Assembly: GCF_001672295.1 (NCBI RefSeq)
Contig: NZ_JXMS01000017.1
Location: 1-64,000, forward strand
Length of the DNA: 64,000 bases
Reading direction: 5' to 3'
From: Halodesulfovibrio spirochaetisodalis
GTDB lineage: Bacteria; Desulfobacterota; Desulfovibrionia; Desulfovibrionales; Desulfovibrionaceae
A program made the translations under genes and the position numbers. Shown here piece after piece: positions 1 through 64,000 of this stretch (the first letter of the stretch is position 1; every line of letters starts with the position of its first letter). The notes under the pieces are model-generated. The model saw only the letters and a list, made by a program, of their open reading frames with translations. It was not told the DNA's origin and searched no databases.

Positions 1-35
1 GCAAGGGCACTTTTTTTATACACAGTAGAAAATTC

Positions 36-1685
36 TTATCTGACCATACCACGTTCCCAGTCGATACGATCAATAATCACCTGAGATAACTCATCCAGTC
101 CCATGCGGGTCTTGGCCGCAATATGAATGGCCTTCGGATATAGATGCCTCAGGGCTTCCTGCTGTTCTTCATCAAGCGTATCCCACTTGTTCAGGATCAA
201 CAGGGTCGGAATCTCATGCAGTTCCATATCTTCAAGAATTCGCTCTACAGCAGACACCTGCTTTTCAAGCTCCGGGTGCCCAGCATCTGCAACATGAAGT
301 AGCAAATCAGCTGCTTCCAGCTCTTCAAGCGTCGCACGAAACGCCTCACGCAACTCTTTAGGCAAGTTTCGAATAAACCCTACTGTATCCGTAAGGATAA
401 GTTCCCGTTCTTCAGGGAAGCGCAAGCGGCGCGTTGTCGGGTCAAGTGTTGCGAATAATTTATTTTCCGCAAGCACAGTAGAGTTTGTCAACGCATTCAA
501 CGTGGTTGATTTACCAGCATTCGTATACCCAACAAGAGCAGCTACAGGAACACGAGCTTTATTACGCCGGTCACGCGCATATGCACGCTGTTTGCGCAAC
601 GTGCCAAGTTCCTTTTTAAAGCGGGCAATACGGTCACGCACCTTACGACGGTCAGTTTCAAGCTTGGTTTCACCCGGCCCACGACCACCGATACCACCCA
701 TCAGTCTGTCCATTGCGCGGTTTTTCCCAACAAGACGAGGGAGTGCGTACTGCAACTGCGCCATTTCAACCTGCAATTTCCCTGCTCGGGTTGTTGCATG
801 CTGTGCAAAAATATCCAGAATAAGCTGGGTCCTGTCGATGACTTTTCGCTCAGTCACTTCAGTCAAGTTACGCAGCTGTGCAGGAGAAAGCTCACCATCA
901 AAAATGATCATGGATGCGTTACCCTGCAGGCAAAGGATTTCCAACTCAGCAAGCTTACCTTTACCCATAATAAATTTGTGATTCACCTGATGCACACGCT
1001 GCACAAGACGTCCTGCAACAGAAACGCCTGCGGTATCGGCAAGATCCGCAAGCTCATTCAAGTATGATTCCTGCACATCCTTAGGCTGCGTACTGACACT
1101 GACAAGCACTGCGTGTTCGGTACCACCCTGCTTTCGAGCACCATCTGCAGTTCGTGCCAGCTCTTCTTCAAGCGCATCTGTCTGGGATTCAAAGTCAATA
1201 TCAATATTATTCCATGACGTGGCCTGATGCACGTTATACGACGTACCATCCTTGGAAGGGACAGGAAGAATATGTGCTGACTGAAAATCAACAGGAGCAC
1301 CCATGCCGTCAACTGTGAGTACAGAAATAGAGTCAAGACGCAGGAAAAGCATATCCATTAAATCTTCCTGCGAAAGAAGTGAATCATTCAAGTGAGTGTG
1401 AATAAGACGTAAACCGCGCAAGCGGTCGCTGCTGGAACGGGCGCGAGGAAGTTCTGGAATATAGATGGCACCAGTGTCACCCACTAGAACCATCTGCGGT
1501 TTCCCCTGACGGTCGATGAGTAATGCGATCTGTCTGCCAACGCTGCGGGAAAGAGCCGCAAGCTCATGCGCCTGATCGGAAGTATATCCCTCTTTTACTG
1601 GATAACGGCGGGCAAAAAGCCGCTGGAGAGATTTTAACTGACTCGGTTTGAGTCCCTGTGTGTTGCCGAGAACCTTTGAGGCTAT
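36..1685 (-). CDS. hflX: GTPase HflX (ribosome-splitting), likely non-canonical start
   Basis: HflX binds the 50S subunit and splits stalled or stress-inactivated 70S ribosomes. The protein has the HflX N-terminal domain (HQVNHKFIMGKGKLAELE), a coiled linker, then the G domain with GYTNAGKST (G1), DTVGF (G3) and NKWD (G4). The first ATG (1493) gives 485 residues, but the frame stays open to the stop at 1728-1730 and the extra residues (for example KVLGNTQGLKPSQLK and ALLIDRQGKPQ) look like the conserved start of desulfovibrional HflX. That extension has no ATG, GTG, TTG or CTG. An AGGAG lies 7 nt before an ATA at 1683-1685, which I take as the likely start (549 residues). ATC at 1691 or a sequencing error are alternatives. 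The GTPase identity is certain; the start is not. Confidence 0.9.
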   Translation of the reverse strand: MASKVLGNTQGLKPSQLKSLQRLFARRYPVKEGYTSDQAHELAALSRSVGRQIALLIDRQGKPQMVLVGDTGAIYIPELPRARSSSDRLRGLRLIHTHLNDSLLSQEDLMDMLFLRLDSISVLTVDGMGAPVDFQSAHILPVPSKDGTSYNVHQATSWNNIDIDFESQTDALEEELARTADGARKQGGTEHAVLVSVSTQPKDVQESYLNELADLADTAGVSVAGRLVQRVHQVNHKFIMGKGKLAELEILCLQGNASMIIFDGELSPAQLRNLTEVTERKVIDRTQLILDIFAQHATTRAGKLQVEMAQLQYALPRLVGKNRAMDRLMGGIGGRGPGETKLETDRRKVRDRIARFKKELGTLRKQRAYARDRRNKARVPVAALVGYTNAGKSTTLNALTNSTVLAENKLFATLDPTTRRLRFPEERELILTDTVGFIRNLPKELREAFRATLEELEAADLLLHVADAGHPELEKQVSAVERILEDMELHEIPTLLILNKWDTLDEEQQEALRHLYPKAIHIAAKTRMGLDELSQVIIDRIDWERGMVR

Positions 1686-1709
1686 GACGATACTCCTAGT
1701 TGTTTCTAG

Positions 1710-1900
1710 TACCTCCGGCGACGGATATCAGCAGGATGCCTCCGGCGGCCTGAGAACCTTTTTGAAAAAAGGCTTCTCTGAACTCTCCAAAAACTTTTAT
1801 TAGCGAGACCAGCCCGTTTCTTATCTAGCTGGTCAGCTTCACCTACTGTCTATACCTACTCCTCAACTCCATATTCACCCTGTCGGTTTTTCAGGAGGGG
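1710..1900. repeat. Desulfovibrio-type intergenic repeat remnant
   Basis: The gap upstream of hflX holds two CTCCGG-type cores (near 1712 and 1740), a short dyad (CCTTTTTTCAAAAAGG on the minus strand, near 1755-1772) and a tail resembling the one at 37,840-37,875 (CAAAAACTTTTATTAGCGAG here, CAAACTTTTTACTTGCGAG there). I recall this arrangement from desulfovibrional genomes, usually between genes. It contains no supported coding sequence. Confidence 0.5.
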
Positions 1901-1945
1901 GAGTCTGAGGGGGAACCTCATTTATATCGAGAACAGATAAATTAA

Positions 1946-2062
1946 GACAAAATCGTGCCAGTGTAAGGCTCGAGAAAAAGCCAAGGTCGATGCATACAAA
2001 CCGTATGTGAGAGTTTGGCTTTTTTGAAGAAACGCAACAATGCGCGTTTTTGTCATCAATTT
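1946..2062 (+). repeat. Decayed ~117 bp repeat, copy 1
   Basis: This stretch runs from GACAAAATCGTGCCAGTG to TTTTGTCATCAATTT and aligns over its whole length, in the same orientation, with 2790-2908 on the other side of the IMP cyclohydrolase gene. Shared landmarks are GACAAA, a short AAGG, an A-rich run, a TATGT centre, a CTTTTT run, CAATG-GCG and TTGTCA-CAAT. The centre is an imperfect dyad. Confidence 0.6.
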
Positions 2063-2114
2063 AAACGGGGTTTCCCCTCAGTCGCCGGAGGCACTATCTT
2101 TATATTATTCTATA

Positions 2115-2714
2115 TTAAATATCTTTGCTTGCAAGATACTCCGTAATCATTCCATCGTACTGAGAAGTACGAGCGAATGTTTTTACAGCCATATCGCGTC
2201 GAAGCGCAAGCCCCACACGCATATCATTTTCAAGCAATTCTTTCTTTACAGTATCATACTGTGAAGGATCAGGCAGCACGAGAATGGAGTGGAAGTTTTT
2301 TGCCGCAGCACGAAGCATGCAAGGGCCACCGATATCAATTTCTTCTACAGCACCACGCAAATCAAGTCCGCGCGCAGCAGCATCCTCAAAATTATAGAGG
2401 TTCACCACAATCAGATCAAACGCTGCAATGTTGTGCTCTTTAAGCGTTTCAAGGTGTTCAGGGTTATCCTTATCAGCAAGAATACCACCGTGGATGTACG
2501 GGTTGAGTGTCTTCACCCTTCCACCAAGGATTTCTGGGAATCCGGTAACGTCACTCACAGGTGTAACCTTCAGCCCTGCTTCTTTGAGCATACGTGCGGT
2601 ACCGCCAGTAGAAACCAGCTCTACACCCTGCTCGCTCAAAAATGTCGCAAACTCGACAAGTCCAGTCTTATCTGTAGCACTCAACAGTGCCCGCTTAATA
2701 GGCAAAAGGTCCAT
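2115..2714 (-). CDS. Stand-alone IMP cyclohydrolase (PurH N-terminal domain)
   Basis: This domain closes FAICAR to IMP, the last step of purine synthesis. The 199-residue protein matches the N-terminal MGS-like half of bifunctional PurH: KRALLSATDKTGL at the start, STGGTARML, the TGFPEILGGRVKTLNPYIHGGIL signature near residues 58-79, then NLYNFEDAAA and DIGGPCMLRAAAKNF. It ends where the cyclohydrolase domain of full PurH (usually above 500 residues) ends, so the AICAR transformylase half is absent. I recall other desulfovibrios with the cyclohydrolase alone, so this is probably natural rather than a truncation. The transformylase step must be encoded elsewhere. Decayed repeats lie on both sides. 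Confidence 0.93.
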   Translation of the reverse strand: MDLLPIKRALLSATDKTGLVEFATFLSEQGVELVSTGGTARMLKEAGLKVTPVSDVTGFPEILGGRVKTLNPYIHGGILADKDNPEHLETLKEHNIAAFDLIVVNLYNFEDAAARGLDLRGAVEEIDIGGPCMLRAAAKNFHSILVLPDPSQYDTVKKELLENDMRVGLALRRDMAVKTFARTSQYDGMITEYLASKDI

Positions 2715-2789
2715 TACTTCTCCAAGAGTTGTGAATCCAGTCTGTTACAAACTTAAGACTGTTGACAAAATCCTCACCCGCCAGATTGA

Positions 2790-2908
2790 GACAAATCTGA
2801 GCAGTGCAAGGAATGCAAAAAAGGTCAGAAAAAACGCATAGCTCAACATATGTAAGCGTCAGACTTTTTCGCAATGACGCCGCAATGGGCGAGTTTGTCA
2901 GCAATCTG
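2790..2908 (+). repeat. Decayed ~119 bp repeat, copy 2
   Basis: This copy runs from GACAAATCTGAGCAGTGC to TTTGTCAGCAATCTG and is centred on an imperfect dyad around CATATG (about 2846-2851). It is related to 1946-2062 in the same orientation. The rest of the 2715-3218 gap shows no supported gene; an 89-codon minus-strand frame across it is made largely of repeat sequence. Confidence 0.6.
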
Positions 2909-3218
2909 AAACTTCCTTCTCGCACAGCGTAACCATTCTGTGCAATTACAATGTCATACAACATTTTTTAGTGTCGACAAAACAATTGCAGCTCATTGAG
3001 ACAACATCACAAGCATCGTGGGAATAGAACAGTCAATGCGTTGCAGTATATCCCCGCCGGATGCATAGAGAGTTGTCATCAATCTGCGTGGATTGCCAGA
3101 ATCATACCTGCTTTGCAAGAGCGTCATCCATCTGACAGGTTGAGACAGTTTGAGATGTCCCAACAAGCGGAAAACCCTAGCAGACAAGGACTGGCGCAAC
3201 TCTTGCTTATCTTTATAT

Positions 3219-4010
3219 ATGGACATCTTTAATTTTGATATGGCAGAATTCTTCAGTTTTCTGCTCACACTCATGCGCCTCAGCCTTGTGGTCTTTCTGC
3301 TTCCTTTTTTTGAAGGCAGAACCATTCCGAACATGGTCAAGGCTGCTGTGTGCCTCATGCTCACACTTGCCGTATTTCCGGCATTATCTCTCGAAGCCTC
3401 TGCTTTTCCTGCCCATCCCTTGGAAATTGCAGTTGTGCTCCTCAGTGAAATATTACTGGGGGTAATGCTCGGGCTTGCCGTTAAATTCATTTTTGCAGGC
3501 ATCAGAACTGGCGGTCAGGTAATCGGCTTCCAGATGGGTTTTTCCATGCTTACCCTTGCAAACCCGTCATCCGGTGAGCAGGAAGGTATCACGTCCATTC
3601 TGCTGTATCAGTTGAGCTTTACCGTTTTCATCGTTGCAAACGGTCATCTGTATCTCATCAAAGCTCTGACAGAATCATTCGACTTAATCCCACCCGGAGG
3701 GCTTATTCTCTCCGCAAAGGTGGGGCAACATATTCTGGCCTTGTCTCTCACTATGTTTGTTCTGGCTATTAAAGTAGCCGCACCAGTCATGATATCTCTT
3801 CTGCTGGTTGAACTCACACTTGGTCTTATGGGACGCGCAGCACCGCAGATGAACCTGCTTATGCTTGGTTTTCCAGTCAAAATTGCTGTCGGCCTCGTTT
3901 TTATCGGCATGCTGTTCACTCTCATGGGACAGCGGATGGAAGAACTTATTGCCAGCCTCGGCCCTATGTTCTCTACGCTTATTAAAGCCGGTTCTCCGTT
4001 ACTCCAGTAA
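3219..4010 (+). CDS. fliR: Flagellar export apparatus protein FliR
   Basis: FliR is an integral membrane part of the flagellar type III export gate. The protein is about 263 residues and mostly hydrophobic, with several membrane spans and the family region GQVIGFQMGFSMLTLANPSSGEQEG near residue 100. I start at ATG 3219 (MDIFNFDMAEFF) because family members begin close to this point; the open frame extends further upstream with unconvincing sequence, and ATG 3240 is possible. No clear Shine-Dalgarno site precedes it. It is the first gene of the long plus-strand flagellar block, 18 bases before flhB. Confidence 0.93.
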   Translation: MDIFNFDMAEFFSFLLTLMRLSLVVFLLPFFEGRTIPNMVKAAVCLMLTLAVFPALSLEASAFPAHPLEIAVVLLSEILLGVMLGLAVKFIFAGIRTGGQVIGFQMGFSMLTLANPSSGEQEGITSILLYQLSFTVFIVANGHLYLIKALTESFDLIPPGGLILSAKVGQHILALSLTMFVLAIKVAAPVMISLLLVELTLGLMGRAAPQMNLLMLGFPVKIAVGLVFIGMLFTLMGQRMEELIASLGPMFSTLIKAGSPLLQ

Positions 4011-4028
4011 TCAACAGGATACTCAGCC

Positions 4029-5093
4029 ATGCCACAAAGTGATCCGAGTAAAACTGAAAAGGCGACGCCCAAGAAGCGGGAAAAGACCCGCGAAGACGGT
4101 GACGTCGCCAAGTCGCAAGAAGTTCCTAAAGCCGCGACCACCCTTGCAGGTATCATTATCCTGTACGGGTGGATGGGCACTATTAATGAACGTACACAGC
4201 ATATTATGCGTCAATGTTATACATTTGACGCATCACTGGATATGTCCATGCAGTCTGCCATTACGTTCATTAACCAGATTGCGTTTGAACTCGCACTCAT
4301 GCTCGTTCCAATCTTCTTATTCCTGTTCCTTTTTGCAGGAATGTCCATGCGCATGCAGGTAGGTCACCTTTGGACCATGAAGGTGTTCAAACCCAAATGG
4401 AGCAAGTTCAACCCTATTAAGGGTATGAAAAACATGTTCCTGTCCATGCAAACACTCGTTCGCCTGATTAAGAGCATTGTTTTTGCGCTTGTTATCGGCA
4501 TTGCCCCGTACCTTGTCATAACAGACGAAATGGACAGCTTTATCCTTCTGTACAACGCAAGTCCGGAAGGTATCGCCATGTACATGCTCGATCTTGTGTT
4601 CAGGGTATCCTTATATGGTGTGCTCGCAATGCTGATAGTCAGTCTTGGTGACTTCTTCTACTCCCGCTGGGACTACGAAGAAAACATCAAGATGTCCAAA
4701 GACGAGGTAAAAGACGAACATAAGCAGATTGAAGGTGACCCGAAAGTCCGCTCACAGCAGCGTCAAAAAATGAACGAGATGTCTCAGCAGCGTATGATGC
4801 AGGATGTCCCGAGTGCTGACGTTGTTATCACAAACCCTACACATATTTCTGTAGCGCTCCGCTACAACGCCATGGAAGCACCAGCCCCTGTGGTTGTTGC
4901 CATGGGCGCAGATCACCTTGCGAAAAAGATCAGAGAACTTGCTAAAGAAAATGACATTCCTATGCGAGAAAACGTCCCTCTGGCACGCGCTTTGTATAAG
5001 TCAGTAAAGGTGGGTGATCAAATTCCGGAAGATCTCTACAAAGCTGTAGCTTCCATCCTTGCTTCACTCAGTAAGTACAAACAAAAACAGTAG
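4029..5093 (+). CDS. flhB: Flagellar export switch protein FlhB
   Basis: FlhB switches the export apparatus from rod/hook to filament substrates by cleaving itself. The N-terminus is charged (SKTEKATPKKREKTREDGDVAKSQE), four membrane spans follow, and the cytoplasmic domain carries the autocleavage motif NPTH with N269-P270, the same numbering as in Salmonella FlhB. Length (354) is typical. It lies between fliR and flhA in one transcription unit. Confidence 0.97.
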   Translation: MPQSDPSKTEKATPKKREKTREDGDVAKSQEVPKAATTLAGIIILYGWMGTINERTQHIMRQCYTFDASLDMSMQSAITFINQIAFELALMLVPIFLFLFLFAGMSMRMQVGHLWTMKVFKPKWSKFNPIKGMKNMFLSMQTLVRLIKSIVFALVIGIAPYLVITDEMDSFILLYNASPEGIAMYMLDLVFRVSLYGVLAMLIVSLGDFFYSRWDYEENIKMSKDEVKDEHKQIEGDPKVRSQQRQKMNEMSQQRMMQDVPSADVVITNPTHISVALRYNAMEAPAPVVVAMGADHLAKKIRELAKENDIPMRENVPLARALYKSVKVGDQIPEDLYKAVASILASLSKYKQKQ

Positions 5094-5156
5094 GTTATCA
5101 GGAACAACTGATTCAATTCAGGCGTTACTTAACTTTTCTAAAAAGGTGTCGGAATT

Positions 5157-7271
5157 ATGGCTGCCAGCGCAAATGCTTCATCAATCAATTACGAACGCTT
5201 CTCACAGCACGGGGACCTGCTTCTTGCAGGCGGTGTGGTGCTCATTCTCTTTGTAATGCTCATCCCAATCCCTACTCTGCTTATGGACGTCATGCTCAGC
5301 ATGTCCATCTCATTGGCGTTACTGGTGCTCGTAACATCTATGTTCATCAAGTCGCCGCTGGAATTCTCTATTTTCCCGACTCTGCTGCTCGTTACCACTT
5401 TGTTCCGCCTTGCGCTGAACGTGGCAACAACACGACTGATTCTGCTGCACGGCAGTGAAGGGCCGGATGCTGCGGGTAGCGTGATTCAATCCTTCGGACA
5501 ATTTGTTGTCGGTGGTAACTATGTTATTGGTATCGTAATTTTCGCCATTCTGTTCATCCTGAACAAGATGGTTATTACCTCCGGTACAACACGTATCGCC
5601 GAAGTTGCAGCCCGATTCACCCTTGATGCTATGCCGGGTAAGCAAATGGCGATTGAGGCAGACTTGAACGCAGGTCTCCTTGACGAAAAAACTGCTACAC
5701 AGCGCCGTGAAACCATCCGCCGCGAAGCTGACTTCTACGGTGCAATGGATGGTGCGGGTAAGTTTGTTCAGGGTGACGTAATGGCGGGTCTGCTCATTAC
5801 TATTGTTAACATCACCGCAGGTATCCTGATTGCTGTTTTCCAGAAAGGCATGCCGTGGTCTGACGCTCTGTCCACATACACTCTGCTTACTGTTGGTGAC
5901 GGTCTTGTATCCACCATTCCTTCCCTCATTATTTCCACTGCTGCCGGTATCATCGTATCCCGTGCTGCTGCAGAAGCAAAAATGGGTGAAGAATTTATCG
6001 GTCAGCTTACATTCAACTCTAAAGCACTCAACCTTGTAGGTTGTGTACTTCTCGTATTCGCTCTGGTTCCGGGTATGCCGTTCATCGCATTCAGCTTCTT
6101 TGCAATCTGCATGTTCGTCATTGCCCGCTTAACGTCCAATGCAAGTGCAGACGTTGCTCAGCGTACTGGGGCAAGTGCAGGCGCCTCCGGCGAAGCTGAA
6201 GGCGAAGACGCACAGGAAGCCCTTGATACACCGGAAGCAGTACAGTCTCTTCTTCCACTGGATACTCTGGAACTGGAAGTGGGCTACGGTCTTATCCCGC
6301 TTGTGGACGAATCACAGGATGGCAACCTGCTCTCCCGTATCAGAACAATCCGCAGACAGTTTGCACTGGATATGGGTGTTGTTGTTCCGTCACTGCACCT
6401 GCGTGACAACCTGCAGCTCAAGCCGGGACAGTACACAGTACTCATTAAAGGCAACGAAATGGCCGGTGCTGAAATCCTTATCGATCACTTCCTTGCAATG
6501 GATCCGGGCGACGCCCGTCACTCCATTAAAGGCATTGAGACCCGCGAACCAGCATTTAACCTGCCAGCTCTCTGGGTACCGGAAGCACAGAAAGAAGAAG
6601 CAGTTCTTGCAGGCTACACTGTTGTTGATCCATCCACTGTTATCGCAACACACCTTACCGAGGTATTCAAACGCAGCCTTGCCGACTTCCTTGGTCGTCA
6701 AGAAATACAGGCTCTTCTGGATAACCTTGCCAAACATGCACCAAAAGCTGTGGAAGAACTGGTACCGAATGTACTTACACTGGGTGTTGTGCAGAAAGTT
6801 CTGCAGAACCTCGTTAGAGAAAATATTTCAATCCGCGATTTGCTCACAATTGTTGAAACCCTCGCGGATTACGGAACAAGCGTTAAAAACCCGGAAGTGC
6901 TCACCGAGTATGTCCGCGAACGCTTATCCCGTACAATTGTTAGACCGTACATGGATCAGGAGAACACTCTCCCGATCATCATGCTGGAACCCGATGTGGA
7001 AAGAACTGTTTCGGAAGCTATCCGACAGACGGAAGGCGGTGCATACCTTGCACTTGACCCTGCCACAGCCCAGCACGTGATTCAGGCCGTAAACTCAGCT
7101 GTTGAAAATGCAGTAGTCAATGACGGGCAGCCGGTTCTTCTGACCTCCCCGATGGTACGTCCGCATCTTTCACAATTGATTATGCGATTTATCCCTAACA
7201 TTCCGGTTTTATCTCAAGCAGAAATACCTGCAGACATTCGTTTGAACACTGTTGGTAATGTAGGAATCTAA
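5157..7271 (+). CDS. flhA: Flagellar export gate protein FlhA
   Basis: FlhA forms the nonameric export gate. The 704 residues are the usual length. The N-terminal half holds about eight membrane spans and the FHIPEP-family region (LVTTLFRLALNVATTRLILL, then MPGKQMAIEADLNAG). The C-terminal half is the large cytoplasmic domain that docks chaperone-substrate complexes (RREADFYGAMDGAGKFVQGD lies between). It follows flhB by 63 bases and is separated from flhF by two bases, so tight coupling is likely. Confidence 0.98.
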   Translation: MAASANASSINYERFSQHGDLLLAGGVVLILFVMLIPIPTLLMDVMLSMSISLALLVLVTSMFIKSPLEFSIFPTLLLVTTLFRLALNVATTRLILLHGSEGPDAAGSVIQSFGQFVVGGNYVIGIVIFAILFILNKMVITSGTTRIAEVAARFTLDAMPGKQMAIEADLNAGLLDEKTATQRRETIRREADFYGAMDGAGKFVQGDVMAGLLITIVNITAGILIAVFQKGMPWSDALSTYTLLTVGDGLVSTIPSLIISTAAGIIVSRAAAEAKMGEEFIGQLTFNSKALNLVGCVLLVFALVPGMPFIAFSFFAICMFVIARLTSNASADVAQRTGASAGASGEAEGEDAQEALDTPEAVQSLLPLDTLELEVGYGLIPLVDESQDGNLLSRIRTIRRQFALDMGVVVPSLHLRDNLQLKPGQYTVLIKGNEMAGAEILIDHFLAMDPGDARHSIKGIETREPAFNLPALWVPEAQKEEAVLAGYTVVDPSTVIATHLTEVFKRSLADFLGRQEIQALLDNLAKHAPKAVEELVPNVLTLGVVQKVLQNLVRENISIRDLLTIVETLADYGTSVKNPEVLTEYVRERLSRTIVRPYMDQENTLPIIMLEPDVERTVSEAIRQTEGGAYLALDPATAQHVIQAVNSAVENAVVNDGQPVLLTSPMVRPHLSQLIMRFIPNIPVLSQAEIPADIRLNTVGNVGI

Positions 7272-7273
7272 TT

Positions 7274-8347
7274 ATGCAGGTCAAAACATTTTCAGGACAG
7301 ACAACACGTTCCGTTCTCGCCCAGATCAAACAGGAAATGGGCGAAGAGGCAGTTATCCTTTCCAAACAGGAAGGCAAAGACGACGACAGCCGTTGGTGCC
7401 AGATTACAGCTGGTGTAGAACGCGCCGTTGATGAAATTCAGGAAACTGAAACTCAAGAATATGAAGCACCTTCCGCATGGGGTCGCTGGCATGAAGAATG
7501 GTCCGAGATTAAAGAGTACATTGCGGAACTCGTAAAACCTCGTCTCCAGCTTCACAAACTTTCCCCGCGCCAGCGTCTTGCACTGGAACATCTCCAGCGT
7601 CATGACGTGGACGACACTGTTATTTTACGTCTGCTGCGTCCGCTTAAAAAGGATGCAGGTATGTCTATCCTTTCTCCACTCGGTGACTTGATCACCTTTA
7701 CACCGTGGGGTGAGAACTGGGCATCAAAGGTACATACATTTGTCGGTCCGTTCGGCGTAGGTAAAACCAGTGCTGCAGTACGTATGGCACTGGAACTGCG
7801 CAAACAGAATCAATCCATGCGTATCTGCTTTATTAACGCGGATTGTGAACGAGGTAACGGAAGACTCCTGCTCAGACACTATGCACAACTTTGTGACATG
7901 GGGTATTACGAAATCCGTGACAGTATCAGTTTTGCAAATACTATTCGTGATGCTGCTAAAAGTTATGATCGTATCATTATCGATATGCCTGGACTGGGTC
8001 TTCGTGACTCTTTCAAAGAGCAGATTGAACATTTTGGATTACATGCAATCCGCGAAAATACATTCCACAGAGTTCTTTGTCCGACTCAAAGTAACAAACA
8101 ACTTACCGCGACACTTGAAAAGTACCGTGCAATCAAGGGTGGAAGCATTGTCTGGACTAAGCTCGACGAAGCTTGTACATTCGGGACGATAATCAATACA
8201 GCAGTTTCTACCGGTCTTCCTGTATCTGCATTCTCTTACGGAGCCGGTCTTAAAGAGACGCTTTCTCCGGCAAAAGATGTAATGCTGTGGAGACTTATTT
8301 TTAAAAACCAGCTTCCGGGCGAATATACAATTCACCAGAATGCCTAA
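7274..8347 (+). CDS. flhF: FlhF-type SRP GTPase with degenerate motifs
   Basis: FlhF is the SRP-family GTPase that sets the site and number of polar flagella. The N-terminus (MQVKTFSGQTTRSVLAQIKQEMGEEAVIL) is a textbook FlhF B-domain start, and the G domain keeps a P-loop, GPFGVGKTS (158-166), and TKLDE (295-299). Two other signatures are changed. Where SRP GTPases have a DTYRIGA-like motif this protein has NADCERGNGR (188-197), and the DTAGR motif is DMPGLG (237-242). Nucleotide binding is plausible but hydrolysis may be weak or lost. At 357 residues it is slightly short. It sits between flhA and flhG as expected, so its identity is secure. Confidence 0.92.
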   Translation: MQVKTFSGQTTRSVLAQIKQEMGEEAVILSKQEGKDDDSRWCQITAGVERAVDEIQETETQEYEAPSAWGRWHEEWSEIKEYIAELVKPRLQLHKLSPRQRLALEHLQRHDVDDTVILRLLRPLKKDAGMSILSPLGDLITFTPWGENWASKVHTFVGPFGVGKTSAAVRMALELRKQNQSMRICFINADCERGNGRLLLRHYAQLCDMGYYEIRDSISFANTIRDAAKSYDRIIIDMPGLGLRDSFKEQIEHFGLHAIRENTFHRVLCPTQSNKQLTATLEKYRAIKGGSIVWTKLDEACTFGTIINTAVSTGLPVSAFSYGAGLKETLSPAKDVMLWRLIFKNQLPGEYTIHQNA

Positions 8348-8371
8348 TGGCATATTGGAGATTTTATACAT

Positions 8372-9187
8372 ATGAGTGGCAACCTTCCTCTTGTCCTGTC
8401 TGTCACCTCCGGTAAAGGGGGCGTAGGCAAAACAAACCTTTCTGTTAACCTTGCGTATTCACTTGCGCAGCGGGGCAAACGAGTTGTTTTGCTTGATGCA
8501 GATTTAGGACTTGCAAACGTAGATGTTTTGCTCGGGCTTACGCCTGAACGAAATCTCTTTCACTTATTCAGCGAAGGGGTTGCCCTTTCCGATATTCTGT
8601 ACTCCACCCCGTATGGATTTGATATTCTTCCTGCTTCTTCAGGCATTGGTGACATGCTTACGCTTTCCACCGGCCAGAAACTTGACTTGCTCGAGTCCAT
8701 GGACACGCTTGAAGACAATGTAGATTTTCTTATTGTAGATACGGGGGCAGGTATTAACGACAATGTGCTGTATTTCAATATTGCAGTACAGGAACGCATT
8801 GTTGTTCTTACAGCAGAGCCGACATCTCTTACCGATGCGTACTCTCTCATTAAAGTAATGAAATTGAACCACGGTGTTGAGCATTTTAAAGTTGTGGTGA
8901 ACATGGCTGCGTCTGAAAAAGCAGCACGCGAAATGTTTATCCGTCTGTACTCTGCCTGTGACCACTTCCTGTCTGGAGTTTCTTTGGATTATGCGGGCTT
9001 TTTGCCGCAGGATCCTGCTGTGCGTAAAGCTATTGTGGCTCAACGTCCTGTGTGTCAACAGAATCCTGCTGCTCCGGTTTGCCAGGCTATCGGCAATCTT
9101 GCAGATAAGATTCAAAATTGGGAAATATCTTCGAACCTTGATGGAAATATCAAGTTTTTCTGGAAAAAGCTCCTCTTCCAGCAGTAA
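8372..9187 (+). CDS. flhG: FlhG/MinD-like flagellar number ATPase
   Basis: FlhG is the ParA/MinD-type ATPase that antagonises FlhF and limits flagellar number. The deviant Walker A KGGVGKTNLSVNLA lies near residues 14-27, followed by LLDADLGLANVDVLLGL and the Walker B region FLIVDTGAGI. Length (271) is typical. The 3' end overlaps the proposed fliA start by 47 bases, which suggests translational coupling with the sigma factor gene. Confidence 0.93.
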   Translation: MSGNLPLVLSVTSGKGGVGKTNLSVNLAYSLAQRGKRVVLLDADLGLANVDVLLGLTPERNLFHLFSEGVALSDILYSTPYGFDILPASSGIGDMLTLSTGQKLDLLESMDTLEDNVDFLIVDTGAGINDNVLYFNIAVQERIVVLTAEPTSLTDAYSLIKVMKLNHGVEHFKVVVNMAASEKAAREMFIRLYSACDHFLSGVSLDYAGFLPQDPAVRKAIVAQRPVCQQNPAAPVCQAIGNLADKIQNWEISSNLDGNIKFFWKKLLFQQ

Positions 9188-9938
9188 AGCCTGGGAGTTA
9201 CTGGAGTCCGGCGAGAAGGCCTGGGGCATCATGACAGACTACGAGCAAGAAGCTGTAGTCCGCCACTATGCGCCTAAGGTTCGGTACCTTGCATCACGTC
9301 TGAAAGTTAAGCTTCCTAAAAATGTGGAGCTTGGTGAACTTATCAGCGCGGGTACTCTTGGGCTCATGGAATCGCTGGGCAAGTTCAAACCGGAGATGGG
9401 CATCAAGTTCGATACGTACGCAGAAAACCGCATCCGCGGGGCTATGCTGGACGAATTGCGGCGCCTTGACTGGTTCCCGAGAAGCTTACGCCAACGCGTA
9501 AGACAAATCGAAGAAGCCATGCAGCAGGTGGAGAACGATAAAGGACGTTCTGCAACTGAAGAAGAACTGCAAGAAGCAACTGGTTTAGACAGAGCTGGAG
9601 TCCGTGAAGGGCTTGTTGCATTGCAAAGCCAATTGTGTCTCAATCTGGATCTCATTCAGGACACTGTCTCTTCAGACGAATTAAGTGACGCTGACAGCCA
9701 ACCTTTTAAGAAAACTGCTTCAAAAGAAACATTATATCAGATTTCACAACTAGTTGAACAATTGACACCTAGGGAAAAGTTGGTATTGTCCCTTTACTAT
9801 AGTGATGATTTGAATATGCGTGAAGCAGCAGAGGTTATGGGGGTTACTGAGGGTCGCATTTCACAATTGCACTCTCAAGCGCTACTGAAGCTACGTAATA
9901 ATTTTTATGCGGTGCATGGAAAAGACAGCGGACTATAA
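9141..9938 (+). CDS. fliA: RNA polymerase sigma-28 factor FliA
   Basis: FliA directs transcription of late flagellar and chemotaxis genes. Region 2 reads YAPKVRYLASRLKVKLPKNVELGELISAGTLGLMESL and FDTYAENRIRGAMLDELRRLDWFPRSLR; region 4 is a helix-turn-helix, LNMREAAEVMGVTEGRISQLHSQAL. I place the start at ATG 9141 inside flhG because desulfovibrional FliA, as I remember it, carries an N-terminal segment before RHYAPK; ATG 9231 is an alternative with a better-spaced purine stretch. A candidate target promoter is at 50,872-50,898. Confidence 0.94.
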   Translation: MEISSFSGKSSSSSSKAWELLESGEKAWGIMTDYEQEAVVRHYAPKVRYLASRLKVKLPKNVELGELISAGTLGLMESLGKFKPEMGIKFDTYAENRIRGAMLDELRRLDWFPRSLRQRVRQIEEAMQQVENDKGRSATEEELQEATGLDRAGVREGLVALQSQLCLNLDLIQDTVSSDELSDADSQPFKKTASKETLYQISQLVEQLTPREKLVLSLYYSDDLNMREAAEVMGVTEGRISQLHSQALLKLRNNFYAVHGKDSGL

Positions 9939-9956
9939 AGACTGAAGGAGTCTATC

Positions 9957-10337
9957 ATGGGCTTTGATCCTAATATGCGTGTTCTTGTTGTAGACGATTT
10001 CTCTACCATGAGACGAATTGTTAAAAATATTCTTCGTCAGCTAGGATTCACCAACATGGTGGAAGCTGATGACGGAACTACTGCATGGGAAACTCTTAAC
10101 AAAGACCGTATCGATTTTATTATTTGTGATTGGAATATGCCGCAAATGACCGGTATTGAACTGCTCAGAAAAGTTCGCAGCAGTGAGGAATTTGCAGATC
10201 TTCCTTTCTTGATGGTTACTGCAGAAGCACAGCAAGAGAACATTATCGAAGCTGTACAAGCAAAAGTTTCCAACTACGTGGTTAAGCCGTTTACAGCAGA
10301 AATTATGAAGCAGAAGATCGATAAGATTTTCCCATAA
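9957..10337 (+). CDS. cheY: Chemotaxis response regulator CheY
   Basis: This is a single-domain receiver that should bind the flagellar switch when phosphorylated. It shows the acidic pair VVDDFS, the phospho-acceptor in FIICDWNMPQMTG (Asp near residue 60), T/S in LMVTAEA, and the conserved lysine in VVKPF. Length 126 is standard for CheY. A GGAG Shine-Dalgarno site precedes the ATG, 18 bases after fliA, so it probably belongs to the same operon. Confidence 0.94.
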   Translation: MGFDPNMRVLVVDDFSTMRRIVKNILRQLGFTNMVEADDGTTAWETLNKDRIDFIICDWNMPQMTGIELLRKVRSSEEFADLPFLMVTAEAQQENIIEAVQAKVSNYVVKPFTAEIMKQKIDKIFP

Positions 10338-10470
10338 TTTATCTAACTGCTCATAGAAATAACGCACTCCGGTTTAGGAAACCACTACGCGCAATCGAAG
10401 CGCCTGTTGTCTCCTATGCCGGATTGCCTTGTTTTTATGGTACGGCCACAAAACGCAGGTTAGGTATTCA

Positions 10471-11196
10471 ATGGCAAAAGCTCCAACAAACAGACCCGGT
10501 AGACCCGGTAAGAAAAAGGCTCAACTAGACGTGGACACCCTAGCTACAGCAGAATCCAGAAGGCTGACCAAAGATGACAAGGTTGAACTTGATCTTGATG
10601 ATGCGCCTTTCTTAATGGAGGACGAGGAAGAGGAAGATGAGCAGGTTTTTGACGATGCTGCTTCAGCAATCACCGCTGACTCATTCTCTGGCTCCACCGA
10701 TCTGGACGAGGACGAAGCCGCTGCAAAAGCAAAAAAACGCAAGCGGATGTTTATCGGACTCGGAGTTCTTGCTCTCATATTTATTGCTGTCGGTTGGAAC
10801 TATCTCAGTCCGAGCAAAGCCCCTGTTGCTGTAAAGCGTATCGTAAAAAAAGAACGCGGAAAATATGATACTCCGCCGATTGTCAGAAAAGACAAGTTTG
10901 ACGTTACATGGGAGCCGTTCTGGGTTGAGCAAAAAGATAACGAAGCAAAAATACGCTTCCTTGTCTGCAAATTTGCTGTGTACACCGACATTGAAAAGCT
11001 TGCATGGGAAGCAAAGAACAAAAAAGTTACGCTTCGCGACGCTATTTTCTACTACCTTCGAAACAAGGATCTCAGATTCCTTTCTGACAAAGGCAATGTA
11101 GAATTGCTTAAAACTGACTTGCTGGGTGTAGTAAACCAGTACATGGGTAGCGGACAGTTCAAAGAAGTCTTCATTGAAAACTATCTGGTTAAATAG
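10471..11196 (+). CDS. FliL-like flagellar basal body-associated protein
   Basis: The protein has a lysine-rich N-terminus, a very acidic stretch (DEEEEDEQVF, near residues 50-60), one membrane span (MFIGLGVLALIFIAVGWNYL, near 94-113) and a C-terminal globular domain. The C-terminal end, LLKTDLLGVVNQYMGSGQFKEVFIENYLVK, resembles the FliL end that faces the periplasm near the stator. I start at ATG 10471 (MAKAPTNRPG), preceded by a GGTTAGG-like site, rather than at 10429. FliL function is an inference from fold pattern and position after cheY; overall similarity to classical FliL is low. Confidence 0.7.
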   Translation: MAKAPTNRPGRPGKKKAQLDVDTLATAESRRLTKDDKVELDLDDAPFLMEDEEEEDEQVFDDAASAITADSFSGSTDLDEDEAAAKAKKRKRMFIGLGVLALIFIAVGWNYLSPSKAPVAVKRIVKKERGKYDTPPIVRKDKFDVTWEPFWVEQKDNEAKIRFLVCKFAVYTDIEKLAWEAKNKKVTLRDAIFYYLRNKDLRFLSDKGNVELLKTDLLGVVNQYMGSGQFKEVFIENYLVK

Positions 11197-11198
11197 CC

Positions 11199-11528
11199 AT
11201 GTCTATTGAAACTGATATTCCGTTAGTGCTCCAGCAAATGGGGCGCGTTCAGAAGATTGCAGAACAGGAAAAGTCACGTCCCGAGAGGCAGCAGGCAGCA
11301 ACCCGTGAAGCCGCACGACGGGGGGGCGAGCTGGCACGTGATCATGTGGCTGAAACACATGCTACAGAACAGTCTCATCTTGATGTAGATGAGGACGGTC
11401 GCGGTCAGCAATTTCATCAACACCTTTCCGCCGATTCCAGAATGGAAGAAGAGTCCGATCAGGAAGTTGAAACTCAACCTACATCTGAAAGCGCTTGGCA
11501 AGGCAAAATTATTGATACTAAAGTATAA
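11199..11528 (+). CDS. Small hydrophilic protein in flagellar block, unknown
   Basis: The 109-residue product is very polar and rich in Glu, Gln, Arg and His, with no membrane segment. It opens with MSIETDIPLVLQQMGRVQKIAEQEKSRPE, which could form a helix, and the rest looks disordered. Two bases separate it from the FliL-like gene and two from the next gene, so all three are almost certainly cotranscribed. I do not recognise a family. Position suggests a role in flagellar assembly or stator function, but the sequence does not show one. Confidence 0.7.
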   Translation: MSIETDIPLVLQQMGRVQKIAEQEKSRPERQQAATREAARRGGELARDHVAETHATEQSHLDVDEDGRGQQFHQHLSADSRMEEESDQEVETQPTSESAWQGKIIDTKV

Positions 11529-11530
11529 CC

Positions 11531-11947
11531 ATGACATTTTCTCAGCTTATTTTGATCTTTCTCAGCGCCTCAGAAGTGCTGCTGCTTGGCCTTCTTGTTG
11601 TTTTTTATCTTCGTCTGCGTAAAAGCGAAGCGCTTCTTACCTCTATGCAGTCCGGTCAGGAAGCGTTGGTTGCGAAAATGCATTTCAATGCAGAACTGGA
11701 ACAGGAAATTGTCGAGTCCTTTACCCAGCGCCAGAGAGAACTTCAGGAACTTGAAACTCAGCTGGAAGCCCGTGCTGACGAGCTGCGCACTTTGCTTGAG
11801 CAGGCAGAAGCCATCAGTCGTTCTCCTCAGTTCCTGCGCGAATTGATCTTAACAGGACGAAAAAAAGGTCAAACTATTCCGCAACTTGCTAAGGCAACAA
11901 ACCTTTCCATTGACGAAGTTGAGCTTATTCTCATGAAAGCTGAGTAG
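11531..11947 (+). CDS. Membrane-anchored coiled-coil protein, flagellar block
   Basis: One N-terminal membrane span (LILIFLSASEVLLLGLLVVFYL) is followed by a long amphipathic coiled coil (about residues 35-100, ending ELETQLEARADELRTLLEQAEAI). A short C-terminal segment, RKKGQTIPQLAKATNLSIDEVELIL, resembles a degenerate helix-turn-helix seen in small membrane proteins (DUF2802/DUF6115-like) that occur in flagellar or chemotaxis loci; that family link is tentative. At 138 residues it should face the cytoplasm. It starts two bases after the previous gene. Confidence 0.75.
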   Translation: MTFSQLILIFLSASEVLLLGLLVVFYLRLRKSEALLTSMQSGQEALVAKMHFNAELEQEIVESFTQRQRELQELETQLEARADELRTLLEQAEAISRSPQFLRELILTGRKKGQTIPQLAKATNLSIDEVELILMKAE

Positions 11948-12011
11948 GACACCTGCTACTTCATGACAGCCATTTTACTGTTTTCTTATCAGCCAACCGG
12001 CAAGGTGTTCC

Positions 12012-12884
12012 ATGCGCATTACCCGCAACAGCAACCCCTATGGCGGCAGCCAGTCTTCTACCACAACCAATCGCGGTGCAATCTTCAAGCGAAAGGTTAA
12101 GGTAGGACAGCTTCTCAAAGGGCGCATGTTGCGCATTGAGCAGGAAGGCTTTGCATGGGTATTGATAGGAGACATGGAGTTACTGGCTCAGGTTGAGAAT
12201 ATGCCTGAGCCGGGAGAATGGCTTGATTTTCTGGTGCTCTCACTAGAGCCTTCTGTTCTTCTGCGCCAGCTTCAACACGGTTCTGACCCGCGAGGAAGTA
12301 TCTTTCTTCGAGATTATATACGCTCCTACCTTACCCAGCGGGACAAGCTGGACACGCTGCTCGCATCCACTCTCTGGAACACAGTCCCTGCCCCTGAAGA
12401 AAGTCCGGTTGAAACGCACCACACCACCCTACTCAATTTTTTGACACAAACTCCAGCTGCACTTGACCAGTTTACCCGTGTGATGCGGTTGCAGACCAGT
12501 GTGCAACACATGGTTACAGCAGCAGGACACGGTACATTTCATTATATGCCGTGGCTTATGCCCGCTGCAAAAGGGGTTGAGCTCCTCATTTCCAGACCGG
12601 AAAACAATATTTGCACCGTCACCGCAGGTGTAATATTAGAGGGTGCACAGCATGTACTTACAACTGGTCAAATGAACCTTTCTGCAACCCCTGTTACCTT
12701 CGCTTTCCGGCACCTGCTTGATAAAAACTGCAAAGCAGGTCACAACACCTCTCGAGCACACAGCGCGACAACTCACTGTACCTGCCTTGGCACAGCTGAA
12801 CTACCTGCAGGCGCTCATGACATTCTGTCTCTCATTTTCAAAGAGATCCCTACACAGCGCAGAGGACTCAACGTACGCGCCTGA
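12012..12884 (+). CDS. Uncharacterised protein, possibly FliK-like
   Basis: The 290-residue protein has no signal peptide or membrane span. Its region VKVGQLLKGRMLRIEQEGFAWVLIGDMELLAQVE (about residues 31-64) resembles the small beta-barrel near the start of some FliK-like hook-length proteins, followed by GEWLDFLVLSLEPSVLLRQL. Later strands (TVTAGVILEGAQHVLTTGQMNLSATPVTFAF) suggest another beta domain. The last 50 residues contain several Cys and His. An AAGG site precedes the ATG. It closes the run of unassigned genes after the FliL-like gene; I do not assign a function with confidence. Confidence 0.7.
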   Translation: MRITRNSNPYGGSQSSTTTNRGAIFKRKVKVGQLLKGRMLRIEQEGFAWVLIGDMELLAQVENMPEPGEWLDFLVLSLEPSVLLRQLQHGSDPRGSIFLRDYIRSYLTQRDKLDTLLASTLWNTVPAPEESPVETHHTTLLNFLTQTPAALDQFTRVMRLQTSVQHMVTAAGHGTFHYMPWLMPAAKGVELLISRPENNICTVTAGVILEGAQHVLTTGQMNLSATPVTFAFRHLLDKNCKAGHNTSRAHSATTHCTCLGTAELPAGAHDILSLIFKEIPTQRRGLNVRA

Positions 12885-12950
12885 TCCTGTCTGCACGGCA
12901 TCCCTGTGTGCACATGCGTAATTTAAAAATTTCAAAACGGTACTCCATAT

Positions 12951-13982
12951 ATGCAGTATACTGATAATACAGGCTTAAACATAAGCCCTGACCGCCCATG
13001 GCTTGCGCCCCTTGCCGGTTATTCTGACCTTTGCTTCAGGCTCCTGTGCAAGGAATTCGGTGCAGCTGTTGTCTGCTCTGAAATGGTCAGCGCCAAAGGC
13101 CTCTACTACAAAAGCAACAACACCCATAAGCTTCTCGAAACCACAGAAAAAGAATCTCCTGCTGTTTTCCAGCTTTTCGGGAATGATGCAGACATCATGT
13201 CACATGCCATGGAACCGCTTGTGAAAGCCGGATACAAATGGTTTGATCTAAACATGGGTTGCTCTGTCCGCAAAGTATTCAAGCAGGGATGCGGCTCTTC
13301 CATGATGCGCGATATTGAAAATTCAGTGCGCGTCGCAAAGGCCATGATTAGCATCGGGGGCAAGGGAAAAGTTGGCTTCAAATTCCGCCTCGGTGTAGAC
13401 TCTGAGCAGGAAGTATACAAAGAGCTGGCACTGCGACTGGAAGATGCTGGTGCAGGATGGCTTACATTGCATCCGCGCACCGCCGCTCAAGGTTTTTCAG
13501 GCACAGCCCGATGGTCAGCCATTAAAGAACTTGTTGAGGCTGTATCCATTCCTGTTATTGCAAGCGGTGATTTGCTGGAACCTGAAGACGGTGTGAGATG
13601 CGTCAAAGAAACCGGTGCTGCTTCTGTTATGTTTGCACGCGGCGCCATAGGCAACCCTGCTATCTTTGATGAGTACATCACCCTGTACAAGGGGGAAACT
13701 CTCAGACGCCCCGACCCGCTTAAAACTATGCATCTTATTCAGCGCCACAAAGAACTGGCGCGTGTGTACACCAACGAGCGTAGCGCCCTGTTTAAAATGC
13801 GCACGTTTGTTCCACGGTATGTACGCTTATTCAAGGGTGCCAAAGCGCTGAGGCAGCAGCTTTCAACCTGTACTGACTGGGAACAGTTGGATGCAGTGAT
13901 TAAAGAATTTTTTGACCGGTGCGAAGCGGTAGATCTGGATGAAATTTCAGAAACCATCAGCATGCAGGATACAACGGAGTAG
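12951..13982 (+). CDS. dus: tRNA-dihydrouridine synthase
   Basis: Dus enzymes reduce specific tRNA uridines to dihydrouridine with FMN and NADPH. The protein is a TIM barrel of 343 residues with the N-terminal LAPLAGYSDLCFRLLCKEFGA, the active-site segment DLNMGCSVRKVFKQGCGSSMM (catalytic Cys; Ser replaces the common Pro after GC), LTLHPRTAAQGFSG and the phosphate-binding end IPVIASGDLLEPED. Which Dus subtype it is cannot be told by eye. It precedes ispH by two bases. Confidence 0.95.
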   Translation: MQYTDNTGLNISPDRPWLAPLAGYSDLCFRLLCKEFGAAVVCSEMVSAKGLYYKSNNTHKLLETTEKESPAVFQLFGNDADIMSHAMEPLVKAGYKWFDLNMGCSVRKVFKQGCGSSMMRDIENSVRVAKAMISIGGKGKVGFKFRLGVDSEQEVYKELALRLEDAGAGWLTLHPRTAAQGFSGTARWSAIKELVEAVSIPVIASGDLLEPEDGVRCVKETGAASVMFARGAIGNPAIFDEYITLYKGETLRRPDPLKTMHLIQRHKELARVYTNERSALFKMRTFVPRYVRLFKGAKALRQQLSTCTDWEQLDAVIKEFFDRCEAVDLDEISETISMQDTTE

Positions 13983-13984
13983 AC

Positions 13985-14830
13985 ATGGAAGTTCGCAGAG
14001 CAAAAACATCCGGCTTTTGTTTCGGCGTTTCTTTGGCATTGGAAAAGCTTGATGCAGAAGTAGAGAAACACGACACCAAAATTGCCACACTGGGACCGAT
14101 CATTCATAACCCGCAGGTTCTTAAGCGATATGAAGACCTTAATGTCCGATGTCTGGAAAATGCCGAGGAAGCAAACGCTGACGAGCGTGTTGTCATTCGT
14201 GCTCATGGCATTCCGCGCGAAACTGAAACAGCATTATCTGAATCCTGTGAAGAAGTTGTGGATGCAACATGCCCTAAAGTTAAACGGGCTCAACTCGGCA
14301 TTTTCAACATGATTCGAAAAGGTTGTTTTCTGCTGTTGTATGGAGAAAAAGACCATCCTGAAGTCCGCGGCCTCATGAGTTACGCAGGGGATAAAGCATT
14401 CTTGTTTAATTCACTTGAAGAGCTCAAGAAATTCCCGCTTTCTGCCGATATAGATTATTGTCTTGCTGCGCAGACAACGCAGGACAGAGAGGAATTTGCC
14501 CGGATAGATGAGTACCTGCAGGGTCAACTACAAGAACACCTTCAAGTACTTAATACTATTTGTAATGCAACGAGGGAACGGCAACAGGAAGCCATTGCAC
14601 TTGCGAAAGAAGTGGATGCAATGGTTGTTGTGGGGGGCTACAGCAGCGGGAACACCCGCCGGCTTGCAGATGTTTCCCGTGCACAAGGGTGCCTTACCTT
14701 CCATGTTGAACAACCGGAAGAACTTTCAGAAGCAGATTTTTCAGGCATGAAAGTAGTAGGGCTTACCGCCGGTGCTTCAACCCCGCGTTCGATCATCGAT
14801 GCAACGGAAGAATTCCTTAAGAAGTTGTAG
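13985..14830 (+). CDS. ispH: 4-hydroxy-3-methylbut-2-enyl diphosphate reductase
   Basis: IspH makes IPP and DMAPP in the last step of the MEP isoprenoid pathway with a 4Fe-4S cluster. The three cluster cysteines are visible in TSGFCFGVS (near residue 13), VVDATCPKVKRAQ and NTICNATRERQQEA. The substrate site motifs RAHGIPRE and YGEKDHPEVRGL are present, and VVGGYSSGNTRRL replaces the common VVGGKNSSNTRRL. Length 281 is standard. It begins two bases after dus. Confidence 0.97.
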   Translation: MEVRRAKTSGFCFGVSLALEKLDAEVEKHDTKIATLGPIIHNPQVLKRYEDLNVRCLENAEEANADERVVIRAHGIPRETETALSESCEEVVDATCPKVKRAQLGIFNMIRKGCFLLLYGEKDHPEVRGLMSYAGDKAFLFNSLEELKKFPLSADIDYCLAAQTTQDREEFARIDEYLQGQLQEHLQVLNTICNATRERQQEAIALAKEVDAMVVVGGYSSGNTRRLADVSRAQGCLTFHVEQPEELSEADFSGMKVVGLTAGASTPRSIIDATEEFLKKL

Positions 14831-14885
14831 AAATACACTATTTTTATTAGTCTGCGCCAATTAGAACTACGCACCGGAGAACGCC

Positions 14886-15842
14886 ATGCAGACAAACATA
14901 CTTTTAGAATCCGGCACAAATGAGCTGGAAATTGTTGAATTTTTCCTGGATGAGATCGAAATAGACGGCACGAGCTACCGTGGATACTATGGAGTTAACG
15001 TAGCAAAAGTGCTTGAAATTATTCGTATGCCTACTGTCACAGAGCTTCCTGAAAGTGGTCACTCATGTATTTTGGGCGCATTTAACCTTCGCTCACAGGT
15101 TATTCCGCTTGTGGATCTTTCCATGTGGCTTGGAAAACACCGCGAAGAAAATGAACCGCCAAAGGTCATCGTAACTGAATTCAACAACGTATGTACCGCA
15201 TTTCAGGTATCCGGCGTTAACCGCATCCACCGCATCAGCTGGGAAGAAGTGGAACCGCCAAGCAGCTATGTTGCCAACTTAAGCAACCAGTCCATTACCG
15301 GCGTGGTAAAAATTAACGACCGTATTATCTTCCTGCTTGATCTTGAACGCATTGTTGCCAACTTGAACCCAGATCTTGCTCTCAAGCTTGATGATGCCAT
15401 CGACTGGTCAGACGGGGAACAGCGCCGTGCGCTGATCACAGATGACTCCGGTCTTATCCGTGAAATGCTCACCGACCTGATGGAAAAAGCAAACTTCCAG
15501 GTCGAAGCACATAACAACGGCAGAGAAGCATGGGACAGGCTGCAGCAGCTAAAAACCCTTTCAGAACAGAACCAGCGACAGCTTACAGACTACGTTCAGG
15601 TTGTTGTCTCTGACATTGAAATGCCTGCAATGGACGGTCACTCCTTATGTAAATCCATTAAGGAAGACCCTGTCCTAAAACAGCTTCCAGTTGTCCTGTT
15701 CTCATCCATCATTACCGACAAGCTCCGCCACAAAGGCGAAGCTGTAGGTGCTGACCTGCAGGTTTCTAAACCTGAGGTAACCCTGCTTGCACAGCGCGCA
15801 ATTACGCTTATTGATGAGCGCCGTCAGCAAAAGTCTGCATAA
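14886..15842 (+). CDS. cheV: CheV-type chemotaxis coupling protein (CheW-REC)
   Basis: CheV links chemoreceptors to CheA and tunes signalling by phosphorylation. The first ~165 residues are a CheW domain (VEFFLDEIEIDGTSYRGYYGVNVAKVLEIIR, then GAFNLRSQVIPLVDLSMWLG). A receiver domain follows with LITDDSGLIREML, the phospho-acceptor in VVVSDIEMPAMDG, and VSKPEV. A GGAG site lies before the ATG. A terminator follows at 15,867-15,898. It lies in the same direction as the flagellar genes but may have its own promoter. Confidence 0.95.
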   Translation: MQTNILLESGTNELEIVEFFLDEIEIDGTSYRGYYGVNVAKVLEIIRMPTVTELPESGHSCILGAFNLRSQVIPLVDLSMWLGKHREENEPPKVIVTEFNNVCTAFQVSGVNRIHRISWEEVEPPSSYVANLSNQSITGVVKINDRIIFLLDLERIVANLNPDLALKLDDAIDWSDGEQRRALITDDSGLIREMLTDLMEKANFQVEAHNNGREAWDRLQQLKTLSEQNQRQLTDYVQVVVSDIEMPAMDGHSLCKSIKEDPVLKQLPVVLFSSIITDKLRHKGEAVGADLQVSKPEVTLLAQRAITLIDERRQQKSA

Positions 15843-15866
15843 CCGCAGCGACCATATAAAAACGAC

Positions 15867-15898
15867 AAGGGTGGAGCATACAAGCTCTGCCCTTTTTT
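15867..15898 (+). terminator. Rho-independent terminator after cheV
   Basis: An AAGGGTGGAGC stem pairs with GCTCTGCCCTT across a six-base loop and is followed by a run of six T. Confidence 0.85.
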
Positions 15899-15991
15899 AT
15901 TTCTATGGACAGCCGCACCCATCACTATCATAATCAACGGCTCCATGAACATTAAAGCTGGCTCCAGTCAGTTTACGCAGGATATATAGCA

Positions 15992-16819
15992 ATGGGTAAA
16001 AAGAAAAATTCCAAACCGGCTCCACTTCCGCAGAGCCTTTCACTTCCCCTTACCGGTGTGGAATCACACGCGCACCTTGATTTAAAGCCGTTCTCTTCTG
16101 ACATTGAAGAAGTGCTTGAACGCGCAAAAGAATCCGGTGTCCGCTACATCTGTAACGTTTTTCTCGGTCACGAGGCATGGAAGAATAACCGTCATCTCTT
16201 TGAGGAGCATGACGAAGTCTTCTTTATTGTGGGAACACATCCAAGCCACTCTGACCAATGTACTGATGCAGAACTGGACGCCATGAAAGCAGCGTTTGCA
16301 GAGGACAGCAGATTGCGGGGTATCGGTGAAATCGGACTGGACTACTACTGGGATCATTTTCCGCGTGAAGAGCAGAAAGAAGTCTTTGTTAAACAGCTTC
16401 ACCTTGCAAAAGAACTCAACACTCGCGTGATCATTCATTCCCGCGACGCCGCTGAAGATACTATTGCAGTCCTGGAAGCTGAAGGATTTGTTGATTACCC
16501 TGTCCTATGGCATTGTTTTGGCGGAAACGCCGAGCTTGCTGAGCGTATCGTGAAAAACGGCTGGTACCTTTCTATTCCCGGCACAGTGACCTATCCGAAA
16601 AACGAAGAAGCACGCGAAGCCCTGAAAGTTATTCCGCTTGATCGTATGCTGGTGGAAACAGACTGCCCGTACCTGACTCCGGTTCCATACCGTGGCAAGC
16701 GTAACGAACCTGCATACACTGTATTTACGGCAGAATGCATTGCAAAAGAACTCGGCATGGAAACTGAGAAACTCTGGACAACCTGCGGCAACAATGCGAT
16801 CCGCTTTTTCGGTTTATAG
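15992..16819 (+). CDS. tatD: TatD-family metal-dependent hydrolase (DNase)
   Basis: TatD proteins are two-metal TIM-barrel nucleases. Metal ligands are visible in ESHAHLDL (HxH, near residue 26), GEIGLDYYWD, VIIHSRDA, LWHCFGG and VETDCPYLTP. The N-terminal 20 residues (MGKKKNSKPAPLPQSL) form a basic extension. Length 275 is normal. It stands alone between two terminators. Confidence 0.93.
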   Translation: MGKKKNSKPAPLPQSLSLPLTGVESHAHLDLKPFSSDIEEVLERAKESGVRYICNVFLGHEAWKNNRHLFEEHDEVFFIVGTHPSHSDQCTDAELDAMKAAFAEDSRLRGIGEIGLDYYWDHFPREEQKEVFVKQLHLAKELNTRVIIHSRDAAEDTIAVLEAEGFVDYPVLWHCFGGNAELAERIVKNGWYLSIPGTVTYPKNEEAREALKVIPLDRMLVETDCPYLTPVPYRGKRNEPAYTVFTAECIAKELGMETEKLWTTCGNNAIRFFGL

Positions 16820-16859
16820 TACTGGTTGCATCACGCACCCTGTCATCGCATTTTCTTTT

Positions 16860-16905
16860 CCAGATTGGGGCAACGCATTGACGTTGGCTCAATCTGGATT
16901 TTTTA
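16860..16905 (+). terminator. Terminator after tatD
   Basis: CCAGATTG pairs with CAATCTGG, with an inner CAACG/CGTTG stem, followed by a T-rich run. Confidence 0.85.
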
Positions 16906-17071
16906 TTCTTCGCTAAGAAGGGCGAGGCTTGAATGTGACCTCTATGAGACTACCCGTCTACACTCGCCATGACGTACTTGCGGTGTGTCTTCGTTTATTA
17001 TCTCCACAATACTCTGTTATCTGCTCACTATCCTGCGATATAGTTATCTATTCCATCCAGAGGATACCTAT

Positions 17072-17515
17072 ATGGCACCTACAATTCTCGTCATCACAAG
17101 TAATATTGAAGAGCAGGTACACCTGCTGCTTCTGCTCATCGCTGCAAACTATCACCCCACCTGCTGCGACAGCCTGCCCTCAGCGCTAACAGCTCTTGCT
17201 GACACCAAGTATGATCTAATTCTAACCGATGCCGTTATTTTGGATGCTCCTCCGCAAAAAATGGCCGCTGTAGAATTTACCTCACTGCTCAAAGAAACGT
17301 CCGGCAATTCCTCCACTCCGGTGCTGGTTACCGGTGCCATGATTTCATTGCAGCACATTATGGACACCTTACGCAGCGGCGTTGCCCGATTTATCCCTAA
17401 ACCATACACCTCTTCTGAACTGCTTGAAACAATAGCAGCAGAGCTCAACCTCTCAGCCCACCTCAAGACACGATCAGCAAGAATTGAATTTCAACATCAT
17501 GCCAAAACGCTCTAA
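17072..17515 (+). CDS. Single-domain response regulator-like protein
   Basis: The 147-residue protein has a receiver-like fold: APTILVITSN at the first strand, LILTDAVIL where the phospho-acceptor Asp would be, PVLVTGAM, and FIPKPYTSSELLETI with the conserved Lys. The usual acidic pair at the end of strand 1 is missing (ITSNIEE), so metal binding and phosphorylation may be impaired; it could be a pseudo-receiver. I chose ATG 17072, preceded by AGAGGA at good spacing, over the upstream 16985. Confidence 0.75.
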   Translation: MAPTILVITSNIEEQVHLLLLLIAANYHPTCCDSLPSALTALADTKYDLILTDAVILDAPPQKMAAVEFTSLLKETSGNSSTPVLVTGAMISLQHIMDTLRSGVARFIPKPYTSSELLETIAAELNLSAHLKTRSARIEFQHHAKTL

Positions 17516-17582
17516 AAAATCATTAGAATGAATTATTCTGATGATAACTTGCACCGTAACCACCAAATTTCATGGATAGTAC

Positions 17583-17611
17583 TTGGGTCAATACTCTGTT
17601 CATGCTATAGA
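17583..17611 (+). promoter_or_regulatory. Possible sigma-70 promoter for candidate small RNA
   Basis: TTGGGT (17583-17588) and TATAGA (17606-17611) are separated by 17 bases. The match to TTGACA and TATAAT is partial, so this is supporting evidence only. Confidence 0.3.
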
Positions 17612-17617
17612 TTATGC

Positions 17618-17745
17618 GGTTTCACAAACCAAACACACAACTAAATCGCCTAATGGAACTTCATGGTTTTCAGCCATGACTGAGAATCAGTGAGGGGACG
17701 CGCAAGCATGGTTTGCTCAACAGCTTTCCATGCTTGTTTCTTTGT
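17618..17745 (+). ncRNA. Candidate small structured RNA
   Basis: The 334-base gap between the receiver-like gene and the acetyltransferase holds three consecutive hairpins: TCATGG/CCATGA (about 17661-17679), ACTGA-GAA-TCAGT (17679-17691) and AAGCATGG/CCATGCTT (17704-17735). The last is followed by a T-rich stretch. A partial promoter lies just upstream. No open frame or known riboswitch motif is visible; I checked for the c-di-GMP-I core and did not find it. Confidence 0.3.
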
Positions 17746-17754
17746 GTGCCTATC

Positions 17755-17798
17755 ATAAAAAAAGTCCCTTCTCCGTATTTTCAACGAAGAAGGGACTT
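17755..17798 (-). terminator. Terminator of the acetyltransferase gene
   Basis: AAGTCCCTTCT pairs with AGAAGGGACTT. On the minus strand it is followed by a long T run, just downstream of the gene ending at 17850. Confidence 0.88.
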
Positions 17799-17849
17799 CA
17801 TACTTTCAGTGACTTACTACTATTCTGATAAAACCTAGCACAACAAGAG

Positions 17850-18287
17850 TTATAACCGTAACTCCATATCGACTGCTGGCAAATCGAGAATATCCAGCTT
17901 CTTTGCTTCTCCGACTCTATGAAAACCGAACCGCTCAAAAAAAGGAACTGCCTCTGGCGTGGATTCCAGCTCTATCTTAACAGCACCTTTTTCTTTTGAA
18001 GCTTCCACAAATTTTTTTAGTAAAGAGGAACCGACACCCGAAAAACGAAACTCTTCTCCCACAACCATGTGTGACAGTCTGGCCACGTCCCCCACTATTG
18101 TCAGACGACCGCAGCCAAGTAATGTTCTGTTCTTCAAGGCAATCAGCAACGTGCTTGTATCTTCCAAATCATCCAGAATATATGAACGGGTCACCCGCCC
18201 CACCGGATATAAGTCCACCTGCCGCATGGCCACTGTCGGCTCATACAGGTCATGCTCTTTGTCTATTTCCTCAACAGAATACAGCAT
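17850..18287 (-). CDS. GNAT-family N-acetyltransferase
   Basis: GNAT enzymes transfer an acetyl group from acetyl-CoA to an amine. The acetyl-CoA binding region is ARLSHMVVGEEFRFSGVGSSLLKKFVEAS, a RxxGxG/A-type motif with R/FSGVG, followed by IELESTPEAVPFFERFGFHRVGE, the typical final strands. Length is 145. GGGGGAAG precedes the ATG. The substrate is unknown. It is a single-gene unit with its own terminator. Confidence 0.85.
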   Translation of the reverse strand: MLYSVEEIDKEHDLYEPTVAMRQVDLYPVGRVTRSYILDDLEDTSTLLIALKNRTLLGCGRLTIVGDVARLSHMVVGEEFRFSGVGSSLLKKFVEASKEKGAVKIELESTPEAVPFFERFGFHRVGEAKKLDILDLPAVDMELRL

Positions 18288-18714
18288 AAAAGGCTTCCCC
18301 CGAAGTGCTTTTTATATTTCAACCTGACCATGAAATTACCATAAACGAACGTATGGAGCACATCGGAATCTACAACTTATCACTAACGGAGTCTAATCAC
18401 CTTCTCTTCTGGAAAAACAGCAACACAAAGTACACTGACCGAAAACACCAAGCACAAAACTGCCTGCTTTCGCAAAACTGAACACACTGAATGTCCAGGC
18501 TGGTAAAAGCATGCAAATGGTTCTCAAAAAATCTTCAGGAATGAAAAATAGCTGCAACTACAGATAACCAGAAGCAACCGTTCACACGTCATACCCTTCC
18601 ATTCACGGAAAAAATATTCCGCTACCATAAGAGGATGCAGTAACTCTGTTCACGGTTCAAAGTGCTTTTGGCATATGCCACTGGCTACATTTCTGTTGTC
18701 CCCGCAACAGATAA
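18288..18714. other. Intergenic region, no gene seen
   Basis: About 430 bases without a supported frame. It contains CTGTTG-TCCCCG-CAACAG (near 18,692-18,709), a short possible hairpin, and a GGCATATGCC palindrome (18,670-18,679). These could be regulatory sites, but nothing ties them to a neighbour. Confidence 0.4.
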
Positions 18715-18750
18715 ATAGCCGCGTATCAGAGGGGTCTGATGCGCGGCTAT
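18715..18750 (-). terminator. Terminator of the DksA/TraR-like gene
   Basis: ATAGCCGCG pairs with CGCGGCTAT, with an inner ATCAGA/TCTGAT stem, directly downstream of the minus-strand gene. The following T run is short. Confidence 0.65.
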
Positions 18751-18772
18751 AGTAACGTTATGTACCAGTCTG

Positions 18773-19105
18773 TTATTCTGCGCATTGTATACACAGCCGC
18801 ACCCCCGGTATCGCCATCAGGCGCTCATGCGGTATTGGCTCCCCGCACTCCACGCAGTACCCGAAATCGGGGTCATCAATGTTTCTGAGAAGATACTCCA
18901 GCCCGGCAAGCCGTGACTCTGCTTTTGTAAGCGCGGCAGTGTTCACACTATTGTTTACTATGTTGTCCATGCGTGAAAGTCTGCCTATAGAGTCATCCGG
19001 CGCTACTGGTTTTGTAACTTCCTTAAGCCGGACTACTTCCGTTTTCAAACGGCCAACTTCCGCGTGCATTTTCTGCACGAGTGCTTCTTTTTGAGTTTCT
19101 TGCAT
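18773..19105 (-). CDS. DksA/TraR-family zinc-finger protein
   Basis: DksA-like proteins bind the RNA polymerase secondary channel and modify promoter response. The 110-residue protein has an N-terminal helical part (MQETQKEALVQKMHAEVGRLKTEVVRLKE), a central ALTKAESRLAGLEYLLRNIDDPDFGYC segment, and the C-terminal four-Cys zinc finger CVECGEPI-x13-CIQC. It is shorter than DksA (about 150) and closer in size to TraR/YocK-type relatives. It lacks the obvious Asp pair of a DksA coiled-coil tip, so a distinct role is likely. Confidence 0.88.
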   Translation of the reverse strand: MQETQKEALVQKMHAEVGRLKTEVVRLKEVTKPVAPDDSIGRLSRMDNIVNNSVNTAALTKAESRLAGLEYLLRNIDDPDFGYCVECGEPIPHERLMAIPGVRLCIQCAE

Positions 19106-19300
19106 ATCATTTACTCTAATGTTGGAAAGTAATTGTAGAAAGAATGGAAAGTAAAAGCATGTTGCACAAGGGGGATGCTTCTACCTAAGTACACAATGTA
19201 ACCAACTACTTTTCCATGATAAATGTACTTTGATCGTCATGCGACTTTTTCTGCTATACTCCGCTTTACTACTAACGCATTACAATACTACACAATACCT

Positions 19301-20317
19301 ATGAGCAAACAGAAAAATATAACCCGCTATCTACATTCATCCGGCTGGCTGGAGCAACTCGGCTGCAGCAAACTTACTGACATTTCATTCCTTGCTTCCG
19401 GTGAATATAACGAGAACTGGATTATTACTGCAGCACCTGACACCGCAAACTCTCCACCTAAGCGTTATGTTTTCCGCATTAACCACGGCAGTCAGCTCGG
19501 GCTAGAGAACGAACAGATTGCATACGAATTTTCCGTGCTCTGTGCTCTCAAGTCTTCCGGTGTCACACCGCTTCCATATCTGGTAGACACACAGGCAGGC
19601 AACGAGGACGCTGCTTTTGACCGTGGCATCCTGCTCATGGAATATCTGGAAGGAACACCAATTGATTACACACGGGACATGGAGCACGCTGCTCAAATTT
19701 TTGCAGCAGTCCATACACAGCCAGTTCCCAACGAGCATATGTTCATAACTCAAAAAAATCCGGTAGCAGACATTGTCACCGAATCGCTTGGATTGCTGTC
19801 CCGCTTTGCAGACCATCCCAAAACAGACAAACGCCGCAAACTGGAAAACTATAGTAAGCAAGTCTCAGAGCTCAGCGAGCAATACGCCAGCGTTTTTGCA
19901 GCTGAACCTCAGATTCTAGTGAATACAGAAGTCAATTCCGGTAATTTTATCATCAACCGTACGCAAAACACGGCTCATCTGGTGGACTGGGAAAAAGCCG
20001 TGGTATCAAGCCGCTATCAGGATCTGGGACATTTTATTGTCCCCACGACAACATTATGGAAAACTGACTTCACAGCATCAAGGGAGCAACGGCTGCATTT
20101 CTTAACGCAATATAAGAAGTATGCCGACCTGCCCCAATCACTTGAAGAACTGTCCGTCCTGACTGATGTGCTGGAAAAAACGATACTCCTCCGTGGATTA
20201 TCGTGGTGCTACATGGCATGGTACGAATACACCCAACATGATCGTGCTCTTAAAAATAACGATACCTTTGCGACAATCGAACGCTATCTGGATAATCTTG
20301 AATGGTTTTTACAATAG
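19301..20317 (+). CDS. APH/choline-kinase-fold protein with NTE active-site variant
   Basis: The 338-residue protein has the aminoglycoside-phosphotransferase/choline-kinase fold: a nucleotide-binding start (FLASGEYNENWII, then YVFRINHGSQLG), the hinge ILLMEYLEG, and the catalytic region ILVNTEVNSGNFIIN (about 206-219) plus HLVDWEK (226-232). In canonical family members the loop reads HGDxxxxN with a catalytic Asp; here it is NTEVNSGN. I recall similar NTE proteins in other bacteria and archaea, so this is probably a subfamily and not a decayed enzyme. I chose ATG 19301 by homology; 19223 is possible. The gene overlaps the ABC ATPase by 16 bases. The substrate is unknown. Confidence 0.8.
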   Translation: MSKQKNITRYLHSSGWLEQLGCSKLTDISFLASGEYNENWIITAAPDTANSPPKRYVFRINHGSQLGLENEQIAYEFSVLCALKSSGVTPLPYLVDTQAGNEDAAFDRGILLMEYLEGTPIDYTRDMEHAAQIFAAVHTQPVPNEHMFITQKNPVADIVTESLGLLSRFADHPKTDKRRKLENYSKQVSELSEQYASVFAAEPQILVNTEVNSGNFIINRTQNTAHLVDWEKAVVSSRYQDLGHFIVPTTTLWKTDFTASREQRLHFLTQYKKYADLPQSLEELSVLTDVLEKTILLRGLSWCYMAWYEYTQHDRALKNNDTFATIERYLDNLEWFLQ

Positions 20318-21246
20318 ATTCCTTATGTAAAACGTACAGCGGCAAATCTGTACTTTCCGATGTCTCTTTTTCTATTGAAAAAGGAGATATTGTCTCCCTT
20401 ATCGGCCCTTCAGGCGTGGGAAAAACCACTCTGCTTCGCATTCTGGCAGGACTTGAAGAGCAGGACAGCGGTGAAATTGTATTCAGCACTCCACCATCTA
20501 AAGATAATCCAGTCATCATGGTTTTTCAGGACTATCTGCTCTTCCCCAGTCTCACCGTGTTTGAAAACACAGCATTCGCGCTAAAAGCCCGTAAAATTCC
20601 GGCTTCGGAAATCACAAAACGGGTAAATACCATACTTGAATTTTTTCACCTCACCGAAAAACGCAATCACTACCCTGTGCAACTCTCTGCCGGACAAAAG
20701 CAACGAGTCGCCATTGCGCGAGCAATGATTGTAAACCCTGCAGTACTTCTGCTGGACGAGCCGTTTGCGAATCTGGACAGAAACCTCAAACTGGAAACAG
20801 CAGAATTCATCCGAGACACGCAAAAAGAATTCGGCATTACCACTGTCAGCGTTACACACGATCTTGAAGAAGCCTTTGCCATGTCAGATAAAATCGGGAT
20901 CATGCTCAACGGCAGACTGGAACAGTTTGATACTCCGTCAGCACTGTACAACTCACCTGACTCAAAAGAAGTTGCTCAATTCCTCGGCCCTGTGAATATT
21001 GTGACACCGGAATTGTGCGCGAAACTCAACATTCCGGCTTCCATTATCCCTGAAGGAAAATCCTACGCCACCATACGTCCCGAGCAGTTTACACTTACGC
21101 ATGGAGACGACGCGTACGTCAGCCGCGTATTGTTTGGAGGGCACTATGTGACCTACACTCTTCAAATTGAAGAACAGCAGCTTACGGTCTACGGATTCTC
21201 TTCCCGCTTTGCAGAAGGTGACAGGGTAGGCGTTTCGCTAAGATAG
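20302..21246 (+). CDS. ABC transporter ATP-binding protein (PotA/FbpC-like)
   Basis: This ATPase has Walker A GPSGVGKTT (near 36-44), Q-loop VFQDYLLFPSLTVFENTAFAL, signature LSAGQKQRVAIARA, Walker B LLLDEP and the H-loop VTHDLEEAFAMSD. The C-terminal part looks like a short TOBE-type regulatory domain (YATIRPEQFTL, YVTYTLQIEEQQLTVYG). This design is typical of importers for polyamines, iron, sulfate or similar solutes. No permease or binding protein is adjacent; its only partner here is the overlapping kinase-like gene, so the transporter partners must be elsewhere or absent. Confidence 0.88.
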   Translation: MVFTIDSLCKTYSGKSVLSDVSFSIEKGDIVSLIGPSGVGKTTLLRILAGLEEQDSGEIVFSTPPSKDNPVIMVFQDYLLFPSLTVFENTAFALKARKIPASEITKRVNTILEFFHLTEKRNHYPVQLSAGQKQRVAIARAMIVNPAVLLLDEPFANLDRNLKLETAEFIRDTQKEFGITTVSVTHDLEEAFAMSDKIGIMLNGRLEQFDTPSALYNSPDSKEVAQFLGPVNIVTPELCAKLNIPASIIPEGKSYATIRPEQFTLTHGDDAYVSRVLFGGHYVTYTLQIEEQQLTVYGFSSRFAEGDRVGVSLR

Positions 21247-21306
21247 CGGTGTAAAAAACGTTGGAAGAGGCAACCGCGTTGGCGGTGTGCCTGCCAACAG
21301 GAGATA

Positions 21307-22047
21307 CTAAAAAGCCTTTCCATTAACCGGCAATAATTCACCAAGTGCAATTCCTGTCTCAGTCACGACAGCCCGATACGGATACACTTCTACCCCCATG
21401 TCCAACGCTTCATAAAACAGCTCTGCATAGGCTGGATCAATCACATCCGCAGGGGCAAAACAATGCCCATCCGGACGCTGAATAAGGTAGAAAAAGGCAG
21501 CTCTATGCCCCTGCTTGACCAGATTCATCATATTATTCAAGTGCTTTCGTCCGCGCTCTGTTACTGCGTCTGGAAAACAGGCAACCTCATCTTCCACCAT
21601 TGTAACGTTTTTGCACTCAATCCACAGTGGAGGCAAAGAGCCATCATTTGTCCGCAACACGCCGTCTGCACGGCTATCCCCCACTTTGGCTTCGCTTTTA
21701 AACACGGAATACCCTTCAGCCCAATGCAGTCGGCCTGCTTCAAAAGCAGCTTTCAGCATTTTATTGGGCGTCTGCGTGTTAACACCGACCCATTTTATTC
21801 CTGCAGGCATGTGTAATCCAACAGCTTCCTGCGTCCATTTCAATTTCCTATTCGGGTTTGCAGCAGGCGAAGCCAGAATAGGAGATCCCTTCCGCAGCAA
21901 CCCCATCATGGAGCCGGTATTGTTGGAATGAATCCATACAGATTCACCTTCGACTTCTATTTCCACGCTAAAGCGTTTTACACGGCGGACAAATGAACCG
22001 GCAATGCAGCCTTGAGGGTATGAAATGAGTGGTTCAGAGCTAGACAT
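21307..22047 (-). CDS. sfsA: SfsA family protein (sugar fermentation stimulation)
   Basis: SfsA is a nuclease-like protein of uncertain role, originally linked to maltose metabolism. The sequence shows family landmarks: [72 protein letters not shown] (restriction-endonuclease-like ExK) and [13 protein letters not shown]. Length 246 is normal. It is transcribed away from aspC. Confidence 0.95.
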
Positions 22048-22276
22048 ACTATTTCCAATCTATTTATGTTTGATTTCCAAAAAAGTGACGTAAGAAACCG
22101 GTTCTAAAAGTTTACATGTGAGTTGTTAACTGGTACTTCGCAGAAAGCTAGAAAGCATGATAATTATTGTGTAAACCAGTTATATCTTAATAGACTGACT
22201 TAACAGAAATTATTGCAGACTGGCTGCACACCCGTACTCTTCTGGCTGTGCCTGAACCTGCTTCCGGTATACTTTT

Positions 22277-22292
22277 GGCATAGTATTATGCC
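22277..22292. promoter_or_regulatory. Inverted repeat upstream of aspC
   Basis: GGCATA-GTAT-TATGCC lies 42 bases before the aspC start in the 286-base gap shared with sfsA. It could be an operator or a small leader hairpin. A longer-spaced AACTGGT/ACCAGTT pair lies at about 22,130-22,180. Neither is linked to a known regulator. Confidence 0.3.
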
Positions 22293-22333
22293 GACCATAT
22301 ACGCATAAATTTTATTTTAGAGAGAGGCAACGC

Positions 22334-23506
22334 ATGAAGACTTCAAGCCGTATCGCGCAACTGAAACCGTCTGCTACACTGGCTGTAAACGCTAAAGCAC
22401 TCGAGCTGAAAGCTCAGGGAAAAGAAATTATCAGCCTTGCTGTTGGTGAGCCAGATTTCCCGACGCCGGATTACGTACGTGACGCATGTAAACGCGCACT
22501 GGACGACGGTTTTACAAGATATGGCGCAGTACCCGGTCTTCCGGAGCTTCGCAGTGCCGTGGCTAACTACTTCAACCTCATGTACGGCACATCTGCAAGT
22601 GCAGAACACACCATGATTACAAACGGTGGCAAGCAGGCACTTTTCAACCTGCTGCAAAGCCTCATTAATCCGGGTGATGAAGTTATTATTCCTGCCCCGT
22701 ACTGGGTAAGCTACCCGCCTATGGTGCAGCTTGCAGAAGGTGAACCTGTTGCCGTTGCAGCGTCAGCAGAAGCAGGTTTCAAAGTAACTGTAGACCAGCT
22801 GGAAGCAGCCCGTACAGAAAAAACTGCTGTACTCATGCTTAACTCGCCTTCAAACCCTACAGGCGCAGCATACTCCCGTGAAGAGATTGATGCCATTGCA
22901 GAATGGGCTATCAGTCATGACCTCTTCATTATTTCTGACGAAATTTACGACCAGCTCGTATACGCTCCTGCTGAACATGCGTCTCTTGCTCCGTGGTGGG
23001 AAAAATATCCGGAACAAGTCTGCATCGTAAACGGCCTTGCAAAAAGCTTTGCCATGACAGGCTGGCGTATCGGATATGTACTTGCCCATGTTGATCTCAT
23101 TAAAGCTATGAGCAAAATTCAGGGACAATCCACATCCAACGTATGTTCCTTTGCACAAAAAGGCGCTGTAGCAGCACTTTCAGGTGGTTTTGACGTGGTA
23201 GACACCATGCGTGCTTCTTTCCGCAAACGTCGTGACCTTGCCATGAGCATCATCGGCAAATGGCCGAATGTTGTCTGTCCAGTGCCGCAAGGTGCGTTCT
23301 ACCTTTTCCCTGATGTTCATCGTCTGTACAACGAAACCTACCCTGACTCCGCTGCAATGTGCACATACCTGCTCGAAGAAGCAGGCGTTGCGCTGGTTCC
23401 GGGTGCCGCGTTCGGTGATGATAACTGCATCCGCATCTCCTACGCAGTAGACGAAAAAACGCTCGAAGAATCATTAAATAAAATTGCCCGCATCCTGTTT
23501 GGATAA
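22334..23506 (+). CDS. aspC: Aspartate aminotransferase (class I, PLP)
   Basis: The enzyme interconverts aspartate/2-oxoglutarate and oxaloacetate/glutamate. It is a fold-type I PLP protein of 390 residues: LAVGEPDFPTPDYV at the N-terminus, NGGKQALFNLLQSLINPGDEVIIPAPYW, LNSPSNPTGAAYS, ISDEIYDQLVY and the PLP lysine in NGLAKSFAMTGWRIGYV. The C-terminal Arg in DDNCIRISYA binds the substrate carboxylate. GAGAGAGG precedes the ATG. It is the first gene before pgi, 115 bases apart. Confidence 0.95.
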   Translation: MKTSSRIAQLKPSATLAVNAKALELKAQGKEIISLAVGEPDFPTPDYVRDACKRALDDGFTRYGAVPGLPELRSAVANYFNLMYGTSASAEHTMITNGGKQALFNLLQSLINPGDEVIIPAPYWVSYPPMVQLAEGEPVAVAASAEAGFKVTVDQLEAARTEKTAVLMLNSPSNPTGAAYSREEIDAIAEWAISHDLFIISDEIYDQLVYAPAEHASLAPWWEKYPEQVCIVNGLAKSFAMTGWRIGYVLAHVDLIKAMSKIQGQSTSNVCSFAQKGAVAALSGGFDVVDTMRASFRKRRDLAMSIIGKWPNVVCPVPQGAFYLFPDVHRLYNETYPDSAAMCTYLLEEAGVALVPGAAFGDDNCIRISYAVDEKTLEESLNKIARILFG

Positions 23507-23543
23507 AATAAATATCATATTGGGCTTTACACTTTTTCCCTAC

Positions 23544-23608
23544 GCTTCATCATACGGACTACTGCCCTTTTTTCTACACGGGCAGCGCAATCACGATGCT
23601 GATGAAGC
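23544..23608 (+). promoter_or_regulatory. Long stem-loop in the pgi leader
   Basis: GCTTCATCA (23544-23552) pairs with TGATGAAGC (23600-23608), and TGCCC (23563-23567) with GGGCA (23580-23584). The 3' arm abuts the GGGG Shine-Dalgarno site of pgi, so the fold could affect ribosome access. It may also be a poor terminator for aspC, as no T run follows. Confidence 0.4.
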
Positions 23609-23621
23609 GGGGTAATATTTT

Positions 23622-24974
23622 ATGACCACGAACACACTTGATTGGACAGGTGCATGGAACGGACGTCTTACCCAAAAAGATGCGCAGCGTCATACTGACC
23701 GCTGCGAAAAACTTTCCACACACCTTTTTGAAGAAATTGACGGCAACAGACTGCCTTTTATTAATTTACCATACCGTGAAGAACTGGAAAAAGGGCTGCT
23801 GGAACATTCTCCGTGGCTCCAGTCCTTCGATCATATGCTGCTGCTGGGTATCGGCGGCAGTGCTCTTGGAACAAGAGCGCTTCAGCGTGCTTTTTTTCCG
23901 GAACAGGACATGCCGAACCACACGGGTAAACGCCTGTGGATTTCTGACAACGTAGACGCCGGAACATTCGAAGAATGGCTTACCCGCTTACCAGCAGAGA
24001 AAACCGTTGTTGTGGTTATCTCCAAGTCCGGCGGCACCATTGAAACCATTGCACAGTACTTTGTTGTACGCGAATGGCTTAAAACACATCTTGGTGATGC
24101 GTGGACTGATCACATCATGCTCATTACAGATGCCCATAACGGGTACCTGCGCGATGAAGTGAACAGACTCGGCGTACGCTCCATGCCTGTGCCTGATAAT
24201 CTTGGCGGTCGCTACTCCGTACTCAGTGCTGTCGGTCTCGTACCGGCTGCCTTCATGGGGATAGACTGGAAAGGTTTGCTTGATGGTGCTATGTCCGTTG
24301 GTGAAAGTCTTTGTAAACGCGGTTGCTCTGAACGCTCACTGCTTGCACATCCTTCATGGAAAATCGCATCGTGGGCAAAAACACTTATGGAAGAAGACTA
24401 CAACATCCTGTTGTTCTTCACCTACATTCCGACGTGGGCTTCTTTTGGTGACTGGTTTGCCCAGCTCTGGGCTGAAAGCCTCGGCAAAGACGGCAAGGGT
24501 TCTACCCCGCTTCCTGCCAAGGGTGTAACTGACCAGCACTCGACTCAGCAGCTCTACCTCGGCGGGCCGCGCGACAAAGGTTGTCTGTATCTTACGTGTC
24601 CGACCCAGCCTGAAGGCATGACATTTGCCGATGACCTGCCGGAAAAATGGAGTTACCTGCGTGGTGAAAAATTCGGCACCTTATTACAGGCAGAAACTCT
24701 CGGTTCCCGCATGGCGCTGGGACAGACACACACTCCGCTCGTAGAAATTCGTGTGGGAGAAGCAACAGAAGTTGAAGCCGGACGCCTGATTGCGCTGCTG
24801 GAAATTGCCACAGTGCTCACAGGCTGGCTGTTAGAAATAAATCCGCTTAACCAGCCGCATGTTGAACTTGGCAAGCGACTGGCCAATGCACGGCTCGGTG
24901 CCTCCGGCTATGATGAAGAAAGCAAAGAGCTTGATAACTTCTTAGGCAGGGAGCCCGACATTCAGGAGTTCTGA
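23622..24974 (+). CDS. pgi: Glucose-6-phosphate isomerase
   Basis: Pgi interconverts glucose-6-P and fructose-6-P. The 450-residue protein shows LLLGIGGSALGTRALQRAF, the sugar-phosphate motif VVVISKSGGTIETIAQY, GGRYSVLSAVGLVPAAFMG, TDQHSTQQLYLGG with the catalytic His, and the C-terminal VELGKRLANARL. The size matches the shorter bacterial Pgi group. The sensor kinase gene starts one base after its stop. Confidence 0.96.
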   Translation: MTTNTLDWTGAWNGRLTQKDAQRHTDRCEKLSTHLFEEIDGNRLPFINLPYREELEKGLLEHSPWLQSFDHMLLLGIGGSALGTRALQRAFFPEQDMPNHTGKRLWISDNVDAGTFEEWLTRLPAEKTVVVVISKSGGTIETIAQYFVVREWLKTHLGDAWTDHIMLITDAHNGYLRDEVNRLGVRSMPVPDNLGGRYSVLSAVGLVPAAFMGIDWKGLLDGAMSVGESLCKRGCSERSLLAHPSWKIASWAKTLMEEDYNILLFFTYIPTWASFGDWFAQLWAESLGKDGKGSTPLPAKGVTDQHSTQQLYLGGPRDKGCLYLTCPTQPEGMTFADDLPEKWSYLRGEKFGTLLQAETLGSRMALGQTHTPLVEIRVGEATEVEAGRLIALLEIATVLTGWLLEINPLNQPHVELGKRLANARLGASGYDEESKELDNFLGREPDIQEF

Positions 24975-24975
24975 T

Positions 24976-26409
24976 TTGATTCCAAGGTTCTTCAGGGACG
25001 AAAAGCCCTTTGGCTTTGTTAGAGTCCTCTCATGGGCAATGCTCATAGTCATCATTATTTCAAGCCTGCTCATGTCTACATTTATTGCGGACCAAGCCCG
25101 GAAGACCTTAATCGAAAAGCAGAAGAACTTTGCACTACTGCTGGCGGAAAATCTGAACCATCAGATTTTCCGCCGGTTTACTCTTCCTACCATTATCGGG
25201 TACGGGCGCATTGCCCTGCGTAATCCCACCCAATACGAACGCCTTGAACAGGTTGTCCAGAACACCATTCACGGGCTGCATGTAAAAGGTCTGCGAATCT
25301 TCGATAACAAGCAGATCACATCCTACTCCACAAACAAAGATGATCTCGGTAAATCCGGTATTGCGGGTATTGCTGCGCAAAAAGCTGTTGAGCAGAATAC
25401 CTACAGCTTTGAGATTGAATCCAAGATATCTCCGATTACAGCAGTATTCATGCTCAAGCTGCCGGAAGACTCATTTACCCTACGTACGACCTATCCGCTT
25501 CGCCTTGAAGGCAAGCTCGGTGACGAGCCAAAAGAACTGCCGATTATGGGTGTGCTTGAAATCACGCAGGATATTACCGAGGACTATAAAAGCGTTATCC
25601 GCTTCCAGCGGCTTATCTTCATTTCCATCTTCGTATCTTCCATGCTCATGTTTATGATCCTCGTAAGCATTATCAAGCGTGCAGAACGGGCACTCACCAA
25701 ACGTCTTGAAGAAAAAGACAAGCTTGAACATGAGCTTCATCAAAATGAAAAACTAGCGGGTATGGGGCGCATGGTATCTTCTATTGCGCACGAAATCCGC
25801 AACCCGCTCGGTATTATCTCGTCCAGTGCTGAAATGATGATCAAGCGTGAAAGCACAGACGACTTCACTAAAAAAATGCTCACGGTTATTTTTGACGAAT
25901 CAAAACGTCTTGCCCAGACCGTTACAGACTTCCTCGATTACGCGAAACCGAAACCTACCCGTCATGACAAGGTAGACCTTGCCATGATCATCAATCAGGC
26001 ACTCGGTTTCCTTGAAAACGAATTAGAATCGAAGGGCATAACCGTTTCACGGGATTATAATTTAAAATTCTTTATAGAGGGTGATAGCGACTTGCTCTAT
26101 CGTGCTGTATACAATGTTCTTTCCAACAGTATTCAGGCGATGGAAGGGGAAGGCGAAATTCGCATCTGCGGTATCCGCGGCAAAACAGCGGTACTGCAAT
26201 TCCACGACTCCGGCAGCGGATTCGACACTGCACACTTAAACCAGATGCTCGACCCGTTCTTCACTACCCGCGACAACGGAACCGGCCTTGGACTGCCTAT
26301 TGTGAACAGCATTGTTAAGAGCCATCACGGCACGCTCACATTAGGAAAATCAGATCTTGGCGGTGCACTCGTTACCATGGAATTTCCACTGAAAACACCG
26401 GGCAGGTAA
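24976..26409 (+). CDS. Membrane sensor histidine kinase (ZraS/AtoS-like)
   Basis: The start is TTG at 24976, with AGGAG seven bases upstream inside the end of pgi. One span (VLSWAMLIVIIISSLLMSTFI) and another near residue 220 (LIFISIFVSSMLMFMILV) flank a periplasmic domain of about 170 residues. A coiled segment leads to the HisKA motif MVSSIAHEIRNPLGIISSSAEM with the phospho-His, then the ATPase boxes NVLSNSIQAM (N), DSGSGFD (G1) and GTGLGLPIV (G2). It pairs with the NtrC-type regulator six bases downstream. The signal is unknown. Confidence 0.93.
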   Translation: MIPRFFRDEKPFGFVRVLSWAMLIVIIISSLLMSTFIADQARKTLIEKQKNFALLLAENLNHQIFRRFTLPTIIGYGRIALRNPTQYERLEQVVQNTIHGLHVKGLRIFDNKQITSYSTNKDDLGKSGIAGIAAQKAVEQNTYSFEIESKISPITAVFMLKLPEDSFTLRTTYPLRLEGKLGDEPKELPIMGVLEITQDITEDYKSVIRFQRLIFISIFVSSMLMFMILVSIIKRAERALTKRLEEKDKLEHELHQNEKLAGMGRMVSSIAHEIRNPLGIISSSAEMMIKRESTDDFTKKMLTVIFDESKRLAQTVTDFLDYAKPKPTRHDKVDLAMIINQALGFLENELESKGITVSRDYNLKFFIEGDSDLLYRAVYNVLSNSIQAMEGEGEIRICGIRGKTAVLQFHDSGSGFDTAHLNQMLDPFFTTRDNGTGLGLPIVNSIVKSHHGTLTLGKSDLGGALVTMEFPLKTPGR

Positions 26410-26415
26410 TCAGGT

Positions 26416-27795
26416 ATGAAAAAGAAAAAACACTTACTCGTTCTGGATGACGAAAAAAACTATCTGCTTGTTCTTGAAGCGCTTCTGACTGACGCAGGAT
26501 ACAAAGTAACCGCGTTGAATGACCCTGAAACAGCTCTGACCTTTCTGGAAGAGTCTGATGTGGACGTCGTTATCACCGACATGAAAATGCCTAAGATAAC
26601 AGGCGCAGAAGTACTTGAGCATGTCCGCAAAAACTACCCCGGTCTTCCGGTACTTATCATGACAGCATTCGGCACCATCCAGAGTGCTGTTGAGGTTATG
26701 CGAACCGGTGCGTTTGATTACATTGCCAAGCCGTTTTCCAATGATGAACTGCTGCTTTCCGTGCAAAATGCTGTAGAACTGTCGCAGGCACGCCAGAACT
26801 ACCAGTTGCTCACGGAGAATTTTCAGACTCGCTACGGTCGCAACAACATCATCGGAAAAAGCAACGCAATCCGCTCTGTATTATCCATTATCGACCGTGC
26901 AGCACCAAGTAAATCCACTGTGCTTATCACAGGTGAATCCGGTACAGGTAAAGAGCTCGTGGCGCGTGCAATACACTTTTCCTCACCTCGAAAAGGGGCA
27001 CCGTTTGTCAGCGTAAACTGCATGGCTCTGAACCCGAGCCTACTTGAAAGTGAACTCTTCGGGCATGAAAAAGGCTCCTTTACAGGTGCAGTTGCCATGA
27101 AGCGCGGTCGATTCGAACTGGCTGATACCGGCACATTGTTCCTTGATGAAATCGGGGAACTCTCCCACGATATGCAAGTAAAACTCCTGCGTGTTCTTCA
27201 GGAACGCCGCATCGAACGTGTTGGTGGTACTGAAGAGATTGAAGTAGACATCCGCATTGTTGCCGCAACAAACAAAGACTTGCTCGAAGAGGTCAAAAAA
27301 GGAAACTTCCGCGAAGACCTCTACTATCGCCTCAATGTTGTGCACATGCAGATTCCTCCGTTGCGTGAACGTCGTGAAGATATCCCGCTTCTTGTGGCAC
27401 ATTTTGTAGAAAAAATTTCTGAAGAGCAGGATATTGCTGAACGTACCTTTACGCCGGAAGCGCTCGACTATCTGTCAGGCTACGAATGGCCGGGGAACAT
27501 CAGACAGCTGGAAAACGTTATCGAACGCTGCCTTGTTCTGGGGACTGGTGCAGACATTTCAGTTGATGACCTGCCGCCTGAAGTACGTGACGAAGAAAGC
27601 CAGTTGAAAAGTGCTGTGGACCTCCTTCCTGTCCAACTTGATCTCAGTGATACGCTGGAGAAAATTGAAGCTGCGCTCATACGCAGAGCACTTGCCCGTG
27701 GTAATTTTGTACAGGTAAAAGCTGCGGAATCGCTTGGTATTTCCAAAAGTCTGCTGCAATATAAACTGAAGAAATACAATATCACTGGGCACTAA
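26416..27795 (+). CDS. NtrC-family sigma-54-dependent response regulator
   Basis: The receiver domain has LLVLDDEKN, the phospho-acceptor in VVITDMKMPKITG and IAKPF. The AAA+ domain has Walker A GESGTGKELVARAIH, the sigma-54 contact loop GSFTGA (first Ala of the usual GAFTGA is Ser), Walker B TLFLDEIGEL and the R-finger region REDLYYRLNVV. A Fis-type helix-turn-helix ends the protein (KAAESLGISKSLLQYKLKKYN). It should activate sigma-54 promoters in response to the upstream kinase. No convincing sigma-54 promoter was found nearby. Confidence 0.96.
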   Translation: MKKKKHLLVLDDEKNYLLVLEALLTDAGYKVTALNDPETALTFLEESDVDVVITDMKMPKITGAEVLEHVRKNYPGLPVLIMTAFGTIQSAVEVMRTGAFDYIAKPFSNDELLLSVQNAVELSQARQNYQLLTENFQTRYGRNNIIGKSNAIRSVLSIIDRAAPSKSTVLITGESGTGKELVARAIHFSSPRKGAPFVSVNCMALNPSLLESELFGHEKGSFTGAVAMKRGRFELADTGTLFLDEIGELSHDMQVKLLRVLQERRIERVGGTEEIEVDIRIVAATNKDLLEEVKKGNFREDLYYRLNVVHMQIPPLRERREDIPLLVAHFVEKISEEQDIAERTFTPEALDYLSGYEWPGNIRQLENVIERCLVLGTGADISVDDLPPEVRDEESQLKSAVDLLPVQLDLSDTLEKIEAALIRRALARGNFVQVKAAESLGISKSLLQYKLKKYNITGH

Positions 27796-27897
27796 TATCT
27801 TTTATCGTATACTACCGGATGTCCTCGACAATCTGAGTACATACATCTGTAACTTTACTTAGCAGTTACGGACAGTATCAATAAAGACGTACTACAA

Positions 27898-27939
27898 GGG
27901 CATGCAGCTGCTGAATAAGCATGTTGCAGGCCCTTTTCT
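27898..27939 (+). terminator. Terminator of the kinase/regulator operon
   Basis: AAGGGC pairs with GCCCTT, extended by TGCA pairing inside, followed by TTTT. Confidence 0.7.
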
Positions 27940-27980
27940 GTATCAAGGCTTTTGCCTGCGCTAACCTTCTGGAGTTGAGA

Positions 27981-28451
27981 ATGCTGAAAGTTGCCATCCC
28001 CGGTTTTGAGCCCATGGAATTCAAACATCTGGTACTAGATTTTAATGGCACAATCGCCTTTGACGGTACCATTATTCAAGGAGTGGAACCGGCTATCAGC
28101 ATGCTTTCACAGCTGCTCACTATCCATATCCTCACAGCTGATACGAATCAAAATGTCGCGCAGGAAGTTGCGCACCTTCCGGTCATTACCAAGATCGTAA
28201 ACAGTGCCTATCAGCCACAGGAAAAAATGGAATATGTTAATGCACTTGGCCCTGACTCAGTATGCGCAATAGGAAATGGAAATGTGGATACCAGTATGCT
28301 AGAGACAGCAGAGCTTGGAATAGCCATCTTAGGGCCGGAAGGGTTAAGCCCCAAAGCACTTGCTGCTGCAGACGTTTTGATGCCGGACATAGTAAATGCC
28401 CTTGAGTCATTGGTTAACTCTTCAAGGCTCAAAGCAACACTCCGTACCTAG
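27981..28451 (+). CDS. Small HAD-type phosphatase-like protein (COG4087-like)
   Basis: The 156-residue protein resembles the catalytic core of P-type ATPases without membrane parts. The nucleophile motif is VLDFNGTIAFDG, where HAD enzymes more often have DxDGT; Asn replaces the acid/base Asp. Later motifs are ILTADTN, KMEYVNAL and AIGNGNVDTSMLETAELGIAI, the acidic metal-binding loop. I start at ATG 27981 after CTGGAG. Its role is unknown; a phosphatase acting on a small substrate or a regulator of a P-type pump are both possible. Confidence 0.8.
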   Translation: MLKVAIPGFEPMEFKHLVLDFNGTIAFDGTIIQGVEPAISMLSQLLTIHILTADTNQNVAQEVAHLPVITKIVNSAYQPQEKMEYVNALGPDSVCAIGNGNVDTSMLETAELGIAILGPEGLSPKALAAADVLMPDIVNALESLVNSSRLKATLRT

Positions 28452-28477
28452 CGCTTCAGCATAGATACTATTTTCAC

Positions 28478-28514
28478 AAAAGCCCGCATGAGCATTCACT
28501 CATGCGGGCTTTTT
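28478..28514. terminator. Terminator after the HAD gene
   Basis: AAAGCCCGCATGAG pairs with CTCATGCGGGCTTTTT around a six-base loop. It has A and T runs on both sides, so it could work in both directions. Confidence 0.92.
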
Positions 28515-28730
28515 CATGCAAATTGTAAACACCGGTTACGCACAATAGTATGAAAATTTAAAAAACAACTGTTGTATTGCATAGTTGTTACAATTCTGAC
28601 ACAACGCATTTTGTAAACAGTAAGGGAGCATTTACCTGCAACCTGTAGTTTACGTAGCGGTGCAAACTGTTAACGCAAGTTTGCAGTATTACTACATTCT
28701 TTCAAATAAGAATCGTTATAATTCAGCCAT

Positions 28731-28748
28731 TTGTGAATTTAATCTCAA
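28731..28748. promoter_or_regulatory. CRP/FNR/HcpR-like operator upstream of cytochrome
   Basis: TTGTGAATTTAATCTCAA is an 18-base dyad close to TTGTGA-N6-TCACAA, the pattern known for CRP/FNR-family regulators including HcpR in Desulfovibrio; Rex sites are also similar. It lies 77 bases before the start codon. Only one position of the half-sites is off. Confidence 0.45.
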
Positions 28749-28824
28749 TCGGCATGCATTTTGTATTATTTTGTATGCGCTTAAAAAATACAGTTCTGAG
28801 TTATCTTGAGGAGGATACAAAGAT

Positions 28825-29622
28825 ATGTCTACTATTTCACGTCGTCAGATGATCGCAGGTGTCGGGGGAGTAATCGTGGGGGGCGCTGTCGCCTCTGCTC
28901 TTCCTGCAATGGCAGCACCATCAAACTTTGCTAAAACAGCTGAGTGGGTTCCACACAAAGTGGATCCAGCAATCGGTGAGCGTTTCGGCTACGACGGTTA
29001 CTACCACAAAGGCTACGGCTGCTGTTACGGTGCATTCTACGCTATCGTAGGCCAGATGGCTGAAAAACACGGTGCACCTTACAAAGATTTTCCTTTCCAC
29101 ATGATGGAAGTTGGTAAATCCGGTATTTCCAACTGGGCAACCATCTGTGGCGCGCTGCTCGGCGCAGCTTCCGCATTCTCCCTGTTCTACGGTCGTAAAG
29201 AACGTAAAGCCATGGTTGACGAATTATTCCGCTGGTACGAGCAGACTGCATTCCCTATCTACACGCCTAAAACAGACATCGTAGTGAACAAAGAGATTCC
29301 TACAAGTGTAAGTAACTCAGTTCTCTGTCACGTTTCTGTTTCCCGCTGGTCTTACACCACCGGTATTCCAGCAAAATCAAAAGTTCGTTCCGAACGTTGC
29401 GGTCGCCTCACTGCTGACGTTTCCCGTAAAGCAATTGAAATTCTCAATGCTAAAATCGACGGCAAGTTCGAAGGCCTTTACGGTAAACAAGAGTCAGTTA
29501 AGTACTGTGAATCCTGTCACGGCAAAGGCAAAGAATCCCCGATTGCTAAAGGCAAGCAGGATTGTACTCCGTGTCACTCCGGTTCTGAAGCTACCGAAAA
29601 CAAGTTTAAAGATCACCCATAG
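28825..29622 (+). CDS. Split-Soret-type diheme cytochrome c, Tat-exported
   Basis: The protein starts with a Tat signal, SRRQMIAGVGGVIVGGAVASALPAMA, ending near residue 30. It then shows a C_GCAxxG_C_C-type region, GYGCCYGAFYAIVGQMAEKHG, and two c-type heme sites, CESCH (228-232) and CTPCH (247-251), in the C-terminal part. This matches the split-Soret cytochrome of Desulfovibrio, a periplasmic diheme protein of unsettled function, perhaps linked to nitrate or oxidative metabolism. GAGGAGGA precedes the ATG. It is a single-gene unit with its own terminator at 29,672. Confidence 0.88.
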   Translation: MSTISRRQMIAGVGGVIVGGAVASALPAMAAPSNFAKTAEWVPHKVDPAIGERFGYDGYYHKGYGCCYGAFYAIVGQMAEKHGAPYKDFPFHMMEVGKSGISNWATICGALLGAASAFSLFYGRKERKAMVDELFRWYEQTAFPIYTPKTDIVVNKEIPTSVSNSVLCHVSVSRWSYTTGIPAKSKVRSERCGRLTADVSRKAIEILNAKIDGKFEGLYGKQESVKYCESCHGKGKESPIAKGKQDCTPCHSGSEATENKFKDHP

Positions 29623-29671
29623 ACAACTCTTCCAGTGGCAGCTGGAAACCCCTATTACGCGCCTCATTTGT

Positions 29672-29716
29672 CAGGGCAGCTCTGTAGAACGAGATAACAG
29701 AGCTGCCCTGGCTTTT
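29672..29716 (+). terminator. Terminator after the cytochrome gene
   Basis: CAGGGCAGCTCTG and CAGAGCTGCCCTG form a 13-bp perfect stem with a 13-base loop, followed by GCTTTT. Confidence 0.85.
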
Positions 29717-29840
29717 CCACTTGGAGCAATGTTGCGTTGCCCCGCTTTCCCTACACATACAGTTGACAACGCAACAATTGTTCTATCAACATTACTCCAA
29801 AACGCCTTGAGTCTGCATAGGCTCAACACTTACGCCACAA

Positions 29841-29875
29841 AAAAAGCTCTCCTATTTCCCACAGGAGAGCTTTTT
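29841..29875. terminator. Bidirectional terminator between cytochrome and mutM
   Basis: AAAGCTCTCCT pairs with AGGAGAGCTTT, flanked by A and T runs. On the minus strand it ends the paaK-chaN-mutM unit. Confidence 0.9.
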
Positions 29876-29939
29876 ACGTTTTCTTGCGTTGTGACCTGAT
29901 GCATCCAGCTAAAAACAGCTCAAGATACGCCCTGCAAAA

Positions 29940-30800
29940 TTACTTTTGGCATTGCTCACAATACACAGTGGTACGTCCGGCAACCTTTTCTGTCTTCAAA
30001 GGCTCGCCGCATACCCGGCAGTCCTGACCTGAGCGGCCATAGACCAGAAAGTTATTTTGAAAGGCTCCGGCGTCGCCGTGTGCATCACGATAATCTCTGA
30101 TAGAAGAGCCGCACTCACGTATGGCCTGTTTCAAAACTTCCTTAAGCTTTACGTGCAACAGCCCCAGATTTTTCTTTGAAATTTCATTGGATGGTGTATC
30201 CGGTCGTATTCCAGCGCGAAAAAGAGATTCATCAGCGTAAATATTCCCGATACCTGCAATAACTTTCTGATCGAGCAATGCTGCTTTAATACGGGTTCTG
30301 CGGGAATGAAACAACGATACAAATGCATCGGTTTTAATAACAAGCGGCTCAGGCCCTAACTGCTGCCAGAACTGCCAGTTCAGATAGTCACATGGAGCCA
30401 AAGCACGGCAAAAACCGAACTTTCGCATGTCATCAAAAAACAGCCTGTTTCCATTGCTCAGATCAAAAATAATACGGGTATGTTTCGCAGGCGGGGTTCC
30501 CTCAGGATACACAAACAGCCTGCCAGACATTTTTAAATGAAATGCAAGCTGCAACGGATACTCAGAACGCGGCACAGGCAGCTTGTCCTTATACTTTTGC
30601 GGAATGGACAAATCCATCAGCAATAGCTTGCCGCGCCTATGCACATGCGTAATTTCACGCCCTGCCACAAACTCCTCCAGTGCAGTACGATCACCTTCCA
30701 CACTGGTGTCATTTAATATGGTGACGTTCTCTATGGCCTGCTCTGCCAACATCGGCCACAGGCCGGAGGCAATGGTTTCAACTTCTGGTAATTCTGGCAT
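29940..30800 (-). CDS. mutM: Formamidopyrimidine-DNA glycosylase MutM (Fpg)
   Basis: Fpg removes 8-oxoguanine and FapyG from DNA. The N-terminal proline nucleophile and Glu are in MPELPEVETI, the catalytic Lys in HLKMSGRL, the helix-two-turn-helix region in DQKVIAGIGNIYADESLFRAG, and the C-terminal zinc finger in CRVCGEPL-x10-TVYCEQCQK. Length 286 is slightly longer than usual. Its ATG overlaps the stop of the ChaN-like gene by one base, so it is translated from that operon. Confidence 0.97.
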   Translation of the reverse strand: MPELPEVETIASGLWPMLAEQAIENVTILNDTSVEGDRTALEEFVAGREITHVHRRGKLLLMDLSIPQKYKDKLPVPRSEYPLQLAFHLKMSGRLFVYPEGTPPAKHTRIIFDLSNGNRLFFDDMRKFGFCRALAPCDYLNWQFWQQLGPEPLVIKTDAFVSLFHSRRTRIKAALLDQKVIAGIGNIYADESLFRAGIRPDTPSNEISKKNLGLLHVKLKEVLKQAIRECGSSIRDYRDAHGDAGAFQNNFLVYGRSGQDCRVCGEPLKTEKVAGRTTVYCEQCQK

Positions 30801-32050
30801 TATTCTGCGTGCGGATGTTCCGGAACCGGCATTGAAAGAGTCTGTTCAACGCCATCCCTGATTATTGTAAAGACCATATCTTTCCCCTCCTTAGCAGCTT
30901 CAACACCTGCCTTATGAAGGGTCATCATACAGTCAACTTCCATTCCACCAACGTGCGTAATTTTATCCTCAACAAGAAAGCCTGCCTCATGCGCAGGAGA
31001 ATCTTCTTTCACTGCTGTAACCACAGCTCCACCACCTTCCATTCGCAAGGTAAACCCAAGTCTGCTTTGCTTTACGAGCGGGCAGAAGAACTGGACATCA
31101 CCCTTATCTTCTTCGATATCCGAGGTATCGCGCCAAGGAACAACAGAAAGTACTTTTGCAGACGGATCCAACTTAGCAAGCCGATATTCAATCCCCCAGC
31201 CATGTTCAACATGCCCGGTGCCGGATAAAATGACCATAGGCTTTTTTGTACTTTCGCGTATAGCAACGGCCTGTTCTGCCATGCCGGTATCCCAGAGGGA
31301 CTGAATAAGAAAGAAGCGCTTGCGGTACTGCGCCATGGTTTTCTTGGCAAGCTCAGCCGCTTTCTTGTCTTTCTTACCCTTTGTCATAAGTTCCACGTGC
31401 TCATCATGAACACGCTGCAACTCTTCCTCCTGCTCCTTCTTGGACGGAATCGGGTTCGCAGGGAGATACTGCCGCTCTTCTGGAGTCAGACTCTCCAGAC
31501 CTTCGTCACCAATTTTTTTGGCAATATCAAATGGAAAATTAAGGGCGTATAACGGAATTTTGTATTTATAAATTGCATTAATAACTGGCTCATACAAAGC
31601 ATAGGAAAAACCCCATGCTTCTTTCCAGCCGACTTTTTCAGAAAACTCTCCAAGCGGGATATTTCCCTCATTCACAGCATCAAGATACTGCTGCTTATCC
31701 TGAGAAAACATTTCCAGCCCTACAGTAAACTGCAGACCTGATTCAGCAAGGGCAGTAATGAGCTTAGCCTGCACAATATGGTCACAGGTGACGGTGTGGG
31801 TTTCGCCTATAAGAATGTAGTCAGACGTTCGGGCAAGGGCGACAAGATCGGAGAGAGAAGCTTTGGAACCGTCGGCAGTAAAGAGTTCGCCTTCGGCATG
31901 AGTGGATGCCGGTGTTCGGGCTCCGGCAGGTTGTTTTTCCGCTTCAGATGCGGACGGCGCGGGGGCGGCGCGGGAAACAGGTGGCTGCGCCAACGCGCAA
32001 CCACCCAATATAATCGCTACAGAAAAAAGAATCCTGAGGGTTAATCCCAT
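30800..32050 (-). CDS. ChaN-like lipoprotein with C-terminal PDZ domain
   Basis: The N-terminus MGLTLRILFSVAIILGGCALA is a lipoprotein signal with lipobox LGGC, so the product is probably anchored in a membrane facing the periplasm. Residues ~60-300 match the ChaN (DUF399) domain of the Tiki/EreA superfamily: DYILIGETHTVTCDHIVQAKLI, GLEMFSQDKQQYLD and GTGHVEHGWGIEYRLAK. ChaN homologues are reported to bind heme. The last ~90 residues form a PDZ domain (GFTLRMEGGGAVVTAVKEDSPAHEAGF). It overlaps paaK by 10 bases and mutM by one. An iron or heme role is inferred only. Confidence 0.87.
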   Translation of the reverse strand: MGLTLRILFSVAIILGGCALAQPPVSRAAPAPSASEAEKQPAGARTPASTHAEGELFTADGSKASLSDLVALARTSDYILIGETHTVTCDHIVQAKLITALAESGLQFTVGLEMFSQDKQQYLDAVNEGNIPLGEFSEKVGWKEAWGFSYALYEPVINAIYKYKIPLYALNFPFDIAKKIGDEGLESLTPEERQYLPANPIPSKKEQEEELQRVHDEHVELMTKGKKDKKAAELAKKTMAQYRKRFFLIQSLWDTGMAEQAVAIRESTKKPMVILSGTGHVEHGWGIEYRLAKLDPSAKVLSVVPWRDTSDIEEDKGDVQFFCPLVKQSRLGFTLRMEGGGAVVTAVKEDSPAHEAGFLVEDKITHVGGMEVDCMMTLHKAGVEAAKEGKDMVFTIIRDGVEQTLSMPVPEHPHAE

Positions 32051-33306
32051 ATCCTTTTGTCCTCGATAGGACGAATCTGCGGAGGCAGTGAGCCAGGAGT
32101 AAGCACCTTGAGCTCCGGACGAAGTTTAATTTTTTCACGGAACTGGTGCAGCAGTTCATCCCCACGTTTGAAGTTGCTTGCTTCAACGTACAGAGTCATT
32201 TCGTCAATGCCACCCGGGTTGGTAACTTCGATCTGCCAGCGTTTGATTTCTTCAAAGCGAGCCATGACCTGTTCAACCTGATGTGGGTAAACGAACATAC
32301 CCTTAATACGTGCGGTGGTATCTACGCGGCCAACAATGGAGCCGAGACGCGGAGAGGTACGACCACATGGGCAAGGAGATCTGTCGATGTAGCCGAGGTC
32401 ACCGGTTGCAAGGCGGATAAGCGGGTATGTTTTGTTGAATGCAGTAACAACAATCTCACCAACTTCACCGTCTTTAAGCGGAATACCGGTATCCGGATGA
32501 CAGATTTCAACATATGTTCTGTTAGCAATGTGCAGGCCGGTTTTGTGGTAACATTCGTACCCGATACAGCCTACATCTGCAGTACCGTAGCCCTGACGCA
32601 TGATGAGGTCGAACTTCTTCTCAAGGGAAGAACGCATTTTTTCAGAGATACGCTCACCAGTTACAAACGCAACTTCGAGGTACAAATCTTTACGCAGGTT
32701 CAAACCTTTTTCTTCTGCTTTCTGTGCAAGGTGCATCAGGTAGCTTGGAGTTCCAACATACCCGCTTACACGTAATTTTTGCATGATTTCCAGCTGAGTC
32801 GCAGCATTACCAGGACCAGCAGGAACGGTTGCACAGCCGAGATTACGCAGAGGCTCTTCAAACATGAGGCCTGCAGGAGCAAGGTGGTAGTTGAAGGTAA
32901 TCTGAGCCACATCACCCGGACGGAAGCCAGCAGAGTAGAAACCTTCTGTGTAGCCCCAGTAATCATCAGTACGATCTTCCGGATCAAAAATAGGCCCCGG
33001 AGAAAGGAACACGCGCTTCAGTTCGCCAAGATCTTTGGTAAGCAAGCCACCAAGACGCGGGCCCATGGACTGCAAGAAGATAAGTTCTTTCTTCTTGAGA
33101 ATAGGAATATGTTTGAGGTCTGAAAGAGACTTAAATTTCTCTACCTGAAACTGTGCGCGGTCAAAACGCTTCTTTACATCTTCAGAGTAGCGGTAAGCGT
33201 AGGTAAGAAGGTCTTTGAGCTGGATAAGGTAAAATTGACGACGTTCGCTTTCGTCAAGCACTTCACGTCGGCTATATATGCCTTCTGTACGGTCTTTACG
33301 GGTCAT
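32041..33306 (-). CDS. Phenylacetate-CoA ligase-like protein (PaaK family)
   Basis: PaaK-type enzymes activate aryl acids as acyl-AMP, then CoA thioesters. The 421-residue protein keeps the family framework: LRVSGYVGTPSYLMHLA, the adenylate-binding part MRQGYGTADVGCIGYEC, ATGDLGYIDRSPCPCGRTSPRLGSIVGRVD and a C-terminal KGMFVYPHQVE lid. The phosphate-binding loop that usually reads SSGTTG is FLSPGPIFDPED here, a variant I recall from a related subgroup. The substrate is not predictable. It heads the overlapping unit with the ChaN-like gene and mutM. Confidence 0.85.
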   Translation of the reverse strand: MTRKDRTEGIYSRREVLDESERRQFYLIQLKDLLTYAYRYSEDVKKRFDRAQFQVEKFKSLSDLKHIPILKKKELIFLQSMGPRLGGLLTKDLGELKRVFLSPGPIFDPEDRTDDYWGYTEGFYSAGFRPGDVAQITFNYHLAPAGLMFEEPLRNLGCATVPAGPGNAATQLEIMQKLRVSGYVGTPSYLMHLAQKAEEKGLNLRKDLYLEVAFVTGERISEKMRSSLEKKFDLIMRQGYGTADVGCIGYECYHKTGLHIANRTYVEICHPDTGIPLKDGEVGEIVVTAFNKTYPLIRLATGDLGYIDRSPCPCGRTSPRLGSIVGRVDTTARIKGMFVYPHQVEQVMARFEEIKRWQIEVTNPGGIDEMTLYVEASNFKRGDELLHQFREKIKLRPELKVLTPGSLPPQIRPIEDKRIWD

Positions 33307-33461
33307 GTGGGTACTCCATACAAAAAATTTTATGCAAAACTAAACCCTGACCTTACAGAAAATTAAATAAAAAATCAAGTTTTTTATATTTTGTACATAT
33401 ATTTCAACACCATATCACACCTAAAAAAGTATGCAAGCGGTTTGTCTTTTTTCAAGCACAC

Positions 33462-33495
33462 AAAAAAATCCCGACGTATAACACATCGGGATTTT
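33462..33495 (-). terminator. Terminator of trmI
   Basis: AAAATCCCGA pairs with TCGGGATTTT; on the minus strand a T run follows. It separates trmI from the paaK-like operon downstream. Confidence 0.87.
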
Positions 33496-33522
33496 GAATC
33501 TTTTATATCAAGCAGCCAATTT

Positions 33523-34389
33523 TTATTCTGCTGACTCGTCTTTTGCAGCAGCAAGACGTTCTTTACGTGCTGCTTCCTGCTTACGCTCACGGGTACCAAC
33601 ATATTTGTGGCCTTCAAGCGCGTCGAGGCCTTCCTGATGACGAGCAAAAATAAGGAAACCAGTGTGCGCAACCATGCGGTCGTTCGGGCGAAGACGATCC
33701 GGTACCGGCTTCCAGTTACGAACGAGAAGTTCAGAAACTTCAACTTCGTCAAACGGGCCTTTTTCCAGTTCTGTAAGAAGGCTGGAAACCTGATCTACAG
33801 TAGGAACAAGGAAACCTACCATTGCACCGGCTTTAATCGCACCCGGGATAAACTTAACGTATTCCCAAGGATCACGCACATCGAGGAAAAGAGCATCAGC
33901 GTCATCAACAAGGAAGCCGTTCTCAATGTTGTGGTTGTACAGAGTTACGTTCTGTCCAACACCTGCCCAATCAAGATTGCGACGGGCAAGTTTCATAAAT
34001 TCTTCACGGGCTTCGTGAGTGTGTATTTCACCCTTTTCACCTGCAAACCAGCTCATCGCCAGAGTAAGGCTGCCGGAGCCGGAACCAGCTTCAATAACTT
34101 TGGAGCCGTTACCAACACCGAGCTTCATGCAGATGTAGCCAATATCTTTTGGATAGATTACCTGTGTCTGACGCTTGACGCCTTTCACAAGATCGTGCAA
34201 CGAAGGGCGTTGCACGCGGTATGGCTTTTCTTTGTGTGTAAATACCACGCTGCCGTAACCAGCAGCCATGATGTCTTCCATTTTAAGAATGCCATCATTG
34301 CCATGTATATCGTTACCAGGTTCTACACGACGCATAACGCGCTTACCGCGCGGGCCGAGAAGCAGAACCAATTCGCCTTGCTTAATCAT
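33523..34389 (-). CDS. trmI: tRNA (adenine-N1) methyltransferase TrmI
   Basis: TrmI methylates A58 (m1A) in the tRNA T-loop. The N-terminal beta domain begins MIKQGELVLLLGPRGKRVMRRVEPG, followed by HDLVKGVKRQTQVIYPKDIGYI, the SAM-binding motif VIEAGSGSGSLTLAMS, LARRNLDWAGV and the catalytic-region DALFLDVRDPWEYV. Length 288 with a lysine/arginine-rich tail is normal. It has its own terminator and is divergent from the radical SAM gene. Confidence 0.92.
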   Translation of the reverse strand: MIKQGELVLLLGPRGKRVMRRVEPGNDIHGNDGILKMEDIMAAGYGSVVFTHKEKPYRVQRPSLHDLVKGVKRQTQVIYPKDIGYICMKLGVGNGSKVIEAGSGSGSLTLAMSWFAGEKGEIHTHEAREEFMKLARRNLDWAGVGQNVTLYNHNIENGFLVDDADALFLDVRDPWEYVKFIPGAIKAGAMVGFLVPTVDQVSSLLTELEKGPFDEVEVSELLVRNWKPVPDRLRPNDRMVAHTGFLIFARHQEGLDALEGHKYVGTRERKQEAARKERLAAAKDESAE

Positions 34390-34588
34390 ATTTTTTCCTC
34401 CGTGGTTGGAGCAACGCCCTACTTATATATATGGTACCTGTCAAGAGACAGCGTTATCTTGAAAACTCAAGACTGTTATACCATTCATGCTGACTACCAG
34501 CGCTTTTTTGACTGAAATAATAGCTGTCTTTTTATGCTGCCTGTAAGTATACTAAACTAATCCTACCAGAGTGCGGGACAAATTTACC

Positions 34589-35620
34589 ATGAAGTTTACC
34601 TATATTTTTGGTCCGGTTTTCTCAGGAAGACTCGGTCATTCTCTTGGTCTTGATCTTCTCGGAGAGAGAATCTGTTCGATGGACTGCCTTTACTGCGAAG
34701 TGGGCAGAACAGAAGAGTTGACCCTGAGCCGGAAACCGTATGTTCCAGCAAAAGACCTGCTGGACGAACTGCGCAGATGGCGCGACGAGCATGGTGAAAA
34801 TTTACCCGATTATGTCACTCTGGGTGGTTCTGGAGAACCGTGTCTTAACAGTGAACTGGACGCGATTATTAAAGGCTGCAAACAGATCTTACCTTCTGTC
34901 CCTGTAGCAGTTCTCACAAACAGTACACTCTTGTGTGATCCGGACGTGCAGCAAGCGCTGCTGGAAGCTGATGCCGTGCTTCCGTCTCTGGACTCACTTA
35001 TCGATAAAGAATTTGCGAAATTGAATCGCCCCTGCGGGGGGGTTAGCGCCGCATCCGTAGCTGAATGCCTTATGGAGTTCAGCAAACAATACAGCGGCAA
35101 AATTTTTCTAGAAATATTACTGTCGCAGGGCATTAACGATTCACAAGAGAATCTCACCCTGCTCAAGGAGTACGTAACCTCGTTACAGCCTCATCGTGTT
35201 GATGTAACAACGTTATCCAGACCCGGTGCTTTTTCTTTAGCACAAGCTGTTGATCCTGAAGTACGCAAAGCATGGCAAACTGCACTCTCTGATTGCATTA
35301 CCGATTTTACTGCCAACGGCTCTACCAGCCATCAACATCCTGCAAAAGAAACATCACCTCAGGCAGATGCCACGCAGACTGCCACTGATAACCTTGCGGA
35401 CTTGCCGGAACAAGACCGGTCAGCCGCCAAACAGCGTGTTCTGGAATCGCTTACGCGCAGACCCCAGACACCTTCGCAGCTTGCGATTGCTCTCACCCTT
35501 CCTCTATCCATCGTTCAACAAGTTTTGGACATACTGGAGAATGAAGGTTCTATCTACAAGTCAGAGCCGGATCGCACTGCAACCCTCAACACAGATGAGC
35601 CTTTCTACTCCTGTCAGTAG
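34589..35620 (+). CDS. Radical SAM protein with C-terminal winged-helix-like part
   Basis: The 4Fe-4S/SAM motif is CSMDCLYCEVG (CxxxCxxC, near residue 31) after IFGPVFSGRLGHSLGLDL, a start shared with a group of radical SAM proteins distantly related to wyosine-synthesis enzymes. VTLGGSGEPCLN is the GGE-type SAM region. Residues ~265-343 are a polar linker (rich in Thr, Ala, Gln, Asp) followed by a winged-helix-like segment (LESLTRRPQTPSQLAIALTLPLSIVQQVLDIL). The substrate is unknown. I use ATG 34589; GTG 34571 would add six residues. Confidence 0.85.
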   Translation: MKFTYIFGPVFSGRLGHSLGLDLLGERICSMDCLYCEVGRTEELTLSRKPYVPAKDLLDELRRWRDEHGENLPDYVTLGGSGEPCLNSELDAIIKGCKQILPSVPVAVLTNSTLLCDPDVQQALLEADAVLPSLDSLIDKEFAKLNRPCGGVSAASVAECLMEFSKQYSGKIFLEILLSQGINDSQENLTLLKEYVTSLQPHRVDVTTLSRPGAFSLAQAVDPEVRKAWQTALSDCITDFTANGSTSHQHPAKETSPQADATQTATDNLADLPEQDRSAAKQRVLESLTRRPQTPSQLAIALTLPLSIVQQVLDILENEGSIYKSEPDRTATLNTDEPFYSCQ

Positions 35621-35668
35621 TCCGGATGCCCCGACAACATCCGGAAAGGATTTTTTAAAGGACTCACA

Positions 35669-37138
35669 ATGGTCAGACCACGCAAAGGCAAGCGTAAGAT
35701 GTTTATCAGCACCTTGCCGGGCGAACAGGTTGAAGTAGTACTGGCTGAAGAAGGCGTAGTACAAGAATACTATGTTGAAATGGTGCATCAGCAGAAAACC
35801 AAAGGTAATATCTACAAAGGTGTTATCAACAACATAGACACAAACCTCCAAGCCGCTTTTATTTCATACGGCGCAGACAAGAACGGGTTTCTTCAGATTG
35901 ATGAAGTACATCCCGAATACTTTCTTGCACCGCATGACCCGAACAAGGGTAAAAAATACCCTCCAATTCAAAAAGTTCTCAAAGCCGGACAGGAAATTCT
36001 GGTGCAGGTTGTTAAAGAACCTACCGGAACCAAAGGAGCGTTTCTCACCTCCTACCTATCCATCCCCGGCCGTTTCCTCGTGCTTACACGGGGTCGCGAA
36101 CAAATTGGCGTATCCCGCAAAGTGGACGATGAAAAAGAACGCTCACGCTTAAAAGCAATTTTTGACGAACAAAAACCGGGAGACGATCTCGGGGTAATCG
36201 TCCGCACCGTCAGCATGGGACAGCCTAAAACATCCCTGCTGCGGGATTTACGCTTCCTCAAGCGTATGTGGAAAGACGTACGCAAAAAAGCCACCACAGA
36301 AGAGTCTCCGTCTCTCCTCTACCGTGAGCGCGACCTTGCGACCCGCGCCGTGCGTGACTACCTCACAGACGAAGTAGGCGAAGTATGGATTGATGATGAA
36401 GGCACCGCAGAAGCAGTGGAAGAGTTTGCAGGACTCGTATTCCCGCGCCGCGGACTTCAGGTAAAAATCCACAACCAGCCGGAACTCTCTATGTGGGAAC
36501 GCTTCAACCTGCAGAAGCAGCTTGAACAAATCTACTCACGCGAAGTTGTATTGCCGTCAGGCGGACGCCTTGTCTTCGACCAGACAGAGGCACTCATGGC
36601 AATCGATATCAACTCCGGTAAAATTGCGGGTAAAACAAATTTCGAATCCATGGCGTTAAAAACGAACATGGAAGCAGCCCAGACCATTGCACAGCAGCTT
36701 AAACTGCGTGACATCGGCGGGCAGATTGTTATCGACTTTATTGAAATGCGCGACCGCAACCACTGGCGCGAAGTGGAAAAAACACTCCGCAATGCCATGA
36801 AAATCGACCGCGCACGCCACGATGTGGGCAAAATGAGCCGTTTTGGCCTGCTCCAGATCGTACGCCAGCGTCTCGGTTCCTCTGCGCTGTCCATCAGCAC
36901 CGAGGTCTGTCCATGCTGTAACGGCTCCGGTTCACGCAGAAACATGGAATGGCAGTCGCTGCAATCCCTTAAAGATCTGCTGCGTCGCCTGCGCCATAAC
37001 AAAGATGCATCCGCACAGTACGAGCTTGAAGCAGAGCGCGAACTTGCCATGTATCTACTCAACCAGAAACGCGAACGTCTTCTCGAACTGGAACGAACCT
37101 ACAAGGTCTCCATCGAGATTAAAATCGCCAAGGCATAA
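35669..37138 (+). CDS. rng: Ribonuclease G (RNase E/G family)
   Basis: RNase G/E enzymes cut single-stranded RNA in rRNA maturation and mRNA decay. The S1 domain is GNIYKGVINNIDTNLQAAFISYG; the catalytic Mg site is in MAIDINSGK and GGQIVIDFIEM; the Zn-link motif is CPCCNGSG, in place of CPxCxG. Length 489 with no long C-terminal scaffold fits RNase G better than RNase E. It is followed by queH two bases later. Confidence 0.95.
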   Translation: MVRPRKGKRKMFISTLPGEQVEVVLAEEGVVQEYYVEMVHQQKTKGNIYKGVINNIDTNLQAAFISYGADKNGFLQIDEVHPEYFLAPHDPNKGKKYPPIQKVLKAGQEILVQVVKEPTGTKGAFLTSYLSIPGRFLVLTRGREQIGVSRKVDDEKERSRLKAIFDEQKPGDDLGVIVRTVSMGQPKTSLLRDLRFLKRMWKDVRKKATTEESPSLLYRERDLATRAVRDYLTDEVGEVWIDDEGTAEAVEEFAGLVFPRRGLQVKIHNQPELSMWERFNLQKQLEQIYSREVVLPSGGRLVFDQTEALMAIDINSGKIAGKTNFESMALKTNMEAAQTIAQQLKLRDIGGQIVIDFIEMRDRNHWREVEKTLRNAMKIDRARHDVGKMSRFGLLQIVRQRLGSSALSISTEVCPCCNGSGSRRNMEWQSLQSLKDLLRRLRHNKDASAQYELEAERELAMYLLNQKRERLLELERTYKVSIEIKIAKA

Positions 37139-37140
37139 CA

Positions 37141-37704
37141 ATGGCTCGTGTACTTCTGCACATGTGCTGCGGCCCTTGCTCCATAACAACGATCAAGGAA
37201 CTGCAAAGCGAAGGGCTGGAAATAACCGGCTTCTTCTACAACCCCAACATCCACCCGACCAAAGAGTACCTGCGGCGGCGTGAAGGGGCACTGGAAGTAG
37301 CCAACCGCTTTGATATCAAAGTCATTATGCGCGATCAGGAATACGATCCGCAAAAATGGTTCCGCACCATGTGCTACAGAGAAGAAAACCGCTGTTTTCA
37401 CTGCTATGCCATGCGTATGGAACGCGCCTTTTCCATAGGGCGTAAAGGCAATTTCGACTATGTGACCACAACCCTGCTCTATTCCAGAATGCAAAAGCAT
37501 GAGGACATTAAAAAGCTCGGGGAAGATATGGCACAAGGCGGCAGCGCCAAGTTCCTGTACCGCGATTTCCGCACTGGCTGGAAAGAAGGTATCGAAACCT
37601 CCAAAGACTGGGGTGTCTATCGCCAGCAGTACTGCGGCTGCCTCTACTCAGAAGGCGACCGCTACGCAAAAGAGTTTAAAGAAACATGTGGGCTGAAGAA
37701 GTAA
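37141..37704 (+). CDS. queH: Epoxyqueuosine reductase QueH
   Basis: QueH reduces epoxyqueuosine to queuosine in tRNA and is a non-homologous alternative to QueG. The protein has the adjacent cysteines HMCCGPCS near residues 8-12 and YCGCLYSE near 160, which bind the iron-sulfur cluster and a second metal, plus FYNPNIHPTKEYLRRREG. Length 187 is typical of the DUF208 family. It directly follows rng. Confidence 0.94.
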   Translation: MARVLLHMCCGPCSITTIKELQSEGLEITGFFYNPNIHPTKEYLRRREGALEVANRFDIKVIMRDQEYDPQKWFRTMCYREENRCFHCYAMRMERAFSIGRKGNFDYVTTTLLYSRMQKHEDIKKLGEDMAQGGSAKFLYRDFRTGWKEGIETSKDWGVYRQQYCGCLYSEGDRYAKEFKETCGLKK

Positions 37705-37716
37705 TCTTGGCTGCCC

Positions 37717-37875
37717 TCGGCGACCCTACGGGGATTTGCCTCCGGCGGCTGGGCTGAAAACTGTTGCACTGTCGCTATCTGTAATCTCTCATCCTTCGAG
37801 AACAGCTACCGCTTATAAAGTTTTCCCCCAGACCCCCTTTCAAACTTTTTACTTGCGAGCCGTTTCTTTTTTAAG
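37717..37875. repeat. Desulfovibrio-type intergenic repeat
   Basis: TGCCTCCGGCGGCTGGGCTG and a tail like that at 1,790-1,840 (TTTCAAACTTTTTACTTGCGAG, also CCGTTTC) mark a second copy of the repeat family near hflX. A 138-codon frame spanning it is a by-product of the repeat, so I do not call a gene. Confidence 0.5.
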
Positions 37876-37912
37876 ATTACCTCGCGGCTTTTACCCCACT
37901 ACCTTTCCAATA

Positions 37913-37948
37913 AAAAAGGCTGTCCCTCTATCGAAGGACAGCCTTTTT
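37913..37948. terminator. Terminator downstream of queH
   Basis: AAAAAGGCTGTCC pairs with GGACAGCCTTTTT. It is symmetric and could end transcription from either side. Confidence 0.9.
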
Positions 37949-38025
37949 CTTTTGGTTATGAAAGGTAGCTTCTTACGCGGCTTCCAACATCATAGACGTA
38001 CGAGCTGGCTCGCGTATACTCGGGG

Positions 38026-38089
38026 TCAAGGGGACAGTGTCCCCTTGTGGGGGTGCAGGGGGCAAAGCCCGCCTGCCCGTCGGAGACAT
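38026..38089. repeat. GC-rich palindromic repeat (AAGGGGACA arms)
   Basis: AAGGGGACA-G-TGTCCCCTT is a 9-bp perfect dyad, followed by a second weaker dyad GCAGGGGGC/GCCTGC and GTCGGAGACA. It lies 3' of cstA. I recall similar sequences between genes in desulfovibrios. The role is unknown. Confidence 0.5.
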
Positions 38090-38101
38090 ACAGCCACCAG
38101 C

Positions 38102-39562
38102 CTATTCAATATACCCAGGTCCGTCATCTGCTTCGATGTTAATTGCAATTGATCCTTTTTTGAGCATAAACCAAACAAAGCAACCGATGCAGACAAGAAT
38201 GCCGAACCAACATGAAATGTCATACGGCAGGTTAAAGCCGATTTTCGCGTTTGCTAGATAGGTACTGACGACTGCAGTCATAAAGACTGCCGGAACAACT
38301 GCAATCCAGTAGTTCTTTGCGTGCCGTACAAGATAGACACCGGCTGTCCAAAGCACCACGGTTGCAAGGGTTGAGTTTGCAAAACCAAAGTAGCGCCAGA
38401 TAACCGCAAACTCTGTTCGGGTGATAAGGAAGCCTATTGCAAACAGAGGCACAGCAATCATCAGACGCTTGATGCCTTCTTTTTGCGGCATCTTAAAAAA
38501 GTCTGCGATGATCAGACGAGCGGAACGGAATGCGGTATCGCCTGAAGTAATCGGGAGTGCAATTACCCCGATAATGGCAAGGAAGCCGCCGATTGGCCCC
38601 ATGAGTGTTACAGAAATTTCATCAACTACGGCAGCGGGACCACCGTTTGAGATCACAGCCTGAAGTGCTTCAGGTGTTTTGTAGAAGGTCATGCCGAGGG
38701 TTGCCCAGACAAGAGCAATAAGGCCTTCGCCGATCATTGCACCGTAGAATACAGGACGCCCGCATTTTTCGTCTGGAATGCAGCGGGACATGAGAGGCGA
38801 CTGTGTGGCGTGGAAACCAGAGATGGCTCCGCACGCGATAGTAATAAAGATAAGCGGCCAAAGCGGTAATCCCTGCGGGTTGGTGTTAGCAAGGGAAAGT
38901 CCGTTCGGATAAAATTCATATCCATCCCAGATGAGCATAAAGCTGAGACCGACTGCCATAATGATGAGCGTTATGGCAAAGAGCGGGTATAGGCGGCCGA
39001 TAATTTTATCTACGGGAAGAATAGTGGCCACGAAGTAGTAGCCAAAGATAATAGCTGTCCATGTATATTTTGCATAGGTGGCGTCGGTAAAACCGAAGCC
39101 GATTTTTTTAGCAAGCAGCTCGGCCGGACCGAGAACAAAAACAACACCTACGAGCAGCAGTAGAACAATAGAAAAAACATTCATGAACTGCTTGGCAAAC
39201 GCTCCGAGGTTGTACCCAACGGCATCCGGAATGGATTTACCGTCATAGCGCACGGACATCATTCCAGAGAAATAGTCGTGAACCCCACCGGCGAATATGC
39301 TACCGATGACGATCCATACAAGTGCTGTCGGGCCGTACAGGGCACCAAGAATAGGCCCGAAGATCGGTCCCAGTCCTGCTATGTTCAGAAGCTGGATGAG
39401 GTACGCCTGCTTCTTGTTCATCTTCACAAAATCCACTCCGTCTTCCAATCTGCACGCCGGAGTAGCTTTACAGGTATCTGCACCAAAGTTTGCTTCCACT
39501 ACCTTACTGTACACAAGGTAACCTGCTATCAGCGCAGCTACTGCCAGAAAGAAATATATCAT
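38102..39562 (-). CDS. cstA: CstA family carbon starvation carrier, copy 1
   Basis: CstA proteins are multi-span carriers for peptides or pyruvate. The protein (486 residues, about 12-14 spans) begins MIYFFLAVAALIAGYLVYSKVVEANFG and keeps the family segments LEDGVDFVKMNKKQAYLIQLLNIAGLGPIFGPILGALYGP, GGVHDYFSGMMSVRYDGKS and GCAISGFHATQSPLMSRC-like ACGAISGFHATQSPLMSRCI. It is clearly paralogous to the protein at 53,649. A LysR gene lies upstream on the same strand, separated by a terminator. Confidence 0.93.
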   Translation of the reverse strand: MIYFFLAVAALIAGYLVYSKVVEANFGADTCKATPACRLEDGVDFVKMNKKQAYLIQLLNIAGLGPIFGPILGALYGPTALVWIVIGSIFAGGVHDYFSGMMSVRYDGKSIPDAVGYNLGAFAKQFMNVFSIVLLLLVGVVFVLGPAELLAKKIGFGFTDATYAKYTWTAIIFGYYFVATILPVDKIIGRLYPLFAITLIIMAVGLSFMLIWDGYEFYPNGLSLANTNPQGLPLWPLIFITIACGAISGFHATQSPLMSRCIPDEKCGRPVFYGAMIGEGLIALVWATLGMTFYKTPEALQAVISNGGPAAVVDEISVTLMGPIGGFLAIIGVIALPITSGDTAFRSARLIIADFFKMPQKEGIKRLMIAVPLFAIGFLITRTEFAVIWRYFGFANSTLATVVLWTAGVYLVRHAKNYWIAVVPAVFMTAVVSTYLANAKIGFNLPYDISCWFGILVCIGCFVWFMLKKGSIAINIEADDGPGYIE

Positions 39563-39705
39563 ACTCTTCTCCTAGATTTGATTTTGTATAAATCGCTGAG
39601 AATAAATGTACGGTGAATAAGAACGAAGATTATAGATAGTATATTATCACGGTTATGGCGGGCGGTACTGTATGCTATCAACCTTGGACGGCTCGTCTTT
39701 TTGCA

Positions 39706-39744
39706 TAAAAAAACAGGAAGAGCCGACAGCTGACTCTTCCTGTT
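39706..39744 (-). terminator. Terminator of the lysR gene
   Basis: AACAGGAAGAG pairs with CTCTTCCTGTT and is followed on the minus strand by a T run. It suggests that cstA has its own promoter in 39,563-39,705. Confidence 0.88.
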
Positions 39745-39784
39745 ACACGCAAACATCTGCCCTGAAACGCAGGGAGACGCATCT

Positions 39785-40696
39785 CTAATCTTCTGCAACT
39801 ACCTGCGGAAGCATTTTCATAAGATGGTCACGCACATCAAACACAAACTGGTTCAATAGGTTGGAGCGATACTTTTGCCTGTTCATAACAGCGTAAAGGC
39901 TGCGTTTAAAACGAATGCCTTCAAGCTGAACAGGGAACAGCTCACCTTTTGCCAATTCGCGCTGGAAGCAGAATGGTGACATACAACTTAATGTACCCGG
40001 GTTACGCAGAACAGACTTGATTGCTTCCATGTGTTCAAGTTCCATGAAAATATTCAAGTCCTGCTTTGCCTGTCCAAGGTGATTCCACATAGTCTGGCGG
40101 GTACCGGAACCCTGCTCACGCAGAATCCAGTCCAGATCCAGCAGTTCAGACAATCTGTACTCCTGCAACCCTGCAAGGTACTTGTCTGCGGTTACAATAA
40201 CCAGTTCTTCCTTAAAAATTTCCTCAAACTCAACAGAGTGCGACTCATAGTCGCCTTCAATAAACCCGAGGTTTATCTCGCCGCTCTCAACCTGCTCCAC
40301 AACTTGTTCGGAGTTAAAGTTAAGAACTTCTACCTGACTCTGAGGATATTTGGTTTTAAACGAGTACAGTACCTGCGGCAGGATGTAATCCGCAAAGGTA
40401 GAACTGGCACCTACACGGAGTACACCAGCCATTCTGTCACGTTTAAAAAGCGTTTCAACATCACGAATCTGTTCAAACGCAGGCTCAAGACACTCCATAA
40501 GAATTTTACCATTCTCGTTGGGTACGAGCCTATTGCTGATGCGGTCAAATAATCGTTCACCCACAGTCTGCTCTAATGCCTTAATCGCCATGGATACAGC
40601 GGAATGCGTCAGAAAATGTTCCTGCGCCACTGCCCCAATGTGCGGATTACGCATAAGCGAAAGGAATAATTCGATTTGCCTGATGGTAATATTCAT
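39785..40696 (-). CDS. LysR-family transcriptional regulator
   Basis: The N-terminal winged helix-turn-helix is MNITIRQIELFLSLMRNPHIGAVAQEHFLTHSAVSMAIKALEQTVGERLFDRISNRLVPNENG, followed by the substrate-binding domain starting LRVGASSTFADYILPQVL. I chose ATG 40696 because AGAGGA precedes it at good spacing; the longer frame starts with TTG at 40711. The resemblance is to the CysL/CbbR-type subgroup. The likely target is the adjacent cstA, inferred from position only. Confidence 0.92.
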   Translation of the reverse strand: MNITIRQIELFLSLMRNPHIGAVAQEHFLTHSAVSMAIKALEQTVGERLFDRISNRLVPNENGKILMECLEPAFEQIRDVETLFKRDRMAGVLRVGASSTFADYILPQVLYSFKTKYPQSQVEVLNFNSEQVVEQVESGEINLGFIEGDYESHSVEFEEIFKEELVIVTADKYLAGLQEYRLSELLDLDWILREQGSGTRQTMWNHLGQAKQDLNIFMELEHMEAIKSVLRNPGTLSCMSPFCFQRELAKGELFPVQLEGIRFKRSLYAVMNRQKYRSNLLNQFVFDVRDHLMKMLPQVVAED

Positions 40697-40860
40697 AGGA
40701 TCCTCTTTCAAAAAAAATGAATGTATCTTTCAATATTATAAACTTGAAATTAAATCTACTCTGGGTATTGTTCCTCCATAGCGCACATTCACTGTCTTTC
40801 AAGTACTGCCATATTTCGCTAGACAGTTGAATATATATGACCTTCTTCCTCCTTTTTGCA

Positions 40861-40895
40861 AAAAAATCTCCTGTACCACGAGCAGGGGATTTTTT
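40861..40895. terminator. Bidirectional terminator-like hairpin
   Basis: AAAAAATCTCCTG pairs with CAGGGGATTTTTT (one G-T pair). No gene ends just upstream on the plus strand. On the minus strand it would end a transcript coming from the structured stretch at 41.0 kb. Confidence 0.8.
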
Positions 40896-41007
40896 GTTTT
40901 TGCAGGCATACTTCTTCTGGATATCATTTTGGAATTACTAGCATATTCCTCAAGATATATAGATAGAGGTATTCAAAGGAGTGCGCTTTTCCGGTGCTGA
41001 CATTGGG

Positions 41008-41136
41008 AAAGCGTTGCTCCTTGGGAAACTGCTCTGCTTTTGCAATATGAGCTGCCCCTCATATTGCTTTGTTGGAATTTCCCGGGTCTTTTGAGTAAAT
41101 CTGACAGCTTCTTTTTACCCTATGCGCAACAGCTTT
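41008..41136. ncRNA. Candidate structured RNA (rod-like fold)
   Basis: Nested complementary pairs give a rod. AAAGCGTTGC (41008-41017) pairs with GCAAC-A-GCTTT (41126-41136); CTTGGGAAA (41020-41028) with TTTCCCGGG (41078-41086); and a perfect 10-bp apical stem GCAATATGAG/CTCATATTGC (41042-41051 with 41058-41067). A 39-base bulge on the 3' side holds a small GTAAA/TTTAC hairpin. The overall shape recalls 6S RNA, but I cannot match its conserved bases, and the strand is uncertain: wobble pairs favour plus, the terminator at 40,861 would favour minus. Confidence 0.4.
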
Positions 41137-41196
41137 TGAGCCTGGAGACAATACATCTTCGGATGGCCATGGCTTGTAAGCAAGAAGATGTCAGGG

Positions 41197-41210
41197 TACT
41201 CATATGAGTA
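41197..41210. promoter_or_regulatory. 14-bp perfect palindrome
   Basis: TACTCATATGAGTA is self-complementary and sits between the structured stretch and the frd promoter region. It may be an operator; nothing links it to a known regulator. Confidence 0.3.
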
Positions 41211-41540
41211 TACCATACATCGCACAGTGATAACTTACGGTTCGATAACGCCTGCATTGGAATTGTTTATTCCTTGCAGTGGCCATTGTTATCTCTAGTA
41301 CGGTCTGCTTATATCTCTCGAAAGATCCGGGAATCCAATACACTTCTTGCCATACGCCCAAAATATTCCCAAACACCAGAGCCTGTATCAGCGCATAATT
41401 TATGTCTGCGGCCACCGATGTTCCACTCACTATACATTGTGTACCACAATATACTTTGATATAGGCGCCCTGTTTCCTTACCCAACCTACTCTCAAAAAT
41501 GATATTACATTGATTTTTTAAGACCTTTTTTCACGTTACA

Positions 41541-41592
41541 TGTGCACTCAATCATGTGCATTTTGTGCACACGAATAATAGCTTAATATAAT
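41541..41592 (+). promoter_or_regulatory. Promoter and repeat operator of the frd operon
   Basis: A perfect -10 TATAAT lies at 41587-41592. TTGTGC (41563-41568) or the overlapping TGTGCA (41564-41569) sits at -35 with an 18- or 17-base spacer. TGTGCA occurs three times (41541, 41555, 41564), the third as the palindrome TGTGCACA that overlaps the -35. That suggests a regulator binding over the promoter. Confidence 0.5.
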
Positions 41593-41674
41593 TAGCATAT
41601 CGTGTGGATTTGTTCTTTTTTTTTGCCTATTATCCACTGCAAATAACTCTTTGGACTTGTATGGAGGATGAATA

Positions 41675-42340
41675 ATGAACTCGAGCACCATTACTCTGCA
41701 CGCCCCCGCAAAAACCAAAACTCAAGGACGGCTGGATGTTCTCCAGATGATTTCCGGCGTCCTGCTTATTCTTTTTCTCTGGGCACATATGCTACTTGTG
41801 TCCAGTGTCATCATCGGCCCCGGCGTTATGAACGCCATTGCATGGTTCTTTGAAGAAACCTACATGGCACAGGTAGGTGGTCCGCTTATCGGTCTGCTTA
41901 TCTTTGTCCACTTCCTTCTTGCTGCACGCAAGATGCCCTGGAAAACGTCTGAATCCGAAGCCTTCATCAAGCACAGCGTTATGATGAAGCACCGTGACAC
42001 ATGGATGTGGCTCGCGCAGGTTGCCACAGCCCTCATCATTCTTGTCATGGCCTTTATTCACATGTGGGTCGTCCTGACCGACCTGCCTATTACCGCAGTG
42101 AAAAGTGCAGCGCGCATCCAGCACGGCGGGTGGCTTCCATTCTACCTGGTTCTCCTGCCGATTGCAGAATCTCATGTAGGTATCGGATTCTATCGCATCG
42201 GGGTTAAATACGGGGTTATCACAGCAGACAACCGTAACTGGTATAAACGAAAAGAATACGCACTCATGGGCGGCTTTATCGTTATCGGCCTTATTACTCT
42301 TGTACGCTTTATGTATCTGCCTCTGTACAGCGGCATGTAA
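41675..42340 (+). CDS. frdC: Fumarate reductase cytochrome b subunit FrdC
   Basis: FrdC anchors fumarate reductase in the membrane and passes electrons from menaquinol through two hemes b. The 221 residues form five spans; candidate heme His ligands are in LWAHMLLVSS, LIFVHFLLAARK, MAFIHMWVV and AESHVGIGFY, as in Wolinella-type FrdC. GGAGG precedes the ATG. It is the first gene of frdCAB. Confidence 0.93.
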   Translation: MNSSTITLHAPAKTKTQGRLDVLQMISGVLLILFLWAHMLLVSSVIIGPGVMNAIAWFFEETYMAQVGGPLIGLLIFVHFLLAARKMPWKTSESEAFIKHSVMMKHRDTWMWLAQVATALIILVMAFIHMWVVLTDLPITAVKSAARIQHGGWLPFYLVLLPIAESHVGIGFYRIGVKYGVITADNRNWYKRKEYALMGGFIVIGLITLVRFMYLPLYSGM

Positions 42341-42359
42341 GCCAGAAGGAACAGAACTC

Positions 42360-44249
42360 ATGCAAATTTTTTACACCGATTTATTGTGTATAGGCGCCGG
42401 ACTTGCCGGAGAGCGCGTTGCCGTAGAAGCAGCCAAAGCAGGCTTTGATGCAACCTGTCTTTCCATTGTCCCGCCTCGCCGTTCCCACTCTTCCGCTGCT
42501 CAGGGTGGCATGCAGGCAGCATTGGGCAACTGTGTCATGGGCGAAGGCGATTCACCGGACATTCACTTTGAAGATACAGTAAAAGGTTCCGACTGGGGTT
42601 GCGATCAGGAAGTTGCCAGAATTTTTGCAGACACCGCACCTATTGTTATGCGCGAAGTTGCACACTGGGGTGTGCCGTGGAACCGTGTCGAACATGGCCC
42701 CGCCACTTACTACAAAGGCGGAAAACCGTTTGAAGCAGCAGAGAGCAAAGAGAAACACGGCCTTATCCATGCCCGTGCATTCGGCGGTACTGCCAAGTGG
42801 CGCACCTGCTACACCGCAGACGGCACAGGACGTTCTGTACTAAATACGCTTGATTCCATGTGTCTGCGTTACAACGTCAATATTCATGACCGCACTCAGG
42901 CTGAAGCCCTTATTCATGACGGTGAAAACTGCATCGGCGCTATTGTCCGCTGCCTGCGCACAGGTGAACTTATGGCGTACTTTGCCACAGCCACACTGAT
43001 TGCCACTGGCGGATACGGTCGCATCTACAAAGCCACTACCAACGCGGTTATCTGCGACGGTGGCGGACAAATTGCGGCACTCGATACAGGTATTGTTCCA
43101 CTGGGTAACATGGAGGCAATCCAGTTCCACCCGACCGGCACTGTTCCTACCGATATTCTGGTAACTGAAGGTTGCCGCGGTGACGGCGGTACCCTGCTGG
43201 ACGTAAACGAATACCGTTTTATGCCGGATTACGAGCCTGAAAAAGCCGAACTGGCCTCCCGCGATGTTGTTTCCAGACGTATGCAGGAACACATGGCAAA
43301 AGGACATGGTGTAAAATCTCCATACGGTGACCATCTGTGGCTCGACATCCGTCATCTCGGCGAAAAGCACATTACGACCAAATTACGTGAAGTGTATGAC
43401 ATCTGCACCAGCTTTCTTGGCGTTAACCCGATAAGCGACCTTATTCCTGTCAGACCAACACAGCACTATTCAATGGGCGGCGTACGCACAAACAAAGACG
43501 GTGCGGCATATGGATTAAGCGGGCTGTTCTCTGCCGGTGAAGCTGCGTGCTGGGACATGCACGGATTCAACCGCCTTGGCGGCAACTCCCTTGCTGAAAC
43601 CGTTGTTGCAGGGCGTTATGTGGGTAAGAAAGTCGTCGAATTCCTTAAAGGCCATTCTGTAGACTTTAAGCAGAGTGCGTTGCGGGATGCCCATGCAAAA
43701 ATTGAAGAGCGCATCAAGCGTCTTTCCGGCAGTTCCGGTAAAGAAAGTGCCATTGTTCTGCGGGATGAAATGCAGGATATAATGATGGACTACGTGGGAA
43801 TCTTCCGTAATGGTAAGGACCTGCAGACAGCAGTAGACAAACTGGAAGAACTGCACGCACGTTCCATGAACATCGGTCTGCAAGGCAAAGCAATCGGATT
43901 TAATCCTGAAATTTCATTAGCATTACGTATTCCGGGAATGATCAAGCTGGCTCAGTGCACCGCATTCGGCGCTCTTCAGCGCACAGAATCACGTGGGGCA
44001 CATACTCGCGAAGATCATCCAGAACGTAACGATAAAGACTGGCTCAACCGTACACTGGCTTACTGGAAAGACGGCGACTCCCTGCCGACACTCAAGTACG
44101 AGGATGCCTCACCATACTTTGAGATTCCTCCGGGAGAACGCGGATACGGCGGCGGAAAAATCATCCACGCTGATATTCCGGCTGAAAAGCTGCACGTTCC
44201 TGAAAGCAACGCATCCGACAACGCCGCATCTGCGGAAGACACCAAGTAA
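42360..44249 (+). CDS. frdA: Fumarate reductase flavoprotein subunit FrdA
   Basis: FrdA reduces fumarate to succinate at a covalently bound FAD. The protein starts at ATG 42360 (MQIFYTDLLCIGAGLAGERVAVEAAKAG), behind AGAAGGA. The FAD-His region is PPRRSHSSAAQGGMQAALGNC; the active site includes HPTGTVPTDILVTEGCRGDGG and RPTQHYSMGGVRTN; the C-terminus has ESRGAHTREDHPERND. The 629 residues match the ε-proteobacterial/Desulfovibrio type. The separate malate/fumarate genes downstream support a role in fumarate respiration or succinate oxidation. Confidence 0.95.
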   Translation: MQIFYTDLLCIGAGLAGERVAVEAAKAGFDATCLSIVPPRRSHSSAAQGGMQAALGNCVMGEGDSPDIHFEDTVKGSDWGCDQEVARIFADTAPIVMREVAHWGVPWNRVEHGPATYYKGGKPFEAAESKEKHGLIHARAFGGTAKWRTCYTADGTGRSVLNTLDSMCLRYNVNIHDRTQAEALIHDGENCIGAIVRCLRTGELMAYFATATLIATGGYGRIYKATTNAVICDGGGQIAALDTGIVPLGNMEAIQFHPTGTVPTDILVTEGCRGDGGTLLDVNEYRFMPDYEPEKAELASRDVVSRRMQEHMAKGHGVKSPYGDHLWLDIRHLGEKHITTKLREVYDICTSFLGVNPISDLIPVRPTQHYSMGGVRTNKDGAAYGLSGLFSAGEAACWDMHGFNRLGGNSLAETVVAGRYVGKKVVEFLKGHSVDFKQSALRDAHAKIEERIKRLSGSSGKESAIVLRDEMQDIMMDYVGIFRNGKDLQTAVDKLEELHARSMNIGLQGKAIGFNPEISLALRIPGMIKLAQCTAFGALQRTESRGAHTREDHPERNDKDWLNRTLAYWKDGDSLPTLKYEDASPYFEIPPGERGYGGGKIIHADIPAEKLHVPESNASDNAASAEDTK

Positions 44250-44260
44250 GGGAGTGAACT

Positions 44261-45055
44261 ATGAGCCGCCGTCTCCATATTGAAGTATTCCGGTATAATC
44301 CGCTTGATCCTGAGTCCAAGCCGCATATGCAGTCATTTTACGTCAACGAATATGACTCAATGACCCTGTTTATTGCGTTAAACATCATCCGTGACCAGCA
44401 TGACCCGACCCTGCAGTTTGATTTCTGCTGCCGCGCGGGTATCTGCGGCTCCTGCGGAATGGTTATCAACGGACGCCCCGGCCTTGCCTGCCATACGCAG
44501 ACAAAAGATCTGCCAGAGCATATTGTCCTGCACCCGTTACCGGTATTCAAACTTATCGGTGACCTTTCTGTAGATACGGGAGTGTGGTTCCGTGATGCAG
44601 GAACACGTATCGAAGCGTGGGTGCATAACGACCATGACTCCTTTGATCCGACACAGGAAGAAGCGCGCATGGAAAATGCCCTTGCAAACGAAATCTTTGA
44701 GCTCGACCGTTGTGTGGAATGCGGTTGCTGCATCGCTGCATGCGGCACGGCACGCATGCGTACAGACTTCCTTGGTGCAGCCTCCATTGCCCGTGTTGCC
44801 CGCTTCTATCTCGACCCTCGCGATGAACGCAACGTAGAGAACTATTACGAAGTTATCGGCAACGATCAGGGTGTGTTCGGCTGTATGGGACTGCTGGCCT
44901 GCGAAGATGTGTGTCCAAAACATATTCCGTTGCAGGATCAGCTCGGCATTATGCGCCGTATGCTGGCACTGCATTCCGTAAAAGGCATTCTGCCAAAAGC
45001 GCTTATTGAAAAGCTAGCGCACAAGGGATGTTGCCATGAGAATCATAAAAGCTGA
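44261..45055 (+). CDS. frdB: Fumarate reductase iron-sulfur subunit FrdB
   Basis: FrdB carries electrons from FrdC to FrdA. The 2Fe-2S ligands are in FCCRAGICGSCGMVINGRPGLAC, the 4Fe-4S and 3Fe-4S ligands in CVECGCCIAACG and MGLLACEDVCPKHIPL. Length 264 is usual. The last 20 bases overlap the start of the fumarase alpha gene, which suggests coupled translation. Confidence 0.95.
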   Translation: MSRRLHIEVFRYNPLDPESKPHMQSFYVNEYDSMTLFIALNIIRDQHDPTLQFDFCCRAGICGSCGMVINGRPGLACHTQTKDLPEHIVLHPLPVFKLIGDLSVDTGVWFRDAGTRIEAWVHNDHDSFDPTQEEARMENALANEIFELDRCVECGCCIAACGTARMRTDFLGAASIARVARFYLDPRDERNVENYYEVIGNDQGVFGCMGLLACEDVCPKHIPLQDQLGIMRRMLALHSVKGILPKALIEKLAHKGCCHENHKS

Positions 45056-45872
45056 AACAATTCATGATGCAGTGGTAGACCTTGTTCTTACCGCTGCACG
45101 CTATCTGCCTGACGATGTGAAACAGGCTATTGCTGATGCAAGAGAGAATGAAAGTTCGGAGTCTGCCCGTGAAGTGCTCGGGCAACTTCTGGAAAATGCA
45201 GACCTTGCTGCCGAATCCGGCCTTCCTCTGTGTCAGGACACAGGAGTCGGCGTCTTCTTTGTGGAGATGGGCGATCAGGTACATGTGGAAGGAAACCTTC
45301 CTGAAATTATCAACAAGGCAATGGTAGAAGGATACGAGAAAGGGCTACTCCGTAAATCCTTATGCCACCCGCTCACCCGTGTGAATACCCGCGACAACTC
45401 ACCGGCAGTTGTCCACGTTGATATTGTTCCAGGCGATAAGATCAAGATCAAACACATGGCAAAAGGCGGCGGTTCAGAAAACATGTCCCGCTGCACCATG
45501 CTTACACCTGCTCAGGGGTGGGAAGGCATAAAGGATTTCGTTATCCGCCGTATGGCAGAAGCCGGCCCGAACCCGTGTCCACCGACAGTTATCGGCGTAG
45601 GAATCGGCGGTACCTTTGACCTTGCTCCTGCTCTGGCAAAAAAAGCTCTGTTCCGCCCGCTCAGCGAGCCGAATCCTGACCCTGAACTTGCTGCCATGGA
45701 AGAAGAGCTGCTCGCAGAAATCAACAAGCTCGGCATCGGCCCTATGGGGCTTGGAGGCAACACAACCAGCCTCGGCGTGAAAATTGAAATGCGCCCGTGC
45801 CATATTGCCAGCCTGCCGCTTGCTGTGAATGTGCAATGTCACTCTTCACGCATCAAGGAGGTGGAAATTTAA
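45036..45872 (+). CDS. Fumarate hydratase class I, alpha (N-terminal) subunit
   Basis: Class I fumarases use a 4Fe-4S cluster to interconvert malate and fumarate; here the enzyme is split in two subunits. Cluster cysteines are visible in SGLPLCQDTGVGVFF and GGGSENMSRCTML. The VIGVGIGGTFDLAPALAKKAL region and GNTTSLGVKIEMRPCHIASLP are family features. Length is 278. The stop overlaps the beta-subunit ATG by one base (TAATG). Confidence 0.95.
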   Translation: MRIIKAETIHDAVVDLVLTAARYLPDDVKQAIADARENESSESAREVLGQLLENADLAAESGLPLCQDTGVGVFFVEMGDQVHVEGNLPEIINKAMVEGYEKGLLRKSLCHPLTRVNTRDNSPAVVHVDIVPGDKIKIKHMAKGGGSENMSRCTMLTPAQGWEGIKDFVIRRMAEAGPNPCPPTVIGVGIGGTFDLAPALAKKALFRPLSEPNPDPELAAMEEELLAEINKLGIGPMGLGGNTTSLGVKIEMRPCHIASLPLAVNVQCHSSRIKEVEI

Positions 45873-46417
45873 TGGCTACCTACGAACTGACAGCACCGCT
45901 GAAAGATGAAGATGTAAAGCAACTCAAAGCAGGCGACGTGGTCAAGCTTACCGGCACCATCTATACTGCCCGCGATGCAGCACATAAACGTCTGTGTGAC
46001 ATGCTCGACAACGGCGAAGAATTACCTTTCGAGCTAGAAGGCGCCGTTATCTATTATGTGGGCCCAAGCCCTGCTCCTGAAGGCCGCCCTATCGGTTCTG
46101 CCGGCCCTACCACAAGCTACAGAATGGACACCTATGCTCCGCGTCTGCACAGCCTTGGTGTTAAAGCGACCATCGGCAAAGGGAAACGTAATGCTGACGT
46201 CTGCAAGGCAATGGAAGAGCATACCGGAGTCTACTTCGGTGCAACAGGCGGTGCAGGTGCCCTGTTGTCACAATGTATTGACGAGGCAGAGGTCATCGCT
46301 TTTGACGACCTCGGACCGGAAGCAATTCGCAAACTGACAGTAACAAACTTTCCACTGCTTGTTGTGAATGATTCACACGGTAATGAGCAGTACGCAAAAC
46401 CGAATTACGAGTTCTAG
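45872..46417 (+). CDS. Fumarate hydratase class I, beta (C-terminal) subunit
   Basis: The 181-residue protein matches the C-terminal half of class I fumarase: LKAGDVVKLTGTIYTARDAAHKRL, YYVGPSPAPEGRPIGSAGPTTSYRMD, TIGKGKRNADVCKAM and YFGATGGAGALLSQCI. AAGGAGGTGG upstream is a very strong Shine-Dalgarno site. It ends the frdCAB-fum operon; a large hairpin follows. Confidence 0.95.
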   Translation: MATYELTAPLKDEDVKQLKAGDVVKLTGTIYTARDAAHKRLCDMLDNGEELPFELEGAVIYYVGPSPAPEGRPIGSAGPTTSYRMDTYAPRLHSLGVKATIGKGKRNADVCKAMEEHTGVYFGATGGAGALLSQCIDEAEVIAFDDLGPEAIRKLTVTNFPLLVVNDSHGNEQYAKPNYEF

Positions 46418-46463
46418 CAATCTCTTTAGACAACAAGATATTGCACGCAAAGGTACACATACT

Positions 46464-46521
46464 ATTCCGCAGTCCTTACAGCTTTCTCCTACATTGCTAA
46501 AACTGTTAAGGGCTGCGGAAT
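46464..46521 (+). terminator. Large hairpin after the fumarase genes
   Basis: ATTCCGCAG...CAG pairs with CTG...CTGCGGAAT over an 18-bp imperfect stem. There is no strong T run, so it may act as an mRNA 3' stabiliser rather than a terminator. Confidence 0.5.
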
Positions 46522-46550
46522 GTTGCTTCTAAAGCGCAATCAAAATGAAG

Positions 46551-46565
46551 CAAAATTCAATTTTG
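46551..46565. promoter_or_regulatory. Palindrome upstream of malic enzyme gene
   Basis: CAAAATT-C-AATTTTG is a perfect dyad 103 bases before the start codon in an AT-rich segment; a regulator binding site is possible. Confidence 0.3.
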
Positions 46566-46667
46566 ATATATTTTTGTGCTGAAATACGCACAAGAGATGT
46601 TTTATTGAGTACATGATTATTATGTGTTGTGCCCTATCTTGAAACAGCAGGAAGTGAGGATACCACT

Positions 46668-47990
46668 ATGGCGTTGTTTACAAAGGAAGAAGCTCTTAAC
46701 TACCATGCTGCTCCGCGCAGGGGCAAAGTAGAAGTTGTTCCGGTTAAACCTTGTAACTCCCAGAAAGACCTCTCAATGGCCTATTCACCGGGTGTTGCAG
46801 AAGCGTGTAAAGAAATCCACGCAAATCCGGATGCCGCAGCATTGTATACCGGACGTTCGAATCTCGTGGCAGTAGTTTCGGACGGGACGGCAGTACTTGG
46901 TCTCGGCAATATCGGCCCTCTTGCCGGTAAGCCTGTTATGGAAGGCAAAGGGGTGCTGTTCAAAACCTTCGCCGACATTGATGTGTTCGACATCAACCTT
47001 GATGTCAGCAGCGCAGACGAACTCATCAATATCGTAAAAGCGATGGAGCCGACCTTCGGAGGCATCAACCTTGAAGACATAAAGGCTCCTGAGTGCTTCT
47101 ACATTGAAGAAACCCTGAAAAAAGAAATGAACATCCCTGTGTTCCATGATGATCAGCACGGTACCGCAGTCATCTCCGGTGCAGGGCTTATCAACGCATG
47201 TGAAATCACAGGCCGCAACATAGAAGATCTCAAAGTTGTGGTTGTGGGTGCAGGGGCGGCAGGCATTGCCTGTTCCAAATTCTATGTTTCCATGGGTGTT
47301 AAGCGTGAAAATATCTTTATGTTCGATTCCAGAGGGCTCATCCACAAAGGCCGTGAAGGATTGAACCAGTACAAAAAAGAGTTTGCTCAGGATAACGACT
47401 ACGGTTCACTCGAAGAAGTAATCAAAGGTGCAGACTGCTTCCTTGGCCTCTCAGTCAAAAATCTCCTCTCACAAGACATGGTTCGTTCCATGGCAAAAGA
47501 TCCTATAATCTTTGCTATGGCGAATCCTGATCCAGAAATATCCTACCCCGACGCTAAAGAGGCATCCCCTAACTGCATTATGGGTACCGGCCGTTCCGAT
47601 TTCCCGAATCAGGTAAATAACGTTTCCGGCTTCCCGTACATCTTCCGCGGTGCGCTTGATGTGGGCGCAACCATTATTAATGAAGAAATGAAACTTGCCG
47701 CGGCAAAGGCACTTGCCGCTCTTGCGAAAGAGCCCGTGCCACAGGAAATTTGTGATGCATACGGCGTAAAAGAACTTACCTTCGGCGTTGATTATGTCAT
47801 CCCTAAACCGCTAGACCCCCGTGTGCTTGAATGGGAAGTAGCCGCTGTTGCACAGGCAGCAATGGACACAGGCGTTGCCCAAAATCCTATCAAGAACATG
47901 GATGCGTATAAAAAATCCTTACGCGACAGAGTAACGGCGTCCAACAAACGTATAGCAGCGTTTGTAGACTCGTACTTTACCGCTTCATAG
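46668..47990 (+). CDS. NAD(P)-dependent malic enzyme
   Basis: The enzyme decarboxylates malate to pyruvate with NAD(P)+ reduction. Start ATG 46668 follows GAGGA at good spacing. Catalytic Tyr and Lys regions are [18 protein letters not shown] and [14 protein letters not shown]; the metal motif is [19 protein letters not shown]; the nucleotide fold is [17 protein letters not shown]. The 440 residues correspond to the catalytic half only, lacking the C-terminal phosphotransacetylase-like domain of MaeB. It sits beside the fumarase genes, fitting malate use. Confidence 0.95.
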
Positions 47991-48003
47991 GTAAACCACA
48001 ACA

Positions 48004-48036
48004 GTGCTGTCCGGAGCCTCTCCGGGCAGCACCTTT
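48004..48036 (+). terminator. Terminator after the malic enzyme gene
   Basis: GTGCTG-T-CCGGAG pairs with CTCCGG-GCAGCAC, followed by CTTT; the T run is short. Confidence 0.65.
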
Positions 48037-48413
48037 CAAACCACTACAGGGAAATATGTCGGTTCGTGTCCGCACTTGCAGCCAGACAGTGCATTCTATG
48101 CAGGCGAAACGTCATTCCCGAAACCTCGGTAACTATCTGCTATTGTTGCGATAACACTGTTCATAATTATTGGCAGCATGTTAATGCTTCACTAGTCAAG
48201 GAATGCCGTGTTAGGAGAATACTTATCTTGCTGCATGTCGAATAGTTAGGTCAGTGCGTTTCAGGCCGCACTCAGCTGTGTATTCTGCGATACATATAAC
48301 TTGTCAGGGGTTTATCTGTATCATGTAACAGCCATCTTTCTGATGCAACCTAACAGTCGACCATTGTTCTAGGTCCCCGATACGTACTGTTATCGGCTGC
48401 AATCTGCTCGGCC
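48037..48413. other. Intergenic region before nfnA, no gene seen
   Basis: About 375 bases without a credible coding frame on either strand and no clear -10/-35 pair. The listed palindrome just downstream is the only distinct site. Confidence 0.45.
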
Positions 48414-48428
48414 TTGTCAGGCTGACAA
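48414..48428. promoter_or_regulatory. Perfect inverted repeat upstream of nfnA
   Basis: TTGTCAG-G-CTGACAA, 65 bases before the nfnA start, is a 7+1+7 dyad. Its size and position suit a redox or energy regulator, but I cannot name one. Confidence 0.4.
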
Positions 48429-48493
48429 AGCATTCAACCGCACTAACATTTCCGCTGTCGCTGTTTTTTCTATACGGCGGAACAGGTATGATT

Positions 48494-49342
48494 ATGGCTA
48501 ATAAAATTGTCAAAAAAGAACAGTTAATCCCAGGACAAACCAGCAAGCTGGTTATTGATGCACCGCATATTGCGGCAAAAGCTAAGCCCGGCAACTTCGT
48601 TATCCTTCGTGTAACGGAAAAGGGCGAGCGAATTCCACTCACAATCGCTGATACCGATCCTGAAAACGGCACCATTACCATTGTATATCTGGTACTTGGT
48701 AAATCTACAGCGCTGCTCGAAGAGCTTAACGAAGGTGATGAAATTCTTGACCTTTGCGGACCGCTCGGAAAAGCAACCGACCTGCACACCGGCGGCACAG
48801 TTATCTGTGTTGGCGGCGGCACCGGTATTGCTGCTATGCATCATATTGCGAAAGGGCACCACGAAGCAGGCAACCACGTTGTTGCCATTATCGGCGCCCG
48901 TACAAAAGACCTCCTGCTGTTTGAAAACGAACTTAAAGAATTCTGTCCGGAAGTACTCATCTCCACAGATGACGGTTCCTACGGACATCACGGTCTTGTT
49001 ACTGAACTGCTGAAAGATCGTCTGGAAAAAGATGACTCTGTTATTGAAGTTGTAGCTGTAGGCCCTGTGCCGATGATGGCTGCTGTTTCCAAAACAACCG
49101 AACCTTTCGGTACTCCTACCACTGTAAGCCTTAACTCCATTATGGTTGACGGTGTTGGCATGTGCGGCGCTTGCCGTGTTACCGTAGGCGGAGAAACCAA
49201 GTTTGCCTGTGTGGACGGTCCTGAATTTGACGGTCACAAGGTAGATTTCGGTGAACTGAGACAGAGACTGGCAGCATTCTCCTGCCATGAAAAAGAATCT
49301 TTCGACCATCACTGCAGGTGCAAGTGCAATGACAACAGCTAA
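48494..49342 (+). CDS. nfnA: NADH-dependent ferredoxin:NADP+ oxidoreductase, NfnA
   Basis: NfnAB couples NADH and ferredoxin oxidation to NADP+ reduction by flavin-based electron bifurcation (or the reverse). NfnA is the small subunit with FAD and a 2Fe-2S cluster. The sequence shows a ferredoxin reductase-like FAD domain (KPGNFVILRVTEKGERIPLTIAD), the nucleotide fold VICVGGGTGIAAMHHIA, and cluster cysteines in MVDGVGMCGACRVTVGGETKFAC. I start at ATG 48494; 48488 is also possible. It overlaps nfnB by 14 bases. Confidence 0.93.
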   Translation: MANKIVKKEQLIPGQTSKLVIDAPHIAAKAKPGNFVILRVTEKGERIPLTIADTDPENGTITIVYLVLGKSTALLEELNEGDEILDLCGPLGKATDLHTGGTVICVGGGTGIAAMHHIAKGHHEAGNHVVAIIGARTKDLLLFENELKEFCPEVLISTDDGSYGHHGLVTELLKDRLEKDDSVIEVVAVGPVPMMAAVSKTTEPFGTPTTVSLNSIMVDGVGMCGACRVTVGGETKFACVDGPEFDGHKVDFGELRQRLAAFSCHEKESFDHHCRCKCNDNS

Positions 49343-50762
49343 AAAGACAAAAAAACAAATTGCTCCACGCGTTCCTATGCCTAACCAGCCGGCAGCAGAA
49401 CGTGCACGCAACTTTAAAGAAGTGGCACTCGGCTACACCAAAGAAATGGCAATGCAGGAAGCTGCACGCTGCCTGAACTGTAAAAAGCCTAAATGTGTTC
49501 AGGGCTGTCCAGTACAGGTACCTATTGCAGATTTTATTGCCGAAGTAGCCAAAGGCAACGTTGAAGAAGCCTACTCCATCATCAAAAGCACCAACAGCCT
49601 CCCTGCGATTTGCGGACGCGTCTGTCCTCAGGAAATCCAGTGTGAAGGTGCATGTATCCTTAATGCCAAAGAACAACCGATTGCTATCGGTCGTCTTGAG
49701 CGTTTCGTAGCAGACGAATACATGTACATGGATGCTTGTGATCTCATCAGCGCAAAGCCTGAGTGTCCATTTATTGATGAAGAGAAAAAAGTCGCCTGTA
49801 TCGGCTCCGGCCCTTCCAGCCTCACAGTGGCAGGATACCTTGCCAGCCGTGGCTGCAAAGTGACTGTATTTGAAGCACTGCACGAAGTTGGCGGCGTACT
49901 TGTTTACGGCATCCCTGAGTTCCGTCTCCCTAAAGAGGATATTGTTGCTAAAGAAGTCGGCGCGCTGAAAGATCTTCAGGTTGATTTTGTCACCAACTAC
50001 GTAGGCGGCAAAACCTTCTCCATCGAAGACTTGAAAGAGCAAGGCTACAAAGCAGTCTTCGTCGGTGTCGGTGCAGGTCTTCCGCGTTTCCTGAATATTT
50101 CTGGTGAGAACCTGTGCGGCGTATTCTCCGCAAACGAATACCTCACCCGTGTAAACTTAGGGCGCGCATACGACTTCCCTAACTACGACACCCCGATTAT
50201 CAAAGGCCGAAAGGTTACTGTATACGGTGGTGGCAACGTAGCTATGGATGCTGCACGTACTGCGCAGCGTCTTGGCGCTGAAACCGTACACATTGTGTAC
50301 AGACGTACCGCAGATGCCATGCCTGCACGTCACGAAGAAATCGAGCACGCAGTTGAAGAAGGCGTTATTCTTGAAGTGCTTGCAAACCCGCTTGAGTTCA
50401 AAGGTGACGGCAAAGGCAACCTTGCCTCTGTCACACTGCAGAAGATGAAGATGGGCGAGCCGGACGAGTCCGGTCGTTGCCGTCCGCTTCCTATCGAAGG
50501 GGAAACCTACGAGCTGGAAACAGACCTTGCTATCATCGCTGTAGGAACCCGTCCTAATCCGGTTCTGCTTGAAAACGAGCCGGATCTGAAATTAAACAAA
50601 TGGGGCTACATCGAAACAGACGAAGCCACTAACGAGACGTCTATTCCTGATGTCTACGCTGGCGGCGACATTGTTACCGGTGCAGCAACTGTTATTCTTG
50701 CAATGGGTGCAGGCCGTAAGGCTGCACAAGAAATTGCACGCCGTTTCGGAATTGAAGAATAA
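49329..50762 (+). CDS. nfnB: NADH-dependent ferredoxin:NADP+ oxidoreductase, NfnB
   Basis: NfnB is the large subunit with the bifurcating FAD and two 4Fe-4S clusters, homologous to the GltD small subunit of glutamate synthase. N-terminal clusters are in CLNCKKPKCVQGCPVQVPI and CGRVCPQEIQCEGAC; the FAD fold is VACIGSGPSSLTVAGYLASRGCKVTVFE; the NADPH fold is VTVYGGGNVAMDAARTA; the end has VYAGGDIVTGAATVILAMGAG. Length is 477 from ATG 49329. Adjacency to nfnA makes the Nfn assignment stronger than GltD alone. Confidence 0.93.
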   Translation: MTTAKKTKKQIAPRVPMPNQPAAERARNFKEVALGYTKEMAMQEAARCLNCKKPKCVQGCPVQVPIADFIAEVAKGNVEEAYSIIKSTNSLPAICGRVCPQEIQCEGACILNAKEQPIAIGRLERFVADEYMYMDACDLISAKPECPFIDEEKKVACIGSGPSSLTVAGYLASRGCKVTVFEALHEVGGVLVYGIPEFRLPKEDIVAKEVGALKDLQVDFVTNYVGGKTFSIEDLKEQGYKAVFVGVGAGLPRFLNISGENLCGVFSANEYLTRVNLGRAYDFPNYDTPIIKGRKVTVYGGGNVAMDAARTAQRLGAETVHIVYRRTADAMPARHEEIEHAVEEGVILEVLANPLEFKGDGKGNLASVTLQKMKMGEPDESGRCRPLPIEGETYELETDLAIIAVGTRPNPVLLENEPDLKLNKWGYIETDEATNETSIPDVYAGGDIVTGAATVILAMGAGRKAAQEIARRFGIEE

Positions 50763-50780
50763 CCTCTTCCCCGAACTACT

Positions 50781-50809
50781 AAAGGCAGCCTTTTGGCTGC
50801 CTTTTTTTT
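50781..50809 (+). terminator. Terminator of nfnAB
   Basis: AAAGGCAGCC-TTTT-GGCTGCCTTT is followed by a run of T. Confidence 0.93.
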
Positions 50810-50871
50810 ACGCTTTTTGTAAATAAAAACACTAACATCGCTTTTTATATAGATTTTTATTTTTCAAACCG

Positions 50872-50898
50872 TAATTTCTTTCTGCTTTCAACCGATAA
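50872..50898 (+). promoter_or_regulatory. Sigma-28 (FliA) promoter of the chemoreceptor gene
   Basis: TAAT (50872-50875) and ACCGATAA (50891-50898) are 15 bases apart, close to the sigma-28 consensus TAAA-N15-GCCGATAA (one mismatch in each element). It lies 96 bases before the receptor start. Confidence 0.6.
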
Positions 50899-50993
50899 GA
50901 TCAATACGGGATATACACTATTCGCCACAACAACGCGTTCATAACCTTAAAGCCGACAACGCAAGCACGTACTCACACGGTGGGAGGGATGTA

Positions 50994-53030
50994 ATGAAAT
51001 TTAACCTTAAGGCCCAGCTGCTATTACCAACGCTTTTAATCATCATCGTTGGAATGGGCACTGCTTCTTTTGTGTCATTCAAACAGGCTGAAGGTATTTT
51101 AAAAGACACGATGCTCCATCAGTCTGAGCAGGTAACACAAAGTCTCCAGACGCAGATGACATCATGGGTTAACGACATCAAACTTGCGCTGACAATTGCC
51201 TCAAAAAACACTTCTGTTAAACGAAGCATTCTCAGTGACGGATTGAACAAGACAGCTTACATCCGCGCCATATCATTCTGTCAAAACATGGTAAAAGAAT
51301 ACTCCTTTTACGAAGCAGTGGGTATGACGAACAGAGATGGTCTGGTAACTGTTTACTCTGACATCGAACAAGTTGGAAAAATCAGTATAGGTGATACCGA
51401 TTATTTTAAAAAAGCCATGAGTGGCTCGCCAGCTACTTCTGATGCAATACAAAGTAAAATGAACGGCGAACCGGTCTTTGTTGTTGCAACGCCGATTATT
51501 GACCGCGACACCGTCGTGGGCACTGTTATCGGTATTATCAAAATCAATACCTTTGCTGCAAAATACATTCAGCCTATCAAAATGGGTAAAACAGGGTATG
51601 CATTCCTTATGGCCAGATCAGGGCTCATCTGTGCGCACCCTGACAACTCAACAATCTTAAAAGCTAACCTGACTGACTACGATTGGGGAAAGACCCTCGC
51701 ATCGCAGGAGAACGGTACTGTGAACTACACTCATGAGGGTGTTGCTAAGATTGTTAGCTTTGTAAAAGAGCCGCTTACCGGCTGGACTATTGCTGTTACC
51801 ACGAATGTTGACGATATTTTCTCTTCTACAAAATCCATCCGTAATTCCAATATCCTGACAACAATACTTGTTGTTCTTGTGGTGGGTCTGGTCATCTTCC
51901 TGATTGTGCACAAAATCATTCTTGCGCTCACCAAAAGTGTCGCATTTGCAGAAGATGTTGCCAAAGGCTCACTGGATAATGAACTGACCGTGAACAGAAA
52001 TGATGAGATTGGTCTTCTGGCAACAGCACTAAACAAAATGACGGTTAATCTGCGCCAGATGATTTCAACTGCTGAGCAGAAGACATCTGAAGCAGAGCAA
52101 GAATCAGAGCGTGCGCATGTTGCCATGAAAGAAGCTGACGAAGCACGTAAGGAAGCCGAACTGGCAAAACGTCAGGGTATGTTGCAGGCTGCTGAACAGC
52201 TGGAAGCCATTGTAGAACACATCTCCACAACAGCAACCGAACTTGCAGCGCAGGTGGACGAGTCAAGCAAAGGGGCTGAGCTCCAGCTTGAACGCACCGG
52301 AGAAACAGCTACCGCAATTGAGCAAATGAATGCCACTGTGCTTGAGGTAGCCCGTAATGCGACCTCTGCGGCAAGTCATGCTGATGACACCAAGCTGAAG
52401 GCTGAAGAAGGGCAGGATGTTGTATCTTCAGTTGTACAGTCTATTGACGAAGTGAACGAACGTTCTCACAAGCTTACTGATAGCCTCGGAGCACTTGGAA
52501 GACGTGCTGAAGATATCGGAAGCGTTATGACTGTAATTACAGACATTGCTGACCAGACGAACCTTCTTGCACTGAACGCGGCAATTGAAGCTGCCAGAGC
52601 CGGTGAGGCAGGCAGAGGCTTTGCTGTTGTTGCTGATGAAGTTCGTAAGCTTGCAGAAAAAACCATGCAGGCAACACGCGAAGTTGATGAAGCTATTCAA
52701 GCTATTCAGGTTGCTTCTCAGGATAACATCAAGGGAATGCAGGCGACATCAGAAGTAGTTACCCGCACCACAAGCCTTGCCAGCGAAGCAGGCAATTCTT
52801 TGGGAGCTATTGTAGACGTAGCCATTGCCAACGCGGATCAGGTTCGCTCCATTGCTTCTGCAAGCGAAGAGCAGTCCGCAACCTCTGAGCAGATCGGCAA
52901 CAGTTCTGAAGAGATCAACAGAATTGCCATGGAAACCGCAGCAGGTATGCGGGAATCTTCCACTGCTGTGAATGAACTTGCGGAAATGACGCAACGTTTA
53001 CAACAAGTTGTTGACGAGCTGAAATCATAA
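50994..53030 (+). CDS. Methyl-accepting chemotaxis protein (dCache type)
   Basis: The receptor has TM1 at about 8-28 ([21 protein letters not shown]), a double-Cache periplasmic domain to about 285 (including [28 protein letters not shown] and [21 protein letters not shown]), TM2 near 285-307 ([21 protein letters not shown]), a HAMP domain and a long coiled signalling domain with the hairpin tip [30 protein letters not shown]. It ends VVDELKS, with no CheR/CheB tether pentapeptide. dCache domains usually sense amino acids or carboxylates. GGGAGGG precedes the ATG. The ligand is unknown. Confidence 0.95.
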
Positions 53031-53040
53031 CAAAGTATCA

Positions 53041-53076
53041 AAGCTCCCTGCTGAACATTCAGCAGGGAGCTTTTTT
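53041..53076 (+). terminator. Terminator of the chemoreceptor gene
   Basis: AAGCTCCCTGCTGA pairs with TCAGCAGGGAGCTT, then a T run. Confidence 0.93.
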
Positions 53077-53648
53077 ATTACAACCAGTGCCACTCCATGA
53101 GCGGCTGCTAAAAAATGCCTGCCCGCATAAGCTACTATCCATGAGCTACAGTTATAATTTTTTCTGTATGCATCTACGAGACGTTGTCTGATGCACTGAA
53201 AAAACAAAGCCTATCGCTCCTGCATAGAAGAACCGGTTTCCCCCTCCCCTCTCTCTGAAGTCACGTTCAGCGCAAATCATGCCATTAAAATGCATGCTGC
53301 ATGACGCTTTTCGCCATACAGGTACATGCAAACAAATATTTCTTAAAACCTGTTTGGTATACACAACTAATTTCTTCAACCACTCAACATAGTAAGACAT
53401 CTCCCCACCATCCTTCTTGCTCCAAGAGGGGCATACGCCCGTAAACCCTCATCAGCAGCGGAGTATTTTCGTCCTTCTATTTTATAAGAGTTTTACCTAT
53501 ATTAACAAAGCCTTAGAGCGCATCTATTGATTGTTTCATCAACTAGTTGCTCTATTTTCAGGTTTCAGTTTTTTCACTTTAATCGCCTAAGCAATTTCAT
53601 GCGGACTATGCCCCCGCTACGACACAATTGCTTAAAAAGGACAACACG
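53077..53648. other. Intergenic region before the second cstA
   Basis: About 570 bases with no credible gene. An 82-codon minus frame (53,152-53,400) lacks family similarity and a Shine-Dalgarno site. CAACTAGTTG (53,539-53,548) is a small palindrome about 100 bases before cstA. The size of the gap suggests controlled expression of cstA. Confidence 0.4.
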
Positions 53649-55085
53649 ATGGTATACTTCTTTATTGCTGCCGGTATGCTGATCGCCGGTTACTTTGTGT
53701 ATGGTAAATTTGTTGAACGCGTTTTCGGCGCTGACGACTCCCGCCCTACACCTGTTATGCGCCTCGAAGACGGCGTTGACTTTGTGAAGATGAATCCCAA
53801 GAAAATTTTTCTTATCCAGATTCTGAACATTGCCGGTCTCGGCCCTATTTTCGGGCCTATCCTCGGGGCGCTCTACGGCCCAACTGCGCTCATCTGGGTT
53901 GTGCTCGGCTGTATCTTCGGCGGTGCAGTGCATGACTACTTCTCCGGTATGATGTCTATCCGCAACGAGGGTAAATCCTTGCCGGAACTGGTAGGCATCA
54001 ACCTTGGTGGTACTGCTAAGCAGGTGCTGAACGTTGTAGCACTCACTCTGCTCATTCTGGTGGGTGTTGTTTTCGTTCTCGGCCCTGCAAAGCTTCTTGC
54101 ACAAAAAATCAACTTTGGTTTTGATGCTGCAACCGCAAGCCTTGTCTGGTCCGGTGTTATCTTTGTGTACTACTTTGCAGCCACTATCCTTCCTGTGGAT
54201 AAAATCATCGGACGCATATACCCGTTCTTTGGTGCTGCATTGCTGTTCATGGCATTCGGCCTTGTTACCATGCTCATGGTAAAAGGGTACACTCTGTTCC
54301 CCAACGGCGTGGACTTTACAGTAAACACTCATCCAAAAGACCTGCCGCTGTGGCCACTTATCTTCATCACCATTGCCTGTGGTGCTATCTCCGGTTTCCA
54401 CGCAACCCAATCCCCTATGATGGCTCGCTGTCTTCCTAAAGAGACAATGGGACGCCCTGTTTTCTTCGGTGCAATGATCGGTGAAGGGCTTATCGGCCTT
54501 ATCTGGGTTACTCTGGGTATGAGCTTCTACCAGTCTCCAGAAGCGCTTCAAGGTGCTCTGGCAAACGGTGGCCCTGCTGCTGTTGTCGACCAGATTTCTC
54601 TTACTCTCATGGGTGACTTCGGCGGACTCCTTGCTGTTCTTGGTGTTATTGCTCTGCCGATTACTTCCGGTGATACTGCATTCCGCTCTGCCCGCCTGAT
54701 CATTGCCGACTACCTAAAGTTCTCTCAGGTCAAAGCATCGCAGCGCCTGTTCATTGCTGTGCCGTTATTTGTTCTTGGCTTCATTATCACCAAGACGGAC
54801 TTCGGTATCCTGTGGCGCTACTTCGGCCTTGTGAACCAGTCTCTCGCAGTGATGGTTCTGTGGACAACAGCCGTATACCTTGCCCGTGAAAACAAACTGC
54901 ATTGGATTGCAAGTATTCCGGCAACATTCATGACTGTGATTTGTTCCACCTACATTCTCTACAATAAAGTAGGACTCGGACTGGATTACCACATCTCCTG
55001 CATTGCCGGTGTAGCCATCGGTTTTGCCTGCATGGGCTGGTTCCTTGTTAAAAAAGGCAGCCTTGTCCCTGTTCCTGTAAAATAG
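53649..55085 (+). CDS. CstA family carbon starvation carrier, copy 2
   Basis: The 478-residue carrier has the same layout as 38,102-39,562: MVYFFIAAGMLIAGYFVYGKFVE, LEDGVDFVKMNPKKIFLIQILNIAGLGPIFGPILGALYGP, VHDYFSGMMSIRNEGKSL and ACGAISGFHATQSPMMARCL. By eye about two thirds of residues are identical. Start ATG 53649 follows AAAAGGA; the longer frame from 53628 is less likely. It lies opposite in direction to the first copy. The substrate may be pyruvate or peptides. Confidence 0.92.
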   Translation: MVYFFIAAGMLIAGYFVYGKFVERVFGADDSRPTPVMRLEDGVDFVKMNPKKIFLIQILNIAGLGPIFGPILGALYGPTALIWVVLGCIFGGAVHDYFSGMMSIRNEGKSLPELVGINLGGTAKQVLNVVALTLLILVGVVFVLGPAKLLAQKINFGFDAATASLVWSGVIFVYYFAATILPVDKIIGRIYPFFGAALLFMAFGLVTMLMVKGYTLFPNGVDFTVNTHPKDLPLWPLIFITIACGAISGFHATQSPMMARCLPKETMGRPVFFGAMIGEGLIGLIWVTLGMSFYQSPEALQGALANGGPAAVVDQISLTLMGDFGGLLAVLGVIALPITSGDTAFRSARLIIADYLKFSQVKASQRLFIAVPLFVLGFIITKTDFGILWRYFGLVNQSLAVMVLWTTAVYLARENKLHWIASIPATFMTVICSTYILYNKVGLGLDYHISCIAGVAIGFACMGWFLVKKGSLVPVPVK

Positions 55086-55102
55086 CGCCTTTCCTAAAAC
55101 AT

Positions 55103-55138
55103 AAAAACGCCGCAGGCATACTGCCTGCGGCGTTTTTT
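55103..55138. terminator. Terminator of the second cstA
   Basis: AAAAACGCCGCAGGC pairs with GCCTGCGGCGTTTTTT. A and T runs flank it, so it also suits the minus-strand gene at 55,205. Confidence 0.94.
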
Positions 55139-55204
55139 ATAAATTTCGTGTTGAATAACTCTCAAGCTCATCAGGCTACAACAAACCTGTACTGCGCTAC
55201 TCCG

Positions 55205-55396
55205 TTACTCTGTGTCGTTTTTCTGTTTTGACTTATGCGCTCTGGCAAGCGTAATCCCTGCAACAAAGCCGGGCACCATCCCTAACGCAATAGCTCTGGG
55301 AAGGTTTGGTAAAAAGCCGATCAGGTAGCCCAGGACACCGATGGAAGCCCCGATAAAAATACCGCGAACAACAAAGTTAGGTGCTTCTTTTGACAT
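55205..55396 (-). CDS. Small two-span membrane protein
   Basis: The 63-residue product has two hydrophobic segments (VRGIFIGASIGVLGYLIGFLP and IALGMVPGFVAGITLARA) rich in Gly, with a charged tail HKSKQKNDTE. AAGGAG precedes the ATG at good spacing and the frame is well isolated, so I accept it as a gene. Glycine-zipper-like spacing suggests membrane helix packing. The function is unknown. Confidence 0.7.
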   Translation of the reverse strand: MSKEAPNFVVRGIFIGASIGVLGYLIGFLPNLPRAIALGMVPGFVAGITLARAHKSKQKNDTE

Positions 55397-55482
55397 GCTT
55401 ACTCCTTACATTAGCGCTGCATGGTACGGTGCGGTGCCAGTGCGTGTCAATTGACATTCAAGCTTATTCATCCCTTGGTTAC

Positions 55483-57066
55483 TCACCTGTTCCCGTTACG
55501 TTTCATCGCTTCTTCCATTGTCAATTTCTGTACAGTATCAAGGGAGCAACGCTGCAATGCAATATGCCGAATTCTCCACGGCCCCTTCACCACCTTACCT
55601 TTTGCTGCTCTCGCAATGGCCTTCAACATCCCGCTAAAAATAAACATATGCACCGGATATAGTGAATACCAGTACGCCATCCCCCACAATCCTTTTGGAT
55701 GAAAGTATGCAATCATGCGTAGTTCAGAAACATGCTCAGCTCCAGTTGTTACAGGAAGCACTGTAAATTCAAGCAATGCCTCACCGGGGAGCTTCATTTC
55801 CGCAAGCAACAATAGTCTTCGGTTTTCCTGAATATCTAATACACGCCAAAAATCCAGCGCATCGCCGATAAACAGCTCCTGCGGGTCACGCCTTCCTCTC
55901 CTGAGTCCCGGCCCACCTACAATCTTGTCGATGAAACCGCGGATGCGCCACAGATAGTCATCCTTGTCCCAGCCGTTATCGCCACCCACACGTTTTACAA
56001 CACCCCACACCTGCTCAACACTATCGCGTATGTGCACGGCATGAGCAGAATACAAGGTTGTACCGCCTGCAAAGGTGCTGTCACCGCAAGTAACCCATTC
56101 AGGCACTTCCGGCTCACCTGCATCTGTCCAGCTAGTGTCCACGGTATGCTGCCGAACCCGTTCCAGCGCTAAGTGGACTGACTCTCTTACTGTCAGTAAT
56201 TCCTGCGGGATAATTTCCTGAATACTATTTTCTGAGCAGACAACATTATTGCGCAACCCTTCAACAAGCGGCCTTGCAAGGCTCGTCGGTACCGGCGTAA
56301 CCAGATTTATCCACAAGGAGCTAAGGCGTGGTGTAAGAACGGGTACAGGGAATATTATTCGTTTACGCAACCTTGCTTCTTTTCTGTAAATCTCAAACAG
56401 CTCTTTGTAGGAAACGATATCCGGCCCGCCGATGTCATACGTCTTGTTAGCTGTTTCAGGGTGATCCAGCACACCGGTAAGATATGTAAGTACATTGGAA
56501 ACGGCGATGGGCTGACATTTACTATTCACCCAGCGAGGTGTCACCATCATCGGCAAACGGTCAACAAGATACCGCAACAATTCAAACGAGGCACTTCCTG
56601 CGCCGATTATCTGCGCTGCGCGCAGCACGGTAACAGGCACATCTGAAAGGGACAGAATCTTGGCAACTTCTGCCCGTGAGGCCAGATGCTTGCTCAAATT
56701 AGGATCGTCAGGGACAAGGCCGGAAAGATAGATAATTCGTTTTACACGATTAATCCGGCAAGCCTGCACCATATTATACGCAGCCTTACGGTCTGCATCA
56801 CGAAAATCCTTATGCGAAGGATTCATGGAATGGATAAGATAATACGCAACACCACAGCCACGGGCGGCATCCATTGTGCCTTTTCCGGAAACCATATCTC
56901 CCTCAATGACTTCCAGATTTTCATGTGTAGCCCACGGTCTGCTATCCAGCTTGCGTCTTGAACGCACAAGTACACGAACTTTTTTACCTTGCGACAAAAG
57001 AAGAGGCACAAGCCTTCCGCCTATATATCCTGTCGCACCGGTAACTAAAATCGGTTTATCCTGCAT
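55483..57066 (-). CDS. SDR-family NAD(P)-binding protein with DUF2867 domain
   Basis: The N-terminal part is an atypical short-chain dehydrogenase/epimerase: ILVTGATGYIGGRLVPLLLSQGKKVRVLVRSRRKL (GxxGxxG) and YYLIHSMN, then IYLSGLV and RAAQIIGAGSASFELLRYL. The last ~170 residues (LYSAHAVHIRDSVEQVWGVVKRVGGDNGW to FHPKGLWGMAYWYSLYPVHMFIF) form a DUF2867/SRPBCC-like domain. Start ATG 57066 follows GGAG; the frame extends to 57081. This architecture is common in bacteria, but its substrate is not known. Confidence 0.88.
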   Translation of the reverse strand: MQDKPILVTGATGYIGGRLVPLLLSQGKKVRVLVRSRRKLDSRPWATHENLEVIEGDMVSGKGTMDAARGCGVAYYLIHSMNPSHKDFRDADRKAAYNMVQACRINRVKRIIYLSGLVPDDPNLSKHLASRAEVAKILSLSDVPVTVLRAAQIIGAGSASFELLRYLVDRLPMMVTPRWVNSKCQPIAVSNVLTYLTGVLDHPETANKTYDIGGPDIVSYKELFEIYRKEARLRKRIIFPVPVLTPRLSSLWINLVTPVPTSLARPLVEGLRNNVVCSENSIQEIIPQELLTVRESVHLALERVRQHTVDTSWTDAGEPEVPEWVTCGDSTFAGGTTLYSAHAVHIRDSVEQVWGVVKRVGGDNGWDKDDYLWRIRGFIDKIVGGPGLRRGRRDPQELFIGDALDFWRVLDIQENRRLLLLAEMKLPGEALLEFTVLPVTTGAEHVSELRMIAYFHPKGLWGMAYWYSLYPVHMFIFSGMLKAIARAAKGKVVKGPWRIRHIALQRCSLDTVQKLTMEEAMKRNGNR

Positions 57067-57261
57067 GCAGTTCTCCTGCATAAAGCGTTATGCAACCTGT
57101 CACTATTTGGCCGCAAAGTTTTCATCAATCCGAAACATACCGCACTTTGCCCCAATCTTCGTCTATTTTTTCAGTTATCCCCGTATTGCAGAACTTTGTA
57201 AGCGTGGTATTCTTAGCCTTTCCCAAGTACTGCGTATGGAATGATTGTCCGTGGAGGGCAC

Positions 57262-58971
57262 ATGGCACCGCTGAGTAAGTCCAAAAAATCTTCTGCTTCA
57301 TCCACAAGCTCAAATAAAGCATCAGATACCGCTGAGGAACGCTGGCTACTGCCTGAAGAAGCCCGTGCAAACCTTACTGAGCTCTTCAAACAATTAAAGA
57401 AAAATATAGAACTGCATGTGGTAACTGACTCTGATGAAGAGAATATGTTCAATACAGTAACCAAACAGTTTGCATTTGATATCTCGCGCCTTTCTTCGAA
57501 AATATCTGTGACTCATCACTCCGTGAACGACAACTTCTCAAAAAAGCATGAGGTCACACTTTCCCCCACACTTTTGTTTAATCCAGATGAATACGACATC
57601 CGCTTTACAGGAGCTCCCTTAGGTGAAGAAGGAAAAGCCTTTATTGAGACAATCCTCCACATATCCCTTGGTGTCAGCTCTCTTTCTGAAACATCCAAAA
57701 CCATTCTCTCCGAGCTGCAGGAACCTCGACACATACGCATGTTTTCTTCTCCCGGCTGCCCGTATTGCCCTGCTCAATTTATGAACGCAGTGCAGGCGGC
57801 AATTGAAAAACCAAAGCTCATACGAGCAGACTGCATAGATTCTGACGAGTTTCCGGCTCTTACAAAACAGTACGGGGTAGGCTCTGTACCGCATACCTCC
57901 TTCAGTGAATCTTACCATAGAATCGGCCTGATGCCTCAAGAGCGGTTCTGTCTCGAATTGCTCATGCTGCGCGATGCTGAAGAAGTCTTACGGGAACAGG
58001 AATGGGCAGAGGAGCCCGAAGAAGAAGGAAAGGTATACGACCTTATTATCCTAGGAGCAGGCCCCGCAGGGCTCACAGCCGCTATCTATGCAAAACGTTC
58101 CGGACTGAATTCTGTTGTACTTGATACATCTGTTATCGGCGGACAGGTTATGACAACTCCCGTGGTGGAGAACTATCCCGGGTTCCGCAGTGTGGGCGGG
58201 ACTGCCCTTGTGGAAATTCTTACAGCACATACACGGGAGTATTCAAACATACGCGAAAACCAGTTGATACACTCTGTCAGCATCAAAGATGTCATTGAAG
58301 TACAAACAGCTGAGCGGAGGTATTCTGCCAAGGCTCTCATTTTTGCCACAGGAACAGAATGGCGATCTCTCGGTGTTGAAGGTGAAACAAAGTACTTCGG
58401 AACCGGAGTCACCCATTGTGCAGCATGCGACGGATATATGTTCCGTGGAAAACATGTGGTCATGGTAGGCGGAGGCAACACAGCTCTTACCGACGCCTTG
58501 CACCTTAAAAATCTGGGAATTGATGTGACTATCATTCACAGACGGGACGCACTTCGGGCACAACAGACATTACAGGATGCCATTGCGCGGGAAGCAATCC
58601 CCGTCATTTTCAATACAGTCATCAGCAAAATTTACGGAACCGATAAAGAACTTCTTGGAGTAATACTGACAAACACCGAAACCGGAAAAACAACAGATCA
58701 TCCATGCGAAGGTGTCTTTATCGCCATTGGGATGGATCCGAATTCCCAGCTTGCAGAGCAAATCGGTGTTGCCTTGAATTCAGATAAAACTATCCATGTG
58801 GACGCAAGAATGCGAACCAACATTCCACGAATATACGCAGCAGGCGATGTGAACGGTGGTATCCGGCAGATTGTCACTGCTGTAAGCGATGGTGCTGTAG
58901 CCGCAATGTCTGCCTTTGAAGATCTGCAGCAACCTTATTGGGCTTCAGAAAAAACGGAACCATCACTCTAA
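57262..58971 (+). CDS. Thioredoxin reductase fused to protein disulfide oxidoreductase-like domain
   Basis: The protein has an N-terminal ~240-residue part of two thioredoxin folds, the second with the redox motif CPYC (about 166-169), and a C-terminal flavoprotein. The latter has FAD motif DLIILGAGPAGLTAAIYA, the active-site CAAC in THCAACDGYM (about 386-389), NADPH motif VVMVGGGNTALTDAL and AAGDVNGGIRQIVTAVSDGA. It resembles AhpF/PDO-TrxR architectures that pass electrons from NAD(P)H to a partner such as a peroxiredoxin. Start ATG 57262 follows GGAGGG; 57241 gives seven more residues. No peroxiredoxin is adjacent. Confidence 0.9.
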   Translation: MAPLSKSKKSSASSTSSNKASDTAEERWLLPEEARANLTELFKQLKKNIELHVVTDSDEENMFNTVTKQFAFDISRLSSKISVTHHSVNDNFSKKHEVTLSPTLLFNPDEYDIRFTGAPLGEEGKAFIETILHISLGVSSLSETSKTILSELQEPRHIRMFSSPGCPYCPAQFMNAVQAAIEKPKLIRADCIDSDEFPALTKQYGVGSVPHTSFSESYHRIGLMPQERFCLELLMLRDAEEVLREQEWAEEPEEEGKVYDLIILGAGPAGLTAAIYAKRSGLNSVVLDTSVIGGQVMTTPVVENYPGFRSVGGTALVEILTAHTREYSNIRENQLIHSVSIKDVIEVQTAERRYSAKALIFATGTEWRSLGVEGETKYFGTGVTHCAACDGYMFRGKHVVMVGGGNTALTDALHLKNLGIDVTIIHRRDALRAQQTLQDAIAREAIPVIFNTVISKIYGTDKELLGVILTNTETGKTTDHPCEGVFIAIGMDPNSQLAEQIGVALNSDKTIHVDARMRTNIPRIYAAGDVNGGIRQIVTAVSDGAVAAMSAFEDLQQPYWASEKTEPSL

Positions 58972-59030
58972 GTATCCGACGCAGCAAGGTTGGCCTGTTC
59001 TGTGGCAACCGCCTTCAGGAACAGGAAACA

Positions 59031-59083
59031 AAAAAACTCAAATCCGCTAAAAGCATCACTGCTTGAACGAATTTGAGTTTTTT
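59031..59083. terminator. Bidirectional terminator
   Basis: AAAAAACTCAAAT pairs with ATTTGAGTTTTTT over a long loop containing a smaller AAGCA/TGCTT hairpin. It separates convergent genes. Confidence 0.82.
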
Positions 59084-59172
59084 GTTGAATCACAGCTCGG
59101 TGTAGCCGTGAAATCAAATCCCCCCACGGGATATTCTCGCGCACTGAGCATTTCTAGTATTCGGTACGCTTC

Positions 59173-59796
59173 CTACCTATTACGGGCAAAATCCAGCAAT
59201 GTTTGAATAGAGGAAAGCTGTTCAGCATCAGGACTTTTAAAGTTCCCCCCGACACCCACAACTTCACTGCTCTGCACAAAATGTTTCGGAATAAATTCCA
59301 GTTGCTGAATAGGTGGAGTTTCCTGAGTTTGCTTAGTTTCACCGTTGTCATCTGCTGACTTCACAACAGGTCTCTTGAAATACAGAAACATGCGTTCCCC
59401 CAGCAGGTCTTCCATCGAACGTAGCATCGCGTTTGCGATGCCGCCTTTGAATTGCAAAAAAGCACCGTGAGGAGACACATTACGCATAACCCCCGTAACC
59501 TTTTTACCTGTTGGTCGAAAAAGGGTTAACACCACAGGCAGATTAGTGGGATATCGTTTACTGGTACGCTGAGCATCACACTTCATAATGCGCACAAGCT
59601 GCGCATTCTCCTGCACAGCCTCATAGGTAAAAGCGGTACTTCCCCGCTCATTCCATAAGGATACTGCCCCACGCTGTGACAGCGCACGCGCTCCGGACAT
59701 TCCGCATCGACCACAGACAACAAAGAAATAAATTGCATCTGCGTAGAGAAGCCCCTTTTTCCCCCCGCAATTCGGACATACTTTTGGAATCATCAT
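59173..59796 (-). CDS. Zinc-ribbon (Lar-like) and PilZ domain protein
   Basis: The N-terminus has CPNCGG (Cys7, Cys10) and CGRCG (Cys28, Cys31) with SLWNERG after it, matching the zinc ribbon of Lar-type restriction-alleviation proteins. A PilZ domain follows: RTSKR (77-81, the RxxxR motif) and NVSPHGA (107-113, matching (D/N)xSxxG), so c-di-GMP binding is likely. The rest is a linker and a helical tail. I start at ATG 59796 after GGGGGG with six bases between; the longer frame begins with GTG at 59862. The target is unknown. Confidence 0.82.
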   Translation of the reverse strand: MMIPKVCPNCGGKKGLLYADAIYFFVVCGRCGMSGARALSQRGAVSLWNERGSTAFTYEAVQENAQLVRIMKCDAQRTSKRYPTNLPVVLTLFRPTGKKVTGVMRNVSPHGAFLQFKGGIANAMLRSMEDLLGERMFLYFKRPVVKSADDNGETKQTQETPPIQQLEFIPKHFVQSSEVVGVGGNFKSPDAEQLSSIQTLLDFARNR

Positions 59797-59993
59797 ACTC
59801 GGCCCCCCAAACACGGATTCCACACAATGTTGTTGCATTGTGCTCATATTGTTCGACTGCACTATATCTAAAATATAAAATAACTTAAACCTCTAGCACC
59901 TGTTTTCCCGCCATATATACTCTTTACTCTATGCTGCGCACCAGCTACCACATAGCCATATCTTCCCAAAACACACCATCGGATTCAAACCAC

Positions 59994-61106
59994 ATGATTA
60001 CACCAGACCAATATCAGACAGTTTCAAACCTTCTTCTCATATGGTTTGAAGCAAACAAGCGCCCCCTGCCGTGGCGTGAACACTATACTCCATACCACGT
60101 TTGGGTTTCTGAAATAATGCTTCAGCAAACCCAGATGGAGCGCGGAGTGGCCTATTTTACCCGCTGGATGCAGGAGTTGCCGGACGTATCATCCGTTGCA
60201 AATGCCCATGAAGACTTCTTACTCAAACTTTGGGAAGGTCTTGGCTATTACTCCCGAGTCCGTAATCTCCATAAGGCAGCAAAAGTCATTGCAACAGAAC
60301 ACGGCGGCATCTTTCCAGAAGACTACGCTGCAATACGCGCCCTTCCGGGAATCGGCGACTATACTGCCGGAGCGATTGCCTCTATTGCCTTCAATCAGGA
60401 TGTTATCTGTGTGGATGCGAATGTTGAGCGTGTATTTGCAAGGCTGTTTGATATTGATACGCCGGTTAAGCAAAAACATAATATGGAATTTATTCGCAAG
60501 ACGGTCACGGCTATGCTCCCTGCAGGACATGCACGCGAATTCAATCAGGCTCTCATGGAATTCGGGGCATTGCTTTGCAGCAAAAAGCCAAAATGCCACC
60601 TGTGTCCATTAAATCTATTCTGCGAGGCCTACCATCTTGGCATCCCGCACGAGCGTCCGGTACCAGTTGCCAAAAAAGAGATTAAAAACATCACAGTGGC
60701 CACAGGTTTTCTTGTGCACAATGGCAAGGTGTATATCCAGAAACGTCCTGAAACGGGCGTCTGGGCAGGATTCTGGGAATTACCCGGCGGATCTGTTGAA
60801 AAGGATGAAACTCCAGAAGAAGCCGTGATTCGTGAATTCATGGAAGAAACTGAGTTTCCGGTTCGCATTCATGACAAAATCACTATCGTTAAACATGGCT
60901 ACACAACCTACCGTGTCACCATGCATTGTTATTTCCTGACACTTGCACAGGAACATTCGCCAGAACCCGTTCTACATGCTGCCACAGCGTACCGATGGGT
61001 GACGATGGACGAACTTGATGAAGTCACCCTTCCTGCAGGTCACAGGAAGCTTCTTGACCATCTGCAGACAGATTTACGGCTCGCACCACTTTTGGAAAAC
61101 AGCTAG
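59994..61106 (+). CDS. mutY: Adenine DNA glycosylase MutY with C-terminal NUDIX domain
   Basis: MutY removes A paired with 8-oxoG. The N-terminal part has WVSEIMLQQTQMERG (catalytic Glu), the helix-hairpin-helix LPGIGDYTAGAIASIAF with the catalytic Asp in VDANVERVFAR, and the 4Fe-4S ligands CSKKPKCHLCPLNLFC. The C-terminal part carries a complete-looking NUDIX box, GSVEKDETPEEAVIREFMEETEF, as in MutT-like hydrolases; in classical MutY this domain only recognises 8-oxoG. I start at ATG 59994; 59931 is possible. With mutM in the same window it makes a GO-type repair set. Confidence 0.93.
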   Translation: MITPDQYQTVSNLLLIWFEANKRPLPWREHYTPYHVWVSEIMLQQTQMERGVAYFTRWMQELPDVSSVANAHEDFLLKLWEGLGYYSRVRNLHKAAKVIATEHGGIFPEDYAAIRALPGIGDYTAGAIASIAFNQDVICVDANVERVFARLFDIDTPVKQKHNMEFIRKTVTAMLPAGHAREFNQALMEFGALLCSKKPKCHLCPLNLFCEAYHLGIPHERPVPVAKKEIKNITVATGFLVHNGKVYIQKRPETGVWAGFWELPGGSVEKDETPEEAVIREFMEETEFPVRIHDKITIVKHGYTTYRVTMHCYFLTLAQEHSPEPVLHAATAYRWVTMDELDEVTLPAGHRKLLDHLQTDLRLAPLLENS

Positions 61107-61163
61107 TTTATAAGACGCCACCACTCTGGAGACCGCGAATTTACTTGCCTCACAAGGGGGTTC

Positions 61164-61856
61164 GTGGTAGCCGCAAAAGTTATGTTTAGTACCGATATTG
61201 CAGCAAGTGTAACAAAGATCGCCGTAGCGTTTGTGCCTATGTTATTAGGCATGGTCTGCCATGAGGTAGCGCACGGCTGGGTAGCGTATAAACTGGGTGA
61301 CCCTACAGCAAAGTCTCAAGGTCGTCTGACGCTTAACCCTGTTCCGCACATTGACCCTATGGGCACAGCCATGTTTGTGCTGACCGCACTTACCAGCCCG
61401 TTTGTTATTGGCTGGGCAAAGCCTGTGCCGGTTGATACGCGCTGGTTCAAGAACCCGAGAAAGGGTATGATACTCGTATCTGCAGCAGGGCCAGTTACCA
61501 ACTTTATTCTCGCAGTTATCTTTGGAGTACTCTTTGCGCTTGTAGCACAGAATCCTCCTGTAGCCGGTTCCCTGTATGCATCCGTATACGACTTTTTATA
61601 CAAAATGTGTCTGGCTGGCGTGTGGATTAACCTTGCGCTTGGCTGGTTCAACCTTATGCCGCTTCCACCGCTGGACGGCAGCAATATTCTGGCAGGATTA
61701 CTCCCGCCGCGTCTTGCATATAAATTCCAGGCGATTTCCCGCTATGGATTTCTTATAGTAATGTTATTGTTGGCAACAGGCTTTCTGGGAACAATCATCA
61801 GCCCGCTCATTCATAGTTCTGCCGAGCTGATTCAACAATTGATCTCATTTATCTAA
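61164..61856 (+). CDS. Site-2 protease family membrane metalloprotease
   Basis: The S2P (M50) protein has the zinc motif HEVAHG near residue 33 and the third ligand in NLMPLPPLDGSNIL near residue 166, within about six spans. Length 230 without PDZ or CBS domains is the common short bacterial type. GTG 61164 is three bases after AAGGGGG; ATG 61182 is an alternative. The downstream trpS is 28 bases away, but no functional link follows. The substrate is unknown. Confidence 0.92.
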   Translation: MVAAKVMFSTDIAASVTKIAVAFVPMLLGMVCHEVAHGWVAYKLGDPTAKSQGRLTLNPVPHIDPMGTAMFVLTALTSPFVIGWAKPVPVDTRWFKNPRKGMILVSAAGPVTNFILAVIFGVLFALVAQNPPVAGSLYASVYDFLYKMCLAGVWINLALGWFNLMPLPPLDGSNILAGLLPPRLAYKFQAISRYGFLIVMLLLATGFLGTIISPLIHSSAELIQQLISFI

Positions 61857-61884
61857 AGCCTGACACTATATCCGGAGGAAAGAA

Positions 61885-62877
61885 ATGACTCGTAAACGTA
61901 CCGTTTCCGGTATGCGTCCTACTGGCGCCCTGCATCTTGGCCACTATTTCGGCGTACTTAAGAACTGGGTAGCAATGCAACACGACATGGATTGCTACTT
62001 CTTTGTAGCAGACTGGCACGCGTTGACCAGTGACTACGCAGATACAAGCGGCATAAAAACCCACGTTCCGGAAATGGTTAAAGATTGGCTTGCCTCCGGT
62101 CTTGATCCTGAAAAATGTACTATTTTCCAGCAGTCCGCAGTGAAAGAACATGCAGAGCTGCACCTGCTGCTCTCCATGATCACTCCTCTTGGCTGGCTTG
62201 AACGTTGCCCTACCTACAAAGAACAGCGCGACCAGATCAGCAACAAGGATCTCGGAAACTACGGTTTCCTCGGCTACCCTGTACTTATGGCAACCGACAT
62301 TCTTATGTACCGTCCGGACTACGTGCCGGTAGGTCAGGATCAGCTGCCGCACATTGAGCTTACACGCGAAATTGCACGCCGCTTCAACCACATGTACGAC
62401 TGTAGTCTCTTCCCTGAGCCTGAAGGTAAGCTGACACCGGAAGCAAAACTTCCCGGCCTTGATGGTCGTAAGATGTCAAAAAGCTACAACAACGGCATCT
62501 TCCTCAGCGAAAGCATGGAAGACGTCCAGCCGAAGGTTCGCGGCATGCTTACAGATAAAAACCGCCTGCGTCGTAAAGATCCGGGCGATCCGGACATCTG
62601 TAACCTTTTCCCGTACCATGTGCTCATGACTTCAGAAGAAAAGCAGGCTGAACTCCGCAAGGGCTGTACCTCTGCTGAGCTTGGTTGTGTTGACTGTAAA
62701 AAAGCACTTCTCGAATCCATGGAAACATTCCTTGCTCCTATCCACGAACGTCGCAGAGAAATCGAAGCGAATCCTAAGTTCGTACAGGAAGTATTGGAAC
62801 ACGGAAACGAGCGCGCAAGAAAAATGGCTTGCGAAACCATGGAAATGGTTCGCAGTGCTATTAACTTTGATTTTTAG
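61885..62877 (+). CDS. trpS: Tryptophan-tRNA ligase
   Basis: The class I synthetase charges tRNA-Trp. The HIGH-type motif is LHLGHYFG near residue 18 and the KMSKS motif is GRKMSKSYNNGIFL near 195, both intact. YLMYRPDYVPVGQDQLPHIELTREIA is the family signature. Length 330 is normal. AGGAGG-like GGAGGA precedes the ATG and a terminator follows at 62,886. Confidence 0.97.
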   Translation: MTRKRTVSGMRPTGALHLGHYFGVLKNWVAMQHDMDCYFFVADWHALTSDYADTSGIKTHVPEMVKDWLASGLDPEKCTIFQQSAVKEHAELHLLLSMITPLGWLERCPTYKEQRDQISNKDLGNYGFLGYPVLMATDILMYRPDYVPVGQDQLPHIELTREIARRFNHMYDCSLFPEPEGKLTPEAKLPGLDGRKMSKSYNNGIFLSESMEDVQPKVRGMLTDKNRLRRKDPGDPDICNLFPYHVLMTSEEKQAELRKGCTSAELGCVDCKKALLESMETFLAPIHERRREIEANPKFVQEVLEHGNERARKMACETMEMVRSAINFDF

Positions 62878-62885
62878 TGACCATA

Positions 62886-62909
62886 GGGCGGGCGTAAGCC
62901 CGCCTTTTT
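62886..62909 (+). terminator. Terminator after trpS
   Basis: GGGCGGGC-GTAA-GCCCGCC is followed by TTTTT. Confidence 0.88.
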
Positions 62910-62925
62910 ACTTTCAGGAAGTTAT

Positions 62926-63732
62926 ATGTTTGTAGATCCACATGATGCAGGTCCTGAGGATGATTCCGCAGTTCAGGATACCTTGGAATATCTTGAATCG
63001 TTGCCGCAGTTGGCAGACGGCGACACCTTCAAATTTGCGTGTCATCCCGGCGTATCCTGTTTTAATGCATGCTGCCGTGACTTGAATATGCCGCTTTCCC
63101 CGTATGACGTATTGCGCTTACGTCAGGGACTGGGCATGGACAGCACTACTTTTATCAAAGAACACACCGTAATTGAACAGTACCCTAACTCCGGTTTTCC
63201 GGTACTGTTCCTTAAAATGACAGATTCCATCGAACAGGAATGCCCTTTCTTAAGTAAAGAAGGCTGCACTGTTTACGAACACCGTTCTGCAGCATGCCGC
63301 ACATACCCGCTGGGACGTGCAACACATCTGGCCGAAGACGGTTCTGTCATTGAACAGTTTGTAGTTGTTCAGGAAGACCACTGTAAGGGATTTGAAGAGG
63401 CCAATGCGTGGACAGCACAGGAATGGCTCAAAGATCAAGGTCTTGAAGAGTACAACTACTTTGCAGACCGCTACATGAGCATTATTTCCCGCTTTATTGA
63501 TACAGACCTTGAACTGACGCAAAAACGTGTACAGATGGCTCTGCTCGCCTTCTACCAGCTCGACCATTTTAAAGGGTTCATGGAAGACATGGATCTTATG
63601 GACAGAGTCAACGTACCACAGGAGCGTCGGGAAAAAATTATGACTGACGAGAAGGAACGCCTTCTCTTTGCTATGGAATGGATGGAACTCATCCTTTTCG
63701 GCAACAGCACAACCCTTTCACACACCGCATAA
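62926..63732 (+). CDS. YkgJ-family cysteine cluster protein
   Basis: The YkgJ (CxxCxxCC) family binds an iron-sulfur cluster or zinc; its function is unknown. The 268-residue protein shows [29 protein letters not shown] (near 40-68) and [25 protein letters not shown] (near 106-130), which together give the family cysteines, followed by a helical tail. The next gene (rfaE2) starts two bases after its stop, so the two are probably cotranscribed. Confidence 0.88.
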
Positions 63733-63734
63733 CA

Positions 63735-64000
63735 ATGACTAAGAACAACGGTATTCCAGCCCATCCGGCTGTTTTTCGCGCAGACCAGTGGGACGACCTG
63801 CTGGAAGCATTGGCAGATAAGCGCGACAAATGCATTGTCTTCACCAACGGCTGTTACGACATCCTGCATCCCGGACATGTCGATATCCTTGCCCGTTGTA
63901 AGGCAGAGGGTGACATCCTTATCCTTGGCCTTAACAGCGACGATTCTGTACGCTCTTTAGGCAAAGGGGACGACAGACCGGTTAATACATTTGCCGTAAG
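63735..64000 (+). CDS. rfaE2: Heptose-1-phosphate adenylyltransferase RfaE2 (partial)
   Basis: The window ends inside this gene, so only about 88 residues are visible. The reading [26 protein letters not shown] is the nucleotidyltransferase HxGH signature of the HldE C-terminal/RfaE2 enzyme, which adds AMP to D-glycero-beta-D-manno-heptose 1-phosphate for LPS core synthesis. Residues 63-80 ([18 protein letters not shown]) agree. No N-terminal kinase domain precedes it, so this would be a stand-alone RfaE2. It starts two bases after the YkgJ gene. Confidence 0.9.

Follow-up and report, generated by a model that had tools for sequence, protein, structure and literature searches.

An AUA codon as the probable start of hflX in Halodesulfovibrio spirochaetisodalis, and AUA, AUC or AUU at the same place in most relatives examined

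The hflX locus

The window, as we call the whole stretch of DNA analysed, comprises 64,000 nucleotides of Halodesulfovibrio spirochaetisodalis (contig NZ_JXMS01000017.1, positions 1 to 64,000). At its beginning lies a frame on the minus strand that opens past a TGA (1730-1728) and closes with a stop ending at position 36 (Table 1). The encoded protein is HflX, as residues 192-539 score 460 bits on the curated model TIGR03156 (GTP_HflX; cut-off 216.75). A first-pass annotation, made from the sequence alone, had reported that this frame contains no ATG, GTG, TTG or CTG between the TGA and an ATG at 1493-1491, and both the sequence and its translation confirm this. The AGGAG that it placed seven bases before an ATA codon (1685-1683) is likewise confirmed in the sequence; the ATG is 64 codons downstream of this ATA.

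We use AUH for ATA, ATC or ATT (AUA, AUC or AUU) at the start position. The frame holds a second AUH codon, an ATC at 1691-1689. Since this ATC is separated from the AGGAG by just 1 nt, and four of the five nearest relatives within the genus have TTC there, the ATA is the likelier start of the two.

Two dispersed repeats are found nearby. One of ~80 bp (window 1737-1814) is directly upstream of hflX and ends in GGCCGCCGGAGGC; the genome has 23 further partial copies at 73-94% identity, and the hairpin-like core has four further matches at no more than three mismatches. The other (window 1941-2060) lies between purH and hflX, with seven partial copies elsewhere in the genome.

Table 1. Features of the hflX locus (window coordinates)
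Feature	Position	Strand	Evidence
hflX coding region (549 aa), ATA to stop codon	36..1685	-	TIGR03156, 460 bits; dN/dS 0.043 over codons 2-64
Probable ATA start codon	1683..1685	-	Aligned codon AUH in 222/260 loci and in 56/58 in the order
Shine-Dalgarno AGGAG, 7-nt spacer to ATA	1693..1697	-	Well-placed Shine-Dalgarno in 209/222 AUH loci
In-frame TGA, upstream bound of the hflX frame	1728..1730	-	Sequence, translation
First in-frame ATG, rejected as start	1491..1493	-	Codons 2-64, before this ATG, under purifying selection

AUH start codons in related genomes

The HflX N-termini of relatives were compared in three sets, and a codon was accepted as the start if located 3-7 codons before a conserved Gly-Asn. 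For the order, the genomes of 59 relatives were searched, with a usable hflX in 58 and none in one genome that is 74% complete. A named set of 80 loci was reduced to 65 by removing start regions identical to ones already counted. For the phylum (Desulfobacterota), a profile of the N-terminal region was searched against 297 genomes, of which 221 matched (the window's own included) and 76 did not. The phylum sample consists of 139 of the 221 matches (the best 29, 80 chosen among the matches listed and 30 weaker ones); two are identical to counted loci, leaving 137, and about 81 matching genomes fall outside the count.

Among the resulting 260 distinct loci, hflX has an AUH start in 222 (92 ATC, 78 ATA and 52 ATT) and a canonical one in 31 (24 ATG, five TTG and two GTG), while six are ambiguous and one is neither. 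GTG and TTG are thus rare (7/260, at most 10 if ambiguous loci are counted). The AUH start is found in 56 of the 58 order genomes, the other two having ATG, in 64 of the 65 named loci (one ATG), and in 102 of the 137 loci of the phylum sample (28 canonical, six ambiguous, one neither). Its occurrence at the aligned codon is beyond chance, because across the 260 loci an AUH codon is present in 55% at codon -5 from the Gly-Asn and in 30% at -6, against 1-7% at each of the positions -14 to -7. The comparison of relatives that the first-pass annotation had suggested as a check therefore finds ATA, ATC or ATT kept at the start codon in most of them, and strongly supports its choice of the ATA as the best candidate. 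hflX translation very probably begins at an AUA codon, and not at an AUG; this start is well supported.

Counted by family (195 genomes in 76 families, named loci excluded), AUH hflX is present in 56 of 76, in every genome read in 49 of them and in part of the genomes in seven; four of these mixed families have a canonical member and three an ambiguous one. The other 20 families have no clear AUH hflX among the members read, which indicates that the AUH start is dispensable. In family f21, hflX has TTG in three of four genomes and the fourth is ambiguous. Scored by eye, AUH is present in 17 of the 30 weaker phylum matches, so the trait thins with distance. The changes between AUH and canonical starts number at least 15 against a shuffled mean of 28, a rough number from a short, quick tree (195 genomes, ~105 N-terminal residues). 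No relative was found among the plasmids or viral contigs searched.

Some further features of these starts were recorded. In one locus (L223 of genome G071, family f19) the only plausible hflX start is ACG, and the other member of this family that was read has ATG. Among the 222 AUH starts, C occupies position -2 in 63% and a pyrimidine position -1 in 89%. Isoleucine codon usage was considered as the cause of the ATA and rejected; ATA accounts for 16.6% of internal isoleucine codons in 63 full-length ATA-start loci.

Shine-Dalgarno sequences, nearby stops and selection on the first codons

A well-placed Shine-Dalgarno sequence (at least four bases matching the consensus, at a spacing of 4-10) precedes 209 of the 222 AUH starts and only eight of the 31 canonical ones (Fisher p 4e-17, nominal as the sequences are related). 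At five dummy sites, the same definition is satisfied in 28-74 of 221-222 loci. An in-frame stop lies no more than two codons upstream of the AUH in 13 loci, and in L195 it stands immediately before the ATT start. Upstream of the AUH, the open frame is without ATG, GTG and TTG in 170 of the 222 loci, 146 of which are also without CTG; the other 52 have ATG, GTG or TTG somewhere in it.

The claim that the N-terminus of HflX reaches 64 codons upstream of the first ATG is borne out by the pattern of substitution. Among six same-genus genomes, dN/dS is 0.043 for codons 2-64, close to the values further along the gene (0.053 over codons 65-180, 0.030 over codons 181-549), which shows that the codons ahead of the first ATG are translated. 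Upstream of the Shine-Dalgarno sequence the six genomes diverge; in three, a TAG interrupts the frame seven codons ahead of the ATA.

These data bear on three other readings of the start. The first places it at the ATG at 1493-1491 (in the relatives, at other codons downstream), leaving the AUA untranslated; this ATG is the first canonical codon, and a mechanical ORF finder gives 36-1493. Against this, the codons that such a start would exclude are under the same purifying selection as the remainder of the gene, the first 110 HflX residues align across the phylum, and in 218 AUH loci the next in-frame ATG, GTG or TTG is anywhere between 3 and 108 codons away (median 40). Given the conservation, the Shine-Dalgarno sequence, the nearby stops and the purifying selection, both a start at 1493 and a sequencing error are very unlikely. 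The second reading, a canonical start in another upstream frame followed by a frameshift into hflX, might serve for a single genome; however, between offsets -60 and +30 no position has ATG, GTG or TTG in more than 11% of the 222 AUH loci (upstream maximum 6%), and the features actually conserved are the Shine-Dalgarno sequence and the AUH codon, which makes this reading highly improbable. Finally, although the window genome is a 59-contig draft, a sequencing or assembly error that put ATA in place of ATG or GTG has a negligible probability, contradicted as it is by independent assemblies that carry AUH (55 of the 57 other order genomes and 64 of 65 further named loci).

An RNA element in the 5' codons of hflX (window 1326-1685) was considered and dropped. 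Within the genus, conservation at fourfold sites in the first 120 codons is 0.93 in the first 20-codon block and 0.58-0.84 in the next five, compared with mostly 0.3-0.6 later in the gene; it is also raised at the start of the neighbouring purH (0.80, 0.72 and 0.79), and three other clades have no rise at the hflX start. RNA folding around the hflX start is not stronger than in shuffled sequences (z -0.35).

infC and other genes compared

For infC, 80 loci from the order and the phylum sample were scored by Shine-Dalgarno sequence and position; hflX was read in all but 11 of these genomes. The infC start is AUH in 70 of the loci, GTG in five, CTG in four and TTG in one, and the window genome's own infC is scored ATC. 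In two of the exceptions (L260, scored GTG, and L285, scored TTG) the script chose far-upstream codons, and an ATA stands at the usual place by eye. The analogy to infC drawn in the first-pass annotation gains weight from these counts. In the same order, the start is ATG in 30 of 30 obg loci, in 30 of 30 hpf loci and, at the conserved place, in all 28 readable frr loci (two of 30 are without the search motif), that is, in 88 of 88 readable loci. Among the five genes tested, AUH is habitual in hflX and infC alone.

In three infC loci (L354, L360 and L361, from the different families f43, f76 and f96) the start is scored as CTG behind a strong Shine-Dalgarno sequence, another non-canonical start for IF3.

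We also considered whether hflX and infC switch class together. Four genomes (f70 and f98) whose infC has GTG close to the conserved position have ATG in hflX, the script calling one of these ambiguous; they represent two families and may reflect one event. Eight genomes with canonical hflX keep AUH in infC, and in a ninth infC is scored CTG. The two genes therefore do not switch together, and co-switching, suggestive at best, was rejected.

The N-terminal region of HflX

No Pfam match was found for residues 1-195 (window 1101-1685, minus strand), and 33 relatives give single weak Pfam hits only. In a comparison with solved E. coli HflX, matches start at window residue 189 and the N-terminal part is unmatched. 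An AlphaFold2 model built with the 33 sequences has a pLDDT of 87. Its best VIA match is 5ld9 (JAMM1; Z 7.1, rmsd 3.4, 108 aligned), with a Z that the tool calls common, and nearly all of the 50 VIA matches listed are what we take to be JAB1/MPN/JAMM-type proteins. With Foldseek, the best match is 2kcq (E 2.7e-4), followed by JAMM/MPN chains at E of at least 1.7e-3, with TM-scores of 0.2-0.46.

The full JAMM motif, as given in PMC300881, is EXnHS/THX7SXXD. The HflX region departs from it, with H96-T97-H98, six residues, S105, two residues and D108; the invariant R51-Q52 precedes the second strand, where the glutamate would be expected, and there is no glutamate there. The 33-sequence alignment has H98 and D108 in every member, H96 in at least 90% and S105 in less than 90%. 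A sensible candidate reading of the model is that this HflX is fused to an MPN-like domain without catalytic function.

Comparison with known AUH starts

In Staphylococcus aureus, infC (AUA), ccpN (AUA) and cvfC1 (AUU) initiate at AUH codons. In poor medium, three AUH sites reach ~10% of the expression obtained with AUG, an attenuation that the authors ascribe to poor P-site decoding modulated by IF3 (PMC13009471, which also states IF3 autoregulation for E. coli infC). Like infC, hflX has an AUH codon after a strong Shine-Dalgarno sequence, conserved in relatives, in a gene acting on subunit association; unlike infC autoregulation, it concerns a different gene, for which we infer dependence on IF3. 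Conserved AUH codons with an extended Shine-Dalgarno sequence outside infC are also described for ccpN (S. aureus and B. subtilis) and cvfC1 (staphylococci). However, ccpN is a repressor and cvfC1 a small protein, neither being a ribosome factor, and their AUH conservation as stated in that source is narrower than that of hflX in the phylum sample. The hflX of E. coli K-12 belongs to the same GTPase family and has a non-AUG start, but this is annotated as TTG and not AUH; the gene is co-transcribed with hfq in a superoperon with sigma-70 and heat-shock promoters (PMC9067457). A literature search, largely at title level, returned no report of a non-AUG hflX start. Nor is one mentioned in the passages on hflX or start codons of PMC9067457, PMC12548453, PMC6310831, PMC7157823 and PMC8407246, the start-codon passages of the last concerning HipA.

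A possible link between HflX synthesis and IF3

HflX splits 70S ribosomes; the anti-association factor IF3 keeps the subunits apart (PMC9067457). In codon, conservation and Shine-Dalgarno sequence, hflX fits what can be read from DNA of an IF3-discriminated AUH start. We propose, with a probability of roughly 0.6, that hflX has a weak AUH start against which IF3 discriminates, and that selection maintains this start because it makes the synthesis of HflX responsive to IF3. The initiator tRNA would start hflX at the AUA (1685-1683), guided by the strong and well-spaced AGGAG. IF3 on the 30S subunit would reject the third-position mismatch of the AUH codon, as at infC, making initiation weak, and for this reason selection would have retained the AUH class in most lineages read. 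Excess IF3 would then hold HflX low, and more IF3-free 30S subunits would raise HflX together with IF3. The protein that splits ribosomes would in this way be coupled to the factor that prevents the separated subunits from rejoining. The site, its conservation, the Shine-Dalgarno sequence, the parallel to infC and the contrast to three other genes form the part of this explanation that the sequences support; the IF3 dependence of hflX and its physiological role are what we infer. As for the feedback imagined in the first-pass annotation, nothing points to a direct regulation of HflX by itself, and control through IF3 would be the more economical form.

The AUH start may instead merely keep HflX scarce, a poor codon with a strong Shine-Dalgarno sequence giving a low, constant level to which IF3 sensitivity is incidental. 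This is a real possibility, although a less probable one. In E. coli, HflX is described as dispensable in normal growth (PMC9067457) and is indeed scarce, with an estimated abundance ~100-fold below that of newly synthesised ribosomal proteins (PMC8407246, which also describes its synthesis as resuscitation from persistence begins). The TTG starts of family f21 and of E. coli would fit plain weakness equally well, and the ATG in 24 of 260 loci is also in its favour. However, a fixed weak start seems less natural here because the ordinary weak starts GTG and TTG are so rare while AUH is dominant, and AUH is shared with infC of the same sample but absent from obg, frr and hpf.

An extension of the IF3-responsive start is an ancient unit of two genes, hflX and infC, controlled in the phylum by start-codon discrimination, in which a shortfall of IF3 relative to the 30S subunits supplied would raise both IF3 and HflX. 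We advance this tentatively, at somewhat short of even odds; if true, the activity of IF3, and not a transcription factor, would set the ribosome-splitting capacity of the cell.

A practical consequence concerns annotation. A gene finder limited to ATG, GTG and TTG would misplace the start of hflX to the next such codon, typically some 40 codons downstream, and in the window the misplaced start would fall inside the N-terminal region without a Pfam match. To our knowledge, few conserved AUH starts are known apart from infC. The presence of such codons across the phylum in a second subunit-association gene offers a ready comparative test of why they persist, and an AUH start of hflX would tie IF3 to ribosome rescue.
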